Shown here piece by piece: positions 1 through 64,000 of a stretch of 64,000 nucleotides of DNA. The translations under genes were made by a program, and so were the position numbers. Source of the stretch: Thalassotalea sp. PS06. GTDB taxonomy: Bacteria; Pseudomonadota; Gammaproteobacteria; Enterobacterales; Alteromonadaceae. The notes below the pieces were generated by a model. It was not told the origin of the DNA. It made no database searches and saw nothing but the letters and a program-made list of their open reading frames with translations. The stretch lies in contig NZ_CP041638.1 of NCBI RefSeq assembly GCF_007197775.1, positions 3,720,001 through 3,784,000 of the forward strand, read 5' to 3'. Numbering within the stretch: the first letter of the stretch is position 1; the number at the start of each line of letters is the position of its first letter.

Positions 1-1
1 T

Positions 2-229
2 TGGGGATATCATGCCAATACTAAGCGGCAAATGCTGGATCCCGGCGATCTCGAAGAAGCGCTTGTCGCCGCCTCTGCTATTGGTGATGACAGATTGCAA
101 AAAGAGGCCACCGGCAGGGTAACCCCGGATAGTTTTACCCATGGTACTTCCGAGCAGCGGGTTGCCTGGTTTAGGCGAGGCTTTGAAAGTGGTGACATTA
201 CTCAATGCGATACTTTTTCCGGACGTTGA
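2..229 (+). CDS. Neutral zinc metallopeptidase, YpfJ family (C-terminal fragment)
   Basis: The open frame enters from the left edge and ends at TGA 227-229, so only about 75 C-terminal residues are visible. Text such as [20 protein letters not shown], then PDSFTHGTS, then [10 protein letters not shown] matches the conserved end of the YpfJ/PF04228 putative neutral zinc metallopeptidases as I know them. The zinc-binding HExxH motif would lie upstream, outside the window, so catalytic competence cannot be judged. These proteins are membrane-anchored with a periplasmic catalytic domain, and their substrate is unknown. The next gene on this strand begins 270 bases later behind its own promoter, so no operon link is apparent. 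Family recognition is confident; function remains generic. Confidence 0.75.
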
Positions 230-284
230 TAGCGATACGGCCGCTTCAAACTGCAAATATGACAAGCTTTCGAGCCCTTTAGTA

Positions 285-298
285 TGAATACGTATGCA
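285..298. promoter_or_regulatory. LacI-family-type operator upstream of MFS transporter
   Basis: A near-perfect 14 bp palindrome, TGAATAC-GTATGCA, is centred at 291/292 with one mismatch between half-sites. The same palindrome recurs at 15576, 15603, 44212 and 44398, always upstream of alpha-glucan genes. The central CG and the form are typical of LacI-family regulators; a MalR-type protein is inferred. No regulator gene lies in the window. The centre is about 60 bp upstream of the predicted transcription start. Confidence 0.7.
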
Positions 299-317
299 AT
301 AATTTGTCAGCGCAGCC

Positions 318-345
318 TTGACCACGTACTTTGCTCCCTTATAAA
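318..345 (+). promoter_or_regulatory. Predicted sigma-70 promoter of the MFS transporter
   Basis: TTGACC at 318-323 and TATAAA at 340-345 are separated by 16 bp, a good match to the housekeeping consensus. The predicted start is near 352, leaving a leader of about 150 nt before the ATG at 501. The palindromic operator lies upstream of the -35 box rather than overlapping it. Confidence 0.55.
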
Positions 346-351
346 TTAAAA

Positions 352-407
352 ATACCAATCTCGCTAAGCGCTTTTTTTACTCTGTGAACATTTAATGAAA
401 TTGGTAT
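352..407. repeat. TACCAAT/ATTGGTA inverted-repeat element
   Basis: ATACCAAT at 352-359 and its reverse complement ATTGGTAT at 400-407 bound a 56 bp element inside the leader of the MFS transporter. Related half-elements (ATTGGTAT near 2213-2220, ATACCAAT near 3773-3780) occur in nearby intergenic or gene-end DNA. This looks like a short dispersed intergenic repeat. That is inference from the recurrence of the termini. Confidence 0.45.
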
Positions 408-500
408 AAATTCATCCTTCTGTGATCATATGAGTTGGCGCGCCAATAATAATTAACAAAAGCCCACATCGCACAGATAAAAACAACAAGTGAGCCCTCC

Positions 501-1934
501 ATGTTAGCCATGCAAAAAAACCTAAGCCGGTCGTTTTACGTCCTGCTCAGCTTACCCTCAACGGCAATGGGATTTGCCCTGTCGATTCAGATTGCGGCAT
601 TAAGCTGGTTATTAAGTACCAAATACGGACTGGATATTCATGAAGTCGGTTTGGTTTGGGCAGCAGGTCCAATCGCCGGCATTCTTGGCCAGGTAATTAT
701 CGGTATTATCAGTGATAATGTCTGGTTCTGGGGGGGGCGTCGTCGTCCGTTTATCATTGTCGGCGGTGTGCTTGCCGGAATGATGCTACTGGCATTGCCG
801 AATATTGATATTATCTCCACCTCCTTAGGTATCGATGGCCTTTTGGGTATCGCTATTGTTATCGCTCTGACTCTGGATTTATCGATTAATGTCAGTATGA
901 ATCCAACTCGTTCGATTATTGCTGATGTAACGCCGCAGGGTGAACAACGCACCAAAGGGTACACCTGGATGCAGTTAATCTCAGGTACTTTCGGGATGAT
1001 GGCTTATGCCATTGGTGCGACACTAGGTAACTACGTACTGATTTACCTGGGCGCGGCCCTGGTATTTTTGCTAGCGATAATTCCACCATTTTTCATTGAA
1101 GAGCCAAAACAGCTAACCGAAAACGAAGACGGTTCGGATAAAGGCGCGATCAGCTTTAAAGAAATTCTTATCAATATTAAGCCGCTTTGGGGCTTTTTGA
1201 TTTACGATGTCTATGCCTTATTTCTCACATTAGCCGGCATTAAAGTTGACAACTATTGGGTGGAGATTGCCTGTCTAATCCTCACCGCCTATTTTGTTAT
1301 TACAACCCTGATCCCATCGGAAAAAGGTAAAGACGAAGAACAAGCGAACTTAATTGGCTTTCGTAAAGTTTTGGCAGCGCACTCATTTAGCTGGATTGGC
1401 ATTCAGTCAATGTTTGTATTTATATTGTTTTTCTTGAAAGACAAGATGCCAGGCATTGGTGATGACGAGCTAGGTAAGATCATCAACCTAAGCTTTCTGG
1501 TTTTAAACGGCGTTGCAGCCGTGTTGCCTGCGCTTATTCTATTGCCACTTACTAAGTCTTACGGCCTGGTTCGCGTTCACACTGTCTGTATCGCGACCAT
1601 GGCGTTGGGTTACTTTGGTGTGGTGTTATTTGGCCAGAATGAGTACATGCTTTATGGCTTGATGGCATTTCTTGGCATAGGTTGGTCAGCAGTGATCTCT
1701 CTGGCGTTCGCAATTATGTCGGAAAAAATCGACCCGTCTCGCATGGGTAGCTACATGGGACTATTCAACCTTTCGGTTGTGATTCCACAGCTCGTAGTTA
1801 GCCTGGGTGTTGGTCTTGTGGTTTCGCAAGCGGATGACAAAGCCCTGATTTTCGTGATTAGCGCCGTGAGCCTGTTAATCTCTGCCATCGCCTGGATGCG
1901 CGTTGAAGAGATCAAACCAAAAGCTCTGACTTAG
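501..1934 (+). CDS. MFS sugar transporter (maltose/maltodextrin-type, SUT/GPH-like)
   Basis: This is a 477-residue polytopic inner-membrane protein with about twelve hydrophobic segments. The loop GGRRRPFI after the second or third segment is typical of the sucrose/maltose cation-symporter branch of the MFS, and a charged mid-loop near residues 205-220 divides the two halves. It probably imports maltose or maltodextrins with a cation. The substrate is inferred from the upstream operator, shared with the glgP operon and the TonB receptor/pullulanase genes. The ATG at 501 is used; a second ATG at 510 (MQKNLSR) is an equally plausible start because neither has a strong ribosome site. A hairpin at 1943 ends the unit, so it is monocistronic. 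Another sugar specificity, such as sucrose, cannot be excluded. Confidence 0.85.
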   Translation: MLAMQKNLSRSFYVLLSLPSTAMGFALSIQIAALSWLLSTKYGLDIHEVGLVWAAGPIAGILGQVIIGIISDNVWFWGGRRRPFIIVGGVLAGMMLLALPNIDIISTSLGIDGLLGIAIVIALTLDLSINVSMNPTRSIIADVTPQGEQRTKGYTWMQLISGTFGMMAYAIGATLGNYVLIYLGAALVFLLAIIPPFFIEEPKQLTENEDGSDKGAISFKEILINIKPLWGFLIYDVYALFLTLAGIKVDNYWVEIACLILTAYFVITTLIPSEKGKDEEQANLIGFRKVLAAHSFSWIGIQSMFVFILFFLKDKMPGIGDDELGKIINLSFLVLNGVAAVLPALILLPLTKSYGLVRVHTVCIATMALGYFGVVLFGQNEYMLYGLMAFLGIGWSAVISLAFAIMSEKIDPSRMGSYMGLFNLSVVIPQLVVSLGVGLVVSQADDKALIFVISAVSLLISAIAWMRVEEIKPKALT

Positions 1935-1942
1935 GAAAGATG

Positions 1943-1970
1943 AGCCAGCGGCTGCAATTCCGCTGGCTTT
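1943..1970 (+). terminator. Hairpin after the MFS transporter
   Basis: A perfect 9 bp stem (AGCCAGCGG with CCGCTGGCT) encloses an 8 nt loop, starting 8 nt after the stop codon. Only three T residues follow before an A-run, so termination may be partial. Confidence 0.6.
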
Positions 1971-2050
1971 AAAAAATTCCCACGCTCTAAACCTACCGAA
2001 CTATAATTATCACCACATCTGGGCCGTCTCACGATTCTGGATAACGCATA

Positions 2051-2067
2051 GTGGTTATATCAACCAC
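2051..2067. repeat. Small hairpin in the 1971-2226 spacer
   Basis: GTGGTT and AACCAC pair around a 5 nt loop. It stands alone between the MFS terminator and the larger hairpin at 2120. No function can be read from it. Confidence 0.3.
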
Positions 2068-2119
2068 AATAAGTTTGTGCACAACTCAGAGTTAGGGCCG
2101 AGGTTCAGTTACAACATAG

Positions 2120-2154
2120 ATTTCATTGATATAGTCATTCTATATGAATGAAAT
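2120..2154. repeat. Long AT-rich inverted repeat
   Basis: Two 15 nt arms matching at 14 positions (2120-2134 and 2140-2154) surround a 5 nt loop TCATT. It lies in the non-coding stretch 1971-2226 before the small lipoprotein gene. The 3' side lacks a T-run, so it is not an evident terminator. It could be a regulator site or a repeat remnant. Confidence 0.5.
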
Positions 2155-2226
2155 ATAGGGCAGTAAATGGGCCTCTGATAAACTCCCTACGGGTGAGTAA
2201 TAATTTAATGTGATTGGTATTATATT

Positions 2227-2562
2227 GTGAACAGACACTTTCTCATTACTTTCGTCCTTATCTTCAGCATTGCAGGGTGTGCCACATCAAATCCTGGGGT
2301 ATTTGTCGATACAAGTTACAAACCCTCGGTAGATTCTAACGAAGAATATCTCGGCGACGTACAAGGTGAATCGAGACAGCGTTGGATATTGTATTTAATT
2401 CCTATAGGCGACCCACCTTCAACCCATGAAGCTATCACCAAGGCTAAGCAGCAAATCAAAGGCACCCGGTTTCTCGCTGATATATCCATCGACGAAAAAA
2501 CCGACTGGAGTTTTGGTTACAGCGAGCAAATCATTATTGTCAATGCCCAGGCCTATCGATAA
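2227..2562 (+). CDS. Small predicted lipoprotein, unknown function
   Basis: This is a 111-residue protein beginning at GTG 2227. The N-terminus is a typical lipoprotein signal: a basic start, a hydrophobic stretch LITFVLIFS, then the lipobox IAGC with Cys18 as the predicted lipidated residue. The mature part is about 93 residues with no recognised domain. It has a central segment RWILYLIPIGDPPS and a tail rich in acidic and aromatic residues. An ATTGGTAT repeat end lies immediately upstream, and no clear ribosome site precedes the GTG. It stands alone, with 145 bases before the next gene. It is probably a periplasmic or outer-membrane-anchored protein; I do not recognise the family. Confidence 0.6.
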   Translation: MNRHFLITFVLIFSIAGCATSNPGVFVDTSYKPSVDSNEEYLGDVQGESRQRWILYLIPIGDPPSTHEAITKAKQQIKGTRFLADISIDEKTDWSFGYSEQIIIVNAQAYR

Positions 2563-2707
2563 TCGGAAGCTGGTTTTATTGACCGTATTAACTATCGAGA
2601 ATAACACCAGTCAAGGAGCCCTAACAGGTCGGATGAGAGGTTGAATTCGCGACCAGTTTGCCGTTAACATGACGTCTCATTTGCAAAATTTTTGAATCGG
2701 CGGCGTC

Positions 2708-3580
2708 ATGACTTCTTCCAAATCCGGGCAATCGACATTTCATCCCTTACCCGAGAATGCCAGCTTCAAGTTTTATGGCGGCAATGGCCCGGATGTACAT
2801 TTTTATCATGCTAACGGCTTTTCCAGCGCCACTTATCAACCATTTATCGACGCGCTAACCCAATCATTCACGGTATCCGCACTGGACTCCCGTGCGGTGT
2901 GGCCCAACATAGGTAAGCCGCCAAAAGATCGTAATTGGCAGATGTATGCCAAAGACCTGATTGCTTTCATTGAAACCCACTATGATCAGCCGATTATCGC
3001 CGTTGGCCATTCATTAGGAGCAAGCTGCACCACCTATGCGGCAATCCTGCGTCCGGATTTATTTACAGCGTTAGTGCTCATTGAGCCGGCGATGCTAAAA
3101 CGCAGTATTGCCACCGCAATTAAGTGGATGCCAGATTCAATCTTAAAGCATATTGATCCGGTTAAAACGACGCTGAAGAAACAGGACCGTTGGGCCTGTC
3201 GACAAAGTTACCGTGAGTACTGTGAACAACGTCGCAGTTTCAAACGCTTTCACCCAAAAAGCTTTGAAGCCTTTGTCGAGCATTCCGTGGTTGAAGACGG
3301 TGACGGTGTAACACTAAGGTTCCCTAAGGCATGGGAAGCTCATAATTTTTCGCGTCCGCCCTATTTACTCAAAGAAATCTCTCGATTAACAGTGCCAACC
3401 GTTGCCATCCGCGGTAAGCCGAACCTGTTCTTTTCTGATGAGATCTGGCAGCGCTGGCAAAAAAGCCAACCGAATGCGGTATTCCTCGAAGATACCGAGC
3501 ATGGCCATTTGTTGCCATTGGAAAGCCCTGACAGCTGTTATCAATTGATTGTTAAAGGGTTAGCAAAGCTAGGGCTTTAG
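2708..3580 (+). CDS. Alpha/beta hydrolase
   Basis: This is a 290-residue soluble protein with the alpha/beta-hydrolase pattern. An HANGFSSATY oxyanion-hole region lies near residue 34. The nucleophile elbow GHSLGAS falls near residue 100, and the catalytic His candidate is in EHGHLLP near residue 268. A cap region rich in basic and aromatic residues (about 130-200) separates core halves. There is no signal peptide, so it is probably cytoplasmic. The substrate could be an ester, lactone or lipid-like compound; the sequence gives no specificity. It begins at ATG 2708 without a strong ribosome site and stands alone between two small orphan genes. Confidence 0.8.
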   Translation: MTSSKSGQSTFHPLPENASFKFYGGNGPDVHFYHANGFSSATYQPFIDALTQSFTVSALDSRAVWPNIGKPPKDRNWQMYAKDLIAFIETHYDQPIIAVGHSLGASCTTYAAILRPDLFTALVLIEPAMLKRSIATAIKWMPDSILKHIDPVKTTLKKQDRWACRQSYREYCEQRRSFKRFHPKSFEAFVEHSVVEDGDGVTLRFPKAWEAHNFSRPPYLLKEISRLTVPTVAIRGKPNLFFSDEIWQRWQKSQPNAVFLEDTEHGHLLPLESPDSCYQLIVKGLAKLGL

Positions 3581-3687
3581 CGGTTGCTTTAAAGTTTGGC
3601 TATGCCATGCAGTGATCGCCATATCGACAATCTAAGCCTAATTGTGCAATAGTTATTCCATAGTTCAATATGCGAGCAGGTGGAATA

Positions 3688-3837
3688 ATGAAGATAACAA
3701 AACAAATTTCTATCCTATTGATTGTATTAGTTATCAGTGCGCTTTTTAGCGTATTTGTGGTGGCTGAGGAATTATACCAATCAACCTTAATTTATGGTCA
3801 CTCAGCAATTTTCGAAACAGAAAATTTCACCAATTAA
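3688..3837 (+). CDS. Small single-pass membrane peptide (49 aa)
   Basis: An open frame starts at ATG 3688, preceded at good distance by AGGTGG, and ends at TAA 3835. It encodes 49 residues. The N-terminus is MKITKQ, then a strongly hydrophobic stretch (ISILLIVLVISALFSVFVV) and a short polar tail. It could be a genuine small membrane protein. Alternatively it is the start of a larger signalling protein, whose N-terminus often looks like this, cut short: an ATACCAAT repeat terminus lies inside the frame near 3773 and the reading frame stops soon after. No homologue is recognised. The ribosome site is the best argument that it is translated. Confidence 0.4.
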   Translation: MKITKQISILLIVLVISALFSVFVVAEELYQSTLIYGHSAIFETENFTN

Positions 3838-3890
3838 ATTCGAGTATTATCTAATTACAGCACGTAAAAAGAATACCAGCGCATTGAAAA

Positions 3891-4214
3891 TTGCCCTTCC
3901 GGGATGGTGAAAGTATCTCCTACCCGGAAGGCAAGGCGGAAATTACCTCGATAAAACTGCGTTTAGAACCCGGCCAACAAACCCCTTTCCATTGCCACCC
4001 AATCCCCACTTTCGGTTATGTGCTGTCAGGCAAAATTGAAGTAAAAACCAAAGATGGCAATAAAACCATAATGAGCGAGGGCGAATCTGCCATCGAAGTA
4101 ATGAATACCTACCATAGAGGTCGGGCGATAGAAGGCCCGGTAGAAATCGTGGTGTTTTATGCAGGTGCCGAAGGCATCCCGACGACGGTGTTAGAGGGTG
4201 ATGATGGGTGCTGA
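3891..4214 (+). pseudogene. Cupin-domain protein, probably 5'-truncated
   Basis: About 107 residues form a single small cupin barrel. Cupin motif 1 is visible as TPFHCHPIPTFGYVLSG and motif 2 as a later GESAIEVMNTYHRGRA segment, with His residues suited to metal binding. The family members I know carry a signal peptide and about 25 more N-terminal residues. Here the frame is closed by TGA at 3885-3887, and the only available start is TTG 3891, with no ribosome site. The N-terminus therefore appears to be lost. The upstream 3840-3890 sequence reads open in another frame, which would fit a frameshift or fusion scar. It may be a decayed gene or a leaderless cytoplasmic version. The cupin assignment is secure; the intact status is doubtful. 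Confidence 0.55.
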
Positions 4215-4245
4215 GGCATCAACGCAAACGCGCGAATGTTTAACA

Positions 4246-4280
4246 GCACTTTCGCAAGCGATAACCACTCGCGAAAGTGC
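4246..4280. terminator. Hairpin between convergent cupin and amylase genes
   Basis: GCACTTTCGC (4246-4255) and GCGAAAGTGC (4271-4280) form a perfect 10 bp stem with a 15 nt loop. It lies between converging genes and probably serves the minus-strand amylase operon end and/or the cupin. T-runs are weak on both sides. Confidence 0.55.
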
Positions 4281-4295
4281 ATGATAATGGCGTAA

Positions 4296-6134
4296 TTACT
4301 TGTCGCCAGCTTCTGCTTTGTAGATAGCAAAGCTCAGTGGTGCAAGATTGATCATCACCTTACTGTCTTCTTCCGTTTTATCCTTAGCAAGTACTACCGG
4401 CTCATAACCTGCCAACGGCATATCAAACGTTTGTTTTTGATCTTCCATCGCCGTGTTAAATACCACCAGATACTGCTCAGTATCGGTAGTGCGGGTAAAT
4501 GCCAGAATACCCGGAGTATCCTGAGAATATAAGGTTTCCTGCTCAGAGATACGCAGGCCTGGGTGCTGCTGATAAATGCTAGCTAAATAAGCCAGGTCTT
4601 TGTAAAGAATGTGCTCCTGATCAAAGTTTGCATCGGCCGTAGTCGCCGTGGTACCTAACAAGTCATCATCGTTATACGAAGGTACTTTTGAAGGCATCAT
4701 GTCCTGGCGTGAATCACGGTCATGACCGTCACCAACAAAACCCTGCTCATCACCGTAGTAAACCACTGGAATACCACGAGAGAAATACATCAAAGCGTTA
4801 GATAATTTAATGCGCGCTAAGGCTTCCGATTCACTCATCTGAGGGTGCTTATTCTTCAGAAGATAAGCAAAGCGGCCCATGTCGTGGTTACCGGTGAAGT
4901 TAACCAGCATGCTGGCATCAGAATCTTCGTCTTTGTACAGCTTATCGGCTTCAAATAACTTCGCCATTACATCGGTACCTTGTTGATCAACCAAGGTCGC
5001 CTGAACCGCACTTTGGAAACCAAAATCAAGAATCGACTGTAATTTGCCGGTGGTCGTGAATTGACTTAGGTAAGCTGGATCGGCGGAATACACTTCACCA
5101 AACATAAAGAATTGCGGAATACCAATTGTCTTAGCATGGGCCAATAATGCGGGCGAAAACTCCTGCCAGAATTCGATGTTAACGTGCTTAACCGTATCGA
5201 TACGGAAACCATCAGGTTTAAATTCGGTGATCACTTCTTTGAAGATATCGATCATCCCCTGAACCACGTATGGGTTGTCGGTATCAATGTCATCTAGACC
5301 GGCAAAATCACCATAAACTGCACTTTCACCTTCCCAGGTGCTATCGCCCTGATTGTGATAATACTTGGTATCGTTTAACCAGGCCGGAACCTTGATGTCT
5401 TCGCTGCCTTTCATTACGAATGGTGTGTAACTATCACCTTCGGCAACCTGCGCCAGGGTTTTGTAATCACAAAGACCGTAAGTTTCACCCAACCATTGCT
5501 TGCCATCTTCACCATGACATTCTTTGTATTTGATAACGTCCGCAGTGTGGTTAGCGATGATGTCGAAGAATACCTTAATATTCAGCTTATGAGCCTCGTC
5601 GATAAAGGTTTTCAATTCTTCATTGGTACCTAAATGCGGGTCGATTTCGGTGAAATCTACAACCCAGTAGCCGTGATAACCACTACCGTCGTGTTGCACC
5701 GCCTGGTTGCGCATAATTGGCGTTAACCAAATGGAAGTAATACCCATATCGTGCAGGTAAGGTAGCTTGTTTTGCAGACCTTTTAAATCACCGCCGTGGT
5801 AATAGCCGGTATCCGTTTGATCGAAACCGCCACGTGACTCGAGCTTAGTTTCAGAACCATTGTCATTGTTGACATCGCCATTCTCAAAACGATCTGGCAT
5901 AACGAAGTAAAACACTTCATCACGAACATCACGTTGTTGGTACGGTGCTAAATTCTGTGCCGAGACTTTATGCCATTCAACAGCCGGAGACGACTCGATA
6001 ATATCAACCGTTTCGCTCTTTTCTGAAGAACAGGCCGATAAGCCTGCGGTTACCAGTGTTGCCAGGGCAATACTGACTGAATTTCTTAATAGATTTTTGT
6101 TTTTACGCATGTTTTTGTATTTACTTTTAAACAT
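4296..6134 (-). CDS. GH13 alpha-amylase, lipoprotein
   Basis: This is a 612-residue extracytoplasmic alpha-glucan hydrolase, last gene of the glgP-glgB-glgX-malQ operon. After a basic N-terminus comes a hydrophobic segment and the lipobox GLSAC, so it is predicted to be lipid-anchored. GH13 motifs are clear: DIIANHT (region I), DGFRIDTVKHV with the nucleophile Asp (region II), FGEVYS with the acid/base Glu (region III) and FTGNHDMGRF (region IV). A short C-terminal beta domain follows. The start at 6134 is chosen because GGGGAG precedes it at good spacing; the frame is open upstream to 6212, and a second ATG at 6110 is possible. A terminator-like hairpin separates it from malQ, so its level is probably lower than that of the upstream genes. 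It would cut starch-derived dextrins before uptake. Confidence 0.88.
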   Translation of the reverse strand: MFKSKYKNMRKNKNLLRNSVSIALATLVTAGLSACSSEKSETVDIIESSPAVEWHKVSAQNLAPYQQRDVRDEVFYFVMPDRFENGDVNNDNGSETKLESRGGFDQTDTGYYHGGDLKGLQNKLPYLHDMGITSIWLTPIMRNQAVQHDGSGYHGYWVVDFTEIDPHLGTNEELKTFIDEAHKLNIKVFFDIIANHTADVIKYKECHGEDGKQWLGETYGLCDYKTLAQVAEGDSYTPFVMKGSEDIKVPAWLNDTKYYHNQGDSTWEGESAVYGDFAGLDDIDTDNPYVVQGMIDIFKEVITEFKPDGFRIDTVKHVNIEFWQEFSPALLAHAKTIGIPQFFMFGEVYSADPAYLSQFTTTGKLQSILDFGFQSAVQATLVDQQGTDVMAKLFEADKLYKDEDSDASMLVNFTGNHDMGRFAYLLKNKHPQMSESEALARIKLSNALMYFSRGIPVVYYGDEQGFVGDGHDRDSRQDMMPSKVPSYNDDDLLGTTATTADANFDQEHILYKDLAYLASIYQQHPGLRISEQETLYSQDTPGILAFTRTTDTEQYLVVFNTAMEDQKQTFDMPLAGYEPVVLAKDKTEEDSKVMINLAPLSFAIYKAEAGDK

Positions 6135-6175
6135 TCTCACTCTCCCCATCGAGTTTAATGCAATACCACCAAGTA

Positions 6176-6204
6176 TTAAAAGGCCCGTGCATATGCACAG
6201 GCCC
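6176..6204 (-). terminator. Intrinsic terminator/attenuator after malQ
   Basis: On the minus strand, shortly after the malQ stop, a GC-rich stem (GGCC, one mismatch, then GTGCA with its complement; 6182-6203) is followed by TTTT. It lies inside the operon between malQ and the amylase, so it would reduce rather than abolish readthrough. Confidence 0.6.
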
Positions 6205-6219
6205 ATAATCAAATTTCAA

Positions 6220-8400
6220 TTAACCTTTTGGACGTTCTTTATTCATCACATCAACCAGATTATTCATGTCGATGTGTTGCCAGAATTCCTCAATGGTAAT
6301 CGGCATACGACGGCGCCAGTTAGGATGCTCGTCAACCGTACCCGGAATATTCACCTGCTCGTGTAAGCCTAGCGCATCTTCAAGCGGTACCAATAAAATA
6401 CGACTTGGTGCTTTCGCTAAGAAAGCCTGCACAGCGCGAGACAGCGCGTTATTCATCGTCGCTGGTGACAAACTTGGGAATTCATCATTATGTAAAACTC
6501 CCTCGTGCTCAAGTGCGGCTAATAACTGCTCTCGGTCGGTTACACGACCGTTGCGTTCGTCCTGACCCATTTGCTCATTCGGGTAAAGGTTCAGTTCCTG
6601 ACGCCATTTCAGATCGTTGCCCGTCCACCAACCGGCCATGGTTGATAAATCGTGAGTCGATACGGTAACCATAGATTGCTCAGGATAAATCTCAGGACGG
6701 AAAAACAAACCTGAATCCCAACGCTCAAAGAACAATACTTTGTATGACAACAAACCAGCTTCAGCCATGATCTCGCCAAAGCCGTCTGGTACGTTACCTA
6801 AATCTTCTCCGATAACCACACACTTATTGCGACGTGATTCCAAGGCAATAATGCGGAAAATTTCATCGAGCGGGAAGGTAATATAGATACCTTCATCAGC
6901 ACCCATACCCGGTGCTACCCAGTACTGACGCATCAAACCTAATACGTGGTCAATACGCAAAGCGCCTGCATGGCGCATGTTAGAGCGAAGAGCTTTAACC
7001 AGAGGTAAGTAGCCTTGCTCCTGTAATGCCACTGGATTGATCGGCGTTAAGCCCCAATCCTGACCTAAGGTATTCATCGCATCAGGTGGCGCGCCAACCG
7101 CAGCACCGGAAACATAGCTGTGCTTGTCAGCCCAGACTTCTGCACCGCTGCCGTCACAACCTACCGCTAGGTCCATGTATAGGCCAACTGGCATATCATT
7201 GGCTTTCGCAGAGCTTGCCGCCGCAGCGATTTGGGAATCCGCTAACCATTGTAGAAACTGGAAGTAACCGATACGCTCAGCGTGTTCTAGTTTAAACTGC
7301 TCAACTTCCGGGCTGTGCGGGTCCTGATATTCAACAGGCCACTTTTTCCAGCCATAAGCGTGAAAATCAATCTTTCTAAAATGCTCATATAAGGCATCAA
7401 AGGTCGCCAGTTCAAATAGGTCATCACCCATTTCATTACAAAATGCCTGGTACTGCTTAGCAACATCCGTATTTTTGTCCAGATGCTCAGTGATAAAATC
7501 CTGATACAGTAATTCCAAAACCTGATACTTCAAGTGCGCGGCATGTGGGTAGTCGATAAATTCCTGGCTATTAGCCTGCTCAACCTGCTGTTTGAAGTCG
7601 TCACTACTTACCACATCCTGTGCCGCCTGACAGCTAGCAAAGTTTGGCACTGACGTTACGTCGATATAAAGAGTGTTTAGGAAACAACGGCTGGTCGGAG
7701 AATACGGGCTGATATGACCCGGATTATTTGGATATAGCGGGTGCAATGGGTTAAGACCGATTGCAGTTACGCCGCGTTTAGCCGACTGCTCAACCAAAGA
7801 TTTCAGATCGCCAAAATCACCCATACCCCAGCTGTTATCAGATTTTAAAGAGTAAAGCTGAGCCGCCAGGCCCCACATGCGATAATCCGCAGCTTCGTTC
7901 GGGCTATAACAGGTTTTCGGGGCGACAATTAAGTGACCAGTAGAGTTCAAGCCATCTAATTCGATAGCAAGCTGATGGTAACCTTCTTCGATATGAGGCA
8001 ATACTAAAGTAAGTTTTTGATACAAAACACCATCGACATCCTGTTCGTCAACTTTGTTCAGCACACTTAACGCCTGCTCGCCAGTTAACGCTTCACCACT
8101 TTCTAAGGTGATCTGCCATTGAATCGTCTGGGCGATATCCTGAGCGGCAACACTTAAGGTTACCGTATGTTGCGGTGCTTCAGATTTCACCATAGACATG
8201 GCCGGTAGCAAGGTTAGCCAGGATTTGTTTTTTAATTCCTGGGCGCTGGCCAAAATGGCCTCATCCGAGTTTAAGTCATACCCCATGGCTTGCAGAAGCG
8301 ATTGCAACGCTTGCTGATTCGCTTGCACCATGTTGCCATAACAATCCTTGTAACTAGGATGAAAACCGACAACATCGGCTAACTGTTGTAAAGGCGTCAT
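6220..8400 (-). CDS. malQ: 4-alpha-glucanotransferase (amylomaltase)
   Basis: This is a 726-residue cytoplasmic GH77 enzyme that transfers alpha-1,4-glucan segments between maltodextrins and releases glucose. An N-terminal region of about 160 residues, as in gammaproteobacterial MalQ, precedes the GH77 barrel. Visible barrel motifs are LRIDHVLGLMR with the nucleophile Asp, VIGEDLGNVP with the acid/base Glu, and STHDLSTMAGWW with the third carboxylate. The length fits the longer bacterial form. The ATG at 8400 overlaps the glgX stop (ATGA), so translation is probably coupled. Together with GlgP it turns imported maltodextrins into glucose and glucose-1-phosphate. Annotation is firm. Confidence 0.95.
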   Translation of the reverse strand: MTPLQQLADVVGFHPSYKDCYGNMVQANQQALQSLLQAMGYDLNSDEAILASAQELKNKSWLTLLPAMSMVKSEAPQHTVTLSVAAQDIAQTIQWQITLESGEALTGEQALSVLNKVDEQDVDGVLYQKLTLVLPHIEEGYHQLAIELDGLNSTGHLIVAPKTCYSPNEAADYRMWGLAAQLYSLKSDNSWGMGDFGDLKSLVEQSAKRGVTAIGLNPLHPLYPNNPGHISPYSPTSRCFLNTLYIDVTSVPNFASCQAAQDVVSSDDFKQQVEQANSQEFIDYPHAAHLKYQVLELLYQDFITEHLDKNTDVAKQYQAFCNEMGDDLFELATFDALYEHFRKIDFHAYGWKKWPVEYQDPHSPEVEQFKLEHAERIGYFQFLQWLADSQIAAAASSAKANDMPVGLYMDLAVGCDGSGAEVWADKHSYVSGAAVGAPPDAMNTLGQDWGLTPINPVALQEQGYLPLVKALRSNMRHAGALRIDHVLGLMRQYWVAPGMGADEGIYITFPLDEIFRIIALESRRNKCVVIGEDLGNVPDGFGEIMAEAGLLSYKVLFFERWDSGLFFRPEIYPEQSMVTVSTHDLSTMAGWWTGNDLKWRQELNLYPNEQMGQDERNGRVTDREQLLAALEHEGVLHNDEFPSLSPATMNNALSRAVQAFLAKAPSRILLVPLEDALGLHEQVNIPGTVDEHPNWRRRMPITIEEFWQHIDMNNLVDVMNKERPKG

Positions 8401-10580
8401 AAATTTAATTCCTGAGTATCATATTGGCTGTAAGTTAGCACCGAGCAACTGTATGCGGCGATGTCGATCAAGGCGGTCTCTATGGGCTGCTGACTGTCGA
8501 CGTTGAGCTTGCAGGCAAGGCTGTGCTCTGGCTCGGCGGTATTAATTATGCGGGTCCAGCGACCAGGTAATTTTGGTAGCTGAAATCGGCTAATGTGGTT
8601 ATGGGCGTTAAAGATAATCAGTAACGCATCATCATGGACTCGATCCTGAGCCTCATCGGCATCAACCCTGTGGGTTTGCGCCAGCATCATGGCAAAGCAT
8701 TTCAATGCTTTATTGTGCCAGTTGTCCTCTGCCATGGTTTCGCCATGGCAGTTAAACCAGCTCAAATCCTGTAATCCGGTCTTCGCCGAGATTTTTAGTC
8801 CGTGCTGGTAATTTAATCGGTTTAATAGCGGGTGTTGTTTACGCAACTGAATCAGCTTTTGCACAAACAATAATTGTTCTTTATCAGCAATGCCTTTATC
8901 CGATTCCGGATCGGCGAGATACTGCCAGTCCATCCAGGTAATATCGTTATCCTGACAATATGCATTGTTGTTACCGTGCTGGCTGTGGTTGACTTCATCA
9001 CCGCCAAGTAGCATCGGCGTACCCTGGCTCAAAAACAATGTGGCGAGAATATTGCGCTTTTGTTGCTGGCGCAGCTGATTGATTTCAATGTCAGAGGTTT
9101 CACCTTCAAAGCCATAGTTACGGGTGTAGTTATGGCCATGGCCGTCACGATTATCTTCACCATTGGCATGGTTGTGACGCTCTTCATAGGTGACCGTATC
9201 ATGCAGGGTATAGCCATCATGGCTAGTGATCATATTGACACTGGCATAAGGTCGACGACCGTGGTGCTCGAAAATATCTGCACTACCGTGAAGGCGTCTG
9301 GCAAGTTCCGGGATCATACCCTCATCGCCGCGCCAGAAACGACGCACGGAGTCACGGAATCTGTCGTTCCATTCCAACCAGCCGCCAGGAAACTGGCCAA
9401 GCTGATAGCCACCATGGCCAATGTCCCAAGGCTCGGCGATAAATTTTACTTTCGCTAAGGTCGGATCCTGGCGCAATGCCGCGAAGAAACTCGCGTGTTG
9501 ATAAAAGCTGTCATTCCCCTGATAGTCTTTGCGACCAAGAATCGGTGCTAAGTCAAAACGGAAACCATCGACACCCATGACATCCACCCAGTAACGCAGA
9601 CTGTCCATGACCAGTTGCAGTACCCTAGGATGCGTCAGGTTTAAGGTATTACCGCAGCCAGAATGGTTAACATAAAAACGTTTATCTTCGGCTTCTAAGC
9701 GGTAGTAACTAAGGTTATCAATGCCTTTAAAACAATAGGTTGGGCCAAGATGATTGCCCTCAGCGGTGTGGTTATAAACCACATCGAGAATCACCTGTAA
9801 TCCGGCCTGGTGGAAGTTTTCCACCATCTGCTGAAATTCCTGCAGCTGGTTTTGGTAACAATAGCGAGGCTCAGGGGCGAAAAAGGCAATGGAGTTATAA
9901 CCCCAATAATTTTTCAGGCCTTTTTCCCGTAAAAATGCTTCATCGAAAAAGCCCTGGACCGGTAACAGCTCAACGCTGGTAACACCAAGCTCTTTGAAAT
10001 ACTGAATCGACTCAGGCTCACCGAGAGCTTTGAACGTGCCGCGCATCTCAGCATCAATATGCGGATGGTTTTTACTAAAGCCTTTTACGTGCGCTTCGTA
10101 AACAATCGTGTCATTTTCGCCGACGTAAACGTGATTATCTAAGCCTTTTAATGCTTCACTAACCACGCATTTTGGCATCACATCGCTGTTATCACGCAAA
10201 TCGATGATCAGATCCTGTTGCCGGCTCTCGGGATCATAACCATGATGTTTCTGCGACCAGGTAAAGGCTCGGCTCAACTGTTTTGCATAAGGGTCAATTA
10301 ATAATTTTGCCGGGTTAAATCTGTGTCCCGCATGTGGCTCGTAAGGGCCATGTACCCGATAACCATACAAACAGCCTGGTTTGATGCCCGGCAGATAAAT
10401 ATGCCAGATTTCATCGGTGTATTCGCCAACCTCAATTCGCTCCAGTTCCTGCTCGGTTTTCTCATCAAACAGGCACAACTCTACCTTAGTGGCATGAGCA
10501 CTAAACAGGGCAAAGTTGGTGCCATTACCGTCGAAGGTGGCACCAAGAGGGTAGGGCTTGCCGGAACGAAACTTACGCAT
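8397..10580 (-). CDS. glgX: Glycogen debranching enzyme GlgX (isoamylase-type)
   Basis: This is a 727-residue cytoplasmic GH13 alpha-1,6-glucosidase that removes short branches from phosphorylase-limit dextrins. An N-terminal CBM48-type domain (about 10-100, with GATFDGNGTNFALFSAHA) leads into the barrel. Motifs are VILDVVYNHTAEGN, DGFRFDLAPIL (nucleophile Asp), FIAEPWDIG (acid/base Glu) and TSHDGYTLHD. Its start ATG shares one base with the glgB stop (TAATG). Its stop overlaps the malQ start, so it sits in a tightly coupled block. The mixture of branching and debranching enzymes without glgC/glgA in the window points to use of stored or imported glucans. Confidence 0.95.
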   Translation of the reverse strand: MRKFRSGKPYPLGATFDGNGTNFALFSAHATKVELCLFDEKTEQELERIEVGEYTDEIWHIYLPGIKPGCLYGYRVHGPYEPHAGHRFNPAKLLIDPYAKQLSRAFTWSQKHHGYDPESRQQDLIIDLRDNSDVMPKCVVSEALKGLDNHVYVGENDTIVYEAHVKGFSKNHPHIDAEMRGTFKALGEPESIQYFKELGVTSVELLPVQGFFDEAFLREKGLKNYWGYNSIAFFAPEPRYCYQNQLQEFQQMVENFHQAGLQVILDVVYNHTAEGNHLGPTYCFKGIDNLSYYRLEAEDKRFYVNHSGCGNTLNLTHPRVLQLVMDSLRYWVDVMGVDGFRFDLAPILGRKDYQGNDSFYQHASFFAALRQDPTLAKVKFIAEPWDIGHGGYQLGQFPGGWLEWNDRFRDSVRRFWRGDEGMIPELARRLHGSADIFEHHGRRPYASVNMITSHDGYTLHDTVTYEERHNHANGEDNRDGHGHNYTRNYGFEGETSDIEINQLRQQQKRNILATLFLSQGTPMLLGGDEVNHSQHGNNNAYCQDNDITWMDWQYLADPESDKGIADKEQLLFVQKLIQLRKQHPLLNRLNYQHGLKISAKTGLQDLSWFNCHGETMAEDNWHNKALKCFAMMLAQTHRVDADEAQDRVHDDALLIIFNAHNHISRFQLPKLPGRWTRIINTAEPEHSLACKLNVDSQQPIETALIDIAAYSCSVLTYSQYDTQELNL

Positions 10581-12775
10581 TAGCCAACAATCTCAAAGAC
10601 AACAGTGGCTAGAGGTGGGACGGTAATGCTGATCGAATTAGGCTGATCCTGCCAGGGAGTTACGCTTGCATTAACAGACCCAAAATTACCAACATCACTG
10701 CCCCCATAAATGGCCGCATCGGAATTAAAGATTTCTCTGTGCTCGCCGGCAATTGGCGTACCAACGCGAAAATCACGATGCACACTTGGGGTAAAGTTAA
10801 CGACAACTAAAACCGGGTTAGTACCTTCTTCGCCGTAACGCACATAACTGAATACCGACTGTTCGGAATTTTGATAATCAATCCAGTCAAAACCTTCATT
10901 CTGACAATCCTGCTGATGCAGAGCCGGGGTATTTTTATAAAGGCTGTTTAGATCGCGAATCATTCGCTGTACGCCTTGATGCGGCTGATGCTCCAATAAG
11001 TGCCAATCTAAAGACTGTTGATAGTTCCACTCATTTTGCTGGGCGAATTCACACCCCATAAACATCAATTTCTTGCCTGGGTGAGTCCACATAAAACCAT
11101 AATAAGCGCGAAGGTTGGCAAAACGTTGCCAGTCATCACCTGGCATACGAGCAAGAATCGAACCTTTACCGTGAACCACTTCATCATGGCTCAGTGGCAA
11201 GACAAAGTTTTCGTCAAACGCATAAACCAGGCCAAAGCTGATTTCATTGTGATGGAATTTGCGATGAACCGGATCACGCCCCATGTATTGTAAGGTGTCA
11301 TTCATCCAGCCCATGTTCCATTTAAAACCGAAGCCCAGGCCACCCATATCGGTTGGCTTGGAAACCCCTGGCCAGGAAGTCGACTCTTCCGCGACCGAGA
11401 ACGCGCCTGGATAATCGGCATATAATTCTTCGTTAAAGCCTTTTAGGAAATCTACCGCTTCAAGGTTTTCGTTACCGCCAAATTTATTGGCAACCCATTC
11501 GCCGTCGTTGCGGGAGTAATCGAGGTAAAGCATCGATGCTACGGCATCAACGCGGACACCATCAACATGATAGTTTTCGAGCCAATGCATAGCGCTGGCA
11601 CGCAGGAAGTTTGCAACTTCAGTACGGCCATAGTTGTAAATCAGGGTATTCCAGTCAGGGTGGAAACCTTTACGCGGGTCTTCATGTTCGTAAAGACAAG
11701 TGCCGTCAAAACGAACCAGACCGTGGTCGTCTACCGGGAAGTGACCCGGTACCCAGTCGATCAATACCCCAAGGCCGGCCTGGTGGCACTGGTCGATGAA
11801 ATATTTAAAGTCTTTAGGACTACCAAAACGCGCGGTCGGCGCGAACAAGCCTACCGGCTGGTAACCCCAGGAACCATCAAACGGGTATTCACTTACCGGC
11901 ATCAACTGAATATGGGTAAAGCCGAGATCCTGAACATAAGGGATCAAACGCTCAGCAATGTCGCGATAATTTAAAAACTCGTTATGTTCATCGCGCTGCC
12001 AGGAACCTAAGTGCACTTCATAAATACTGATGGGTGCATGGCGATTGTTCATCGCCTCACGGCTGCTCATCCATTTTTTATCGCCCCAGGCAAATGGGTT
12101 CTCGGCATTAACCACCGAAGAAGTGTCCGGGCGATACTGCGCCTGGGAGCCCATCGGGTCAGCTTTTAAAGGCAATAGATTGGAGTTGGCGTCTTTGACT
12201 TCAAACTTGTAATGACAACCTTCCTGCAGCGGGTGACGAGCACTGTGATGAGGGATGAAGATTTCCCAGATACCGCAGTTTAATAGTTTGCGCATTGGAT
12301 GGCAGCGACCATCCCAGTCGTTGAAATCACCGACAACCGCAACATGGCTGGCATTTGGAGCCCAGACCGCGAAGTTCACACCAGCAACGCCTTCGTGCTC
12401 AATGCAATGAGCCCCCAGTTTGTTATAAAGATGCTTGTGGTTACCTTCTAAAAACAGGTGGGTGTCGATCTCACCCAAAACACAACCAAAAGAAAAGGGA
12501 TCGTCAATCAGACGTTTGCTGTCGCCACTGGTAACCTGCAGCTGATAGGCAGCAGATTTTTTGCGACGGGTAGTTTTACTGAACAAGCCCTGTTCATCGA
12601 CTTTATCCAGTTTGGCAATCACTTTACCGGACGCTTTATCGAGCACAGAAACCCGCTTCGCCCAGGGAATATATACATTGAACTGAAGATAACCTTTTTC
12701 ATTGGTTTGCATTCCAAGAAAACCAAACGGGTTAGGGTGCTGAGCATTGTTCAGCGCCTGGATATGTTCATGCAT
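10580..12775 (-). CDS. glgB: 1,4-alpha-glucan branching enzyme
   Basis: This is a 731-residue cytoplasmic GH13 transferase that makes alpha-1,6 branches. It has an N-terminal branching-enzyme domain, a CBM48 domain (about 125-225, including NFAVWAPNASHVAVVGDFN) and a catalytic barrel. Barrel motifs are DWVPGHF, DGVRVDAVASM (nucleophile), VAEESTSWP (acid/base) and LPLSHDEVVHGKGS. A C-terminal all-beta domain follows. The start at 12775 is preferred because AAGGA precedes it at suitable spacing and the protein then begins MHEHIQALN; an ATG six codons upstream (12793) is also open. A 190 bp spacer with two hairpins separates it from glgP. Placement of a biosynthetic branching enzyme inside a catabolic operon is noteworthy. 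Confidence 0.95.
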   Translation of the reverse strand: MHEHIQALNNAQHPNPFGFLGMQTNEKGYLQFNVYIPWAKRVSVLDKASGKVIAKLDKVDEQGLFSKTTRRKKSAAYQLQVTSGDSKRLIDDPFSFGCVLGEIDTHLFLEGNHKHLYNKLGAHCIEHEGVAGVNFAVWAPNASHVAVVGDFNDWDGRCHPMRKLLNCGIWEIFIPHHSARHPLQEGCHYKFEVKDANSNLLPLKADPMGSQAQYRPDTSSVVNAENPFAWGDKKWMSSREAMNNRHAPISIYEVHLGSWQRDEHNEFLNYRDIAERLIPYVQDLGFTHIQLMPVSEYPFDGSWGYQPVGLFAPTARFGSPKDFKYFIDQCHQAGLGVLIDWVPGHFPVDDHGLVRFDGTCLYEHEDPRKGFHPDWNTLIYNYGRTEVANFLRASAMHWLENYHVDGVRVDAVASMLYLDYSRNDGEWVANKFGGNENLEAVDFLKGFNEELYADYPGAFSVAEESTSWPGVSKPTDMGGLGFGFKWNMGWMNDTLQYMGRDPVHRKFHHNEISFGLVYAFDENFVLPLSHDEVVHGKGSILARMPGDDWQRFANLRAYYGFMWTHPGKKLMFMGCEFAQQNEWNYQQSLDWHLLEHQPHQGVQRMIRDLNSLYKNTPALHQQDCQNEGFDWIDYQNSEQSVFSYVRYGEEGTNPVLVVVNFTPSVHRDFRVGTPIAGEHREIFNSDAAIYGGSDVGNFGSVNASVTPWQDQPNSISITVPPLATVVFEIVG

Positions 12776-12873
12776 TATTCTCTGTTCCTTCATTCATTCC
12801 CGGTTACCTTAATGGCGACCGTCACTAAGTTTGACGATATTTATTGATGACTTTTAGCACCAGACTGATACGA

Positions 12874-12955
12874 CAAAAGCCCCAGTACAAAAATACTACG
12901 GCTTTTGGCAAATTACCTTTAAATTCAATCGCTACCCGACACTCAGTGCCGGGTA
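12874..12955 (-). terminator. Tandem hairpins in the glgP-glgB spacer
   Basis: Two stems lie in the 190 bp spacer. The pair TACCCG.CACT/AGTG.CGGGTA spans 12933-12955 with one mismatch. CAAAAGCC/GGCTTTTG spans 12874-12907 with an inner AGTA/TACT stem. On the minus strand they follow the glgP stop and could act as 3' end protection or partial terminators, letting glgP exceed the downstream genes. Confidence 0.5.
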
Positions 12956-12965
12956 CACACTTCGA

Positions 12966-15422
12966 TTATTTAATCGGCGTTAATTTCCAAATATTGTTTA
13001 CATAATCTTCAATCGAACGATCTGAGGTGAATTTACCCATCTTCGCTGTATTGAGGATAGCCATACGCGCCCAACGTTTGCTGTCTTTGTAAGCAACGTC
13101 CAACTCTTCCTGAGCTCGGGCGTAATCGGCATAATCGGCCATTACACGGTACGGGTCACCACCTTCTAGCAAGCTGTGAGCAATTGCTGCTAGCTCGCCT
13201 GGCTTACCAGGAGTGAAAAAGTCGCCACGTAACCAGTCGATTACTTCTTTTAACTCTGCATCAGCGTGGTAGAAGTCCCAAGGGTTATAACCTTCTACTT
13301 TCATCGCTTTGATTTGGTCAACGGTGTTACCGAAGATAAAGATGTTGTCATCGCCAACTTCTTCAGCAATCTCGACGTTAGCACCATCTAATGTACCGAT
13401 TGTGACAGCACCGTTAAGAGCAAGCTTCATGTTACCAGTACCTGATGCTTCTTTACCGGCAGTTGAAATCTGCTCTGAAACGTCAGCCGCTGGAATGATT
13501 TTCTCAGCTAAGGTCACGCGGTAGTTAGGCATAAACACAACTTTAAGCTTGTCTTTGATGCGTGCGTCGTTATTGATGCGCTCAGCAACCTTGTTGATTG
13601 CATAAATGATTTCTTTCGCCAGGTAGTAACCAGGAGCCGCTTTAGCGCCGAAGATGAATACACGTGGCTGCATATCGTAATCAGGGTTTGCTAATAGACG
13701 ACGGTATAAACCTAGAATATGTAAGAAGTTAAGGTGCTGACGCTTGTACTCGTGCAGACGCTTAATCTGGACATCAAAGATTGCTTCTGGATTGACTTCA
13801 ACGCCAGTCAGCTTTTTGATTTCTTCTGCAAGCTTCACTTTATTTTCTAGCTTGATATCCATGAATTTCTTCTGGAATTTAGCATCATCTGCATACTCAG
13901 AAATCGCATCCAGGCTAGATAGCTCTTTGGCCCAGTCATTCTTAACAACCGTATCCAATAGCTTCGAAAGCTTAGGGTTACAGGCTTTCAACCAACGACG
14001 TGGTGTAACACCATTGGTAACGTTAGTTAGCTTGCCCGGGTAAAGTGCATTGAATTCTGGGAATAAGTCCGATTGCACAAGATCAGAGTGAATCTGCGCA
14101 ACACCGTTAACTTTGAAAGAAGTAACAACACAAAGGTGCGCCATGCGAACCATTTGTTGCTGACCTTCTTCAATCAATGACAAGCGAGCTCGCATTTGTA
14201 CGTCGCCAGGCCACATGCGAGCAACTTCGTTATTTAAGAACTGCTCATTGATGGCGAAAAGGATTTCTAAGTGACGCGGCAATACGCGTTCGAACATAGA
14301 TACCGCCCACTTCTCTAATGCTTCTGGCAATAAGGTGTGGTTGGTGTAGGCAAATACCTGACGGCACATTGCCCAGGCGTTGTCCCAACTAAAATCGTAA
14401 TCGTCCATTAGGGTGCGCATTAGCTCAAGAATGGCGATAGTTGGGTGCGTATCGTTTAATTGGATAACGGTTTGGTTAGCAAATTCTGACCAGTCGTCAC
14501 CGTACTGCTTCTGGTAACGCTTGATGATGTCTTTAATAGAACAGGCACAAAAGAAGTATTGCTGAATGAAACGCAGCTCTTTACCGGCTTCGGTTTCATC
14601 GTTCGGGTATAGAACTTTAGAGATAGTCTCCGCCTGATTTTGAGCGCTGTGCGCGTCCTGATAAGAACCTGCGTTGAACTGATCCCAGTCAAAATGACTA
14701 CATGCACGAGATTCCCACAAACGTAAAACATTTACGGTTTTTGAGTTGTAACCAACGATTGGCACATCCCATGGAACCCCTTTGATGATCTGGCCAGGAT
14801 GCCAGATTTTCTTAACGCTGCCGTCAACCTGGGTTTGTGTTTCTACCGAACCAAATAATGGAATTTCCTGCACCGCTTCCGGGCGACAAACTTCCCATGG
14901 GTTACCGAATTCACGCCACTCATCCGGGGTTTCGATTTGACGACACTCGTGGAATTGCTGCTCGAACAAACCGTGACGGTAGTGGATACCGTAACCTACG
15001 GCGTTGTAATCCATGGTTGCTAAGGAATCTAAGAAACAGGCTGCAAGACGACCAAGACCGCCATTACCTAGTGCCAAGTCGTGACCTTCTTCAAAAATAT
15101 CTTCCAGCTCAAAACCTAACTCGGCAACGGCTTTGTTTGCTACGTCGAAAAGATTCAGGTTGTGCAGGTTGTTAGAAAGCATGCGTCCCATCAGGTATTC
15201 CAGGGACAGATAGTTTACCGAGCGGCTTTTTTGATCAGTATGAGCGGCATTGGTTTCTTTTAGCTTCTCATAAACCACTTCGTTCACTGCCAGACAAACG
15301 GCGCGTAGAACGGCGGTAGGATTGTCCTGAAAATCAACTTCACTGGAGGTGAAGTTCAGGTGATGAAGAACCTTGGTTTTGAATTGCGCTGCGGTTAACG
15401 GTTTTTTCGTTGCTGTCGCCAT
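12966..15422 (-). CDS. glgP: Glycogen/maltodextrin phosphorylase
   Basis: This is an 818-residue GT35 enzyme that cleaves alpha-1,4-glucans with phosphate to give glucose-1-phosphate. The usual length and family text are present: NGGLGRLAACFLDSLAT near residue 120, HEYKRQHLN near 555, and the PLP region EASGTGNMKLALNGAVTIGT near 655, in which the Lys of GTGNMK binds pyridoxal phosphate. It is the first gene of the operon, directly behind the predicted promoter and double operator, and is separated from glgB by hairpins. GlgP and MalP cannot be told apart from sequence alone; the neighbouring malQ fits a MalP-like role. The ATG at 15422 lies in a clean leader. Confidence 0.95.
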   Translation of the reverse strand: MATATKKPLTAAQFKTKVLHHLNFTSSEVDFQDNPTAVLRAVCLAVNEVVYEKLKETNAAHTDQKSRSVNYLSLEYLMGRMLSNNLHNLNLFDVANKAVAELGFELEDIFEEGHDLALGNGGLGRLAACFLDSLATMDYNAVGYGIHYRHGLFEQQFHECRQIETPDEWREFGNPWEVCRPEAVQEIPLFGSVETQTQVDGSVKKIWHPGQIIKGVPWDVPIVGYNSKTVNVLRLWESRACSHFDWDQFNAGSYQDAHSAQNQAETISKVLYPNDETEAGKELRFIQQYFFCACSIKDIIKRYQKQYGDDWSEFANQTVIQLNDTHPTIAILELMRTLMDDYDFSWDNAWAMCRQVFAYTNHTLLPEALEKWAVSMFERVLPRHLEILFAINEQFLNNEVARMWPGDVQMRARLSLIEEGQQQMVRMAHLCVVTSFKVNGVAQIHSDLVQSDLFPEFNALYPGKLTNVTNGVTPRRWLKACNPKLSKLLDTVVKNDWAKELSSLDAISEYADDAKFQKKFMDIKLENKVKLAEEIKKLTGVEVNPEAIFDVQIKRLHEYKRQHLNFLHILGLYRRLLANPDYDMQPRVFIFGAKAAPGYYLAKEIIYAINKVAERINNDARIKDKLKVVFMPNYRVTLAEKIIPAADVSEQISTAGKEASGTGNMKLALNGAVTIGTLDGANVEIAEEVGDDNIFIFGNTVDQIKAMKVEGYNPWDFYHADAELKEVIDWLRGDFFTPGKPGELAAIAHSLLEGGDPYRVMADYADYARAQEELDVAYKDSKRWARMAILNTAKMGKFTSDRSIEDYVNNIWKLTPIK

Positions 15423-15523
15423 AGTAAAACTTTTCTCTTTAGGTAATCGAATCTGTCCAGCGTTAGGACGATAATTCAGTCATAACAAATTCAATTGCAA
15501 CAACTGCTTAAATTTTAGGCAAA

Positions 15524-15552
15524 TTTATAATTCTGGCTGTAAGTGTCGTTAA
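15524..15552 (-). promoter_or_regulatory. Predicted promoter of the glgP operon
   Basis: Read on the minus strand, TTAACG (15547-15552) and TATAAA (15524-15529) are separated by 17 bp. The predicted start is near 15517, giving a leader of about 95 nt. The two operators lie 5' of it, centred about 65 and 93 bp upstream of the start. Confidence 0.45.
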
Positions 15553-15575
15553 TTTAAGCTTTGGGAGCAAACATC

Positions 15576-15589
15576 TGCATACGTATGTA
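15576..15589. promoter_or_regulatory. LacI-family-type operator 1 of the glgP operon
   Basis: TGCATAC-GTATGTA has one mismatch between half-sites. It is the promoter-proximal member of a pair with centres 28 bp apart and shares its core with sites at 285, 44212 and 44398. Confidence 0.7.
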
Positions 15590-15602
15590 TTGCATTTAAG
15601 TG

Positions 15603-15618
15603 TTGCATACGTATGCAA
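15603..15618. promoter_or_regulatory. LacI-family-type operator 2 of the glgP operon (perfect)
   Basis: TTGCATAC-GTATGCAA is a perfect 16 bp palindrome and the best copy of the motif in the window. A second site 28 bp away suggests cooperative binding. Confidence 0.75.
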
Positions 15619-16023
15619 AATCTCAACAAAACTATCCCATAAAAACCCCATAACCTGCGGGTTCCATGGAGATTTTTTGCGGTTACGTGTTGGCAAACAG
15701 GTACGATGAGTCAATCGACAAGCATTGGTTATCTGGACACTAATATGTACCGCCAAGGGAATAGGGTAGATGATTGAATTTAAACAACAAATGAATATTT
15801 TTCAGGCAAAGATTGAAGCCTGTCTTTAACTCTGGGAAACTGAGTATCCGTAGCTTTATAAACCTAAGGCCAGGAAGTATGGAACCTCGTTAATGCTGAA
15901 CCAGGATATTCCAAAAGACAAGTTTGTGACAGGATTACGCCTTGATGAAGCGCTATGCAAATGAGTCTGGATAGAAATTCAGGGAGCCACAATAGCTCCC
16001 CATCTAAAGTTTAATAACCGCTA
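15619..16023. other. Non-coding stretch upstream of the glgP operators
   Basis: No convincing gene is seen. Two very short frames (19 codons at 15770 and 23 codons at 15893) have no family resemblance. A hairpin GGGAGC/GCTCCC at 15982-16000 follows the minus-strand gene ending at 16024 and may be its terminator, though only a weak T-stretch follows. Confidence 0.4.
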
Positions 16024-16407
16024 TTACTCGCACCCTTTTGGATCAAGGATTAGACCTGTGGCCGATAAATAGGCATCACCACGATTTTTAATGGTCTCTG
16101 AGTCTAATCGCTCCGATGCCAGGTGAACTTCTTCAAGATCTGCAGCAACCGTCTCAAGATCTTTTTGTAACCGCATGACCGCATTTTCTAAGGTATAGGT
16201 CAGCTCATGCACCTTCACCATATCTTCAGGTGTTAGATCTTCTTTACTCAGGATTGCGTTCAATTTTTCATTAAATGCCCTTAGGTTACATAAAGCCACG
16301 TGGGTGCCCGGTGCAGCTATAGCCGGAAAATGTTGATAGTTTTCTTCCGCCTGGATGGGAGCAATAACAAACAGTAAGGGTGTGAATAAGGTGATTAGCT
16401 TTTTCAT
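16024..16407 (-). CDS. Secreted DUF6746-like protein
   Basis: This is a 127-residue protein with a cleavable signal peptide (MKKLITLFTPLLFVIAPIQA, cut before EEN). The mature part is a helical, acidic protein of about 107 residues. The segments ENYQHFPAIAAPGTHVALCNL and then LTPEDMVKVHELTYTLENAVMRL resemble the DUF6746 family as I remember it, whose role is unknown. The start at 16407 is chosen because a GAAGAG ribosome site precedes it and the signal peptide then begins correctly; the frame is open further upstream to 16476. Two Cys residues (in the CNL motif and near the C-terminus) could form a disulfide. It stands alone, upstream of the glgP control region on the same strand. Confidence 0.7.
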   Translation of the reverse strand: MKKLITLFTPLLFVIAPIQAEENYQHFPAIAAPGTHVALCNLRAFNEKLNAILSKEDLTPEDMVKVHELTYTLENAVMRLQKDLETVAADLEEVHLASERLDSETIKNRGDAYLSATGLILDPKGCE

Positions 16408-16515
16408 GGCAATCTCTTCGAGTGTTTTTAACCAAAAAGGGTGACCATAAATGCCACCCATGTTGTTTAAAGTCAAATAGTTAAGATTCTATCTGTTAGA
16501 TTAGACTAGCTTGGA

Positions 16516-16686
16516 TTATTCAAGATCCCAATTACTACAGTCATTGGCCACATATTCGCTTTGGTTCCAATCCATTTGCTCGATATCCTTCGCCAGCTCA
16601 GGCGTATGAATACGCCAGACAGAGGCATTCGGTCCTGCATAGCGAGGGGGCGACGGGCATAGCTCTGAATTGGTTGATTGATGAAT
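16516..16686 (-). pseudogene. Orphan 3' gene fragment
   Basis: The minus-strand frame between stops at 16687 and 16516 has no usable start codon but very protein-like text: PPRYAGPNASVWRIHTPEL, then EQMDWNQSEYVAND, ending NWDLE. It looks like the C-terminus of a lost gene; the family is not recognised. On the opposite strand, just beside it, the frame ending at TAA 16722 reads TGIALNWLIDEFTKLGKEL, possibly the tail of a different gene. The 380 bp around it would then be a scar left by deletion or rearrangement. This is based on reading frames only. Confidence 0.35.
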
Positions 16687-16732
16687 TTACCAAACTTGGT
16701 AAAGAGTTGATGAATGAGAGTTAAACCTTCAT

Positions 16733-16773
16733 GGTCAGAGTCGTTGATAATTCAACATCTCTGACCCCCTTGA
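16733..16773. repeat. REP-like palindrome, copy 1
   Basis: GGTCAGAG..GTTGA and its near-complement TCAAC..CTCTGACC form a hairpin, followed by CCCTTGATCT. It matches the better copy at 18252-18299 over most of its length. The two copies bracket the M24 peptidase gene. Confidence 0.7.
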
Positions 16774-16787
16774 TCTCAACTTCCAGT

Positions 16788-18095
16788 TTATTCGATAGTT
16801 GCCGGCACTAAAATTAATTCTTGCTGCGGCGGAATCAGGTAACGGGCACCGTCTTTTTCAATCACCACCATTTCTTCAACGGAAATGGTTTTAAAGGTGC
16901 CATCGTCACGCTTCCAGCTATGGAAACCATCAAAGGCGAACACCATACCTTCCTTGAGTTTTTTATACGCCGCCGGGCGAGCCGTTGCCCCTCGCGAACC
17001 ACCCAGGTTTGGTCCAGTATCGTGGGCGACATAGCCAACCGGGTGCCCGGTGCTCCACATCACATGTTCCGAGCCATGCTTTTTCATGAGTTTGCTTTGC
17101 GCGGCATCAACATCGATTCCACGCACTCCAGGTTTCATCGCCGCAAAGGCTGCGAAGCCCGCATCCCGACCACTTTGCCAATAATATTGGATATTTTCAG
17201 GCGCTGCGGTTTCTCCGGGTTTGAGCACATAGGCAAACCGTTGAATATCACTGACCCAACGATCATGAAGCTTAATACCAAAATCGGTTTGAATAACATC
17301 ACCAGGCATGATCACTTTATCGGTGGAATGTGAATGTCCACGATCAGGGCCTGAGTTTACATTTGGGTTTTGATCGGGTGCCCAGGCATCACCAACCCCA
17401 TGCTCTGCCATTTTTGCCTTTAGGAATCTGGCAACATCAGCGTCGGTTGTCTTACCCGGAATAATGGTGTTGTATGCTTCAATCTGCCATTTTGCGGTTA
17501 ACTCGGCGGCTTTGGTCATGATCTCAACTTCTTCTGGCAGTTTGATTGATAGCCATTCATAAACAACCTCTTCAGAGGATACCAAACGTTCGGAAAAGTC
17601 TTTGCCCAAGGCTTTTTCTATCAGTTTTCTCTGGCTGTAACTCAAACCATCTGCCTGTGCATTGCTATCTGAAGAATTGATTGCGATGCGCTTAAATTTA
17701 GCTTGCTTGATAAAGTCGGATGCATATTGAATCGCCGATTCACCGCGAGGCACGGAAACCACTTTGTTAAGCAATCCCAGCTCGCCAAGAGCCGTTGATT
17801 CGCTGGATGGCGAGAAAGCAACGGAGTGAAAACCCTTGTTGTCGATGTAAAACATAAAGGCTGCGGTTGAACCGGCATTTTCACAGCCAATATGATCGGC
17901 TAATGGATCATTATTATTTTCACGGCAAATGCTCAGCCAGGCGTCGACTTTTGCAGCCTTTAACGCACTGGGAAGAAGCTGCTCAATGCGTTTTTTTCGG
18001 ATTTCAGGCCAAGGGTTATCAGTTGTCTCGGATGAGGCAACGCCGGAAATTATCAGGGAAAGTATAAGGCTGAATTGGGTTAATAACTTTTTCAT
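16788..18095 (-). CDS. Secreted M24-family metallopeptidase (Xaa-Pro peptidase-like)
   Basis: This is a 435-residue protein with a signal peptide (MKKLLTQFSLILSLIISGVA) and a C-terminal pita-bread domain. Metal-ligand positions can be followed: Asp in IQTDFG, Asp in VSDIQR, His in TGHPVGYVAHD and Glu in SVEEMVVI. The Glu normally found in the TVEPG-type motif appears to be replaced, the aligned text being FAFDGFHSW. That leaves an Asp nearby and makes activity or metal stoichiometry uncertain. The start at 18095 places the signal peptide correctly; the frame is open to 18155. The gene has no operon partner and lies exactly between two REP-like palindromes. It probably cleaves Xaa-Pro or related peptides in the periplasm. 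Confidence 0.8.
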   Translation of the reverse strand: MKKLLTQFSLILSLIISGVASSETTDNPWPEIRKKRIEQLLPSALKAAKVDAWLSICRENNNDPLADHIGCENAGSTAAFMFYIDNKGFHSVAFSPSSESTALGELGLLNKVVSVPRGESAIQYASDFIKQAKFKRIAINSSDSNAQADGLSYSQRKLIEKALGKDFSERLVSSEEVVYEWLSIKLPEEVEIMTKAAELTAKWQIEAYNTIIPGKTTDADVARFLKAKMAEHGVGDAWAPDQNPNVNSGPDRGHSHSTDKVIMPGDVIQTDFGIKLHDRWVSDIQRFAYVLKPGETAAPENIQYYWQSGRDAGFAAFAAMKPGVRGIDVDAAQSKLMKKHGSEHVMWSTGHPVGYVAHDTGPNLGGSRGATARPAAYKKLKEGMVFAFDGFHSWKRDDGTFKTISVEEMVVIEKDGARYLIPPQQELILVPATIE

Positions 18096-18251
18096 GGTAT
18101 CGGTTTTCTTATTGGCACTATTGTGATGAAAACAAAGTTGCACCGGGCAAAGCAAAACTCAGCTGGGTTGCCGGCATCTGAACCTGTTCAATTTATTTAA
18201 GATTATCAATGCATCGCAGTTAAATCTAGGGTCACCAACATGGTGTAAACC

Positions 18252-18299
18252 ATCAAGGGGTCAGAGTCGTTGAACTTTCAACAACTCTGACCCCTTGAT
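18252..18299. repeat. REP-like palindrome, copy 2
   Basis: Two 23 nt arms matching at 22 positions surround a 2 nt centre. The left arm begins ATCAAGGGGTCAGAGT and continues GTTGAA. It lies between the amidase stop (18321) and the M24 gene on the minus strand. It could double as a terminator or mRNA stabiliser for the amidase transcript, as REP elements do. Confidence 0.75.
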
Positions 18300-18320
18300 C
18301 TTTAGTATATGGATTTAACC

Positions 18321-19763
18321 CTATAGGTTATGGCGGTTAAATTCCGGAAAATGGTCTTGAAACCAACGCAGCGGCTGTGCAGATTCGAGATATTTACCCA
18401 CCGCAAAAACCGGAGCTTCCTGGTAAGGGCCACCAACAATCTGCAACGAGCTGGGCACCTGGTTGTCACACATGCCATTGGGCATGGCTAACACCGGACA
18501 CTGGCCAAGACTGTTAAACGGGTAAGTCATAAACCAGCCTTTATTGGCATCGACTTGCTTCAAATTAATACGAATGTCATCTTTCGAATAATCAAAATCC
18601 GCAGGGACTTTGGTGGTGGCAACGGTAGGGCACAAGAGTACATCATAGGTTGCAAACACTGGGGCAATTTTATCCCACATTACGCACAAATGCTGATTGG
18701 CATCGAAGACATCGTCAAGCGTGGTTTGCTCGACTTTGTCGAGGTATTGCTGCACATAAGGCGTTAATTGCTGACGCAAGTGGGCAGCGCCATAATCACG
18801 CAGCATCAGTTTGCCCATTAGAGAGCGTTGATGAACTTTCGCGGTCTGAATCACCTGTTCATCCCAGTCAATATCGATAAAATCGACGATAGCGCCAGCT
18901 TGCTCCAGCAATTTTGCCGACGCCAGCAAGTTATCAAGAATGTCCTGCTCAACCTGATAAAAACCGAGGTTCAGCGAAACCGCGATACGCAACCCTTTGA
19001 CATCGGGCAACTCCGTCATCTGCGAAAAGTTATCCGGGAGATAGGAGTGAGAATCCTGAATATGCGGACCTTTCATTTGCCCATACCCCAGCAAAACATC
19101 ATCGACACTTCGGGCTAAAACGCCATGGTGACAGTAGGGATCGATATTATAGGGACTGATTTCGGCAATGCGGCCATGGGGAGGCTTGTAACCATATACG
19201 CCGCACATCGCCGCAGGAATGCGGATTGAGCCGCCAATATCGGTGCCGTTAGCAAAGCTACACATGCCACTGGCGACGGCTATTGCGCTGCCACCGGAAG
19301 AACCACCACAAGTAATGTCGAGATTCCAGGGGTTGCGGCTCACTCCCCATAGGTGCGACCAGGTCACGCTGGAAGCCGAAAACTCAGGTGTAGTGGTGCG
19401 GCCAATAATGCTGGCATTTGCCGCAAGAAGACGTTCTGCCGCAGGATCTGTGGTCGTCGATATATTATCTTTGAGAAGGACAGAGCCATTAGTCATTGGC
19501 TGTCCGAGAATATACGTTTCGTCTTTGATCGCTAACTGCAGACCAGAAAGAGGCGCCCATAAGCCATTTGCATACGTATCTTCAGCTTGTTTCGCATTTT
19601 TTTCAGCGTCGTCAAAATCGGTCGACGTAAAGGCGTTAACCTTGTGGTTGACCTTTGCGATCTGCTGCTGATAGGACGTTAAAACCTCAACCGGAGATAA
19701 CGTCTTATCGCGAAACATAGACAACAACTGAGTTGCAGAAAAATATTCAAATGACATGGGCAT
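18321..19763 (-). CDS. Amidase-signature family hydrolase
   Basis: This is a 480-residue cytoplasmic protein of the amidase-signature family (GatA-like fold). The Ser-cisSer-Lys triad is visible: Lys in LAIKDET near residue 80, the Gly/Ser-rich CGGSSGGSA with the cis-Ser near 155, and the nucleophile Ser in GTDIGGSIRIPA near 178. The family hydrolyses carboxylic amides. It is not GatA: there is no gatB/gatC and the C-terminal half differs. There is no signal peptide. The substrate is unknown. The gene stands alone, with a REP-like palindrome downstream. A half-match to the alpha-glucan operator inside the coding region (near 19570) is judged accidental. Confidence 0.88.
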   Translation of the reverse strand: MPMSFEYFSATQLLSMFRDKTLSPVEVLTSYQQQIAKVNHKVNAFTSTDFDDAEKNAKQAEDTYANGLWAPLSGLQLAIKDETYILGQPMTNGSVLLKDNISTTTDPAAERLLAANASIIGRTTTPEFSASSVTWSHLWGVSRNPWNLDITCGGSSGGSAIAVASGMCSFANGTDIGGSIRIPAAMCGVYGYKPPHGRIAEISPYNIDPYCHHGVLARSVDDVLLGYGQMKGPHIQDSHSYLPDNFSQMTELPDVKGLRIAVSLNLGFYQVEQDILDNLLASAKLLEQAGAIVDFIDIDWDEQVIQTAKVHQRSLMGKLMLRDYGAAHLRQQLTPYVQQYLDKVEQTTLDDVFDANQHLCVMWDKIAPVFATYDVLLCPTVATTKVPADFDYSKDDIRINLKQVDANKGWFMTYPFNSLGQCPVLAMPNGMCDNQVPSSLQIVGGPYQEAPVFAVGKYLESAQPLRWFQDHFPEFNRHNL

Positions 19764-19877
19764 ACCCAGGAGAAAAACTCAATTGCAGCAATAATCTTAT
19801 GAACAAACCGATAAATACAATGAGCTTGTATAGGTCTGACCGATACATAACCCACTACCTCGTTTATCTGAAATCAT

Positions 19878-20888
19878 TTAACCCGATGTTCCCGGTGTAA
19901 ATATATCGGCTGGATTATTGGATTCCTCTATCACCTTAAACTCATCCTGAAAATGACAGAAAAATTCACCATCGGTATTTATCGCTTGGGGAAAATACTT
20001 ATCAAGCAAGGCCCAAAGGGTGGCAACGGTTCTGTAGTCAGCAACACCATCGGTTTGATGTGGGCGAAAATGTAATTGAAAGGCGCGGATAATGTCATGG
20101 GTTTGCTCGTCATAAACACCGGTTAGCTCGACCCCATAGCCATATTGTTTCAGGGCACATTGAATTTGCCCTATGTCCGGTAAATCTTTGGTGGTTAATT
20201 GTCGCCAATGGCGGAATAAATCCTCTTGTTCGTACCAGGCGCCGATACCGTTCAAGTACAAGGTATACCATGGAAATTTTGGACCCGGATCGGATTTCCA
20301 TTCCGGCTGAATATCCGAATGCCCTACGACTCGGGTTGGAGTGATTTCCGGGTGACGGGCAAGAATATCTTTAGAAAGCTTAATCAATAGTTGTAATTGC
20401 TCTTCGGAAAATTCTCGGTAGTCACACAAAAAATCATTACTAAAATCCAGGCGCGGATTATTCGACTGATAGTTGCAGTCGGCGCGATTTACCAGCTCAA
20501 TACCGATTGACTGATCATTAATCGCATTGCGGTCTTCCCACTGGCTGTTGCCGGCATGCCACGCCCGCTGAGTCTCATCAACCAATTGATAAACCTCAAG
20601 CTTTCCTTCCTCATAGGATTCATCATCCGGCTCGGGAATCAGGTAATGGGAGCTAACGCCACCGGGAGGCTTGGTTAAAGTGGTTAACGAACTTTGCCAA
20701 TCGCTTACGGTGTAATGCATCACCAGAAAGCGTACCCGTGATGAATAGTTTTCTGATTGGTAATCGGTATTGACGTTACTGTCGGTGCTCGAACAGGCAC
20801 TTACAAGGCCTGCTGTCATTAATAACCAGGCACCGCGCCTAAGGCGTTGCCCAAATGAACGATGGGAATGGGAAAAGGTCAATTTCAT
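19878..20888 (-). CDS. amiD: N-acetylmuramoyl-L-alanine amidase lipoprotein (AmiD-like)
   Basis: This is a 336-residue protein with a lipoprotein signal ending in the lipobox LVSAC. An Amidase_2/PGRP domain follows: LVMHYTVSDW carries the first zinc His, WHAGNSQWEDRNAIND and IGIELVNR form the core, and VVGHSDIQPEWKSDPGP gives the second His and the Lys/Asp signature. A C-terminal peptidoglycan-binding helix domain (about 245-310, VELTGVYDEQT) completes the AmiD architecture. It is expected in the outer membrane or periplasm, trimming murein or its fragments. It is the third gene of a probable operon, 29 nt behind another amidase-like lipoprotein. The assignment is good; orthology to E. coli AmiD is inferred from architecture. 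Confidence 0.85.
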   Translation of the reverse strand: MKLTFSHSHRSFGQRLRRGAWLLMTAGLVSACSSTDSNVNTDYQSENYSSRVRFLVMHYTVSDWQSSLTTLTKPPGGVSSHYLIPEPDDESYEEGKLEVYQLVDETQRAWHAGNSQWEDRNAINDQSIGIELVNRADCNYQSNNPRLDFSNDFLCDYREFSEEQLQLLIKLSKDILARHPEITPTRVVGHSDIQPEWKSDPGPKFPWYTLYLNGIGAWYEQEDLFRHWRQLTTKDLPDIGQIQCALKQYGYGVELTGVYDEQTHDIIRAFQLHFRPHQTDGVADYRTVATLWALLDKYFPQAINTDGEFFCHFQDEFKVIEESNNPADIFTPGTSG

Positions 20889-20917
20889 GATGATTTAACT
20901 TATTGTTATTAAATTAA

Positions 20918-21787
20918 TTATTCTTCAGATTGGGAAAGTTGCCAGCGAAAATCACTGATCACTTGCGCCAACAACTGCAAACTCGGTTGCAGTGCTGCAA
21001 CGACGGCCTCAGGACTGCGGTACAAACGCATCGCCTGTTCCTGCGATGCTAATTCAAGTAACAAGCCACCTCCGGCACTGCCACCAATAATCTTTAACGT
21101 CTGGTTGGCCTGAAACCGAAATTCATGGCGATAACCAGGACGCGGGCGAAAGCCGGCGTCGAGCAGTGATTCGAGAATCTGATAATCATGGAGCAGATAA
21201 TAACCAAGACGGTATGAGCCGGATGAAAAATTTTCAGGATCGAAGATTATCTGCGTACCACCAATGTAATTGGCTTCAGTTTCACCATCGCTAATCATAA
21301 TATCAGCATCAAAATGCAGGGCGATAATGGTAATGTCTTTGGCGACGGCTTTTTTCAAAACCTTGTCGTATTCAGCATAAGCGGCATTGACCGCTTCTTT
21401 ATTGTTTAAGCCCCCCTGAGCAAAGGTCATATCTTCAACATTTAAGGTGAAGCTGTTTAAACCAAGCTTGTTCAATTCACTGGCAAGCACCTCGGCAGAG
21501 GGGTCGATAAACACCCGCTCTTTACCCTGGGCGCCACCGGTACCCATATTAACATGCTCAGGCAAGGTATGATCGGACACCAAAAGCACATCGATATCAT
21601 CGAGTATGCTTAATATCTCGGTTAAGTTGTTAAAGTCACCGCTGTTGTAATGAGCACCCGTATTTACGACGTTAGTAACTTGTGGCTGCTGATCCAAATC
21701 ACAGGTCATCTGACAGGCACTCAAAAACAGAACGGCAAAGCATCCGGTGATAAATGCGCGGATATTCCGACAATCGACATACTTCAT
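20918..21787 (-). CDS. Lipoprotein with Amidase_3-like features
   Basis: This is a 289-residue predicted lipoprotein (lipobox LSAC after a hydrophobic stretch). The mature part shows a weak resemblance to zinc-dependent Amidase_3 domains. VVNTGAHYNSGD lies where the first metal His motif would be, ALHFDAD where the second His motif would be, and AGGGLLLELAS where the late VLLEL motif with the catalytic Glu would be. Spacing is plausible but identity is low, so a cell-wall amidase role is tentative. The start at 21787 is chosen because it gives a proper signal and an AGAGAAG site precedes it; the frame is open into the upstream gene. It lies 19 nt after the dehydrogenase and 29 nt before amiD, which supports a murein-related role. 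Confidence 0.55.
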   Translation of the reverse strand: MKYVDCRNIRAFITGCFAVLFLSACQMTCDLDQQPQVTNVVNTGAHYNSGDFNNLTEILSILDDIDVLLVSDHTLPEHVNMGTGGAQGKERVFIDPSAEVLASELNKLGLNSFTLNVEDMTFAQGGLNNKEAVNAAYAEYDKVLKKAVAKDITIIALHFDADIMISDGETEANYIGGTQIIFDPENFSSGSYRLGYYLLHDYQILESLLDAGFRPRPGYRHEFRFQANQTLKIIGGSAGGGLLLELASQEQAMRLYRSPEAVVAALQPSLQLLAQVISDFRWQLSQSEE

Positions 21788-21806
21788 GGCAACTTCTCTT
21801 AATGAT

Positions 21807-24749
21807 TTAGTTATTTTTGTTAACGCTGACCCGGTCCAGCAGGTAAACGATGGATTGATAGGGTATTTGACTGTGTTTCGATAAACCGATTTCGCAGGTA
21901 CGGGCATTCGATACGCCAATATGACAATTTTCAGGCTTTTGCCGGCTTAGGGTCTTCAAGGCATTGGCATTTAACTCTGGCGTAAAAAAGCCCTTGTCAC
22001 CAGCAAACCCACAGCAATGAATATCAGCAGGAACGATGACTTCGTCAGCGCAGCGCTGCGCCAGCGCTAATAAATGTTGTTCCTGGCCCAGTCGCCTGCT
22101 GCTGCAGGTGATATGCAACATCACAGGCTCAGCAATCGGTTTTATTTCCAGCTTGTCGGCAACAAATTGATTTAAAAACTCCGCGGCTTCAAACACTTTC
22201 AATGCCTTTGCAGAGTTTGATAGCTGCTGTTCTGTCAGGTGCAGAGCGCAGGAGCTGGCATCGGTAACCACGTAGTAGTCTTCACCTTGTGCCAATTCGT
22301 TCAAGGTGTCGATCACTTGTTCGGCTTTTTGGCGGCTTTGCAGGGTATCGCCTTTGCTTGAAAATGGCATACCGCAACACAACTGATTCATCGAATCCGG
22401 TACCAACACCTCAAAGCCGGCTTTCTTTAACAGCTCAGAAAAGACGATAGGCAATGGCCGCTGGTCTTCGGCATCACTATCGGCTGCAAAAACACGACCC
22501 GCACAGGCCGGAAAATAAATTACTTTGGTTGAACCCGGTTTAACAACACTGCTATTTAATTCGGCAGCATCTATGGCCTTTTCGCTCGCCGGCATCGCCC
22601 CCTGAAATTCAGGAATTAGTCCCTTAGAAAGGCTATTTCCCAATGCCATAGCGCTTGATATCACTTTATCACCGACCAGAGAACGAGTTTTCTCCAGAGC
22701 GGATAACGACCATCGAGCCAGGGTTTGGGTGCTGGCAAATTGATTGCCCAGATGTTTGCTTAACTTTCGCTTTAACGATGAATTCTCAAGGCGTTGCTGA
22801 CGATAAGCTTTAACAAACTCTCCGGTGTTGATATCCACCGGACAGCGCATACCGCAAAGACCGGTGGCGGCACAGGTATCGATTGCCATGTATTGATAGT
22901 CTTTTTGCAGCTTTTGCAATTGCAGCTGCCATTGCTGGCGTAATTGCCCTGTCACTGAAGTATCGGCAAGCAGGGCTTTTAATTCTTCGATTCGACGCCA
23001 GACGGTAATTCGCTGGCGCGGCGTTAGGGTAAGACCATTGGAGGGGCAAACTGGCTCGCAGAATCCACACTCAATACATTTATCAATAATATCGTCAGCC
23101 TGAGGCATGGATTTAAGATGCTTAACATGAGCCGCCGGGTCGTCATTAATAATGACTCCCGGGTTTAAGATATTTAATGGATCGAATAACCCTTTAATGC
23201 CCAGCATCAACTCGTAGGCTTTATCGCCCCATTCCTGGCGAACAAAGGGGGCCATATTACGGCCAGTGCCATGTTCCGCTTTTAATGAACCATTAAATCG
23301 TTCGACTACCAGCTTACTAACGGCATCCATAAACTGCTGATAACGACTAACCTGCTCCTCACTTGCAAATGCCTGGGTAAAGACAAAGTGAAGGTTACCA
23401 TCTAAGGCATGACCAAAAATAATCGCTTCATCATAAGCAAACTCAACGAAGAGTTTTTGCAGCGCCAGCACCGCTTCTGCGAGATCTGCAATGGTAAACG
23501 CGACATCTTCAATAATGACTGTAGTACCATTCTCGCGGTGAGCACCAACCGATGGGAATGTGCCTTTGCGAATATTCCACAACTCGGCATTTCGGGTTTT
23601 ATCGGTACTAAAATCCAACGTCAGATACAGATTTAAATCTGCACCCGCAACTAACTGAGTAATCTCATCAACTTTAGCTTGCAGGCCTATATCATCGTCT
23701 GCCTGTACTTCAATAAGTAATGCCGCGCCGATATCCGGTAAATCATCAAGTTTTCCTGCCAGCAATGGGTGTTTGTCCACCGACAATAAGGCTTTGTTAT
23801 CTAAGAGTTCAACCGCTTCTACCGAGCATTCGGCAAGTTTAGGTACCAGCTCACAAGCCTTATGAATATCGTTAAAGATTAACAAGGCGGCACTTTTTAA
23901 CTGATGGTCGACGACCGTGTGATAGGTAATGTCGGCGATAAAACCTAAGGTTCCCTCAGAGCCAATTAACAGATGCTTGATGATATCAATACCGTCCTGA
24001 TAATCGAGCAAGGCATTGATGCCATAGCCGGTGGTGTTTTTCAGCCGATATTTATGGGCAATATGCGCACTCAGCTCATCGTCACTCGCCACCTGTTGGG
24101 CTAAATCAATCAGCCCCTGATACAACTCAGGTTTTTGGCTGACAAAGTTTTCACAGCTATGTTTATCGCTGGTATCCAGTAAAGTGCCATCGGCAAAAAC
24201 GGCGGTGACATCCGCTAGGGTATGATAAGAGTTTTGTTTAACACCACAGCACATTCCCGACGAGTTATTGGCAGCGATTCCTCCGATTTTACAGGTATCG
24301 ATAGAGGCGGGATCCGGTCCAATTTTTCGGCCATAGGGTTTTAAGATCTGATTCACCTGACTCCCGATTAGGCCGGGCTGGAGCTTAATTTTATCCCCTT
24401 GTTCGAGGATCTGATAATCGCTCCAGTTATCGCCGAGAATGATTAATACCGAGTCGGTTATTGCCTGACCAGAAAGGCTGGTACCTGCAGCCCTGAAAGT
24501 GACCGCAACCTGATATTCCGTGGCCAACGCCAGCACTTGCTGCATCTGCGACAACGAATCTATTTGCAAAATATATTGTGGGACCAGGCGATAAAATGAG
24601 GCATCGGTGCCATAGGCGTAGCGGCGAGTGTAATCATCAATGATTTGGGTAGGCGCGAGGACATCCGCGACTTTGGCAATAAAAGTCGCCATTTCTGAGG
24701 TTTTGTAGGTACTGCTGTGTTCAGTGCTCGACGGCGCGCTGTGCGGCAT
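21807..24749 (-). CDS. FAD and Fe-S D-2-hydroxyacid dehydrogenase (Dld-II/YdiJ-like)
   Basis: This is a 980-residue fusion of a flavin dehydrogenase and an Fe-S module. An N-terminal FAD_binding_4 domain shows YAYGTDASFY, FRAAGTSLSGQA and IGPDPASIDTCKIGG; a FAD-oxidase C domain follows. The middle carries two 4Fe-4S clusters, CIECGFCEPVCPS and CAATGLCGMRCPV. The C-terminus has CCG domains (CCGMPFSSKG, CCGFAGDKGF). This layout is that of the long bacterial D-lactate dehydrogenases (Dld-II) and of YdiJ, which oxidise D-lactate or D-2-hydroxyglutarate and pass electrons to quinone. Substrate cannot be decided. The start at 24749 is supported by a promoter placed just upstream; longer frames would run back into the cusA terminator. 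Confidence 0.85.
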   Translation of the reverse strand: MPHSAPSSTEHSSTYKTSEMATFIAKVADVLAPTQIIDDYTRRYAYGTDASFYRLVPQYILQIDSLSQMQQVLALATEYQVAVTFRAAGTSLSGQAITDSVLIILGDNWSDYQILEQGDKIKLQPGLIGSQVNQILKPYGRKIGPDPASIDTCKIGGIAANNSSGMCCGVKQNSYHTLADVTAVFADGTLLDTSDKHSCENFVSQKPELYQGLIDLAQQVASDDELSAHIAHKYRLKNTTGYGINALLDYQDGIDIIKHLLIGSEGTLGFIADITYHTVVDHQLKSAALLIFNDIHKACELVPKLAECSVEAVELLDNKALLSVDKHPLLAGKLDDLPDIGAALLIEVQADDDIGLQAKVDEITQLVAGADLNLYLTLDFSTDKTRNAELWNIRKGTFPSVGAHRENGTTVIIEDVAFTIADLAEAVLALQKLFVEFAYDEAIIFGHALDGNLHFVFTQAFASEEQVSRYQQFMDAVSKLVVERFNGSLKAEHGTGRNMAPFVRQEWGDKAYELMLGIKGLFDPLNILNPGVIINDDPAAHVKHLKSMPQADDIIDKCIECGFCEPVCPSNGLTLTPRQRITVWRRIEELKALLADTSVTGQLRQQWQLQLQKLQKDYQYMAIDTCAATGLCGMRCPVDINTGEFVKAYRQQRLENSSLKRKLSKHLGNQFASTQTLARWSLSALEKTRSLVGDKVISSAMALGNSLSKGLIPEFQGAMPASEKAIDAAELNSSVVKPGSTKVIYFPACAGRVFAADSDAEDQRPLPIVFSELLKKAGFEVLVPDSMNQLCCGMPFSSKGDTLQSRQKAEQVIDTLNELAQGEDYYVVTDASSCALHLTEQQLSNSAKALKVFEAAEFLNQFVADKLEIKPIAEPVMLHITCSSRRLGQEQHLLALAQRCADEVIVPADIHCCGFAGDKGFFTPELNANALKTLSRQKPENCHIGVSNARTCEIGLSKHSQIPYQSIVYLLDRVSVNKNN

Positions 24750-24785
24750 TGAATGGCCAACCCGGGTAAAAATATGATGCCTTAG

Positions 24786-24814
24786 GTTATACCGTGGACC
24801 GGCCATAAAAACAA
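24786..24814 (-). promoter_or_regulatory. Predicted promoter of the dehydrogenase operon
   Basis: On the minus strand TTGTTT (24809-24814) and TATAAC (24786-24791) are 17 bp apart. The -35 box lies in the trailing edge of the cusA terminator, so one operon's end and the next operon's promoter are interlocked. The predicted start is near 24780, 30 nt before the ATG at 24749. Confidence 0.5.
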
Positions 24815-24864
24815 GGAACAATTATTCTTAAAAATAAAGAATTTTAAGAATAATTAATTCCTTG
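24807..24864 (-). terminator. Strong intrinsic terminator of the cus operon
   Basis: CAAGGAA plus AATTATTCTTAAAA (24812-24833) pair with TTTTAAGAATAATT and TTCCTTG (24842-24864), leaving an 8 nt loop and a small bulge. On the minus strand it is followed by TTTTT. It follows the cusA stop by about 25 nt. Confidence 0.75.
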
Positions 24865-24888
24865 CCGAATTAAATGTTACTCAGCGCG

Positions 24889-27800
24889 TTAATTCTCAAC
24901 CACAGGCTGAGCTTCAACAACCTGTTGCATAGTCTTGCCGAATCGATGACGATATAACAGCAAATAGCAGCTCGGAATCACGAACATCGACACCAACGGA
25001 CTAAGCAACATGCCGCCTATCATGGGTGCGGCAATACGCTGCATGACTTCATTACCACTGCCACTGCCCAACATTATGGGTAGCAGGCCGGCGATAATGG
25101 TAAGTACGGTCATCGCTTTCGGCCGGACGCGCAGCAACGCTCCAGATTGCACCGCATCTTTGGCACTGGCATGGGTACCTTCTGGCATACGGTTAAACTG
25201 CTGGTTGAGATAAATCAGCATGATCACCCCAAACTCAGCGGCAACGCCGGCAAGGGCTATCATGCCAACGGCCAGTGCTATCGAGAACGCATAATCGAGC
25301 CAGAACACCAGCCATATTGAACCTGCCAGAGCCACTGGTAAAGTGAGCAACACTAATAAGGATTGGCGAATCGATGAGAAAATCAGATACAACAGCATAA
25401 AGATCAGCAATATCGTCAGCGGCACTAGCCACATCAAATCCTGATTAACCCGCTGCATATATTCATATTCTCCGGCAAAGCTCCAGCTATAGGTTGCAGG
25501 CAGACCCAAGTCGGCCAGCAATGGTCGCGCCAATTCTATATATTCGGCAACAGACACTTGGCTATCGATATCGATAAATACCCAGGCAATCGGCCGGCCA
25601 TTTTCACTCTTCACCAATGCCGGCCCCTGGGTGATCTCCACAGAGGCTACCTGTCCAAGGGTTAATCTGGCACCCGTCGGGCTTACCAAAGGCATTTGCT
25701 TTAAGTCCTCGACACTTTGACGATAGCGACGAGGATAGCGCAGGTTAATCGGATAACGTTCGCGGCCTAATACCATCTCGCTAATGTTGGCGCCGCCAAT
25801 GGCATAGGTGATCACCTGCTGAATATCTTCTATGGTCAGCCCATAATTAGCGGCTGCCTGACGATCCGGCTTTATATCGATATAGCGTCCTGACTCGGCG
25901 CGCTCGGCGTATACGGAAGCGGTTTGCTCAAGACCTGCCAGCATGCCTTCGATTTCCCGACCTAAAGATTCCAGGGTATCCAACTCTGGACCAGATATTT
26001 TGATACCCAGTGGCGTTTTTACCCCAGTGGTGAGCATATCAATGCGGGTTTTAATCGGTTGAACCCAGGCATTACTAACCCCAGGAAACTGCACTTTCGC
26101 TTCAAGTTCGGCGATGATGTCATCCAGTTCAACACCATTTCGCCATTCTGATTTAGGTTTAAGGGCAATAGTCGTTTCCAGCATGGTTAACGGCGCTGGA
26201 TCGGTTGCGGTTTCCGCCCGGCCAACTTTACCAAACACCGAAGCTACTTCAGGAACCGTGCGTATTAATCTATCGGTTTGCTGCAGGATATCGCCGGCTT
26301 CGCTGATGGAAATCGCAGGTAAGGTGGTCGGCATGTAAAGCAAATCACCCTCTTCCAGCTCCGGCATAAACTCGCTGGTCATCTTGCTGATCGGGTAAAG
26401 ACTCGATAAGGCGGTTAACACCGCCAATACAATCGTGATCTTTGGAAAGCTGAGAGCAGCTTTAAGCATGGGACGATACAAGGCGGTGATCCCCCGATTT
26501 AGCCAGTTACGGTTCTCATCCGGTACTTTGCCGCGAATAAAGTAACCCATCAAAACCGGTACCAAAGTAACACTCAACAGGGCTGCTGCTGCCATCACCA
26601 GGGTTTTAGTCATCGCCAGAGGTGTAAATAAGCGACCTTCCTGGGCCTGCAACGCAAATACCGGCAAAAAACTAATGGTGATTAGCAATAAGGTTAAACC
26701 CAAAGCCGGGCCTACTTCTCTGGCCGCAGCAAGAGTGAGTTTCCAGTGTTGCTGACCGCTTGGATATTGCTGATGTTGTTGATGATAAGCCTGCAAATGT
26801 TTGTGTTGGTTTTCGACCATCACAATAGCGGCATCGACTAAGGCTCCGATAGCAATAGCAATACCGCCAAGGCTCATGATATTGGCGTTGATTTGCAATG
26901 CATTCATCACGACAAAACCAATCAGCACCGATAGTGGCAAACAAATGACCGCCACCAGGGTAGAGCGGGCGTGTAGTAAAAACGCAAAACAAACCAATAC
27001 CACAATCAGGATTTCTTCCAGGAGTTTTTCCTGAAGATTATCGACCGAGCGTTCAATAAGCGCCGAGCGATCGTAGGTGGTGATTAGCTCAACCCCTTCT
27101 GGCAGGCCGACTTTTAATTCCTGAAGCCTTGCCTCGACTTTATCTATGGTCGTCAGCGCATTTTCTCCCTGGCGCATCACCACAATACCGCCGACAACTT
27201 CCCCTTCACCATTTAATTCAGCAATACCACGACGCATCTGCGGGCCTTCACGGACGCTGGCAATATGCTTGATACGTAACGATGAGAATTGCTCAGATTG
27301 AATCGGTAAGGAGGTTTCTTCAATGTCTTCGATGGTCTGTAGATAGCCTTTGGAGCGGATCATATATTCGGCTTCGCCAAGCTCTAGCACTGAACCACCG
27401 GTATCCAGGTTTGCCGCCTGAATGGCCATTTTTACCTGCTCAATGGTTAAACCGTAATAAAGCAAACGGGCAGGCTCGACGATTATTTGATAGGTACGCT
27501 CCATGCCACCGACGGTAGCAACTTCACTAACACCGGGTATCGACTGCAGCCCGAGTTTTAGATACCAATCCTGTAGGGACTTCAAATCGGCAAGGTTATA
27601 ATCACTGCCCGTTGCGGTCAGTACATATTGATATATCCAACCAACCCCGGAAGCGTCCGGCCCTAAGGTAGGTGTGACTCCCTGGGGGAGAATACTGCTC
27701 GCTTGCTGCAGGTATTCGAGCACCCGGCTTCGCGCCCAATAGGGATCCGTGCCTTCATCGAAAATAATGTACAGGTAGGAGTCACCAAAAAAGGAAAAAC

Positions 27801-28047
27801 CGCGCACCACTTTGGCCCCAGGAACCGATAACAATACCGTCGATAACGGATAGGTCACCTGCTGTTCAACCAATTCCGGTGCCTGACCAGGGTATGGCGT
27901 TTTCACGATTACCTGAACATCACTTAAATCCGGTAGCGCGTCCAGGGGCAGGGTATGCATGGCCCGAAATCCCCACACCGCGGCAATAATTGTCAGCACT
28001 ATCACCAGCACCCGAAAGCGCAGCGAGAGTTCGATTAATTTACTCAT
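24889..28047 (-). CDS. cusA: Cu(I)/Ag(I) efflux RND transporter CusA
   Basis: This is a 1052-residue inner-membrane heavy-metal RND pump. The N-terminal region PLDALPDLSDVQVIVKT followed by YPGQAPELVEQQVTYPLST and the segment FFGDSYLYIIF are CusA-type rather than CzcA-type text. Two sets of hydrophobic segments (about 335-530 and 865-1030) flank two large periplasmic loops. The pump drives Cu(I)/Ag(I) out through a trimeric adaptor and an outer-membrane channel. The gene begins 9 nt after cusB and ends before a strong terminator. No cusC or cusF is in the window, so the channel must be supplied elsewhere. Confidence 0.93.
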   Translation of the reverse strand: MSKLIELSLRFRVLVIVLTIIAAVWGFRAMHTLPLDALPDLSDVQVIVKTPYPGQAPELVEQQVTYPLSTVLLSVPGAKVVRGFSFFGDSYLYIIFDEGTDPYWARSRVLEYLQQASSILPQGVTPTLGPDASGVGWIYQYVLTATGSDYNLADLKSLQDWYLKLGLQSIPGVSEVATVGGMERTYQIIVEPARLLYYGLTIEQVKMAIQAANLDTGGSVLELGEAEYMIRSKGYLQTIEDIEETSLPIQSEQFSSLRIKHIASVREGPQMRRGIAELNGEGEVVGGIVVMRQGENALTTIDKVEARLQELKVGLPEGVELITTYDRSALIERSVDNLQEKLLEEILIVVLVCFAFLLHARSTLVAVICLPLSVLIGFVVMNALQINANIMSLGGIAIAIGALVDAAIVMVENQHKHLQAYHQQHQQYPSGQQHWKLTLAAAREVGPALGLTLLLITISFLPVFALQAQEGRLFTPLAMTKTLVMAAAALLSVTLVPVLMGYFIRGKVPDENRNWLNRGITALYRPMLKAALSFPKITIVLAVLTALSSLYPISKMTSEFMPELEEGDLLYMPTTLPAISISEAGDILQQTDRLIRTVPEVASVFGKVGRAETATDPAPLTMLETTIALKPKSEWRNGVELDDIIAELEAKVQFPGVSNAWVQPIKTRIDMLTTGVKTPLGIKISGPELDTLESLGREIEGMLAGLEQTASVYAERAESGRYIDIKPDRQAAANYGLTIEDIQQVITYAIGGANISEMVLGRERYPINLRYPRRYRQSVEDLKQMPLVSPTGARLTLGQVASVEITQGPALVKSENGRPIAWVFIDIDSQVSVAEYIELARPLLADLGLPATYSWSFAGEYEYMQRVNQDLMWLVPLTILLIFMLLYLIFSSIRQSLLVLLTLPVALAGSIWLVFWLDYAFSIALAVGMIALAGVAAEFGVIMLIYLNQQFNRMPEGTHASAKDAVQSGALLRVRPKAMTVLTIIAGLLPIMLGSGSGNEVMQRIAAPMIGGMLLSPLVSMFVIPSCYLLLYRHRFGKTMQQVVEAQPVVEN

Positions 28048-28056
28048 ATGCGCCTC

Positions 28057-29340
28057 TTAATGATGTTGATGCGGATTTGCCATCGGCGATTTTTCTGACT
28101 CTTGCTCGCCGGTCAGGCGCAACATACTGCCCTGAATATTCGCTTCCGAATCAATCAGAAACTGTCCCGAAGTAACAATACGATCTCCGGGTTTCAGGCC
28201 CGAGGTAATTTCTGCGCGTCCCTGAGTAATGATGCCAACGGTGACATTAATGATGGCAAAGGTCAGGTCATCCCGTTGCACCACCACCCGGTTTTGTTTT
28301 TCGGTCTGGATTAACGCTTGTAAGGGGATATTTAATACCGGCTCGGTCGCACCACCATAGATGCGCACATTGGCGATCATATTGGGTTTAAACAGACCGT
28401 CAGGATTGTTTAATGACAGGCGAACTTTTAAGGTACGGGTCGCAGCATCAAGTTCCGGGTAAATGTATTCAATCTTGCCCTCAGTCGCAAAGATACCTAG
28501 CGCTGGCAAATCAAATTCCACCCATTTTCCGGTTTTCACCCAGTCTATCTGATGTTCAAACACATCGGCGATCACCCAAAGTTTGCCGGGATCGGCCAGC
28601 ATCATGATTTCATCTTCGGGGTTTACATACATGCCCTGGCGAATATCGAGATTCGCAACAATGCCATCGCCCGGAGAATAGTAAGGCACGCGATAAAGGG
28701 ACTGATTATCTTTTTCAATTTTATCGATTAGGGAATCGGCGATGCCAAGCAAAGTCAGACGATTACGACCACGTTGTTTTAATGCATCAGAGACGGTTCT
28801 GTCCCGATACAGGCTTAAATATTCATCTTGCGCCAACAGTAAATCCGGAGAGTATATTTCATAGAGCAACTGTCCTCTTTTCACCGGCTGTGCCAACGTA
28901 TTTACCGCCAGGTTTTCAATCCAGCCACTGGCTCTTGGGTGCAGGTGTTGTTGGCCTTGCTCGTCATAGACAATGGAGCCAAAGGTTTCGATATAGCGCC
29001 AAAGTACGCTCTTGTCGGCAACTTGTGTGGTTAATGCCAGATTCTGTTGAATGGCACCTGAGATATTCACCTCTATTGCCTCGGCTTGATTACCTGCACC
29101 TTTAACGCTTTTAGCGACCAAATCCATCCCACAAATCGGACATTTACCTGGGTGGTCTTTAACAATATGAGAGTGCATTGGGCAGATGTATTGCACCTGT
29201 TCCTCGGTGAAAACACTCTGCTGCCCTAATTCAGGGTCAGGTGCAGGTCTAGGTGCTGGAGTTTGGGCAGCAAAAGAAGATGGAATGGCTAACATTAAGC
29301 CAAGCAATAAAAGGCTCAATAAAGACCTTAACGAAAACAT
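28057..29340 (-). CDS. cusB: CusB-type periplasmic adaptor with N-terminal heavy-metal-binding domain
   Basis: This is a 427-residue membrane-fusion protein. A signal sequence (about 1-24) is followed by a heavy-metal-binding domain at about 50-75 (YICPMHSHIV, then KCPICGMDLV) with paired Cys/Met/His ligands. Barrel-sandwich, hairpin and beta-barrel parts come next (WIENLAVNTLAQPVKRGQLLY near 140; PYYSPGDGIVANLDI near 225). E. coli CusB lacks the metal-binding domain and uses a separate CusF chaperone; here the domain may do the loading. It is translated just before cusA. A His-rich tail (PHQHH) ends the protein. Confidence 0.92.
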   Translation of the reverse strand: MFSLRSLLSLLLLGLMLAIPSSFAAQTPAPRPAPDPELGQQSVFTEEQVQYICPMHSHIVKDHPGKCPICGMDLVAKSVKGAGNQAEAIEVNISGAIQQNLALTTQVADKSVLWRYIETFGSIVYDEQGQQHLHPRASGWIENLAVNTLAQPVKRGQLLYEIYSPDLLLAQDEYLSLYRDRTVSDALKQRGRNRLTLLGIADSLIDKIEKDNQSLYRVPYYSPGDGIVANLDIRQGMYVNPEDEIMMLADPGKLWVIADVFEHQIDWVKTGKWVEFDLPALGIFATEGKIEYIYPELDAATRTLKVRLSLNNPDGLFKPNMIANVRIYGGATEPVLNIPLQALIQTEKQNRVVVQRDDLTFAIINVTVGIITQGRAEITSGLKPGDRIVTSGQFLIDSEANIQGSMLRLTGEQESEKSPMANPHQHH

Positions 29341-29414
29341 AACTAACCTCGAAAGAATTCAATAAAAACTGCGGCAACATGCATACAAGCTGCCGGATAA
29401 ACTAGAGTTGAGAG

Positions 29415-29873
29415 TTATGCGATGGGGGGTTTTAGCCACTCTTTGGCAGGTTTAGAAGGGCTTTGGAATAAATGTTCGAAATAGAAGACTTCGTCAATTG
29501 CCGCGATGGATAACACAGACACCGTCAACATTGCCGATGAGGAGCCACAGGATTGCATGTCGCAATCTGAACATGGGCTATGATTTTGCATGGAAGCTTG
29601 CATCGCTGTGTCTGAATTTTCATCGCAACAAGGCATTTTCGAATGATCATGCGGTTTGATGTCAGACGCGGCTGTCATCTGATGGTTGGAATGTTCGTCA
29701 TCCGTATCATACTCATTATGGCCTTGATGGCCGCTTGAGTCGGCAGACACAGACGCCATTTGCATGGTTTCCATCGGCGCACACACATGCACCTGAGCTT
29801 TGGCTACCATAGAAAGTGCCATACTCAAGCTAACCAGAATCAATACCATATAGGTGCGGATATGTGTGCTCAT
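29415..29873 (-). CDS. Secreted His/Cys/Met-rich metal-binding protein
   Basis: This is a 152-residue protein with a signal peptide or N-terminal anchor (YMVLILVSLSMALSMVAKA). The mature part is crowded with metal ligands: VHVCAPMETMQMAS, then repeated HQGHNE/HSNHQM/HDHSKMPCCDE, then SPCSDCDMQSCGSS. A hydrophobic C-terminal stretch follows, ending SKPAKEWLKPPIA. It is the first gene of the cus operon, so a copper-binding or sensing role is likely. The layout resembles small CopL/DUF2946-like proteins, but the family is not certain. ATG 29873 is preferred; the frame is open to 29912, and a later Met also gives a signal peptide. Confidence 0.65.
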   Translation of the reverse strand: MSTHIRTYMVLILVSLSMALSMVAKAQVHVCAPMETMQMASVSADSSGHQGHNEYDTDDEHSNHQMTAASDIKPHDHSKMPCCDENSDTAMQASMQNHSPCSDCDMQSCGSSSAMLTVSVLSIAAIDEVFYFEHLFQSPSKPAKEWLKPPIA

Positions 29874-30031
29874 AAGGCTGAGTATAAAGTAATCGGCTTT
29901 GGGTATCCACATTTAAGCGGATCACTACCTAGGCAGATTGATTTTTTCCTAAACCCATGAGTTAATTAAAACAAGATCAGAGGGTTATTTGATGATCGGT
30001 TATCTCTTTTCCAGATTTCAGGAGCAAAAAA

Positions 30032-30580
30032 TTGACTAGCGACTTTTCCGGTTTTTCCAATCAGCAGTTGCAAGAATCGCAGCTACCCAGTATCGATGCG
30101 ATTGAGTTTACCGATATTTCTCCCATTCATATCAAATGGACACGAATTTTGAGTGGCATTTGGTCGTTATTTTTTCCAACCTTATTATTGGTGGTCTTCC
30201 TCCTGCCAGAGGATTTTCTTCCCTATAAGGTTAATAACATTTTAATGTTTGTTTTCAGTATCTTGTCGGTGATGTTTTTACTGTCCTTTGTCTATCAGTG
30301 GTTTGCCGAACCGATGAAAGCCTACGCGTTAAGAGAACAAGACTTATCCTATAAAAGTGGATTGTTTTTTCGCAAAGTCATTACCCAGCCCATTGCTCGC
30401 ATTCAACATGTCGAGTTAAAACGTGGTCCGCTGGATCGTCGCTTTGAATTAGCCAAGTTACAGGTATTCAGTGCCGGTGGTGCCATGCATACGTTTGAAA
30501 TCCCCGGGTTGGAATTGAAAAATGCGCAATCGATTCGTCAGTTTATTCTTTCCCATAAAGGCGGAAGTAATGACGGATAA
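30032..30580 (+). CDS. PH-domain membrane protein (YdbS-like)
   Basis: This is a 182-residue protein with a TTG start at 30032, justified by a strong AGGAG seven bases upstream. Two hydrophobic segments near residues 48-95 form a hairpin in the membrane. A bacterial PH (bPH2) domain follows, with the characteristic LRIxxV-type text IARIQHVELKRGPLDRRFELAKLQVFSAG split across the domain. It pairs with the next, longer PH protein as YdbS pairs with YdbT. The role of the pair is not established; an envelope function is inferred from location. The coding region overlaps the next gene by 11 nt. Confidence 0.8.
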   Translation: MTSDFSGFSNQQLQESQLPSIDAIEFTDISPIHIKWTRILSGIWSLFFPTLLLVVFLLPEDFLPYKVNNILMFVFSILSVMFLLSFVYQWFAEPMKAYALREQDLSYKSGLFFRKVITQPIARIQHVELKRGPLDRRFELAKLQVFSAGGAMHTFEIPGLELKNAQSIRQFILSHKGGSNDG

Positions 30581-32177
30581 CACATCACCGAGCGGGCCGG
30601 ATTCCAGCGGTGAGTTGTCGACAAAACAATGGCATCGGATCTCACCGATTGCGGTGATTTTTTACGCTCTGAGGTTTATCCGTGGCTTTGTCGGTAATAT
30701 TGCCTATTTGTTGCCGGCGCTTTTAGTCGGCTATAACCAGATCCAGAATAATCCCGAGGCGGCGGTACCATTAGCACTAGGTTTAGGTGTCCTGGTGTTG
30801 GTCAGCGCGGTGCTAAGCTACTGGTTTTTCCAATATCGACTCACAGAAAATCATCTTGAGATTCGCTCCGGTGTATTTGCGAAGAAATACGTCAACCTGC
30901 CGTTTAATCGCATTCAAAACGTCGAAGTAAGCCATCCCTGGTATTATCGGCCATTTGGTTATGCAACGTTAAAACTTGATAGCGCAGGCTCTGTGCAGCA
31001 GGAAGCAAATATTGCCGCCCTGGAAACCGATTTTGCCCAACAACTTAAGCAGGAAATATTAAGCCAACGGCAAAGTGGAGCTAATTCGAAAGGTCTATCC
31101 GCAGGAGCTTTAGGGGAAGATGCGGACCTTGCTTCAACCGGACATCAAAGCCCAGCAAGTTCTGACTCGGAAACCTTGTTAAATACTCGGTCTTTGTCGG
31201 ATTTGGTATTGCATGGTATAGCCAATAATCGGGTATGGATTGTACTCGGTGCACTGGCTCCTTTTATTGATAATCTGACCGAAGGGTTGCCGGAATATAT
31301 TGAAGCCCAGGGCATCGACGCGATGCAGATTTTTTATGCGGATTCGACACCGATTTGGCAATTGGGTCTTGGTGTTCTGGTAATATTTCTCGTCGTTATG
31401 GCATTAATGTCTTTAATTTCCGTTATCGGTGCCATCATTACCTTTTACGGCTATACCCTAAGCAAAGCCGACAATAAGTATATTCGCCGTTCTGGATTAT
31501 TTACTCGCCACGAAATCACCATGCCCCACTCACGATTGCAAATGGTGACATGCCAGCAGGACTGGTTGGATAGATTATTCAAACGTATCAATATCAAGTT
31601 TGAGCAAACCAATGCCAATAATGCCCAGCAGGGACAACCATCGATAAGTGAAGGCACCAATAAAATTATCGTACCCTCGGTGACCATTGAAGAACGTCAG
31701 GCCTTACTGGATGATGCCTACCCTGAAAATCAATTGAACCAGGTAGAATTCCATTCCATCAGTAAACGTTATCTGCTGCGCTTTTACCTGGTTCTTGGGA
31801 TAATTGCTGCGCCGCTGATGGCTTTATTTGCACTCAATAACAATTGGGGGTTATTTACCTTAACTTTGGCGTTTAGCGGGTTTTTATCTGTGGTTTTCTA
31901 TATGCGCTATCGTCGTTGGGGGGTCAATTTCGATGGTCACTTTGTCTATATTCGCAAAGGCTGTTTTGGTGTCGATTATCATGTGTTTGAAGCCTATAAA
32001 CTGCAACAGATTCAGTTAAAGCAAAGCATCTGGCAAAAGCGCCATCAGCTCGCTTCCATACAATTTGTTTTAGCCAGCGGTTCCTTGACGGTACCGTTTA
32101 TCAACCAGGATTTAGCAAAAACCATAGCCGATTCAGTGCTTTATCAAGTTGAGTGCAAACCACGTTCATGGATGTAG
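30570..32177 (+). CDS. Multi-PH-domain membrane protein (YdbT-like)
   Basis: This is a 535-residue protein beginning at ATG 30570 inside the end of the previous gene, with AAGGCGG as ribosome site. Three repeats combine a membrane hairpin with a bPH2 domain. Their signatures are NLPFNRIQNVEVSHPWYYR, then MPHSRLQMVTCQQDWLDRL, then EAYKLQQIQLKQSIWQKR. A low-complexity loop lies near residues 185-215. This is the usual YdbT architecture. It is expected to work with the preceding YdbS-like protein at the inner membrane; the biochemical activity is unknown. Confidence 0.8.
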   Translation: MTDNTSPSGPDSSGELSTKQWHRISPIAVIFYALRFIRGFVGNIAYLLPALLVGYNQIQNNPEAAVPLALGLGVLVLVSAVLSYWFFQYRLTENHLEIRSGVFAKKYVNLPFNRIQNVEVSHPWYYRPFGYATLKLDSAGSVQQEANIAALETDFAQQLKQEILSQRQSGANSKGLSAGALGEDADLASTGHQSPASSDSETLLNTRSLSDLVLHGIANNRVWIVLGALAPFIDNLTEGLPEYIEAQGIDAMQIFYADSTPIWQLGLGVLVIFLVVMALMSLISVIGAIITFYGYTLSKADNKYIRRSGLFTRHEITMPHSRLQMVTCQQDWLDRLFKRINIKFEQTNANNAQQGQPSISEGTNKIIVPSVTIEERQALLDDAYPENQLNQVEFHSISKRYLLRFYLVLGIIAAPLMALFALNNNWGLFTLTLAFSGFLSVVFYMRYRRWGVNFDGHFVYIRKGCFGVDYHVFEAYKLQQIQLKQSIWQKRHQLASIQFVLASGSLTVPFINQDLAKTIADSVLYQVECKPRSWM

Positions 32178-32282
32178 AGAAACAGGCGTTAACAGCTTGT
32201 TAATTAAACAGAAAGCTCTTGGCATGGACGCTATTTATGCAGTAGATTGGAGCATTAACAAAAATAAAGAAAGGAATCTGGT

Positions 32283-32924
32283 TTGTTGGATTTTTTACTC
32301 AACGACGTCAATTTTGCGTTCTCCGTTGCCCTGACCATAGTTCTGGGGTTGGCCCTATTAGAGGGGGTTGCTCTGGTTATTGGTTCCAGTGTCATGACTC
32401 TTCTCGACGATCTTACCGGCTTTGATATCGATGCCGACGTTGATGCTGATGTCAGTACCGGTGGCTTAACCGCGGTTCTTGGCTGGTTATGCTTAGATCG
32501 TCTGCCTTTACTGGTTTGGCTAATTTTAATGTTAACCAGTTTTGGGATAACAGGCCTGCTTTATAACTCTTTTGTTTTAAGCGCATTCAATATCGAAATT
32601 CTTTATTGGCTGGCCAAACCTGTAGCGCTGTTTTCCGCGTTAATCATCACCCACACCATGGGCGGTGCCATTGCTAAAATCGTTCCTAAGAACGAAACAT
32701 CGGCAGTTTCTGTCAATGAATTTTCAGGAAAAGTAGCAACCATAACTTTGGGTAAAGCCAGTAAAGGCAATGCTGCCGAGGCCTCACTGGTTGATGAGTA
32801 TAATCAGAAACACTATGTGATGGTGGAGCCGGATAGTGACAACGAAGAGTTCCCCCAGGGCACCAAGGTTGTGCTAATTGAGAAAACCAACAGTAGCTGG
32901 ATAGCTGCGCCTTTCAACCCTTAA
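32283..32924 (+). CDS. yqiJ: YqiJ-like inner-membrane OB-fold protein
   Basis: This is a 213-residue protein. The TTG at 32283 follows AAGGAA at good spacing and no ATG fits, so a TTG start is used. It has about three membrane segments: residues 10-40, 75-95 and 105-130. A soluble C-terminal OB-like/NfeD-type domain follows (SVNEFSGKVATITLG, then VVLIEKTNSSWIAAPF). This matches YqiJ (DUF1449), which usually precedes the flotillin YqiK, as it does here with a 22 nt gap. The pair resembles NfeD-flotillin systems that organise membrane domains; the acidic run DIDADVDADVS near residue 45 is notable. Confidence 0.82.
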   Translation: MLDFLLNDVNFAFSVALTIVLGLALLEGVALVIGSSVMTLLDDLTGFDIDADVDADVSTGGLTAVLGWLCLDRLPLLVWLILMLTSFGITGLLYNSFVLSAFNIEILYWLAKPVALFSALIITHTMGGAIAKIVPKNETSAVSVNEFSGKVATITLGKASKGNAAEASLVDEYNQKHYVMVEPDSDNEEFPQGTKVVLIEKTNSSWIAAPFNP

Positions 32925-32946
32925 AAGAAAAAGTAAAGGAAACTAA

Positions 32947-34719
32947 ATGGATCAGTTTACTACAGGTGATAACTTCACCATGATATTAATCATCGCTGGT
33001 GTAGCATTAATTTCGATGATGACCATCGGTTTAATCATTGCCAAGCTTTATATTCGTGCTACCAAAGAAATCGCTTTTGTGCGCACCGGTATGGGCGGCG
33101 AACGTGTCGTTAAAGATGGTGGGGCTATTGTTCTGCCTGTTGTTCATGAAACCATCCCAGTAAACATGAACACCCTTCGAATTGAAGTTGAAAAGACTCA
33201 AAAAGACGCACTGATCACCAAAGATCGTATGCGTGTAGATGTAAAAGCTGACTTCTATCTGCGTGTTGCGCCAAATACTGAAGGTATTTCCATGGCAGCC
33301 CAGACCCTCGGTACCCGTACTATGCGTGTTGAAGAGCTAAAGAAGCTGATGGAATCAAAGTTTGTTGATGTTTTACGCGCCGTTGCTGCGGAAATGACTA
33401 TGACGGAAATGCACGAGCAGCGCAGTGAATTTGTACAAAAAGTACAGCAAAACGTAATGACCGACCTTGAAAAAAATGGTCTTGAGCTGGAATCTGTATC
33501 ATTAACCGGCTTTGACCAGACTGACCTTCAGTTCTTCAATGAAAACAACGCGTTCGATGCCGAAGGTCGTGCACGATTAGCGAAAATCATCGAAGAAAAA
33601 CGTAAAGAAACCAATGATATCGAACAGGAAAACCGTATTCTTATCGAACAGCGTAACCTGGAAGCGGAAAAGCAGTCTCTTGATATTCAAAAAGAGCAAC
33701 AGGAAGCACAGTTAATTCAACAGCAGGCGATTGAGTTTAAGCGTGTTGAACAACAGGCGGAAATCGTTAAGCAACGCGAAGTTAAAGAGCGTGAAGAGCG
33801 TGAAGCGGAAATTGCTAAACAACGTGCCGTTGAAGCTGCTGAGATTGAAAAAGCCAAGAATATCGAAGCCCAGGAAATCGAGAAGCGCAAAGCCCTTGAG
33901 CAGGCGCGCATTCAGCAAGAGCGTGACGTAGAAGTTTCGATGCAGGAAAAACAGATTGCCGTTGCGCAAAAATCGGAAGAAGAATCTGCAGCTCGAGCGA
34001 AAGCGGCAGAAGCTGAAAAAGCCAAAGTAGAAAAAGAAGAAGCGGTAATAACAGCTAAGCAGATTGCCGTCGCCAATCGTCATAAAGAAATCGAAGTTAT
34101 CGACGCTAAGAAAGAAGCCGAACGTGAAGCGGTAGGTATCACGGTTCAAGCAGAAGCCGATAAACGTGCCGCTGAAGATAAAGCCGAAGCAATTTTGACC
34201 CAAGCTCGCGCCGACGCGGATGCCAAGAAGCTTAAAGCGGAAGCGGATGAGAAAGTGTATGCGGTAGAAGCGGAAGGTAAGAAAGCGCTTTATGAAGCAG
34301 AAAACACCTTGCGTGACGAGCAGGTTGAATTGCAAAAGTCATTAGCGATCCTGCAAGCGCTTCCTTCTATTGTTGCCAGCGCTGTTAAGCCGCTTGAGAA
34401 CATCGAAGGCATTAAGATTTTACAAGGTTATGGCCAGGGCAACACAGTTGCATCCGGCACTGAAGGTTCTGCAAAAAGTGCCGGTCTTTCCGAGCAAATC
34501 ACCAATGCCGCATTGAACTACCGTGCAAACGCGCCATTAGTTGATAGCATGATGCGCGAGTTAGGTATCGTAGATAAAGAAAATGGTAGCTTAAGCGACT
34601 TGCTTACCGGCGAACACCCACTGGTTCAGGATGCGATTACGGTAACTAAACCAGGGCCAATCGCCACTCCGCCAGCAGCAGACAATGCTGAGCAGAATCT
34701 GAACGGCGCCAGCGAATAG
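32947..34719 (+). CDS. yqiK: Flotillin-like protein YqiK
   Basis: This is a 590-residue SPFH/flotillin protein. One N-terminal membrane segment (about 10-32) is followed by an SPFH domain (about 40-225). A very long charged coiled coil follows (about 230-470, dominated by Glu, Lys, Ala, Gln), and a C-terminal region contains SIVASAVKPLENIEGIKI. It starts after AAAGGAAACTAA and is coupled to yqiJ. Flotillins oligomerise at the membrane and affect fluidity and stress responses. A large antisense open frame over the coiled coil is only a composition effect. A strong terminator follows. Confidence 0.92.
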   Translation: MDQFTTGDNFTMILIIAGVALISMMTIGLIIAKLYIRATKEIAFVRTGMGGERVVKDGGAIVLPVVHETIPVNMNTLRIEVEKTQKDALITKDRMRVDVKADFYLRVAPNTEGISMAAQTLGTRTMRVEELKKLMESKFVDVLRAVAAEMTMTEMHEQRSEFVQKVQQNVMTDLEKNGLELESVSLTGFDQTDLQFFNENNAFDAEGRARLAKIIEEKRKETNDIEQENRILIEQRNLEAEKQSLDIQKEQQEAQLIQQQAIEFKRVEQQAEIVKQREVKEREEREAEIAKQRAVEAAEIEKAKNIEAQEIEKRKALEQARIQQERDVEVSMQEKQIAVAQKSEEESAARAKAAEAEKAKVEKEEAVITAKQIAVANRHKEIEVIDAKKEAEREAVGITVQAEADKRAAEDKAEAILTQARADADAKKLKAEADEKVYAVEAEGKKALYEAENTLRDEQVELQKSLAILQALPSIVASAVKPLENIEGIKILQGYGQGNTVASGTEGSAKSAGLSEQITNAALNYRANAPLVDSMMRELGIVDKENGSLSDLLTGEHPLVQDAITVTKPGPIATPPAADNAEQNLNGASE

Positions 34720-34740
34720 CTCAAACCCACACCACCAACA

Positions 34741-34766
34741 AAACGGGCTAACGCCCGTTTTTTTTT
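34741..34766 (+). terminator. Intrinsic terminator after yqiK
   Basis: AAACGGGC and GCCCGTTT form an 8 bp stem with a 4 nt loop, followed by a run of nine T residues in total. A textbook rho-independent signal. Confidence 0.9.
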
Positions 34767-34917
34767 GATACATCGAGCCCTCTCAAGCTGTTTTCGCTAC
34801 CCTAATATTTTTGTTTCGACTAACGTTAATTAAATCTACTGTGGATAGTACAAAAAGGTGATTTTTTCGCCAAAACATGCCATAAAAGAAGGCATGTAAT
34901 AACAACAATAAGCACCT

Positions 34918-35211
34918 ATGAATCAGTCTGTTGAGCAACAACATGATGAAAACCCTGTTGAAACTCTCACCAGCGAACAATACTGGCGAGAAAATCTTAA
35001 ACTTATCGCAATCTGCCTGGCAATCTGGTTTTTTGTATCATTTGGCTGCGGCATCTTATTGGTCGAACCCCTGAACGAAATTCGCCTCGGCGGTTACAAA
35101 CTCGGCTTCTGGTTTGCCCAGCAAGGCTCTATTTATACCTTTGTGATTCTGATTTTTTATTACACCCGGCAGATGAACAAGCTGGATAAGAAATTCGGCA
35201 TTAAGGACTGA
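34918..35211 (+). CDS. DUF4212 symporter small subunit
   Basis: This is a 97-residue protein with two membrane segments (about 28-50 and 68-85) and conserved text YWRENLKLIAICLAIWFFVSFGCGILL and GFWFAQQGSIYTFVILIFYYTR. This is the small subunit (DUF4212) that accompanies sodium:solute symporters of the VC_2705 type. The gene ends 4 nt before the large subunit, a constant arrangement in this family. It is presumably needed for assembly or activity of the transporter. Probable substrates are acetate or other small carboxylates, inferred from the partner family. Confidence 0.9.
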   Translation: MNQSVEQQHDENPVETLTSEQYWRENLKLIAICLAIWFFVSFGCGILLVEPLNEIRLGGYKLGFWFAQQGSIYTFVILIFYYTRQMNKLDKKFGIKD

Positions 35212-35215
35212 GCCC

Positions 35216-36955
35216 ATGGATGAGTTGAAGTTATACACCTACATCGCCGTTTTCGGCTCTTTTGCGTTATATTTTGCGATCGCCTGGTGGGCGCGCGCTG
35301 CATCCACCAGCGACTTTTATGTTGCCAGCGGTCACATTGGTCCGGTGCAAAACGGTATGGCCATCGCCGCCGATTGGATGAGCGCCGCCTCTTTTATCTC
35401 GATGGCGGGATTAATTGCCTTTTTAGGCTATGGTGGCTCGGTGTTTTTAATGGGCTGGACCGGCGGTTATGTGTTACTGGCAACCTTGCTCGCCCCATAC
35501 ATGCGCAAACACGGTAAGTTTACCGTTCCTGAATTTATCGCCGACCGGTTTATGTCACGTACCGCGCGTATTGTTGCGGTTATCTGCCTGATTATCGCGT
35601 CACTCACCTATATCATTGGCCAGATGAAAGGTGTTGGTGTTGCCTTCTCCCGTTTCCTGGAAGTGGATTACGGTCTCGGGCTAGGTATTGGCATGGTGGT
35701 GGTTTGGTTCTATGCGGTACTTGGCGGTATGAAAGGCATTACCTATACGCAAATTGCCCAATACTGCGTATTGATATTCGCTTACACCGTACCTGCTATC
35801 TTTATTTCCCTGCAATTAACCGGTAATCCAATCCCGCAGCTAGGCCTGGGTTCAACACTGGCCGATGGCAGCGGTACTTATTTGCTAGATAAGTTGGATC
35901 AGGTGGTTACCGATCTCGGATTTGATCAATATACGACGGCGAATATGGAAAACCGCCTCGATATGTTCGCCTACACCTTATCGCTAATGATAGGTACGGC
36001 TGGTTTGCCACACGTTATCATGCGCTTTTTCACCGTACCAAGCGTTAAAGCAGCGCGCTCCAGTGCTGGTTATGCTCTGGTCTTTATCGCTTTACTTTAT
36101 ACCGTAGCGCCAGCCGTTGGTGGCATGGCGCGATTAAATCTGTCCAATACTATTGAACCAGAACCAGGGCAGCACATTGAATATGAACAGCGCCCACAAT
36201 GGTTTAAGGACTGGGAAACCACCGGTTTATTGCAATTTGAAGATAAGAACGGTGATGGCAAAATTCAGTACCATGCCGATGAGAACATCAACGAATTGGT
36301 AAAAGTGGATCGCGATATCATGGTGCTTGCCAACCCGGCAATCGCTAACCTGCCAAACTGGGTAATTGCCTTGGTAGCCGCAGGCGGGCTGGCGGCAGCA
36401 CTGTCGACAGCGGCAGGATTACTGCTCGCCATATCCTCATCCGTTTCCCACGATCTAATGAAAGGCCTGTTTTTCACTAACTTATCGGAAAAGCGGGAAT
36501 TACTGGCGGGGCGAATTACCATGACCCTGTCGATATTACTGGCAGGATACCTGGGGCTAAATCCCCCTGGATTTGCCGCCGGTACGGTAGCACTGGCATT
36601 TGGCCTAGCGGCTTCATCTATTTTTCCGGCATTAATGATGGGAATATTTTCAAAGACAATATCCGGCAAAGCGGCGGTGGCCGGAATGTGCGCCGGTATC
36701 GGTGTCACCCTGTTATACGTATTTCAGCACAAGGGCGTAATGTTTATTCCAGGCACCAGCTTCCTGGGGGCTATGCCTGAAAACTGGTTCTTCGGCATAT
36801 CACCGAATGCCTTTGGTGCCATTGGCGCTTTAGTTAACTTCGGTGTGGCATTTTTAGTGACAGCTCTGGGCGATAAAGCCCCCGAGCAGGCGCAACGCAT
36901 GGTAGAGAATATGCGCCAGCCGGGCAGTACTTCGTTAGCAACATTCAAACATTAA
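35216..36955 (+). CDS. Sodium:solute symporter, large subunit (acetate-type)
   Basis: This is a 579-residue SSS-family transporter with about thirteen membrane segments. Family text includes SDFYVASGHIGPVQNGMAIA, then ADWMSAASFISMAGLI, FTVPEFIADRF and the late GLAAALSTAAGLLLAISSSV. An acidic insert near residues 300-365, containing DKNGDGKIQYHADENINE, resembles an EF-hand-like calcium loop and lies between membrane segments. It works with the DUF4212 subunit just upstream. Acetate, lactate or similar carboxylates are the expected substrates. The gene ends before a bidirectional hairpin shared with the convergent PEP-CTERM gene. Confidence 0.88.
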   Translation: MDELKLYTYIAVFGSFALYFAIAWWARAASTSDFYVASGHIGPVQNGMAIAADWMSAASFISMAGLIAFLGYGGSVFLMGWTGGYVLLATLLAPYMRKHGKFTVPEFIADRFMSRTARIVAVICLIIASLTYIIGQMKGVGVAFSRFLEVDYGLGLGIGMVVVWFYAVLGGMKGITYTQIAQYCVLIFAYTVPAIFISLQLTGNPIPQLGLGSTLADGSGTYLLDKLDQVVTDLGFDQYTTANMENRLDMFAYTLSLMIGTAGLPHVIMRFFTVPSVKAARSSAGYALVFIALLYTVAPAVGGMARLNLSNTIEPEPGQHIEYEQRPQWFKDWETTGLLQFEDKNGDGKIQYHADENINELVKVDRDIMVLANPAIANLPNWVIALVAAGGLAAALSTAAGLLLAISSSVSHDLMKGLFFTNLSEKRELLAGRITMTLSILLAGYLGLNPPGFAAGTVALAFGLAASSIFPALMMGIFSKTISGKAAVAGMCAGIGVTLLYVFQHKGVMFIPGTSFLGAMPENWFFGISPNAFGAIGALVNFGVAFLVTALGDKAPEQAQRMVENMRQPGSTSLATFKH

Positions 36956-37033
36956 GCGTTTTTAAGTAAAGGTTTTGTGTTGAATTAAAAATTCAGCGAC
37001 TTATTACAGAATGTTCAGGTTTAATGAGAGAGG

Positions 37034-37059
37034 TTAAGGTTGCCCTATGGCAACCTTAA
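37034..37059. terminator. Bidirectional hairpin between symporter and PEP-CTERM gene
   Basis: TTAAGGTTGCC and GGCAACCTTAA form a perfect 11 bp stem with a 4 nt loop between convergent genes. The A/T ends of the stem provide short U-tracts on both strands. Confidence 0.7.
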
Positions 37060-37068
37060 TTCGACAAG

Positions 37069-37707
37069 TTAATTACGTTTTAATCTGCTAAACCCTAACA
37101 ATGAAAGCGCCAAAATAGCCAACGTAGAAGGCTCTGGCACCTCTGATGGACCGCCATTCTCGCTTTTTACAGAAACATCATCAATGAAGTTGCCAAATGT
37201 TCCGCCAAGAGGGTTAATAGACGATATTTTCAATGTGGTGGTCGACCCAAGAGCGGCAAAGACACCGCCGTCGATTGCCCATTGTCCAACGGTACCACTA
37301 ACTTCAAAAGAAGCTAAAACCGTAGCAGAGTTATGATCGCCATCGAGTACTTCTACCTTGAAAGCTTCATTGTTATTAACCCGCGCACTGTAGGCAAATG
37401 ACAATACATAGTTGTCGTCAGCAATAGTGCTAAATGTCTGATAAATCATCCAACTGCCAGCATTGGGATGGGCATTAAGCTCTGCATGTTGATTGCCACT
37501 ATTAGGCTGAACACCTCCTAATTTATGCCAAATTTCAACATTACTGCCCTGCCATCCTAAGTCCGGCGTTCCTTCAGGAAAGAAAGACCATGAGTTTTCC
37601 GCAAGTTCTGGCTTTTCAAACCCACCATTGATAATAAGTTCCGCTTTAGCGGCAAATGAAAAGACTAACAGAGAGATACTTACCAGAATCCGAGTGAAGT
37701 GTTTCAT
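37069..37707 (-). CDS. PEP-CTERM surface protein (DUF642-like), paralogue 1
   Basis: This is a 212-residue exported protein with a signal peptide (about 1-22, ending AKA). A beta-sandwich domain of DUF642 type follows: LIINGGFEKPEL, HAELNAHPNAGSWMIYQTF and LSFAYSARV. The C-terminus is a PEP-CTERM sorting signal, VPEPSTLAILALSLLGFSRLKRN by position 190-212, with PEP motif, membrane segment and basic tail. It should be processed by an exosortase, which is not in this window. It shares domain and layout with the gene 190 bp upstream, so it is a tandem duplicate. Confidence 0.88.
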   Translation of the reverse strand: MKHFTRILVSISLLVFSFAAKAELIINGGFEKPELAENSWSFFPEGTPDLGWQGSNVEIWHKLGGVQPNSGNQHAELNAHPNAGSWMIYQTFSTIADDNYVLSFAYSARVNNNEAFKVEVLDGDHNSATVLASFEVSGTVGQWAIDGGVFAALGSTTTLKISSINPLGGTFGNFIDDVSVKSENGGPSEVPEPSTLAILALSLLGFSRLKRN

Positions 37708-37751
37708 AATATGTCCTTTTAGTTGTTATTAAATGCCTTTCGGCTCCTAAA

Positions 37752-37786
37752 GGTCGGTTAGTTATATTACCAGCAGCTAACCGACC
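37752..37786. repeat. Hairpin between the two PEP-CTERM genes
   Basis: GGTCGGTTAG (37752-37761) and CTAACCGACC (37777-37786) are perfect 10 nt complements with a 15 nt loop. On the minus strand it lies downstream of the second paralogue and is followed by only TTT, so it could be a weak terminator. Confidence 0.5.
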
Positions 37787-37895
37787 GGGTGTTGGTCAAG
37801 CAATTACCCTGCCATCAACGCCAAACGCACCTTCTTAAAGGACTTCACTCAATTTAGAATAAATATTTCAAACAGATTGTAAGACTTTTTGACAC

Positions 37896-38531
37896 CTAAG
37901 ATTTTCGTAACCAAGATCTTCCACCAACTAATAAAATCAATGAAATGGCAAATATTAAAATAGAGCTTGGTTCCGGAATTTGCTGTGATGGATCATCGCT
38001 TTCGACAGCGTAAACGCCATCAAGGAAGTTACCAGAGAATCCCGTTTCCGGATTCACCGAGGTAAACCGAACCGTAGCCTCTGTACCGGTAGCCTCAAAG
38101 ACCGTGGAAAACTCACTCCAGGTACCGAATTCGTGATCGTCAAACGTCTGCGAAAACAGTACGTCGTCGCCGGCAAGCACTTCAAATAAAAACGCTTCGT
38201 CATCGAAACGAGCGCTATAGGCAAAGCCAACTTCATAGAATGAACCGACATCAGACATAAACGTCTGCTCTATGGTCCAGGCTCCGTTTACTGGGCCCGC
38301 AGCATTGAGCTCTGCATGCTGAAAACCGCTAAATGCCATCGTACCGTTAGCCATGTGCCAGATCTCAATACTGGCGCCATCCCAACCATCAACGTCTTCA
38401 CCAGAAAACCATTGCCAGCGACCTTCTTCAACAACTGGGTCTTCAAAGTCGCCATTAACCAACAGATTTGCATTCGCAAAAGGAGTACACAGTATTAACA
38501 GGGCAGGTAATAGCCATTGCTTAACTTTCAT
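37896..38531 (-). CDS. PEP-CTERM surface protein (DUF642-like), paralogue 2
   Basis: This is a 211-residue exported protein. The start at 38531 follows AAGG at good spacing and yields a signal peptide ending FANA; the frame is open to 38570. The domain repeats the features of its neighbour: LLVNGDFEDPVV, SIEIWHMANGTM, HAELNAAGPVNGAWTIEQTF and VGFAYSARF. The C-terminus carries IPEPSSILIFAISLILL and a basic tail (WLRKS). Divergence from paralogue 1 is substantial, so the duplication is not recent. The exosortase must be elsewhere. The likely role is surface or matrix-associated carbohydrate binding, by inference from the fold. Confidence 0.88.
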   Translation of the reverse strand: MKVKQWLLPALLILCTPFANANLLVNGDFEDPVVEEGRWQWFSGEDVDGWDGASIEIWHMANGTMAFSGFQHAELNAAGPVNGAWTIEQTFMSDVGSFYEVGFAYSARFDDEAFLFEVLAGDDVLFSQTFDDHEFGTWSEFSTVFEATGTEATVRFTSVNPETGFSGNFLDGVYAVESDDPSQQIPEPSSILIFAISLILLVGGRSWLRKS

Positions 38532-38758
38532 ACAACATACCTTAATAAATTGCTTTAACCGCGCAGCCAAATATTAACTACAGGACAGCCAGATGAGCAC
38601 CTCTGCTCAACTAGCCCAGTGTTACAGCTATTGATGTGAATTAACTAAACGGATATCTATGCAAGGCATATTCCAATTGTCGTAACCCGTTGATTTTTAA
38701 TTTGCTTATGGTTTTACGGAAATGGCGATTGTCAGTATTTGTAAAATAAACTGACACT

Positions 38759-39295
38759 TTAAAAGCGATATCCTACCCTGGCAAAGGCAGTAATAGAGAA
38801 ACCCGTGTTGGTATCGTGGGGTAATACAGTGAAATCGAGGTGAAAGCCTTTTTTGTAAAAGCTTAAATAGGGCATAAAGTGGATAAAATCTTTACGGATG
38901 AATTCGGCGCTGGTATCGGAATAAAGAATATCAGAGCGATCCACATAGGTGATTGGCATCGATAGCGAAATTTTGTCCAAAAAAGAGTCTTCCAATGGGA
39001 AGTCCCGGGTTACGCCAATACCGATAGAATTGTAATCCATCTCGTGGGAATCTTTCATTTTCCAAAGCTCGATATTAACCTGCCACTTTGGTGCAGGCTC
39101 ATAAAAGTACCATTTAACCCCATAACCCTTATGATTTTCGTTGTACTCGAAATCCGGGTCAATAAACTCTTGGATGATAGCTTCCGTGTCATTCTTTTTA
39201 AGATGATCTGACCAACCCCCGAGTTTTACTTCAAAGTCCATGGCAGTTACTGTCGATGAAAACAGTAGCAAAAGCAGCGATGCAAACTTTCCCAT
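38759..39295 (-). CDS. Predicted outer-membrane beta-barrel protein
   Basis: This is a 178-residue protein with a signal peptide (MGKFASLLLLLFSSTVTAM). The mature part is made of alternating aromatic/polar strands, such as GYGVKWYFYEP, WQVNIELWKM and FIHFMPYLSFYKKGFHLDF. It ends in RVGYRF, the C-terminal Phe typical of outer-membrane barrels recognised by the Bam complex. The size suggests about eight strands. I do not recognise a specific family; PagP- or OmpW-sized barrels are comparable. It stands alone with a 188 bp leaderless gap before the PEP-CTERM genes. Confidence 0.6.
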   Translation of the reverse strand: MGKFASLLLLLFSSTVTAMDFEVKLGGWSDHLKKNDTEAIIQEFIDPDFEYNENHKGYGVKWYFYEPAPKWQVNIELWKMKDSHEMDYNSIGIGVTRDFPLEDSFLDKISLSMPITYVDRSDILYSDTSAEFIRKDFIHFMPYLSFYKKGFHLDFTVLPHDTNTGFSITAFARVGYRF

Positions 39296-39749
39296 AACTT
39301 CTGTCCTTGTTACGCGCGAAAAAATTGCGCAAAAAATCCTCTACACCTGAACTGCAGTGCATTTAATCTGTATTTAGATTTATTTATTTGGTAGCGCCAG
39401 GAATCAGCAGCTCGATATTTGTGTGGGCAATTGCATTGAATCAACGAAAAACAAGACACCCATTGTCTGAAACGGGGGCCCTTTAGATAGGTTATTTGCC
39501 GGGGTAAAAGTCATTAGTTGTTATCCTGTTATTTCCTTGCTCCACGGAGCTCCCTCAAGGCAACGACAACAACATAAACAGCCTGAGAGACTTTTTATAA
39601 TCCTAAGTATAGATAAAGAATGAAAAACGACAGAAAAATGTTGGTTTTTTTTACACTTTTCATAAAAACCCAGGCTTTAATGAAAAATCTATTTGATTCA
39701 GACCCTTACTAAACAAGGGCTAGAGAGCTTAGAGAAAGATTTAGAAAGG
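39296..39749. other. Long intergenic region, no gene supported
   Basis: About 450 bp between the beta-barrel gene promoter side and the prolyl oligopeptidase terminator. A 30-codon frame at 39620 (MKNDRKMLVFF...) is unsupported. A small RNA is possible near 39470-39560, where GC-rich patches (GGGGGCCC, CCACGGAG) interrupt AT-rich DNA, but no clear promoter plus terminator pair was found. Confidence 0.35.
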
Positions 39750-39793
39750 GAAAATAAAAAAAGGGAGGAAAGGAAAATAATTCCTCTCCTCCC
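39750..39793 (-). terminator. Intrinsic terminator of the prolyl oligopeptidase gene
   Basis: On the minus strand GGGAGGAGAGGAA and TTCCTTTCCTCCC form a 13 bp stem with one mismatch and a 5 nt loop, followed by TTTTTTTATTTT. Confidence 0.88.
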
Positions 39794-39808
39794 CTTATCA
39801 GAAAGATA

Positions 39809-41953
39809 TTAAAGTGCTTTTACGTCCATGTTATAAAGCGTGAAACCAAAAATATCGGCATATTGTTCAATGGATTTCGACACTGGCGTACCCGCGCCAT
39901 GGCCTGCATTGGTTTCAATGCGAATCAATACCGGGTTGTCACCCGCCTGCTTAGCCTGAAGCTCCGCCGCAAACTTAAAGGAGTGAGCCGGTACTACACG
40001 GTCATCATGATCACCTGTGGTAATCAAGGTAGCCGGGTACTCAACGCCTTCTTTAACGTTATGTAATGGCGAATAGCCATACAGATATTCAAACATTTCT
40101 TTGCTTTGATCTGACGTACCGTAATCGTACGCCCAACCAGCACCTGATGTGAACTTGTGATAACGTAGCATGTCGAGAACACCTACCGCAGGTAGGGCTA
40201 CTTTAAATAACTCAGGACGTTGCAACATAACCGCACCAACCAGCAAACCACCGTTGGAACCACCACGTATAGCCAAGTGATCACTCGACGTGTACTTGCT
40301 ATCAATCAGGTACTCTGCAGCTGCAATAAAGTCATCAAAAACATTTTGTTTTTGCTGCTGCGTACCGGCCTTGTGCCAGTCTTTACCGTATTCGCCACCG
40401 CCACGTAAGTTAGCTACTGCATAAACACCGCCTTGCTCCATCCAAACGCCGTTAGCAACGCTGAAAGAAGGTGTCAGGCTGATATTGAAACCGCCATAAC
40501 CGTATAGGATGGTTGGGTTTTTACCGTTTAACTCAACGCCTTTTTTGTGGGTGATGATCATAGGTACCTTAGTACCGTCTTTTGAGGTGTAGAAAACCTG
40601 TTTAGAGACAAAATCATCGCTGTTGAACTTAGCGCCTGACGCAAAATAAACGTCAGATGCACCGCTGTTCACATCAAACGAGTAAATCGTGCCAGGGGTT
40701 TTATAGTTAGTGAAGCTGTAATATAAAACCGTATCTTCTGGCTTACCGCTCAAGCCTGAAGCTGTACCGACATCTGGTAGCTGAATATCACGAAGTTTCT
40801 TACCTTGACGATCAAACTGCATCAGTTTAGTGGTTGCATCTACCATGTAGTGTGCATACAGATAACCACCGCCAGCAGAAGCCTTAAGCACGTTTTCAGA
40901 TTCAGCAATCACGGGTTTCCAGTTTGCAGGTTCTGGATTATTCACATCCATGGCGACAACTTTCTGGTTTGGTGCTTCCAGGTTAGTGACCAGATACAAG
41001 GTATCGTCTTTACTATCTAGCATATAAGTATCAGCACCCTGATCAGCCATAATGGTTTGCAACTGAGCATCGTCTTTGGTCAGGTCTAGCAAATGCAAAT
41101 CGTTACCCGATGTTGACTGCGCACCAGAAATTAATAAGAAGCGATCATCTTCCGAAACCTGAGCACCAACATAACGACGTTTTTGCTCATCGGTCGCACC
41201 GAAAATGACTTTGTCGTCAGCCTGAGCAGTACCGATTTGGTGATAATAGAGCTTGTGCTGATCCGTTTTCGCACTAAGCTCACTACCTTCAGGTTTGTCA
41301 TAGCTGGAATAAAAGAAGCCTTCCTTACCTTTCCAGGAAATGCCTGAGAACTTGATGTTTTCCAGAGCTGGCTCTAATTGTTGTTTGGTTTCAGCGTCGA
41401 TAATAATAATCTTACGCCAGTCGCTACCACCTTCAGAAATGGCATAAGCGGCAATGCTGCCATCTTTCGAGAAGCTCAATTGCGCTAATGAGGTGGTGCC
41501 ATCTTCGCTGAATTTATTCGGGTCAAGGAAGACTTCCGCTTCCCCATCGCCTTTTTGTCGATAAACCACATATTGGTTTTGCAAACCGTCATTTTTATAG
41601 AAATAGGTATATTCACCTTCTTTAAACGGTGCTGAATACTTCTCATAATTCCAAAGTTCGGTCAGACGTTTTTTCAAGGTATCGCGATAAGGGATATTAT
41701 CCAGGTAATCGAATGTCACCTCATTTTCCGCTTTAACCCAGGCAGCGGTTTCTTCGCTACGATCATCTTCCAACCAACGATATGGGTCTGCCACTTTGGT
41801 GCCAAAATACTCATCAACAACGTCATCTTTACGTGTATCTGGATAAGTAATGGCGGTCGCCGCCTCAACGGTTTCCTTTTGCACGGTATTCTCCGGTTCG
41901 CTACCACAAGCTACCAAAAGCAGTGCACTTGCTATAAGACTTAAGTTTTTCAT
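39809..41953 (-). CDS. Prolyl oligopeptidase family serine peptidase, lipoprotein
   Basis: This is a 714-residue S9A peptidase with a lipoprotein signal (lipobox LVAC, Cys16). The N-terminal part is [28 protein letters not shown], the family hallmark, followed by a beta-propeller. The C-terminal alpha/beta hydrolase carries the triad: Ser in [11 protein letters not shown] near residue 558, Asp in [12 protein letters not shown] near 642, His in NAGHGAG near 679. It cleaves short peptides after proline, outside the cytoplasm. It is a single gene with a strong terminator, 21 nt downstream of chrA on the same strand, so co-transcription is possible. Confidence 0.93.
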
Positions 41954-41974
41954 GTTTCCCTTCTTTTTAAGGTT

Positions 41975-43147
41975 TTAATGTAGGACGCTTAGCGCTGCGC
42001 CCAGAACAATAAACAGAGCGACCAGATAAATAACTGGCCACTTCATTTTCTTCAGTAAAAACAGACCGATAATGACAATCGCCATATCCAGACCATTTAG
42101 TACCGCACTGACAAACACAGGCTGGTAAAGTGCTGCGATCAGCAATCCAACCACAGCGGCATTGATGGCATCGACACAAGCGCTAACGCCGGGCTTGCTT
42201 GCCAGGCCAAACCAAGCATCTTTAAGCGCTATCACTAATAAAAATCCCGGTAAAAATATCGCTATCGTTGCCAATAATGCAAATAAAAATCCCTGTTCTG
42301 GGTTAATTTGCACGCCAAGGTAGGCGGCCACTGAGAACATTGGCCCAGGTACGCCCTGTGCAGCGGCATATCCGGTTAAGAATTGATCGTTACTGATTAA
42401 ACCCTCGAGGGTTTGTTGCAATAATGGCAGTACCACATGTCCACCACCAAACACCAGCGCACCGGATTGATAAAAAGCTGAGAAGGTTTGCCAGGCGGCG
42501 GAAAAAGATGCCATTAACGGTAAGCCAATAAACAATACCACAAACCCAATCAATGGCCATTTGATAATCGCGCCTTTGCCGTTTGCGGATTTAACATCAG
42601 TGGAATGGGTTGTTTTGATTTTGCCGCGATAAAGCCAACCTATCAACGCAGCGCCAATAAGTACCAGAAGCTGAATTCCCAGCCCCGGAATGGTGAGTAA
42701 AACCGCCGCACAAACAACGGCAATTCCCACATGAAATCGCTGTTTGCAAAAATTGTTATACATGCCCAAAACCGCGTCGCTGACAACAACGACGGCGAAA
42801 AGCTTAAGACCATGGGTAATGCCCTGAAATAAAGCGCTTTGTTCAAACTGAGAAGCAGCCGAAGAGAGCACATAAAGGAGAATAAATGAGGGTAGGGTAA
42901 AACCAACAAATGCCGCCAGACCACCGAGCAATCCGGCACGTTCTAAGCCAATAGCAAATCCAATCTGACTGGAGCCGGGACCAGGTAAAAACTGGGTCAG
43001 AGAAATCAGTTGGGCATAATGTTTATCATCAACCCATTGTAATTTTTCCACGAAGGCATAACGAAAGTAACCAATATGAGCCACCGGCCCACCAAAGGAA
43101 TAACAACCCAAAAGTAAAAAGCGCGCAAAGATTTCAAGAACTTGCAT
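41975..43147 (-). CDS. chrA: Chromate transporter ChrA (two-domain)
   Basis: This is a 390-residue polytopic protein with two homologous CHR domains. The N-terminal one shows GCYSFGGPVAHIGYFR, QFLPGPGSSQIGFAIGL and GGLAAFVGFTLPSF. The C-terminal one repeats this as GALVFGGGHVVLPLLQ and AQGVPGPMFSVAAYLG. The long form is expected to export chromate (and perhaps sulfate) from the cytoplasm. It is followed after 21 nt by the prolyl oligopeptidase gene. No chrB regulator is visible. Confidence 0.92.
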   Translation of the reverse strand: MQVLEIFARFLLLGCYSFGGPVAHIGYFRYAFVEKLQWVDDKHYAQLISLTQFLPGPGSSQIGFAIGLERAGLLGGLAAFVGFTLPSFILLYVLSSAASQFEQSALFQGITHGLKLFAVVVVSDAVLGMYNNFCKQRFHVGIAVVCAAVLLTIPGLGIQLLVLIGAALIGWLYRGKIKTTHSTDVKSANGKGAIIKWPLIGFVVLFIGLPLMASFSAAWQTFSAFYQSGALVFGGGHVVLPLLQQTLEGLISNDQFLTGYAAAQGVPGPMFSVAAYLGVQINPEQGFLFALLATIAIFLPGFLLVIALKDAWFGLASKPGVSACVDAINAAVVGLLIAALYQPVFVSAVLNGLDMAIVIIGLFLLKKMKWPVIYLVALFIVLGAALSVLH

Positions 43148-43258
43148 AGCGAAGTGAATATTACTAACAGAACATCAGAGTAAACCACTCAGCGAGAAAT
43201 ATATAGACACTTATCGTTAAACTGTTGCAAAAATACGTTAGAACAATTCGCTTTAGCT

Positions 43259-44071
43259 TTATTTAGGAAAAATCAGCGTGAAGATTAACCTCGCCCCCCA
43301 ACCTTCCGGACCACCATTAGAACTGGCAATGTGATAACGGAGTCCGCCACCAATACTAACGGTTTGGTCACCTATTTTAGCAACTTGGCTTACCATAAAG
43401 TTTACGGGCACTGCCCAATCCTCTGTTTCCCAGTTGTAAGTGGTCTCAGAATTGATCGTATAAGACATCGCAGTTTTGGTTGTATAAGATAAGAATGGCT
43501 GCATAAATGTTGTGTTCACATCAGGTCTGTCATCTTCGCCAGCAAAGCTCCAGATATGATTGAACAGACCACCATACGTCCATTGTCCATCTTGACGTAG
43601 GGCGACAGCAGTTGGTCCCGCGCCCCATTTATCAGCCGTGAGTAAATCATCGGAGCCTGTCGGTAATAGCAATACCGGACCTGCCCCTAATATCCAGCCG
43701 CTTTTGGTTGGTTGAACCGGGGAGAAGAAAAAGCTTTGTACCACATCGCCAATGCCAAACTGACTGCCAGCTCCGGGGAATATATCATCCTGAGAAATAA
43801 CCGGAAGAATAGTTCTGGATATGACATTCCAGTCGTCATTCAAACTAATCGGTATCACCGGCTGAATATTAACCAGGTAACGGTCGCCGTCATCGCGGCC
43901 GCCAATATTGTGGTCGTAGTTAAATTGAAAAGGAACGCTTATTAATGAGGCTACCGGATTCGATAACTTCTTCGCCAATTCTTCATTTTCCGGGCTGGCC
44001 AGAGCACCTGAGGAATATGCGAGAAGCGAGGCGCTTACACCAAGAGTCACTAACGGGGCGTTTTTGAACAT
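43259..44071 (-). CDS. Outer-membrane channel-like protein (phenol MetA/SphA type)
   Basis: This is a 270-residue secreted protein. The start at 44071 follows TGGAG at good spacing and gives a signal peptide ending ALAS; the frame is open to 44137. The mature part is beta-rich: VASLISVPFQFNYDHNIGG, RYLVNIQPVIPISLNDDWN and GIGDVVQSFFFSP, ending FTLIFPK. This matches the transporter family annotated as MetA-pathway-of-phenol-degradation or neuromedin-U-like, predicted outer-membrane barrels of uncertain substrate. It is transcribed divergently from the TonB receptor, and the 480 bp between them holds two palindromic operators, so it may belong to the same control region. Confidence 0.7.
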   Translation of the reverse strand: MFKNAPLVTLGVSASLLAYSSGALASPENEELAKKLSNPVASLISVPFQFNYDHNIGGRDDGDRYLVNIQPVIPISLNDDWNVISRTILPVISQDDIFPGAGSQFGIGDVVQSFFFSPVQPTKSGWILGAGPVLLLPTGSDDLLTADKWGAGPTAVALRQDGQWTYGGLFNHIWSFAGEDDRPDVNTTFMQPFLSYTTKTAMSYTINSETTYNWETEDWAVPVNFMVSQVAKIGDQTVSIGGGLRYHIASSNGGPEGWGARLIFTLIFPK

Positions 44072-44211
44072 GATAACTACTCCAGGATGAAATGGCATTT
44101 CCTGATTAAACAGGGTGTTGCCGAACATTACAATCATAGTTCAGCTCTATCGGATAACAAGCAAGGCGAGACAAAGTTAACAATGCTACCTATGGTATTC
44201 AGGCTCTTTTA

Positions 44212-44225
44212 TGCATACGTATTCA
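44212..44225. promoter_or_regulatory. LacI-family-type operator, distal site of the TonB receptor region
   Basis: TGCATAC-GTATTCA has one mismatch. It lies 186 bp from the second site and nearer to the divergent outer-membrane gene (start 44071), so it may act on either direction or allow looping. Confidence 0.65.
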
Positions 44226-44397
44226 TAACATCAAGTCATAACCACAAGCTTGTAATCGAATGCATTGAATAATCGCTATACACTGGATGCAGCCCATTGA
44301 ATTTATTGACTTGTTCCGACGATAGCTAAAAAAAACACCATGAGTTCAGAATGTTACGAAACACTTACTAGAAAATACGATGATTGCTCTGCACTTA

Positions 44398-44411
44398 TGA
44401 ATACGTATGCA
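44398..44411. promoter_or_regulatory. LacI-family-type operator, proximal site of the TonB receptor gene
   Basis: TGAATAC-GTATGCA is identical over 14 bp to the site at 285-298. It is 144 bp before the receptor start. A TATGAT at 44440-44445 is a possible -10 box, but no convincing -35 box was found. Confidence 0.7.
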
Positions 44412-44554
44412 TTGGATAGTTCTTAAGGCTGTCAATTTTTATGATAAAGCTGTCCCATTCTCTAACCTGGGATAAAACAAACAATAAAAAACATTAGCAC
44501 GGCAGCTGATTAATAAATTGATGGTTCAGGGATTGAACATCTGGGGAAAACAAT

Positions 44555-47428
44555 ATGTTTAATTTAAGCAAAGTCACTCTTGCATTGATGGCAAGTGGTG
44601 CTCTGGCTTTTTCTGCGCAAACCTATGCGCAGGAAGCTGAGAACGCCAGCCAGGAGTCAAATGAAGATGACATTGAAGTGATTGAGGTTACGGGTTTTAA
44701 AAGCTCGTTAATCAAATCCATTAACCAAAAGCGCTGGGCCGATACGGTATCCGAGCAAATCTCAGCCGATGACCTCGGCGGTCTTCCTGATGTTTCCATG
44801 GCCGATGCCTTAACCCGACTACCGGGTATTGCTGCCGTGCGTACTGGTGGTCAGGCAGCAGAGATTAACATTCGTGGTCTGGGTGGTGGATTCGTATCAT
44901 CCACATTAAATGGTCGCGAGCAGGTATCTACCTCTGGTAGTCGTTCCATCGAATACGATCAGTACCCTTCAGAACTCATTTCTTCTGCTGCCGTTTATAA
45001 ATCTTCGAAAGCCTCGCTTATCGAAGGTGGTGTTGCCGGTACCGTTGAGTTAAAAACCGCAAGTCCACTAGCAAACGAAGAACAGCATACGTTCAATGTT
45101 AACCTTCGTGGTATGTATAACGACCGTGCTTCAGAAGTTGCCGATGCCGAAGAATTTGGCCATCGCTTCAGCTTCTCTTACCAAGGACAATTTTTAGAAG
45201 AAACCTTAGGTGTCTCTCTTGGTTATGCGCGTCTTTACCAACCAGGTGTTGCGACTCAGTTTATCGGTTTTGCTTATAACGCTGATAAAGACCTGGATTT
45301 TCTGCCAAATGATATGGATGGTCCGGCTGACGCTCCTGAAAATGAATACATCAGTGAAGGTTTTGAGCTTCAGCACTTAGGTGGTGAAGAGACCCGTAAC
45401 GGTTATGTTGGTGCTATCGAATGGGCACCGAATGATACCTTTATCGTTCGCGCTGATGCCTTTGTTTCGCAATTTGACAGCGAATCCTTTGCCCGCGGCT
45501 TCCGTGTTAAGTTCGACGGAGAAACCGCTGCTATTTCTAACCCGGTTATCGTCGATAACTCGATGATTGGCGGTACAATCAACCGTAAGAGTAAAGGTAA
45601 CAATACTCGTGTTGAGCTAGTCAATGATGACAACCAGGATTTCGATGAAGTTCAAAGTTATGGTCTGAACCTGGACTGGCAAATTACTGATCAGTTAAAC
45701 GCCAGCATGGATATCAGCTACTCAAGTGCCGAAAGCGAATTCCGTAACGGTCTGCTTTGGTCTTTAGTTGCTGAAGATGCCACCGTTGCCAACCCGGTTC
45801 TTGATCAGAACGTATCAATTTCTTATATGCTTAACGGCCTTAACCTACCGGATGTAGGTTTTAGTCAGGAAGATGCATTCACTGACATTGATCGCGTTAT
45901 GGTCAGTAAATACGGTATTTACCCATATGAGAATACCGATGAATTAAAAGCCTATCGCCTTGATTTTAACTACGCCTTAGACAACGAATTCATCTCGTCT
46001 GTTGAATTTGGTGTTCGTTATTCAGATCGTGATTACAGCAGTGATCGCTCAGTATACGAATACGGTGCTGACAATAACTTCTCAAGCAGCGAGCCACCGC
46101 TACGTTTAACCGAAGATATGGTTGAAGTGGTTGATTGGGAGGGTGAGTTTGGTTATTTCCCGAGCTACCTGGCGATTGATTTAGACAAAGCGCTAAATGC
46201 CTGGTTCGGTAACGATATTCCACAACCAGTACAAACCTGGGGGGCGGATGAAGATGGCGTAATCAACAATTCTACCTCCTGGTCAGTACTGCAAAGTGGT
46301 GAAGTTTATGAAAAAATCTTCTCTGCTTATGTCATGGCAAACCTTGACTTTGAGCTGTTCGATACTCCAATTAGCGGTAATGTCGGTATTCGTATGGTCG
46401 ATACCGATCAAAGTGCTACGGCTCTGGATAATGTAGGCGGCGTATTAGCTGCTGGTGCCCAGAACGTAATGGATGAAGTTGGCCTGGTTAACTCTAACTA
46501 CGCACCAAAAGTAATCGGTCTTGAATATACCGACTACCTGCCATCGATTAACTTAAACGCTCGTTTGACTGACGATTCGCAATTGCGTTTTGCTGCGGCG
46601 AAAGTAATGTCTCGTCCACCAATCAATCGCCTGGCTGCTGATCGTAGTGCTACGGTTGCCGATGACGGTAAAGTATCAGGTTCAAGTAACAACAGTCCTT
46701 TCCTGAAGCCGTTTTACGCTACTCAGTATGACCTTTCATACGAATACTACTTCACCGAAACCGATGGTGCTGTTGCGGTTGCGTTGTTCTACAAAGACAT
46801 TGAATCCTTCATTCAAAACCTGACGGTCAGCAACTTTGACTTTAGAGAAGCAGGCTTCTACGTACCGGAAACTATCGAAAACGAAACCACCGGTGTGGTT
46901 AGTGAAGTAGACCCGGTAGGTATCTACAGCACGGCTATCAATAACGAAGAAGGCGGTAACATCAAAGGTCTTGAGATTTCCTACACCCAGGTATTCTCAT
47001 TCCTGCCGGAACTATGGTCTGGTTTAGGCCTTAGCCTGAGCTACTCACACACTAAGAGTGATGTTGAGCTAGTTACGGATCTCGCAGGTGGTTCTGTAGA
47101 ACAATCACTGCCTGGACTTTCAGAGAACTTATTAACGTCAACGTTATTCTGGGAATACCAGGATTTCGAAACACGTGTGAGTGTTCGTTATCGTGACGAG
47201 TTCGTATCTGAGCAATGGGGTGTTAACCAGCAAATCGCTAACTTCGATGACGAAGTGGTTATTGACTATCAAGCTTCTTACAACATTACCGAGAAATTTG
47301 GAGCGTTATTCCAGGTTAATAACCTGACCGACGAGCCTACTCAAAGTTACTTCGGTAGTAAGCAGTTTTCCGGTACGACCCAGTATTTCGGTCGCCAATT
47401 TTACTTAGGTGTTACTTACTCGTTCTAG
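44555..47428 (+). CDS. TonB-dependent receptor, probable maltodextrin/starch oligosaccharide importer
   Basis: This is a 957-residue outer-membrane receptor. The signal peptide ends QTYAQ; a TonB box region DIEVIEVTGF is near residue 42. The plug domain (ADALTRLPGIAAVRTGGQ, then INIRGLGGGFVSSTLNGRE) and a 22-strand barrel ending LGVTYSF follow. The type matches the large Xanthomonas/Caulobacter carbohydrate receptors. Its partner pullulanase starts 50 nt downstream and shared operators lie upstream, so branched alpha-glucan fragments are the inferred cargo. TonB energy comes from genes outside the window. Confidence 0.92.
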   Translation: MFNLSKVTLALMASGALAFSAQTYAQEAENASQESNEDDIEVIEVTGFKSSLIKSINQKRWADTVSEQISADDLGGLPDVSMADALTRLPGIAAVRTGGQAAEINIRGLGGGFVSSTLNGREQVSTSGSRSIEYDQYPSELISSAAVYKSSKASLIEGGVAGTVELKTASPLANEEQHTFNVNLRGMYNDRASEVADAEEFGHRFSFSYQGQFLEETLGVSLGYARLYQPGVATQFIGFAYNADKDLDFLPNDMDGPADAPENEYISEGFELQHLGGEETRNGYVGAIEWAPNDTFIVRADAFVSQFDSESFARGFRVKFDGETAAISNPVIVDNSMIGGTINRKSKGNNTRVELVNDDNQDFDEVQSYGLNLDWQITDQLNASMDISYSSAESEFRNGLLWSLVAEDATVANPVLDQNVSISYMLNGLNLPDVGFSQEDAFTDIDRVMVSKYGIYPYENTDELKAYRLDFNYALDNEFISSVEFGVRYSDRDYSSDRSVYEYGADNNFSSSEPPLRLTEDMVEVVDWEGEFGYFPSYLAIDLDKALNAWFGNDIPQPVQTWGADEDGVINNSTSWSVLQSGEVYEKIFSAYVMANLDFELFDTPISGNVGIRMVDTDQSATALDNVGGVLAAGAQNVMDEVGLVNSNYAPKVIGLEYTDYLPSINLNARLTDDSQLRFAAAKVMSRPPINRLAADRSATVADDGKVSGSSNNSPFLKPFYATQYDLSYEYYFTETDGAVAVALFYKDIESFIQNLTVSNFDFREAGFYVPETIENETTGVVSEVDPVGIYSTAINNEEGGNIKGLEISYTQVFSFLPELWSGLGLSLSYSHTKSDVELVTDLAGGSVEQSLPGLSENLLTSTLFWEYQDFETRVSVRYRDEFVSEQWGVNQQIANFDDEVVIDYQASYNITEKFGALFQVNNLTDEPTQSYFGSKQFSGTTQYFGRQFYLGVTYSF

Positions 47429-47477
47429 CCACAGGCTAAATCGATAACTCTAAGTAACGACTGAATAAGGAATAATA

Positions 47478-50400
47478 ATGATGAAAACGACAAAAAACTT
47501 AGCAAATTTGCTGATTGTCGCCTTAGTATCACTATTTCTTACCGCCTGTGGCGGTGACAGTGATATTAAGTCAGGAGAATCCCTGTTAACGTGTGATGTA
47601 CCTATGGTGCCTGATGCCAGCGGTACATCTTGTGTGGCTCCAGAGCCAATTCAGTGTCCGGCTCCTACGGTTCCGGATGCATTAAACGAAACCTGTGTAG
47701 TTGGTGTTGATCCAAATGCGCCAATTCCAGTTTATTTCCCAGCTGAAAATGAAGCGGTACTTTATTTTAATCTGGGTACAGATAATCCAGATGACTATGT
47801 AGGTTATCGTCTACATACCTGGAATACTGACCAGTGTGATGCGTACGCGCCACCACACGATACGTCTGACTGGGCAAATGGCCATGAATATGCTGGTGTT
47901 GATCCAACTTATGGTGCTTATTACATTCTTAACCTGAAAGAAGGTTATACAGAATGTGGTAACTTTATCGTTCATATCGGTACTGACGATGCAGGTAAAG
48001 CACTGGGTAGCGGCGACTTCCAAATGCCATTACAGCAGGACGATCCTACCTATGCACGGATGAACTTCACCTTTAACGGTGAACCTTCAGTATTTGAATA
48101 CCCGGTAGTTTCTCTAGGTAAGCAACCAGTTAAAGCCGCTGATTTTGCTGCTCACTGGATTGATACCAATACCCTGGTTTGGAACTCTGACGCCGATATC
48201 GCCACCGTTAAACTTCACTACTCAGCGAGTGCAGGTATCGAAGCTGACGAAAATGACATGTTCAACGGTTCTACTCTTGAGCTAGGCATGGTTGATTTAA
48301 CTGAAGAGCAAAAAGCGTTTGCTCCGAAAGTGAATGACTGGCCTGCATATCAAGGTAACTGGAGCGCTGAAGATGCTAAATCTGTATTAAAAAGCCAATT
48401 AGTTGTTGTGGGTTACAACAGCGATGGTGAAACGGTTGCTGCAAGTAACGTTCAGGCGGATAAAGTTCTTGATTACCTATACACCATGGGTGATATGGAT
48501 GCTGATGAAGCGCAGTTAGGTCTTAACTATGACAACGGCATGATCGATGTTGCACTTTGGGCACCAACCGCTCAAAACGTAGTATTGAAAGTATTTGATG
48601 CCGACAAAGCAGAGACTGGCAGCTACCCAATGATGGAAGACACCATGACGGGTATCTGGAGCTACAGCGCTGATTTAGACATGGATCGTGCGTTCTACCA
48701 GTTTGAAGTTACGGTTTATCACCCGCAAAGCCAGATGATTGAAACCTTGTTGGTAACTGATCCTTACTCGGTAAGCTTGTCTACTAACGGTGAATACTCT
48801 CAGTTTGTAAATCTGGAAGACTCTGATCTATACCCTGATGGCTGGATGGAGCAAACCATTCCTACCGTTTCGGATGTTGAAGATGCAGTAATCTACGAAG
48901 CTCATATCCGTGACTTCAGTGCGATGGACCAGTCAGTTTCTGAAGAAAACCGTGGTAAGTACCTGGCATTCTCAGAAATGGACAGCGCACCAGTAATGCA
49001 CCTGAAGAAACTTGCTGAAAGTGGTCTTACGCACTTCCATATTCTTCCGGCAAATGACATTGCTTCTATCAACGAAGATCCAGAGCGTATTGTTGATTTA
49101 ACCGATACGGTTGCTGATCTATGCGCATTGAAATCTGACGCGCCAGTATGTGGAATTGAAGACGACAACGCAACGCTACAATCTGTACTTGAAAGCTACA
49201 GCCCTTACACCAATGATGCTGCAAATCTTGTAAACGTAATTCGTGAATTTGATAGCTTCAACTGGGGTTATGATCCTAAGCACTTCAATGTACCAGATGG
49301 TATTTATGCGTCTGACGCTGACGGCGTAGCGCGTATCAAAGAAATGCGTGCGATGATCCAGTCATTGCATGAAGTTGGTCTTCGCGTTGTACTTGATGTT
49401 GTTTATAACCACACCAATTCAGCGGGCCTTTGGGATAACTCAGTATTCGATAAAATCGTTCCGGGTTACTACCACAGCCGTGACGTAGTTTCTGGTGCCG
49501 TTATCCAGTCTACCTGTTGTAACGATACCGCTCTTGAGCATCGTATGATGGACAAGTTCATGGTGGATTCACTACTTCTATGGACTGAACAGTATAAATA
49601 CGACGGCTTCCGCTTCGACATCATGAGCCATGGTTCTAAGCAACAAATGCTAGCCGCTCGCGACGCTGTTCGTGCTGTTGACGAAGATAACTACTTCTAC
49701 GGTGAAGGCTGGACGCGTGACGATCGTGGTTTTGAACAGGCTAACCAGTTCAACATGGCTGGTACTGAAATCTCTACCTTTAACGACCGTATCCGCGAAG
49801 GTATCCGTACTGGTGAAATCTTCTCAAACATTGATTACGAAGATGGTCCATTCATCAAGCAGGATATTGTTAAGCTTGGTATGGCTGGTTCTCTGGCTGA
49901 CTACGTATTAAAGAGCTACAACGGTGTTGACGCTACTGGTAGTGCTTACAACCCAGGTATGTATGCGAAAGACCCGGCCGACGTTATCAACTACATCTCT
50001 AAGCACGATAATGAATCACTATGGGATCAGTTGCAGTTTGTATTGCCATTCTCAATGAGCATGGATGAGCGTGTACGTGCGCAAAACGTATCTCACTCTA
50101 TCATCATGCTTTCACAGGGTGTTCCGTTCCTGCAATTAGGTGGCGATTTCTTACGTTCGAAATCTTTAGACCGTAACACTTATGATGCCGGCGATTGGTT
50201 CAACAAAGTTGATTACGATTTCTACACTAACAACTTCAACGTTGGTCTGCCTTTAGATAAAGGTGGTCGCGATGATGATACTTTGGTTTCATTAGCGGCG
50301 AATCCAATGGCTCAAGTAGGCATGAGTGAGATCAGCTTCGCCAGCAATGTGTTCAATGAATTCCTACAGATTCGTCAGTCTAGTAAGCTATTCCGCTTAA

Positions 50401-51770
50401 CGACAGCTGATGACATCATCAACCGCGTAGGTTTCCACAACATTGGTAAGCGTCAGACTCAGGGCTTAATCGTAATGAGTATTGATGATGGTACAGGTTT
50501 TGCTGACCTAGACCCAATGCACGATGCGGTAGTAGTTGTTGTTAACACCTCTAACATGGAACATTCACACACCGTTGCAACGGCGTCAGGTTTCTCTTTA
50601 CACACTGTTCAACAAAACTCTGTTGACGGTGTTGTTGCCGGCGCAAGCTTCAGTGAAGGCGAGGGTGAAGGTACCTTTACCGTTCCAGCGCTAAGCACTG
50701 CAGTATTCGTGAAAGTGCAGGGCGAAATGCAGGGCGAAGGTTTATCAGCATTTGCTACTGCTGGTGCTCCGGATGTTGTTCCATACGGTGATACCACAGT
50801 ATTGATTCGTGGCGACATGAACGGCTGGGGTGAAACCGATGCAATGATGTATCAGGGCAATGGTGTTTACTCAGTAGATATCGATTTAGCCGCTGGTGAG
50901 TACTACTTCAAAGTGGCTTCAGGTGATTGGTCTACGGTTAACCTTGGCGCGCCAAATGGCGACCCTGTTATGCTAAATACAGATCTTGCATTAGTACCTG
51001 GTAGCAACGATAACCTGAAGATCACTATCACAGAAGAAACGCGTTACACCTTCTCTATCGATGCGACTAATACCTCTGCACCGATTCTGAACGTAACTTA
51101 CGAAGAGCCGTTCTACGGTACCACCGTATTCTTGCGTGGTGACATGAATGGTTGGTCTGAAGATAACCCGTTCACTTATATCGGCGATGGCAAGTACTCG
51201 TTGACAACTACTATTGAAGCTGGCGACAAGTACTTTAAAGTGGCTTCAGCAGATTGGGCAACCGTTAACATGGGTGCACCTGCTGACGATACTGAAGTAC
51301 TAGAGCGTGAAGAACAGCTTCTTGTTCCAGGTTCAAATGACAACCTGCATATGGTCTTCGCTGATGGTGAATACACCTTTATCTTTGATGCTTCGAACCA
51401 ACAAGAGCCGATTCTAACTGTATACAGTGCCAAAATGTTTGGTGAAACTACAGTGTATGTAAAAGGTAGTATGAATGGTTGGTCTGAAAATGATGCCATG
51501 ACTTATATTGGCAACAGCACTTACACACTTACCTTGTCTCTGGAAGCACAAAGTTATGAATTCAAAGTGGCTTCTCAAGACTGGTCAACGGTAAACTTAG
51601 GTGCCACCTCTGGTGACGATGCCGATGTTTATCTTGATACCGCTGAAGCACTGGTTCAGGATTCACAATCCAACTTCAAGATTGATATTAGCGAAGCTGG
51701 CGATTACCTATTCACGGTAACCGGTCCGGATCCGTTAAATTCAACCCTGACTGTAACTAAGGTTATGTAA
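47478..51770 (+). CDS. pulA: Pullulanase-type GH13 lipoprotein with three C-terminal repeats
   Basis: This is a 1430-residue cell-surface debranching enzyme. The lipobox LTAC (Cys24) is followed by two copies of a Cys-Pro-Val-Pro-Asp-Ala pattern. A CBM41-like domain comes next (about 75-175, YRLHTWNTDQCDAY), then a CBM48-type domain and the GH13 barrel. Motifs are VVLDVVYNHTNSAG, DGFRFDIMSHG (nucleophile), FYGEGWTRD (acid/base) and YISKHDNESLWD. A DUF3372-like C-terminal beta domain follows. From about residue 1103 three tandem repeats of roughly 108 residues occur, each with (R/K)G(D/S)MNGW and FKVAS.DW.TVN(L/M)GA. They are likely starch-binding sandwiches. AAGGAATAATA precedes the start, and the gene sits behind the TonB receptor, so the two work together on pullulan, starch or glycogen. 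Confidence 0.9.
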   Translation: MMKTTKNLANLLIVALVSLFLTACGGDSDIKSGESLLTCDVPMVPDASGTSCVAPEPIQCPAPTVPDALNETCVVGVDPNAPIPVYFPAENEAVLYFNLGTDNPDDYVGYRLHTWNTDQCDAYAPPHDTSDWANGHEYAGVDPTYGAYYILNLKEGYTECGNFIVHIGTDDAGKALGSGDFQMPLQQDDPTYARMNFTFNGEPSVFEYPVVSLGKQPVKAADFAAHWIDTNTLVWNSDADIATVKLHYSASAGIEADENDMFNGSTLELGMVDLTEEQKAFAPKVNDWPAYQGNWSAEDAKSVLKSQLVVVGYNSDGETVAASNVQADKVLDYLYTMGDMDADEAQLGLNYDNGMIDVALWAPTAQNVVLKVFDADKAETGSYPMMEDTMTGIWSYSADLDMDRAFYQFEVTVYHPQSQMIETLLVTDPYSVSLSTNGEYSQFVNLEDSDLYPDGWMEQTIPTVSDVEDAVIYEAHIRDFSAMDQSVSEENRGKYLAFSEMDSAPVMHLKKLAESGLTHFHILPANDIASINEDPERIVDLTDTVADLCALKSDAPVCGIEDDNATLQSVLESYSPYTNDAANLVNVIREFDSFNWGYDPKHFNVPDGIYASDADGVARIKEMRAMIQSLHEVGLRVVLDVVYNHTNSAGLWDNSVFDKIVPGYYHSRDVVSGAVIQSTCCNDTALEHRMMDKFMVDSLLLWTEQYKYDGFRFDIMSHGSKQQMLAARDAVRAVDEDNYFYGEGWTRDDRGFEQANQFNMAGTEISTFNDRIREGIRTGEIFSNIDYEDGPFIKQDIVKLGMAGSLADYVLKSYNGVDATGSAYNPGMYAKDPADVINYISKHDNESLWDQLQFVLPFSMSMDERVRAQNVSHSIIMLSQGVPFLQLGGDFLRSKSLDRNTYDAGDWFNKVDYDFYTNNFNVGLPLDKGGRDDDTLVSLAANPMAQVGMSEISFASNVFNEFLQIRQSSKLFRLTTADDIINRVGFHNIGKRQTQGLIVMSIDDGTGFADLDPMHDAVVVVVNTSNMEHSHTVATASGFSLHTVQQNSVDGVVAGASFSEGEGEGTFTVPALSTAVFVKVQGEMQGEGLSAFATAGAPDVVPYGDTTVLIRGDMNGWGETDAMMYQGNGVYSVDIDLAAGEYYFKVASGDWSTVNLGAPNGDPVMLNTDLALVPGSNDNLKITITEETRYTFSIDATNTSAPILNVTYEEPFYGTTVFLRGDMNGWSEDNPFTYIGDGKYSLTTTIEAGDKYFKVASADWATVNMGAPADDTEVLEREEQLLVPGSNDNLHMVFADGEYTFIFDASNQQEPILTVYSAKMFGETTVYVKGSMNGWSENDAMTYIGNSTYTLTLSLEAQSYEFKVASQDWSTVNLGATSGDDADVYLDTAEALVQDSQSNFKIDISEAGDYLFTVTGPDPLNSTLTVTKVM

Positions 51771-51794
51771 TAACCCTAGCCGCTAACTAAACCG

Positions 51795-51823
51795 AAAAAA
51801 CGCCCGCAAGGGCGTTTTTTTTT
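51795..51823 (+). terminator. Intrinsic terminator after pullulanase
   Basis: AAAAAACGCCC and GGGCGTTTTTT pair around GCAA, and nine T residues in total follow the stem. It closes the receptor-pullulanase unit. Confidence 0.9.
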
Positions 51824-51824
51824 G

Positions 51825-52034
51825 CACATGGACGTGCTTACCCTCCCGAACCATGGATGGTAGCAAGGGGGGGATTATTACAGGGATGTATGTATGCCCG
51901 TTGAGCAGGACGCGGTTAGGGTGTGTACATGGACGTGCTTAGTCGAGATATTGCCATCCATGATATCTCGACATATCGGAAGTCCTTTTACTAATCCTCC
52001 CGAACCATGGATGGTAGCAAGGGAGGATTTACTA
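51825..52034. repeat. Left mosaic inverted-repeat cluster
   Basis: About 210 bp contain short palindromes in the order C (51825-51840), A (51842-51873), spacer, C (51925-51941), B (51942-51972), A (51996-52026). A has ends CCTCCC/GGGAGG around GAACCATGGATGG. B has perfect 10 bp arms GTCGAGATAT/ATATCTCGAC around TGCCATCCATG. C is (G)(T/C)AC-ATGGAC-GT(G/A)(C). Each contains CATGGA(C/T)G or its complement. The whole is repeated in inverse orientation at 54565-54828. Confidence 0.85.
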
Positions 52035-52046
52035 GCTGAAAATTGA

Positions 52047-52346
52047 TTATTTACAGCTTATCTCTACCGTTTTAGGAGTCCATAGCGGCCCTACAACAGC
52101 GCTGGTTGCGCTGGATGCTAATCCATTAAGAAACGATGTTTCAGTTTTCACTGTAACCCATTCCTGTTCACCACAAATGTTGTTAAGCGCCACAGGATCT
52201 GATGCTTCATAAAGTGCTAACACTAAATTATGATGCCACTCTTCTTTCTTAACCACAGCGGTAGTTGCCGCTGGCTCTTTGTCGAAGTGGATGGTAGTGC
52301 ACGCGGAAAGCATTAGAGCCGAGATTAATGTGATTGTTTTTTTCAT
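52047..52346 (-). CDS. Bor-like lipoprotein 1
   Basis: This is a 99-residue lipoprotein with start at 52346 after AAGG at good spacing. The signal MKKTITLISALMLSAC ends in the lipobox LSAC. The mature part contains HHNLVLALYEASDPVALNNICGEQ, then VKTETSFLNGLASS, ending in VEISCK. The Cys-Gly motif, the VxTxxxFxNGL motif and the terminal Cys resemble Bor/Iss proteins of lambdoid phages and their chromosomal relatives. Function is unknown in this setting. Only 2 nt separate it from the next Bor-like gene on the same strand, so the pair is a tandem duplicate in one operon, inside the inverted-repeat interval. Confidence 0.65.
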   Translation of the reverse strand: MKKTITLISALMLSACTTIHFDKEPAATTAVVKKEEWHHNLVLALYEASDPVALNNICGEQEWVTVKTETSFLNGLASSATSAVVGPLWTPKTVEISCK

Positions 52347-52348
52347 AA

Positions 52349-52645
52349 TTAACCTTCCTCTGAGCACCAGACTTTAACAGAATGAGGCGAATAGATACCG
52401 AGAGTTAACAAAGCAAAAACACCTTCCTGGAAGGTTTGTTGGGATTGCATTTGAATCACTTCTTTGTCACCACAAATTTCCGTTACATTGACTCTATGTT
52501 CACCAACAAGTCCCCAAAAAAAGAAATTTTTTGAATCTTCATAGGTCGGCGGGTTTACGTACTTAGAGGTTTGCTCTGGTTGCATGGTTACTGTCGAACA
52601 TCCCGTCAGCACCAGCCCTAGCAATATTACAAATTTCTTAATCAT
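52349..52645 (-). CDS. Bor-like lipoprotein 2
   Basis: This is a 98-residue lipoprotein, signal MIKKFVILLGLVLTGC with lipobox LTGC. The core reads FFFWGLVGEHRVNVTEICGDKEVIQMQSQQTF in parts, then EGVFALLTLGIYSPHSVKVWC. That is closer to the canonical Bor family than its neighbour, including the LLTLGIYSP motif and final Cys. Bor confers serum resistance in lambda lysogens; a similar role here is not implied. No phage genes lie nearby, so this is the chromosomal family version. It is the first of the two-gene unit. Confidence 0.78.
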   Translation of the reverse strand: MIKKFVILLGLVLTGCSTVTMQPEQTSKYVNPPTYEDSKNFFFWGLVGEHRVNVTEICGDKEVIQMQSQQTFQEGVFALLTLGIYSPHSVKVWCSEEG

Positions 52646-52798
52646 AATTTACTCCTTGTAGAATAAGAAATACCTGACTTTCAGGTAACAAAGATACTAA
52701 CAGAGCAGTCGAAGATGATAAATAAGATACTGAGTTTATTAGTTTTTATAGAAACCAAATAACAAGAGCCCAGAAAACTCGGGAGCTGACAGTGATTT

Positions 52799-53047
52799 TT
52801 ACTTTTTAGAATGGTTATCGGGCCGCTGTTCCTGCTCGCGCTTAACCAGTAAAAATGTCAGATACATTTTGGTAGGTAGGGAAAATATCAGGCCAAAGGC
52901 AATGCAGGCGGCGCTGATAATCATCCCGGTAACGCCTAGCTTTTCAGGTAAATCAAACCAGTAGAGTAGGGAGTAACCCAGCACCAATAAAAAAAGCCCA
53001 ATTCCGATAGCGATCTTCAGTAATAAAATGAGTCGCGCTTCTGACAT
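52799..53047 (-). CDS. Small two-segment membrane protein, unknown
   Basis: This is an 82-residue protein beginning MSEARLILLLKIAIGIG. Two hydrophobic segments (about 5-30 and 40-58) are joined by a loop with FDLPEKLG, and a polar C-terminal tail KREQEQRPDNHSKK follows. It is probably an inner-membrane protein. No family is recognised. It lies between glmU (60 bp upstream on the same strand) and the Bor-like genes and could be read through from glmU. Confidence 0.6.
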   Translation of the reverse strand: MSEARLILLLKIAIGIGLFLLVLGYSLLYWFDLPEKLGVTGMIISAACIAFGLIFSLPTKMYLTFLLVKREQEQRPDNHSKK

Positions 53048-53107
53048 GGGCTTTTCTCTTTAATGGCTTTTTAATTAATTTGCTTTTATTTTGCTCTTAC
53101 TTTGCAC

Positions 53108-54466
53108 TTATTTTTTTGAGGGGCGCTTCCAGCCGCTAATATTGCGCTGTTTAGCACGTGCTACCGCTAAAGAATCATCTTCAACGTCTTTAACAATAAC
53201 TGAACCTGCAGCTGTGGTAGCCATATCACCGACCGTAACAGGCGCTACTAGCGAAGCATTAGAGCCAATAAACGCATTATCGCCGATAATAGTCTGCGAT
53301 TTATTTACGCCATCATAATTACAAGTAATGGTACCGGCGCCAATATTGGCTTTTGTACCAACAATAGTATCACCTAGATAAGTTAAATGACCGGCTTTGG
53401 AACCAGGGCCTAAGGTGGACTTTTTCATTTCCACGAAGTTACCGACATGGGCATCTTCTTTTAACACCGAACCCGGACGAATACGGGCAAATGGACCAAC
53501 ACTGGATTTATTTTCCAATACTGCATCTTCGATAATGGTATTTGGTTTTACCACCACATCATCACCGATCGTACAGTTGGTTAAGATACAGTTAGCGCCA
53601 ATTTCAACGTTATTTCCAACTGTTACATCGCCTTCAAAAATACAGTTAATATCAATTTCAACTTCTTCACCAACGCTCAATTCACCGCGGATATCAATAC
53701 GAGCAGGGTCGCGTAAACTCGCACCAGCAATCATCAATTGTTCTGCCTGACGAGCCTGGTACGCACGCTCTAAAGTAGCAAGCTGAACACGGTTATTGGC
53801 ACCTTCTACTTCAATCGCCGTTTCTGGGTGCGCGGTATGAATGGTTTTCCCTTCGCTATGGGCCATGGCAATTATATCGGTAAGGTAATATTCGCCTTGA
53901 GCATTATCGTTAGAAAGGTTACCCAACCAGCGCTTTAAGTCGCCGCCATTGGCAAGCAGGATTCCGGTATTTACTTCAGTAATTTTTAGCTGCTCGGGGT
54001 TTGCATCTTTTTGCTCGACAATACCGACAACCGTGCCGTTATCACGAACGATTCTACCGTAACCAGTAGGGTCATTAAGCTCTACGGTCAGCAACGCCAT
54101 TGAATCTTCTTGTTTTGCCGCTAACAGGCGCTCGAGGGTAGAAACCTGTGTTAACGGTACATCACCGTATAGAACCAGCACATCTTCATCGTCTTTGATG
54201 TGCTCACGAGCCTGATCTACCGCATGGCCAGTGCCCAATTGTTCCGCTTGTTCAACAAAGGTTAAATCATCGCCCTGTACAGCGTCTTTTAGTAATTCGC
54301 CGCCAAAACCATAAACAAGGTTAATTTGTTGGGCATCTAGCGCCCGAGCGGAATCGATAACATGCTCTACCATAGACTTGTGTGCGACAGGGTGGAGAAC
54401 TTTGGGAAGTTTAGAACGCATACGAGTACCTTTACCCGCAGCAAGAATAACGACTGAAAGAGGCAT
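53108..54466 (-). CDS. glmU: Bifunctional GlmU (GlcNAc-1-P uridyltransferase / GlcN-1-P acetyltransferase)
   Basis: This is a 452-residue cytoplasmic enzyme making UDP-GlcNAc for peptidoglycan and LPS. The N-terminal uridyltransferase shows [19 protein letters not shown], with the Gly-x-Gly-Thr-Arg-Met signature, and [10 protein letters not shown]. The C-terminal left-handed beta-helix has hexapeptide repeats and acetyltransferase residues in [29 protein letters not shown] and [14 protein letters not shown]. Full length is normal. It follows the atp operon as in most gammaproteobacteria, but here a 266 bp repeat cluster and terminator lie between them. Confidence 0.97.
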
Positions 54467-54564
54467 AATATTCCCTATATATTTTTATTCCCTTTAGTTT
54501 AATCGCTTTTGTACCGTTGCAAAACTAATCAGGGAATAATTCCTGAAAATTTCATAAAATTTAG

Positions 54565-54828
54565 AAACATTCCCCCCCTTGCTACCATCCATGGTTCGGG
54601 AGGATTAGTAAAGGGATTTACGATATGTCGGGATATCATGGAGGTCATATCCTGACAAGATACATGGACGTATTGAATGTCGAGATATCATGGACGGCAA
54701 TATCTCGACTAAGTACATCCATGTACATACACTTACCGCATCCTGCTATCAGGGCATACTTACATCCATGTAATAAACCCTCCCTTGCTACCATCCATGG
54801 TTCGGGAGGATAAGTACGTCCATGTACA
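54565..54828. repeat. Right mosaic inverted-repeat cluster
   Basis: This cluster reads, in plus coordinates, A-inverse (54573-54603), B-variant (54626-54657), C (54661-54672), B (54679-54709), C (54714-54725), spacer, C (54761-54772), A-inverse (54779-54809) and C (54814-54825). B at 54679 differs from the left copy by one base in 31. The B-variant arms (TGTCGGGATAT / ATATCCTGACA) keep pairing through an A-T to G-C change plus a G-T wobble. Relative to the left cluster it has one extra C plus B unit. Confidence 0.85.
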
Positions 54829-54853
54829 AAAAAGGCGCCAAATGGCGCCTTTT
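54828..54853 (-). terminator. Terminator of the ATP synthase operon
   Basis: AAAAGGCGCC and GGCGCCTTTT form a 10 bp stem with a 4 nt loop. On the minus strand the stem is followed by a run of T residues after the atpC stop. It abuts the right repeat cluster directly. Confidence 0.88.
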
Positions 54854-54877
54854 CTCATTTAAGTAAGTAATTAAACA

Positions 54878-55303
54878 TTACTTCTTATATTTGTTTGCTT
54901 CCTGGATAACACGTAATTGCGCTACCGCTCTGGCTAGCTCTGCAGCAACTTCTGCGTAATCAACGTCAGCAGATGCGTTTGCAATGTGCTCTTCAGCACG
55001 TTGCTTGGCTTCTAAAGCAGCTTGCTCATCCAGCTCGCCACCGCGTACAGCCACATCGGCCAATACGGTAACGTTACCTGGTTGAACTTCCAACATACCA
55101 CCGGAAAGGTAAATAACCTCTTCGCCGCCATGTTGTTTAACAATACGCGCCATACCTGGTTTCAACGCAGTTAGTAAAGGAGCGTGACCAGGCATAATAC
55201 CTAGCTCACCTTCACTACCTGTAATTTGCAATGATTCTACGCGACCTGAAAATAAGCTTTCTTCGGCGCTTACTACATCCAAATGAACCGTCATGGCAGC
55301 CAT
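54878..55303 (-). CDS. atpC: ATP synthase subunit epsilon
   Basis: This is a 141-residue F1 central-stalk subunit, last gene of the operon. The N-terminal beta-sandwich carries [37 protein letters not shown] and [16 protein letters not shown]; a C-terminal helical hairpin follows ([12 protein letters not shown], then [11 protein letters not shown]). It regulates ATPase activity and rotation. Length is normal. It lies 17 nt after atpD. Confidence 0.97.
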
Positions 55304-55320
55304 ATTCTCTCCTAAGCCAA

Positions 55321-56739
<1,419 letters not shown>

Positions 56740-57600
56740 CTATACCGCAGCCGCACCTGCAACGATTTCACTCAGCTCTTGAGTAATCGCTGCCTGACGG
56801 GCCTTGTTGTACACCAATTGTAAGTCGTCAATTAAGCTACCAGCATTATCTGTCGCTGCTTTCATCGCTACCATACGGGCAGCTTGCTCACTGGCTAGGT
56901 TTTCAACCACGCCTTGGTATACCTGGGACTCAACGAAACGAACCATTAACTGGTCAAGCAATGCTTGGGCATCAGGCTCGTAGATGTAATCCCAGCGATG
57001 GGTAATTTCGTCATCATCAGACTTAGGCAAAGGTAACAATTGATCGATAGTCGGCTTTTGACTCATAGTGTTTTCAAACTTGTTGTACACTACGAAAAGT
57101 CGGTCGATATCACCCTTGTCATAGGCGTCTAACATCACCTTAACAGAACCGATTAAATCAGTTACTGAAGGTTGGTCGCCTAAACCGGATTTTTGGGCAA
57201 CTACGTTGGCACCGAAACTTGCAAAGAAACCGGCTGCTTTCGAGCCGATTAATGCAAATTCCACGTCAGCGCCTTGTTCCTGCCATTTGGCAGAGTCTTT
57301 TAATACAGACTTGAACAAATTGACGTTTAAGCCGCCACAAAGACCACGGTCGGTAGAAATAACGATATAGCCTACACGCTTAACTTCACGCTCTTCCAAA
57401 TAAGGATGGCGATATTCAAGTTGACCGCATGCAATGTGACCGATCACGTTTCTGATTTTCTCAGCGTAAGGACGGGTGGCAGCCATCGCATCTTGCGCAC
57501 GACGCATTTTTGATGCTGCAACCATTTCCATTGCGCTGGTGATCTTCTGTGTATTTTTTACACTTCCGATCTTGTCTTTAATTTCTTTACCACCGGCCAT
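56740..57600 (-). CDS. atpG: ATP synthase subunit gamma
   Basis: This is the 286-residue central rotor shaft. It has the conserved N-terminal helix ([20 protein letters not shown], then [15 protein letters not shown]), the [11 protein letters not shown] segment and the C-terminal helix [18 protein letters not shown]. It has the expected size and position, 24 nt downstream of atpA. Confidence 0.98.
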
Positions 57601-57624
57601 GACTATTGTCTCCGAAACTAATAA

Positions 57625-59166
57625 TTACCAAGTCTGAGTTGCTTTGAAAGTATCAAGCAACTTAGTTAGACCCGATTCGATATCTTTATCGTAGTTACCA
57701 GTTTCGTTGATGGTAGCCACAAGCTCAGCGTGTTCGTTACTAGCGTAAGCTAATAACGCAGCTTCGAAATCGCCAATTTTGTTGATTTCGATGTCGGTTA
57801 AATAACCTTTTTCAGCTGCGAACAGAGAAATTGCAGTTTCAGCCACAGATAGTGGGCTGTATTGCTTCTGCTTCATAAGTTCGGTTACACGCTGACCGTG
57901 CTCAAGCTGTGCACGAGTAGCATCATCAAGGTCAGATGCGAACTGTGCGAACGCTGCTAATTCAGCGTATTGAGCAAGGGCTAGACGGATACCACCACCA
58001 AGCTTCTTGATGATCTTGGTTTGAGCTGCACCACCAACACGAGATACCGAGATACCTGCGTTAACAGCAGGACGGATACCAGCGTTGAATAGGTTTGACT
58101 CAAGGAAGATCTGACCATCGGTGATTGAAATTACGTTAGTAGGAACGAACGCAGATACGTCACCCGCTTGAGTTTCAATGATAGGTAGAGCTGTTAATGA
58201 GCCAGTCTTACCTTTCACTTCACCGTTAGTGAACTTCTCTACATACTCTTCGTTTACACGAGCTGCACGCTCTAGTAGACGTGAGTGAAGATAGAAAACG
58301 TCACCTGGGAATGCTTCACGTCCAGGAGGACGACGAAGTAGTAGTGAGATTTGACGATAAGCAACAGCTTGCTTAGACAAATCATCGTATACGATTAGGG
58401 CATCTTCACCGCGGTCGCGGAAGTATTCACCCATAGTACAACCAGAATATGGCGCTAAGTATTGAAGTGCCGCTGCTTCAGAAGCAGACGCTACAACAAC
58501 GATAGTGTTTTCAAGTGCACCGTGCTCTTCCAGAGAACGTACTACGTTAGCAACAGTAGAAGCCTTCTGGCCTACCGCTACGTAGATTGACTTGATGCCA
58601 GTGTCTTTCTGGTTGATGATTGCATCTAGTGCGATCGCAGATTTACCAACCTGACGGTCACCGATGATAAGCTCACGCTGACCACGACCGATTGGAATCA
58701 TTGAGTCAATTGACTTGATACCAGTCTGAACTGGCTGGTCAACTGATTTACGATCGATAACACCTGGTGCTACAACTTCAACAGGAGAGAAACCATCGCT
58801 TTCGATAGGACCCTTACCGTCGATTGGCTCACCTAGAGTGTTAACAACACGGCCTAAAAGACCGCGACCTACTGGTACTTCCAAAATACGGCCAGTACCT
58901 TTAACTTTTACGCCTTCAGCAAGGTCCGCGTATGGACCCATAACTACCGCACCTACCGAATCACGGTCAAGGTTTAACGCGATAGCGTAACGGTTGCCAG
59001 GAAGTTCAATCATCTCACCTTGCATTACATCTGCAAGACCGTGGATGCGAATGATACCGTCAGTTACAGAAACGATAGTACCTTCGTTACGAGCTTCACT
59101 AACAACGTCGAATTGATCAATTCGAGATTTGATCAACTCAGCGATTTCAGTGGAATTCAATTGCAT
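57625..59166 (-). CDS. atpA: ATP synthase subunit alpha
   Basis: This is the 513-residue non-catalytic F1 nucleotide-binding subunit. Visible features are the P-loop [14 protein letters not shown] near residue 170, the [20 protein letters not shown] segment near 270, and [20 protein letters not shown] near 360. Length equals the family standard. It is 14 nt downstream of atpH. Confidence 0.98.
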
Positions 59167-59180
59167 GCTCTTTTCCCCGA

Positions 59181-59714
59181 TTAGGATTGCAATGAGTTAG
59201 CCATACGGTCCAGTTTACCGCGGACAGAACCGTCGATAACTGTATCACCAGCCTTGATAACAAGACCAGAAACCACATTGGCATCTACTGTGCAATTTAG
59301 CTTAACTTTACGAGCCAGACGCTTTTCAAGCGCGGCGCTCAATGAAGTAACTTGTTCTGCGCTTAATTCAACCGCAGAAGCTACATCTACAGAAACTTCT
59401 TTCTCATATTCCGCTTTTAATTCAACGAATTGAGAAACGATCTGTGGTAGCACCAACAAGCGTCCGTTTTCTGCCAGAATCTTAATAAAATTCTGGCCTT
59501 TGTCGTTGACCTGTTCCCCACATACTTTAAGGAACAAATCTGTTACCTGCTCAACGCCCATACCACCGGCTAAGTAGCCAGCAACGGTTTCGTTCTGGCT
59601 AACTTCAGATGCAAATACAAGCATCTCTAACCAGGCATCAACAGATTTTGCCTCAACGGCATACTCGAACGCTGCTTTCGCGTAAGGACGAGCAATGGTT
59701 GTCAATTCAGACAT
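59181..59714 (-). CDS. atpH: ATP synthase subunit delta
   Basis: This is a 177-residue peripheral-stalk subunit linking F1 to subunit b. The N-terminal helical bundle starts [19 protein letters not shown], and the C-terminal conserved region is [21 protein letters not shown]. Size and location between atpF and atpA are as expected. Confidence 0.97.
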
Positions 59715-59728
59715 AGCTCAATCCTCTC

Positions 59729-60199
59729 TTAAAGTTCAGCAACTAGTTTGTCTAAGATGTCGCTGTGTTCAGCGGCATCGATAGAGCGCTCAAGAATTTT
59801 CTCGGCACCGGCAACGGCAAGTACGGCAACTTGTTGACGTAGTTCTTCACGTGCGCGGTTACGCTCTGATTCGATTTCTGCATGGCCAGAAGCGATGATT
59901 TTCTCACGCTCGGCTTTTGCTTTGTCTGCGGCTTCTTCGATAAGCTGAGCTTCACGCTTTTTCGCAGCATCAACAATCTCAGCAGCTTGAGCTTTCGCTT
60001 CTTTAAGCTGTGCTTTGATGTTGTCGCGAGCAAGCTCTAAGTCTTTCTCAGCTTTCTCACCGGCAGCAAGACCATCAGCGATAGTCTTTTGACGTTCTTC
60101 GATGGCACCAATGATTGGTGGCCATACGAACTTCATGCAGAAAATAACAAATACGATAAATGCTATCGATTCACCGATTAAAGTAGCATTCATGTTCAT
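59729..60199 (-). CDS. atpF: ATP synthase subunit b
   Basis: This is a 156-residue peripheral-stalk subunit. One N-terminal membrane segment ([20 protein letters not shown]) is followed by a long charged right-handed coiled coil rich in Glu, Lys, Ala (about 35-130) and a C-terminal delta-binding part. It is a single-b type, as in other gammaproteobacteria. Confidence 0.97.
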
Positions 60200-60246
60200 A
60201 TTCGTAGCTCCTATATCTAATTAATTCGCAAGGGTTAAGTTATGTC

Positions 60247-60480
<234 letters not shown>

Positions 60481-60591
60481 TTATTTTTTAGTTAGTTAAA
60501 GTTAAAAATTAAAAAGTAAAATTTGTATTCCCGACATCCCTGCCGTCACTCACGGGCAAATCGTTTGACTCACCCGTGCTCATCCTGAGTC

Positions 60592-61422
<831 letters not shown>

Positions 61423-61827
61423 TTATCCCAATTTTTGTTGATTAAAATGAAACTTGTTAACAATGGCATTCAACCATGGAACCAGCATTGTTATTGAATA
61501 CGTTATAAAAAAGGCGGCTACGTTTAAATCGAGATACTTGAAACACAAGGCAAAAAGAATCGCAGTCAACACCAATTTTAATTTCACGCCACCGTAGAAA
61601 GAATCAACCACCTGTCTGGCCGCGCGTGCACCGGCAAATTTAAAAGCCTTATGTGCAAATACAAAATTAGGGATTACACTGACCATGCCACCAACCAAAG
61701 CTGATGTTGCGGCAGTTAATCCCCAACCGAAAAAACAAATTATAAAACTTAAGAGTGTGATGATAAATTGCAGAAGTACTTGTCTGTACGCATATTTTCT
61801 GCCGGGTTTCGCTAGCTTATTTTGCAC
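61423..61827 (-). CDS. atpI: ATP synthase accessory protein I
   Basis: This is a 134-residue protein with four membrane segments and a basic N-terminus. It shows the AtpI-type text SALVGGMVSVIPNFVFAHKAFKF. It assists assembly of the c-ring in other bacteria but is dispensable. It is the first gene of the atp operon, 3 nt before atpB, and lies behind the promoter predicted at 61926-61953. Confidence 0.92.
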   Translation of the reverse strand: MQNKLAKPGRKYAYRQVLLQFIITLLSFIICFFGWGLTAATSALVGGMVSVIPNFVFAHKAFKFAGARAARQVVDSFYGGVKLKLVLTAILFALCFKYLDLNVAAFFITYSITMLVPWLNAIVNKFHFNQQKLG

Positions 61828-61925
61828 CCGTTACTCCTAAGAAATCGCCCCAAACCCTTGATTCCACGTTAAATCTAGATGAATTCAAATTGGTTCTGAT
61901 TTTTTTCTCGCCAAAAGCCAGCGCA

Positions 61926-61953
61926 AGTATACTGAATTAGGTTTTTTTTGCAA
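61926..61953 (-). promoter_or_regulatory. Predicted promoter of the atp operon
   Basis: On the minus strand TTGCAA (61948-61953) and TATACT (61926-61931) are 16 bp apart with an A-tract in the spacer. The predicted start is near 61919, about 90 nt before atpI. The rest of the 213 bp spacer between parB and atpI shows nothing else clear. Confidence 0.6.
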
Positions 61954-62040
61954 CTTTATGAGGCACAACAAGCGCTAAAAGTGTGCAATTTTCAACACAG
62001 GTTTACAAACCCGAAAAATTAGCGATTCAGCGACAAAAAA

Positions 62041-62922
62041 TTAGCGAATTTTCGATAAAATTCCGTCAAGCTCATCAAGGGATGCATAGCTGATCACCAT
62101 TTTACCTTTGCCCTTGCGGTTATGCTGGATATCTACCGATGAACCGATGCGTTCAGCCAATTCCTGTTCGAGCTTCAGGGTATTGGCATCCTTCTCTTTT
62201 GCCGCTTTCGGTGCCACTGGTTCTAATACTTTTTTCACCAAAGCCTCGGTTTCGCGAACAGTGAGTTCTTTGGCAGCGACAGTTCTGGCTGTTGTGGTTT
62301 GTACATCGCCAGTTAACGCAAGTAGGGCGCGAGCGTGGCCCATATCGATGTCGCCGTTTTCAAGGAAAGTTTTAACGTCGGTGTTCAAACTATTAAGACG
62401 TAGTAAATTAGTCACAGTAGTGCGAGATTTACCAACCGCTTCTGCAACTTCCTGGTGGGTTAATTCAAATTCGGTTAGCAAGCGTTCAAGTGCGATAGCT
62501 TCTTCCATCGCATTTAAGTCTTCGCGCTGAATATTTTCAATCAGGGCGATAGCGACAGCCGATTCGTCGGCCACATCTTTGACAATACACGGAACGTTAT
62601 CGACTTTAGCAAGCTGTGCGGCGCGCCAGCGACGTTCACCAGCAATAATTTCATAGCAACCAGCACCGACAGGACGAACCACGATTGGTTGGATAATTCC
62701 CTGAGCTCTGATCGAATGGCTGAGTTCTTCTAACGCCTCTTCCGACATGTCTTTACGAGGCTGGTATTTACCGGGCTGAAGGATATCAACTGGAAGCGTT
62801 CGCAATTCGTTTTCAGTAGCCGGTGCTTGTTCAGCGTCATTGCTTGTAGCTACTGGTCGCGGTGCCTGAGTTAATAATGCATCCAGGCCTCTACCCAGAC
62901 CACGGCGTTTTGAAGGGCTCAT
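62041..62922 (-). CDS. parB: Chromosome-partitioning protein ParB
   Basis: This is a 293-residue parS-binding CTP-switch protein. The N-terminus KRRGLGRGLDALL is typical of chromosomal ParB; PVDILQPGKYQPRKDM and the arginine patch AGERRWRAAQLA (about 100-110) form the CTP-binding domain. The helix-turn-helix is THQEVAEAVGKSRTTVTNLLRL by parts near residue 155, and a C-terminal dimer domain ends the protein. It acts with ParA in origin segregation. It lies 12 nt after parA. Confidence 0.97.
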   Translation of the reverse strand: MSPSKRRGLGRGLDALLTQAPRPVATSNDAEQAPATENELRTLPVDILQPGKYQPRKDMSEEALEELSHSIRAQGIIQPIVVRPVGAGCYEIIAGERRWRAAQLAKVDNVPCIVKDVADESAVAIALIENIQREDLNAMEEAIALERLLTEFELTHQEVAEAVGKSRTTVTNLLRLNSLNTDVKTFLENGDIDMGHARALLALTGDVQTTTARTVAAKELTVRETEALVKKVLEPVAPKAAKEKDANTLKLEQELAERIGSSVDIQHNRKGKGKMVISYASLDELDGILSKIR

Positions 62923-62934
62923 TGATATTCCTGC

Positions 62935-63723
62935 CTAAACTAATTCTTCGCTTACAGCAACTTGCTGTTTTTTAAGTAATTCACCGGCTAACGCCAAATA
63001 AGCTTTAGCACCCGTTGATGACTTATCGTAATACATCGCCGGGGCACCAAAGCTTGGCGCTTCTGCCAGACGCACATTACGTGGGATCACAGTGCGATAC
63101 ACTTTATCGCCAAAATGACGCTTTAATTGTTCCGATACATCGTTTGCTAAACGATTACGCGGATCGTACATGGTACGCAAAATGCCTTCGATATGCAGAT
63201 TGTTATTCACCACCTGCGACAACTTGGCAATGGTGTCCATCAATGCCGTTAAACCTTCCAGGGCATAGTATTCACATTGCATTGGTACCAATACCGAATC
63301 GGCAGCGCCCATGGCGTTGACGGTAAGCATGTTCAGGGAAGGTGGACAATCGATGATGATAAAATCGTAATACTCGCGAGCTTCTTTTAACGAATTGCGC
63401 AGACGCAACTCACGGGCAAACACTTCCATCAATTTGATTTCGGCCGCAGTTACATCGGTATTGGCAGCGATCAGATCATATTGCCCCATGGTATCTTTGA
63501 CGATCACCTGTTCAAAAGGCTGTTCATCAATCAATAATTCATAACTGGTAGCGTGAACTTCATATTTATCGACGCCTGATCCCATAGTAGCGTTCCCTTG
63601 AGGATCCAAATCGATTAGCAATACTTTTCTTTTAGTCGCAGCCAGGGAAGCGGCTAAATTAACCGATGTTGTAGTTTTACCGACGCCACCTTTCTGGTTG
63701 GCGATTGCTATAATTTTTCCCAC
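62935..63723 (-). CDS. parA: Chromosome-partitioning ATPase ParA
   Basis: This is a 262-residue deviant Walker-A ATPase: MGKIIAIANQKGGVGKTTTS at the N-terminus, LIDLDPQGNATMG near residue 38, and the Walker B region FIIIDCPPSLNMLT near 125. There is no N-terminal DNA-binding extension, so it is the small chromosomal type. It sits between rsmG and parB, the usual near-origin arrangement. Confidence 0.97.
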   Translation of the reverse strand: MGKIIAIANQKGGVGKTTTSVNLAASLAATKRKVLLIDLDPQGNATMGSGVDKYEVHATSYELLIDEQPFEQVIVKDTMGQYDLIAANTDVTAAEIKLMEVFARELRLRNSLKEAREYYDFIIIDCPPSLNMLTVNAMGAADSVLVPMQCEYYALEGLTALMDTIAKLSQVVNNNLHIEGILRTMYDPRNRLANDVSEQLKRHFGDKVYRTVIPRNVRLAEAPSFGAPAMYYDKSSTGAKAYLALAGELLKKQQVAVSEELV

Positions 63724-63752
63724 AGCGTCCCCGCAAAATTCGAATATGACGA

Positions 63753-64000
63753 TTAAAGTGCGTTAGATTTTTTTAGTTCGATTAAATGTCGTTGCCCTTC
63801 AAGCTCCGGCACCTGAACCCGATGCGATTCCACCAGCTCAATGCCAACAGGCAATTGTTGCAGTTCTTGCTCAGGAAGAACACCTTTTAGTGCAAAAAAA
63901 CGACCGTTTTCATCGATAAGATGTTCACACAAGCTTATCATATCCAGCAGAGAAGCAAAGGCTCTACTTAACACCCCGTCAAACGGGACTTGTGGCTGAT
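63753..64000 (-). CDS. rsmG: 16S rRNA (guanine527-N7)-methyltransferase RsmG, C-terminal part
   Basis: The frame continues beyond the right edge; about 82 C-terminal residues are visible. [22 protein letters not shown] followed (in parts) by [15 protein letters not shown] matches the RsmG SAM-fold end, with the usual (S/T)SRAF motif and FFALKG. The stop at 63753 lies 29 nt before parA. The N-terminal SAM-binding GxGxGxPG motif is outside the window. Confidence 0.93.

Follow-up and report, generated by a model that had tools for sequence, protein, structure and literature searches.

Dispersed two-hairpin modules behind transcription terminators of Thalassotalea may act as mobile landing sites for CsrA

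The loops of the TwoAYGGAY RNA have the form AYGGAY. According to the cited papers, this RNA (RF01731) consists of two hairpins (PMC2864571, PMC4333381) and has been matched to the CsrA-binding motif (PMC4333381). The high-affinity Csr/Rsm consensus is an ANGGAX hexaloop on a stem (PMC4005645), and several A(N)GGA motifs are carried by the small RNAs CsrB/CsrC, RsmX/Y/Z and Alteromonas Aln1a-c (PMC5864184). In E. coli, the CsrA-binding RNAs RrA, RrB and RrF are encoded directly behind a terminator, between those of the rRNA operons, and are made by read-through (PMC8144298). REP elements of the GTAG and CGTC families are short dispersed intergenic palindromes with varying stems (PMC3733652).

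We analysed a window of 64,000 nucleotides, positions 3720001-3784000 of the single-contig genome (3.8 Mb) of Thalassotalea sp. PS06. A first-pass annotation of this window had described two hairpin clusters with a common module order and opposite orientation, and inverted-repeat comparison of the window confirmed them. The arms 51818-51974 and 54677-54833 match over 157 nt (89%), and the second pair, 51952-52026 and 54573-54647, over 75 nt (91%). The clusters are largely homologous, with one extra nested-module copy in cluster 2, and had folding z-scores of -2.64 and -3.62. About thirteen cores had been counted; the strict pattern CATGGAYG gave 12, five in cluster 1 and seven in cluster 2. 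The claimed excess over chance stood, since the genome-wide count (353 occurrences versus 192 for a reversed-pattern control) predicts approximately 0.04 in the 470 bp or so concerned.

The genes between the clusters are, as had been stated, two Lambda_Bor-family (Bor-like) lipoproteins, a protein of 82 amino acids, for which a Pfam search returned nothing over the cut-off, and GlmU, by which Thalassotalea litorea is the closest named relative of the genome (92%). The left-hand gene, which ends at cluster 1, is of the pullulanase type (TIGR02103 over the cut-off), and the right-hand gene, which ends at cluster 2, is atpC. The clusters had also been read as an inverted pair bracketing glmU as a unit, and this was not supported. 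Two relatives (G002, locus L255; G039, locus L248) have glmU directly after atpC, in the same orientation and with no cluster, and inversion of the segment was therefore rejected. Since each cluster begins at its own terminator, we regard the relation to glmU as incidental.

Cluster 1 is anchored at the intrinsic terminator (hairpin and T-run) of the pullulanase-type gene (51801..51823, plus strand), recognised in the sequence and by an upstream fold of -17.2 kcal/mol; the T-run passes into the next stem without a gap. That stem belongs to the short hairpin GCAC(ATGGAC)GTGC, the first half of module M1 (51824..51837, plus; match to covariance model R1 at 51823-51879, 75.6 bits). The second half is long hairpin A, with a CCTCCC-type stem and the loop ATGGAT (51842..51872, plus; sequence, inverted repeat and R1 match). 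Module D follows (51879..51926, plus; sequence, pairing by eye), with a short hairpin TAC(AGGGAT)GTA and then a long G.U-rich hairpin that has CAGGACG in its loop. M1 then occurs a second time, in a copy that is interrupted after TTA and has GTAC(ATGGAC)GTGC as its short hairpin (51925..51938, plus; R1 match 51924-52033, 53 bits). Nested there on the minus strand is module M2 (51942..51991; sequence and inverted repeat), composed of a degenerate short hairpin (51978-51991) and a long GTCGAGATAT hairpin (51942-51972). Long hairpin A, the second half of the interrupted M1, lies at 51996..52026 (plus; inverted repeat and R1 match).

Cluster 2 is anchored at the intrinsic terminator of atpC (54828..54849, minus strand), supported by sequence, upstream fold, congener comparison and a T-run check. 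Its M1 (54772..54828, minus; R1 match, 81.4 bits) comprises a short hairpin at 54814-54827 and long hairpin A at 54779-54809. Module D (54728..54773, minus; sequence and inverted repeat, pairing by eye) has its short hairpin at 54760-54773, followed by a long hairpin, and the second M1, again interrupted, has its short hairpin at 54713..54726 (minus; sequence, inverted repeat and R1 match 54696-54727, E 0.0013). Two M2 copies are nested on the plus strand: one with the short hairpin ATAC(ATGGAC)GTAT and a long GTCGAGATAT hairpin (54660..54709; sequence, R1 match 54659-54716, E 0.032), the other with GTAA(AGGGAT)TTAC and a long GTCGGGATAT-type hairpin (54608..54656; sequence and core-pair listing). 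Long hairpin A closes the cluster (54573..54603, minus; R1 match 54566-54610, 42 bits).

We read 31 places in the genome and 26 loci of relatives, listed their core pairs and derived a common plan. A module spans approximately 55 nt; its short hairpin, of approximately 14 nt, is separated from the long one by a short spacer, which reads TTA in M1 and frequently WATG in other cases. Cores are 25-26 nt apart inside a module and mostly 27-29 nt from the next one, with a period near 53. At L001, L004, L005, L006, L010 and L014, for example, M2 is nested in M1 behind the TTA and runs opposite to it, and both window clusters are such M1/M2 composites. M2 is tandemly amplified at L187 and L193. Further stem families occur at L199 of the same genome and, among relatives, at L021, L032, L036 and L045. 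Of the three hairpin families of the first-pass annotation, C is the short hairpin, and A and B are the long hairpins of two modules. The terminator anchoring and the identity of the shared core with the Csr/Rsm loop consensus had been missed there.

Further, cluster 1 was compared with its own genome. There were 50 blastn matches, which we merged by hand into 27 places; a local duplication confined to this locus, the outcome that had been named as speaking against a copied element, was thereby ruled out. The clusters were picked by similarity to cluster 1 and not by position, and their ends and orientation were set by eye; 26 of the 27 places were covered, the one left out being 573925 (E 8e-4). 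In 26/26 clusters checked, the first core stands behind a T-run of at least five that belongs to an intrinsic terminator; an automated T5 flag was positive in 23/26, its test window having missed three. A short stem of at least 3 bp is kept in 21 of the 26 clusters, and it starts exactly at the end of the T-run in 16 and within 2 nt of it in the other five. M1 is fixed in orientation directly behind the terminator T-run, and M2 stands behind the reversed A hairpin within M1. At five further places, picked by core pairs (L196-L200), the stem families are different, and not every one of these places follows a terminator.

The proximity to terminators was also seen in hits of the models. In the array-first set, T5 lay within 13 nt in 44/74 hits, versus 2.4% of background windows. 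The terminator-proximity set contained 83 of 126 model hits, duplicate loci and weak hits having been removed by hand. T5 was upstream in 42/53 hand-kept hits, a figure that is inflated because these hits were retained after their flanks had been inspected; A5 was downstream in 0/53. In another genus (G027, 46 hits) a terminator precedes seven of the eight stretches examined, and in the eighth (L263) the chosen hit follows another module copy.

The stems of these hairpins are free in sequence provided that they pair, and the loops are held at ANGGAX, which agrees with the claim that stems vary around constant cores. The sites were taken from loci already gathered by similarity to cluster 1. 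In 38 sites chosen by spacer and GGA, with no selection on the stem, the four pairs of the short stem form in 35, 36, 35 and 36 cases, and the pair positions show GC/AT and CG/TA switches in which both sides change. Slid controls came as high for one or two pairs (slide -2, 34 and 36; slides +1 and +2, 35), never for all four. In 35 sites chosen by spacer and stem, with no selection on the loop, positions 1, 3, 4 and 5 were A (33), G (32), G (32) and A (34), position 2 was T24 G6 C2 A3 and position 6 was C10 T16 A8 G1. A-N-GGA was absent in 4/35, one of which (L028) reads CAGGAA. Covariation scores were 0.400 for alignment A1 (shuffled, 0.198) and 0.908 for A2 (shuffled, 0.229); two of five measures failed to beat the shuffles in A2, and the invariant loops and pair counts of both alignments are partly by construction, as their rows were picked with a loop regular expression and a stem filter. 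As a check on composition, the triplets at the centre of hairpins of at least 4 bp were counted in the clusters of the same genome; GGA led (101/379), followed by the mirror triplets CCA (65/287) and CCC (46/213) and then by CAA (23/219).

We searched 97 genomes with R1 at E ≤0.01 and detected modules in at least 24, namely in 13 of 15 within the genus (PS06 included; the exceptions are G001 and G007) and in 11 outside it. These counts are lower bounds, because at most 58 candidates were scored per genome under strict filters; the matches of G017, G039 and G108 are near the E limit. The atpC site (approximately 330 nt, among 13 of 19 loci) was compared between PS06, where the array is present, and 10 other congeners. 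It is empty in 7/10 (G001, G002, G004, G007, G008, G009, G010), and the empty site of G009 retains the same terminator hairpin and T-run. G003 and G005 have another stem family behind the terminator, with the second core broken in G005, and G006 has a single core-like remnant. G026 and G079 have a module in the spacer between 23S and 5S, where it is antisense to the rRNA, and in G004 and G014 the flank resembles these spacer copies by eye. Copies of the modules are scattered over the genome, inserted in one another and amplified in tandem, and congeners differ in whether one site is filled. The placement behind terminators, the spread across genomes and the occupied and empty atpC sites together argue that the repeat is mobile and terminator-anchored. 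The view of a structured, repeatedly copied element is borne out by copies in the same genome, in congeners and in other genera. Carriage by phages or plasmids was rejected, as a 261-bp blastn query matched neither the phage nor the plasmid collection.

The modules resemble several known systems in part. Like CsrB/CsrC, RsmX/Y/Z and Aln1a-c as described in the papers cited above, they have several A(N)GGA motifs that lie in hairpin loops or are otherwise single-stranded; those RNAs, however, are dedicated sRNA genes, whereas the modules are hairpin pairs repeated at many places behind terminators and found on either strand. The CsrB/RsmZ clan (Rfam CL00106) had no match at the window clusters to E 5, nor at the modules of 20 loci to E 1. 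Members of this clan have several ANGGAX loops on stems in one strand; the modules have such loops, and their strand is mixed, with 73 sense and 48 antisense hairpins in the 26 clusters. RrA/RrB/RrF are a precedent for CsrA-binding RNA behind a terminator, but on the published outline they are three near-identical rRNA-operon copies and not a mobile mosaic family. TwoAYGGAY, as described, is like the modules in having two hairpins with AYGGAY loops; RF01731 matched once in the PS06 genome (20 bits, E 3.26), on the cluster at 2527930-2528081, below its gathering score of 43. Apart from a tRNA in L032, neither the window clusters nor the 20 loci matched an Rfam family above its gathering score, and the sub-threshold names were scattered. 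ARAGORN detected no tRNA beside the L199 array.

Like REP elements as described in the cited source, the modules are short dispersed intergenic palindromes with variable stems. They differ in that they lack an unpaired GTAG/CGTC foot and an intact RAYT, keep the loop constant instead of the foot, and are anchored at terminators. By eye, no hairpin foot was an unpaired GTAG or CGTC: the feet are TTA or WATG, and where GTAG and CGTC do occur, they lie within hairpin A and within opposite-strand loops, respectively. The modules are hairpin pairs, and long terminal inverted repeats of the MITE type were not seen by eye. We place the hairpins with the dispersed palindromic repeats; among the listed titles and abstracts, from mainly open-access literature, there was no account of this family.

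Our main reading, to which we assign a probability of about 0.5, is that the clusters consist of nested copies of a mobile, non-coding module with two hairpins, and that CsrA binds the RNA made from it by read-through. The terminator hairpin would be the insertion target, probably in a single-strand or structure-guided reaction. RNA polymerase reading through the terminator would then yield a transcript with at least two ANGGAX hairpins, to which CsrA dimers could bind. Each copy may thus act as a small, read-through-dependent CsrA site in the manner of CsrB/RsmZ and the E. coli RrA/B/F RNAs. The PS06 genome has one CsrA match. If true, this would link REP-like dispersed palindromes, whose purpose has long been debated, with the Csr/Rsm network, and a repeat family would have a plain ligand at the molecular level. 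Terminators would in that case become a recognised insertion target of very small mobile elements, and each genome among the relatives of Thalassotalea would be predicted to hold dozens of CsrA sites that annotation has missed.

An RNA role was examined through strand bias, judged only on sets that had not been pre-filtered by how the strand with GGA folds, and the outcome was mixed. Of 173 hairpins in PS06, 131 fold better as the GGA strand and 39 as the opposite one, and of 114 in the relatives 83 and 30 do so, respectively; non-GGA controls lean slightly one way (3812 vs 3112 of 7011). Contiguous stems in PS06 had no excess of G.U over A.C pairs (17 vs 16); in relatives the numbers were 8 vs 2. 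The GGA of M2 is on the strand antisense to read-through and the rRNA-spacer copies face away as well, both of which speak against CsrA binding.

A purely DNA-level account, in which these are selfish REP- or MITE-like palindromes that a structure-specific enzyme recognises by their NGGA apex and copies, and in which neither RNA nor CsrA plays a part, is a real possibility. It would suit the fixed orientation behind a hairpin, the nesting, the tandem amplification, the occupied and empty sites, the rRNA-antisense copies and the contiguous PS06 stems free of G.U bias. However, the constant A, G, G and A with free N and X are the Csr/Rsm rule, and searches with PF01797 and RVT_1 gave neither an intact Y1 transposase nor an RVT_1 match in this genome. 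It is improbable that the modules are back-up terminators or insulators, in which a long GC-rich hairpin halts leaking polymerase and the loops are incidental. The sense orientation directly behind terminators and the GC-rich long stem of M1, followed by GTTT, would fit this, but the M2 stems (GTCGAGATAT) are AT-rich, reversed and without a T-run behind them, and the strict loop consensus is left unexplained. Uptake signals number in thousands per genome. That the modules are DUS-like uptake signals or other protein-site repeats, folding as hairpins near gene ends, is hardly credible: the core is indeed repeated near gene ends, but its excess is only about 160, and the shared unit is a whole module of approximately 55 nt with varying stems and not a single short word.

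We judge it very unlikely that the modules belong as REP elements to the one RAYT-like gene of the genome (2328403-2329008). This gene lies 1.2 kb from a module cluster and has GGA-loop hairpins upstream in 11/11 orthologs examined. These upstream hairpins are, however, an array distinct from the modules, the HUH motif is missing in all 11 orthologs versus present in 17/17 other relatives, and G013, G015 and G027 have modules and no match to the RAYT-like protein. A tyrosine-type REP transposase had been named as something to look for; the PF01797 search of the genome gave a single relative, this gene, which falls below the cut-off and has Phe in place of Tyr, and a cognate RAYT with HUH and Tyr, flanked by the repeats, was not found. 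The gene was therefore rejected as the present mobiliser. No credible PDB relative of the L049 RAYT-like protein was found. Group IIC introns insert behind terminator hairpins in sense orientation. The modules are like them in site and orientation, but RVT_1 had no match in this genome. Nor did it match in 6/9 other genomes (matches were present in G005, G012 and G027), and RVT_1-based retrocopying was rejected; the PF01797 and RVT_1 searches thus revealed no mobilising enzyme.

The reading of the modules as CsrA-binding sites can be extended, although we consider the extension rather doubtful. A mobile family with the Csr consensus hairpin as its hallmark would deposit paired CsrA sites behind terminators, forming a distributed sponge that reports read-through gene by gene, and a relative of REP transposases that is catalytically dead and has a CsrB-like leader array would have been retained beside it in the same genus. 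A GacA/UvrY box upstream of the RAYT-like gene was rejected, the best match to the consensus having reached 10/12 and being inconsistent. Sub-threshold CsrB/RsmZ matches occurred only upstream of this gene.

We looked for RAYT-like (Y1_Tnp) genes in Thalassotalea and found them in 11 of 15 genomes. In the genome of Thalassotalea sp. PS06 the gene, a relative of PF01797 below the Pfam cut-off, lies at contig positions 2328403-2329008 (locus L048); the congener loci are L049-L051 and L053-L059. The 11 Thalassotalea sequences formed a single clade (FastTree support 0.993). The HUH motif was lost in all 11 orthologs and the Tyr in six of them, while both were retained in 17/17 other relatives.

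Upstream of the PS06 gene there is an array of GGA-loop hairpins (L048:551-1500). We counted such hairpins in this segment and in the 950 nt 5' of the gene in ten congeners. Across the 11 loci, 83 hairpins were in sense orientation versus 10 in antisense, and the start codon was immediately preceded by a GGA hairpin in 8/11. Matches to CsrB/RsmZ, known CsrA-binding sRNAs, were detected in L048, L050 and L053, all of them sub-threshold. The array may be the CsrB-like RNA of the genus or a leader under Csr control.

A side observation on modules and rRNA spacers concerns loci L221, L222, L270, L271 and L272. The 23S-5S spacer of compared genomes G079 and G026 holds a module with a GTCGCGA stem, antisense to the rRNA. 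Judged by eye, a similar flank occurs in G004, a congener, and G014. Five module copies with equal scores were found in G079 and five in G004.

A further hairpin array of PS06 (L199:650-1020) has GTCATCATT and GCCGCCAT stems, and a module in it encloses a terminator-like hairpin; we looked for a tRNA beside it and found none. In the module-free congener G001 (L241) a different short tandem array, with units resembling catccccatatacttcgt, is located some distance 3' of the atpC terminator. Within the window, two neighbouring Lambda_Bor-family lipoprotein genes (PF06291; 52047-52645) are flanked by cluster 1 and the gene of an 82-aa protein.
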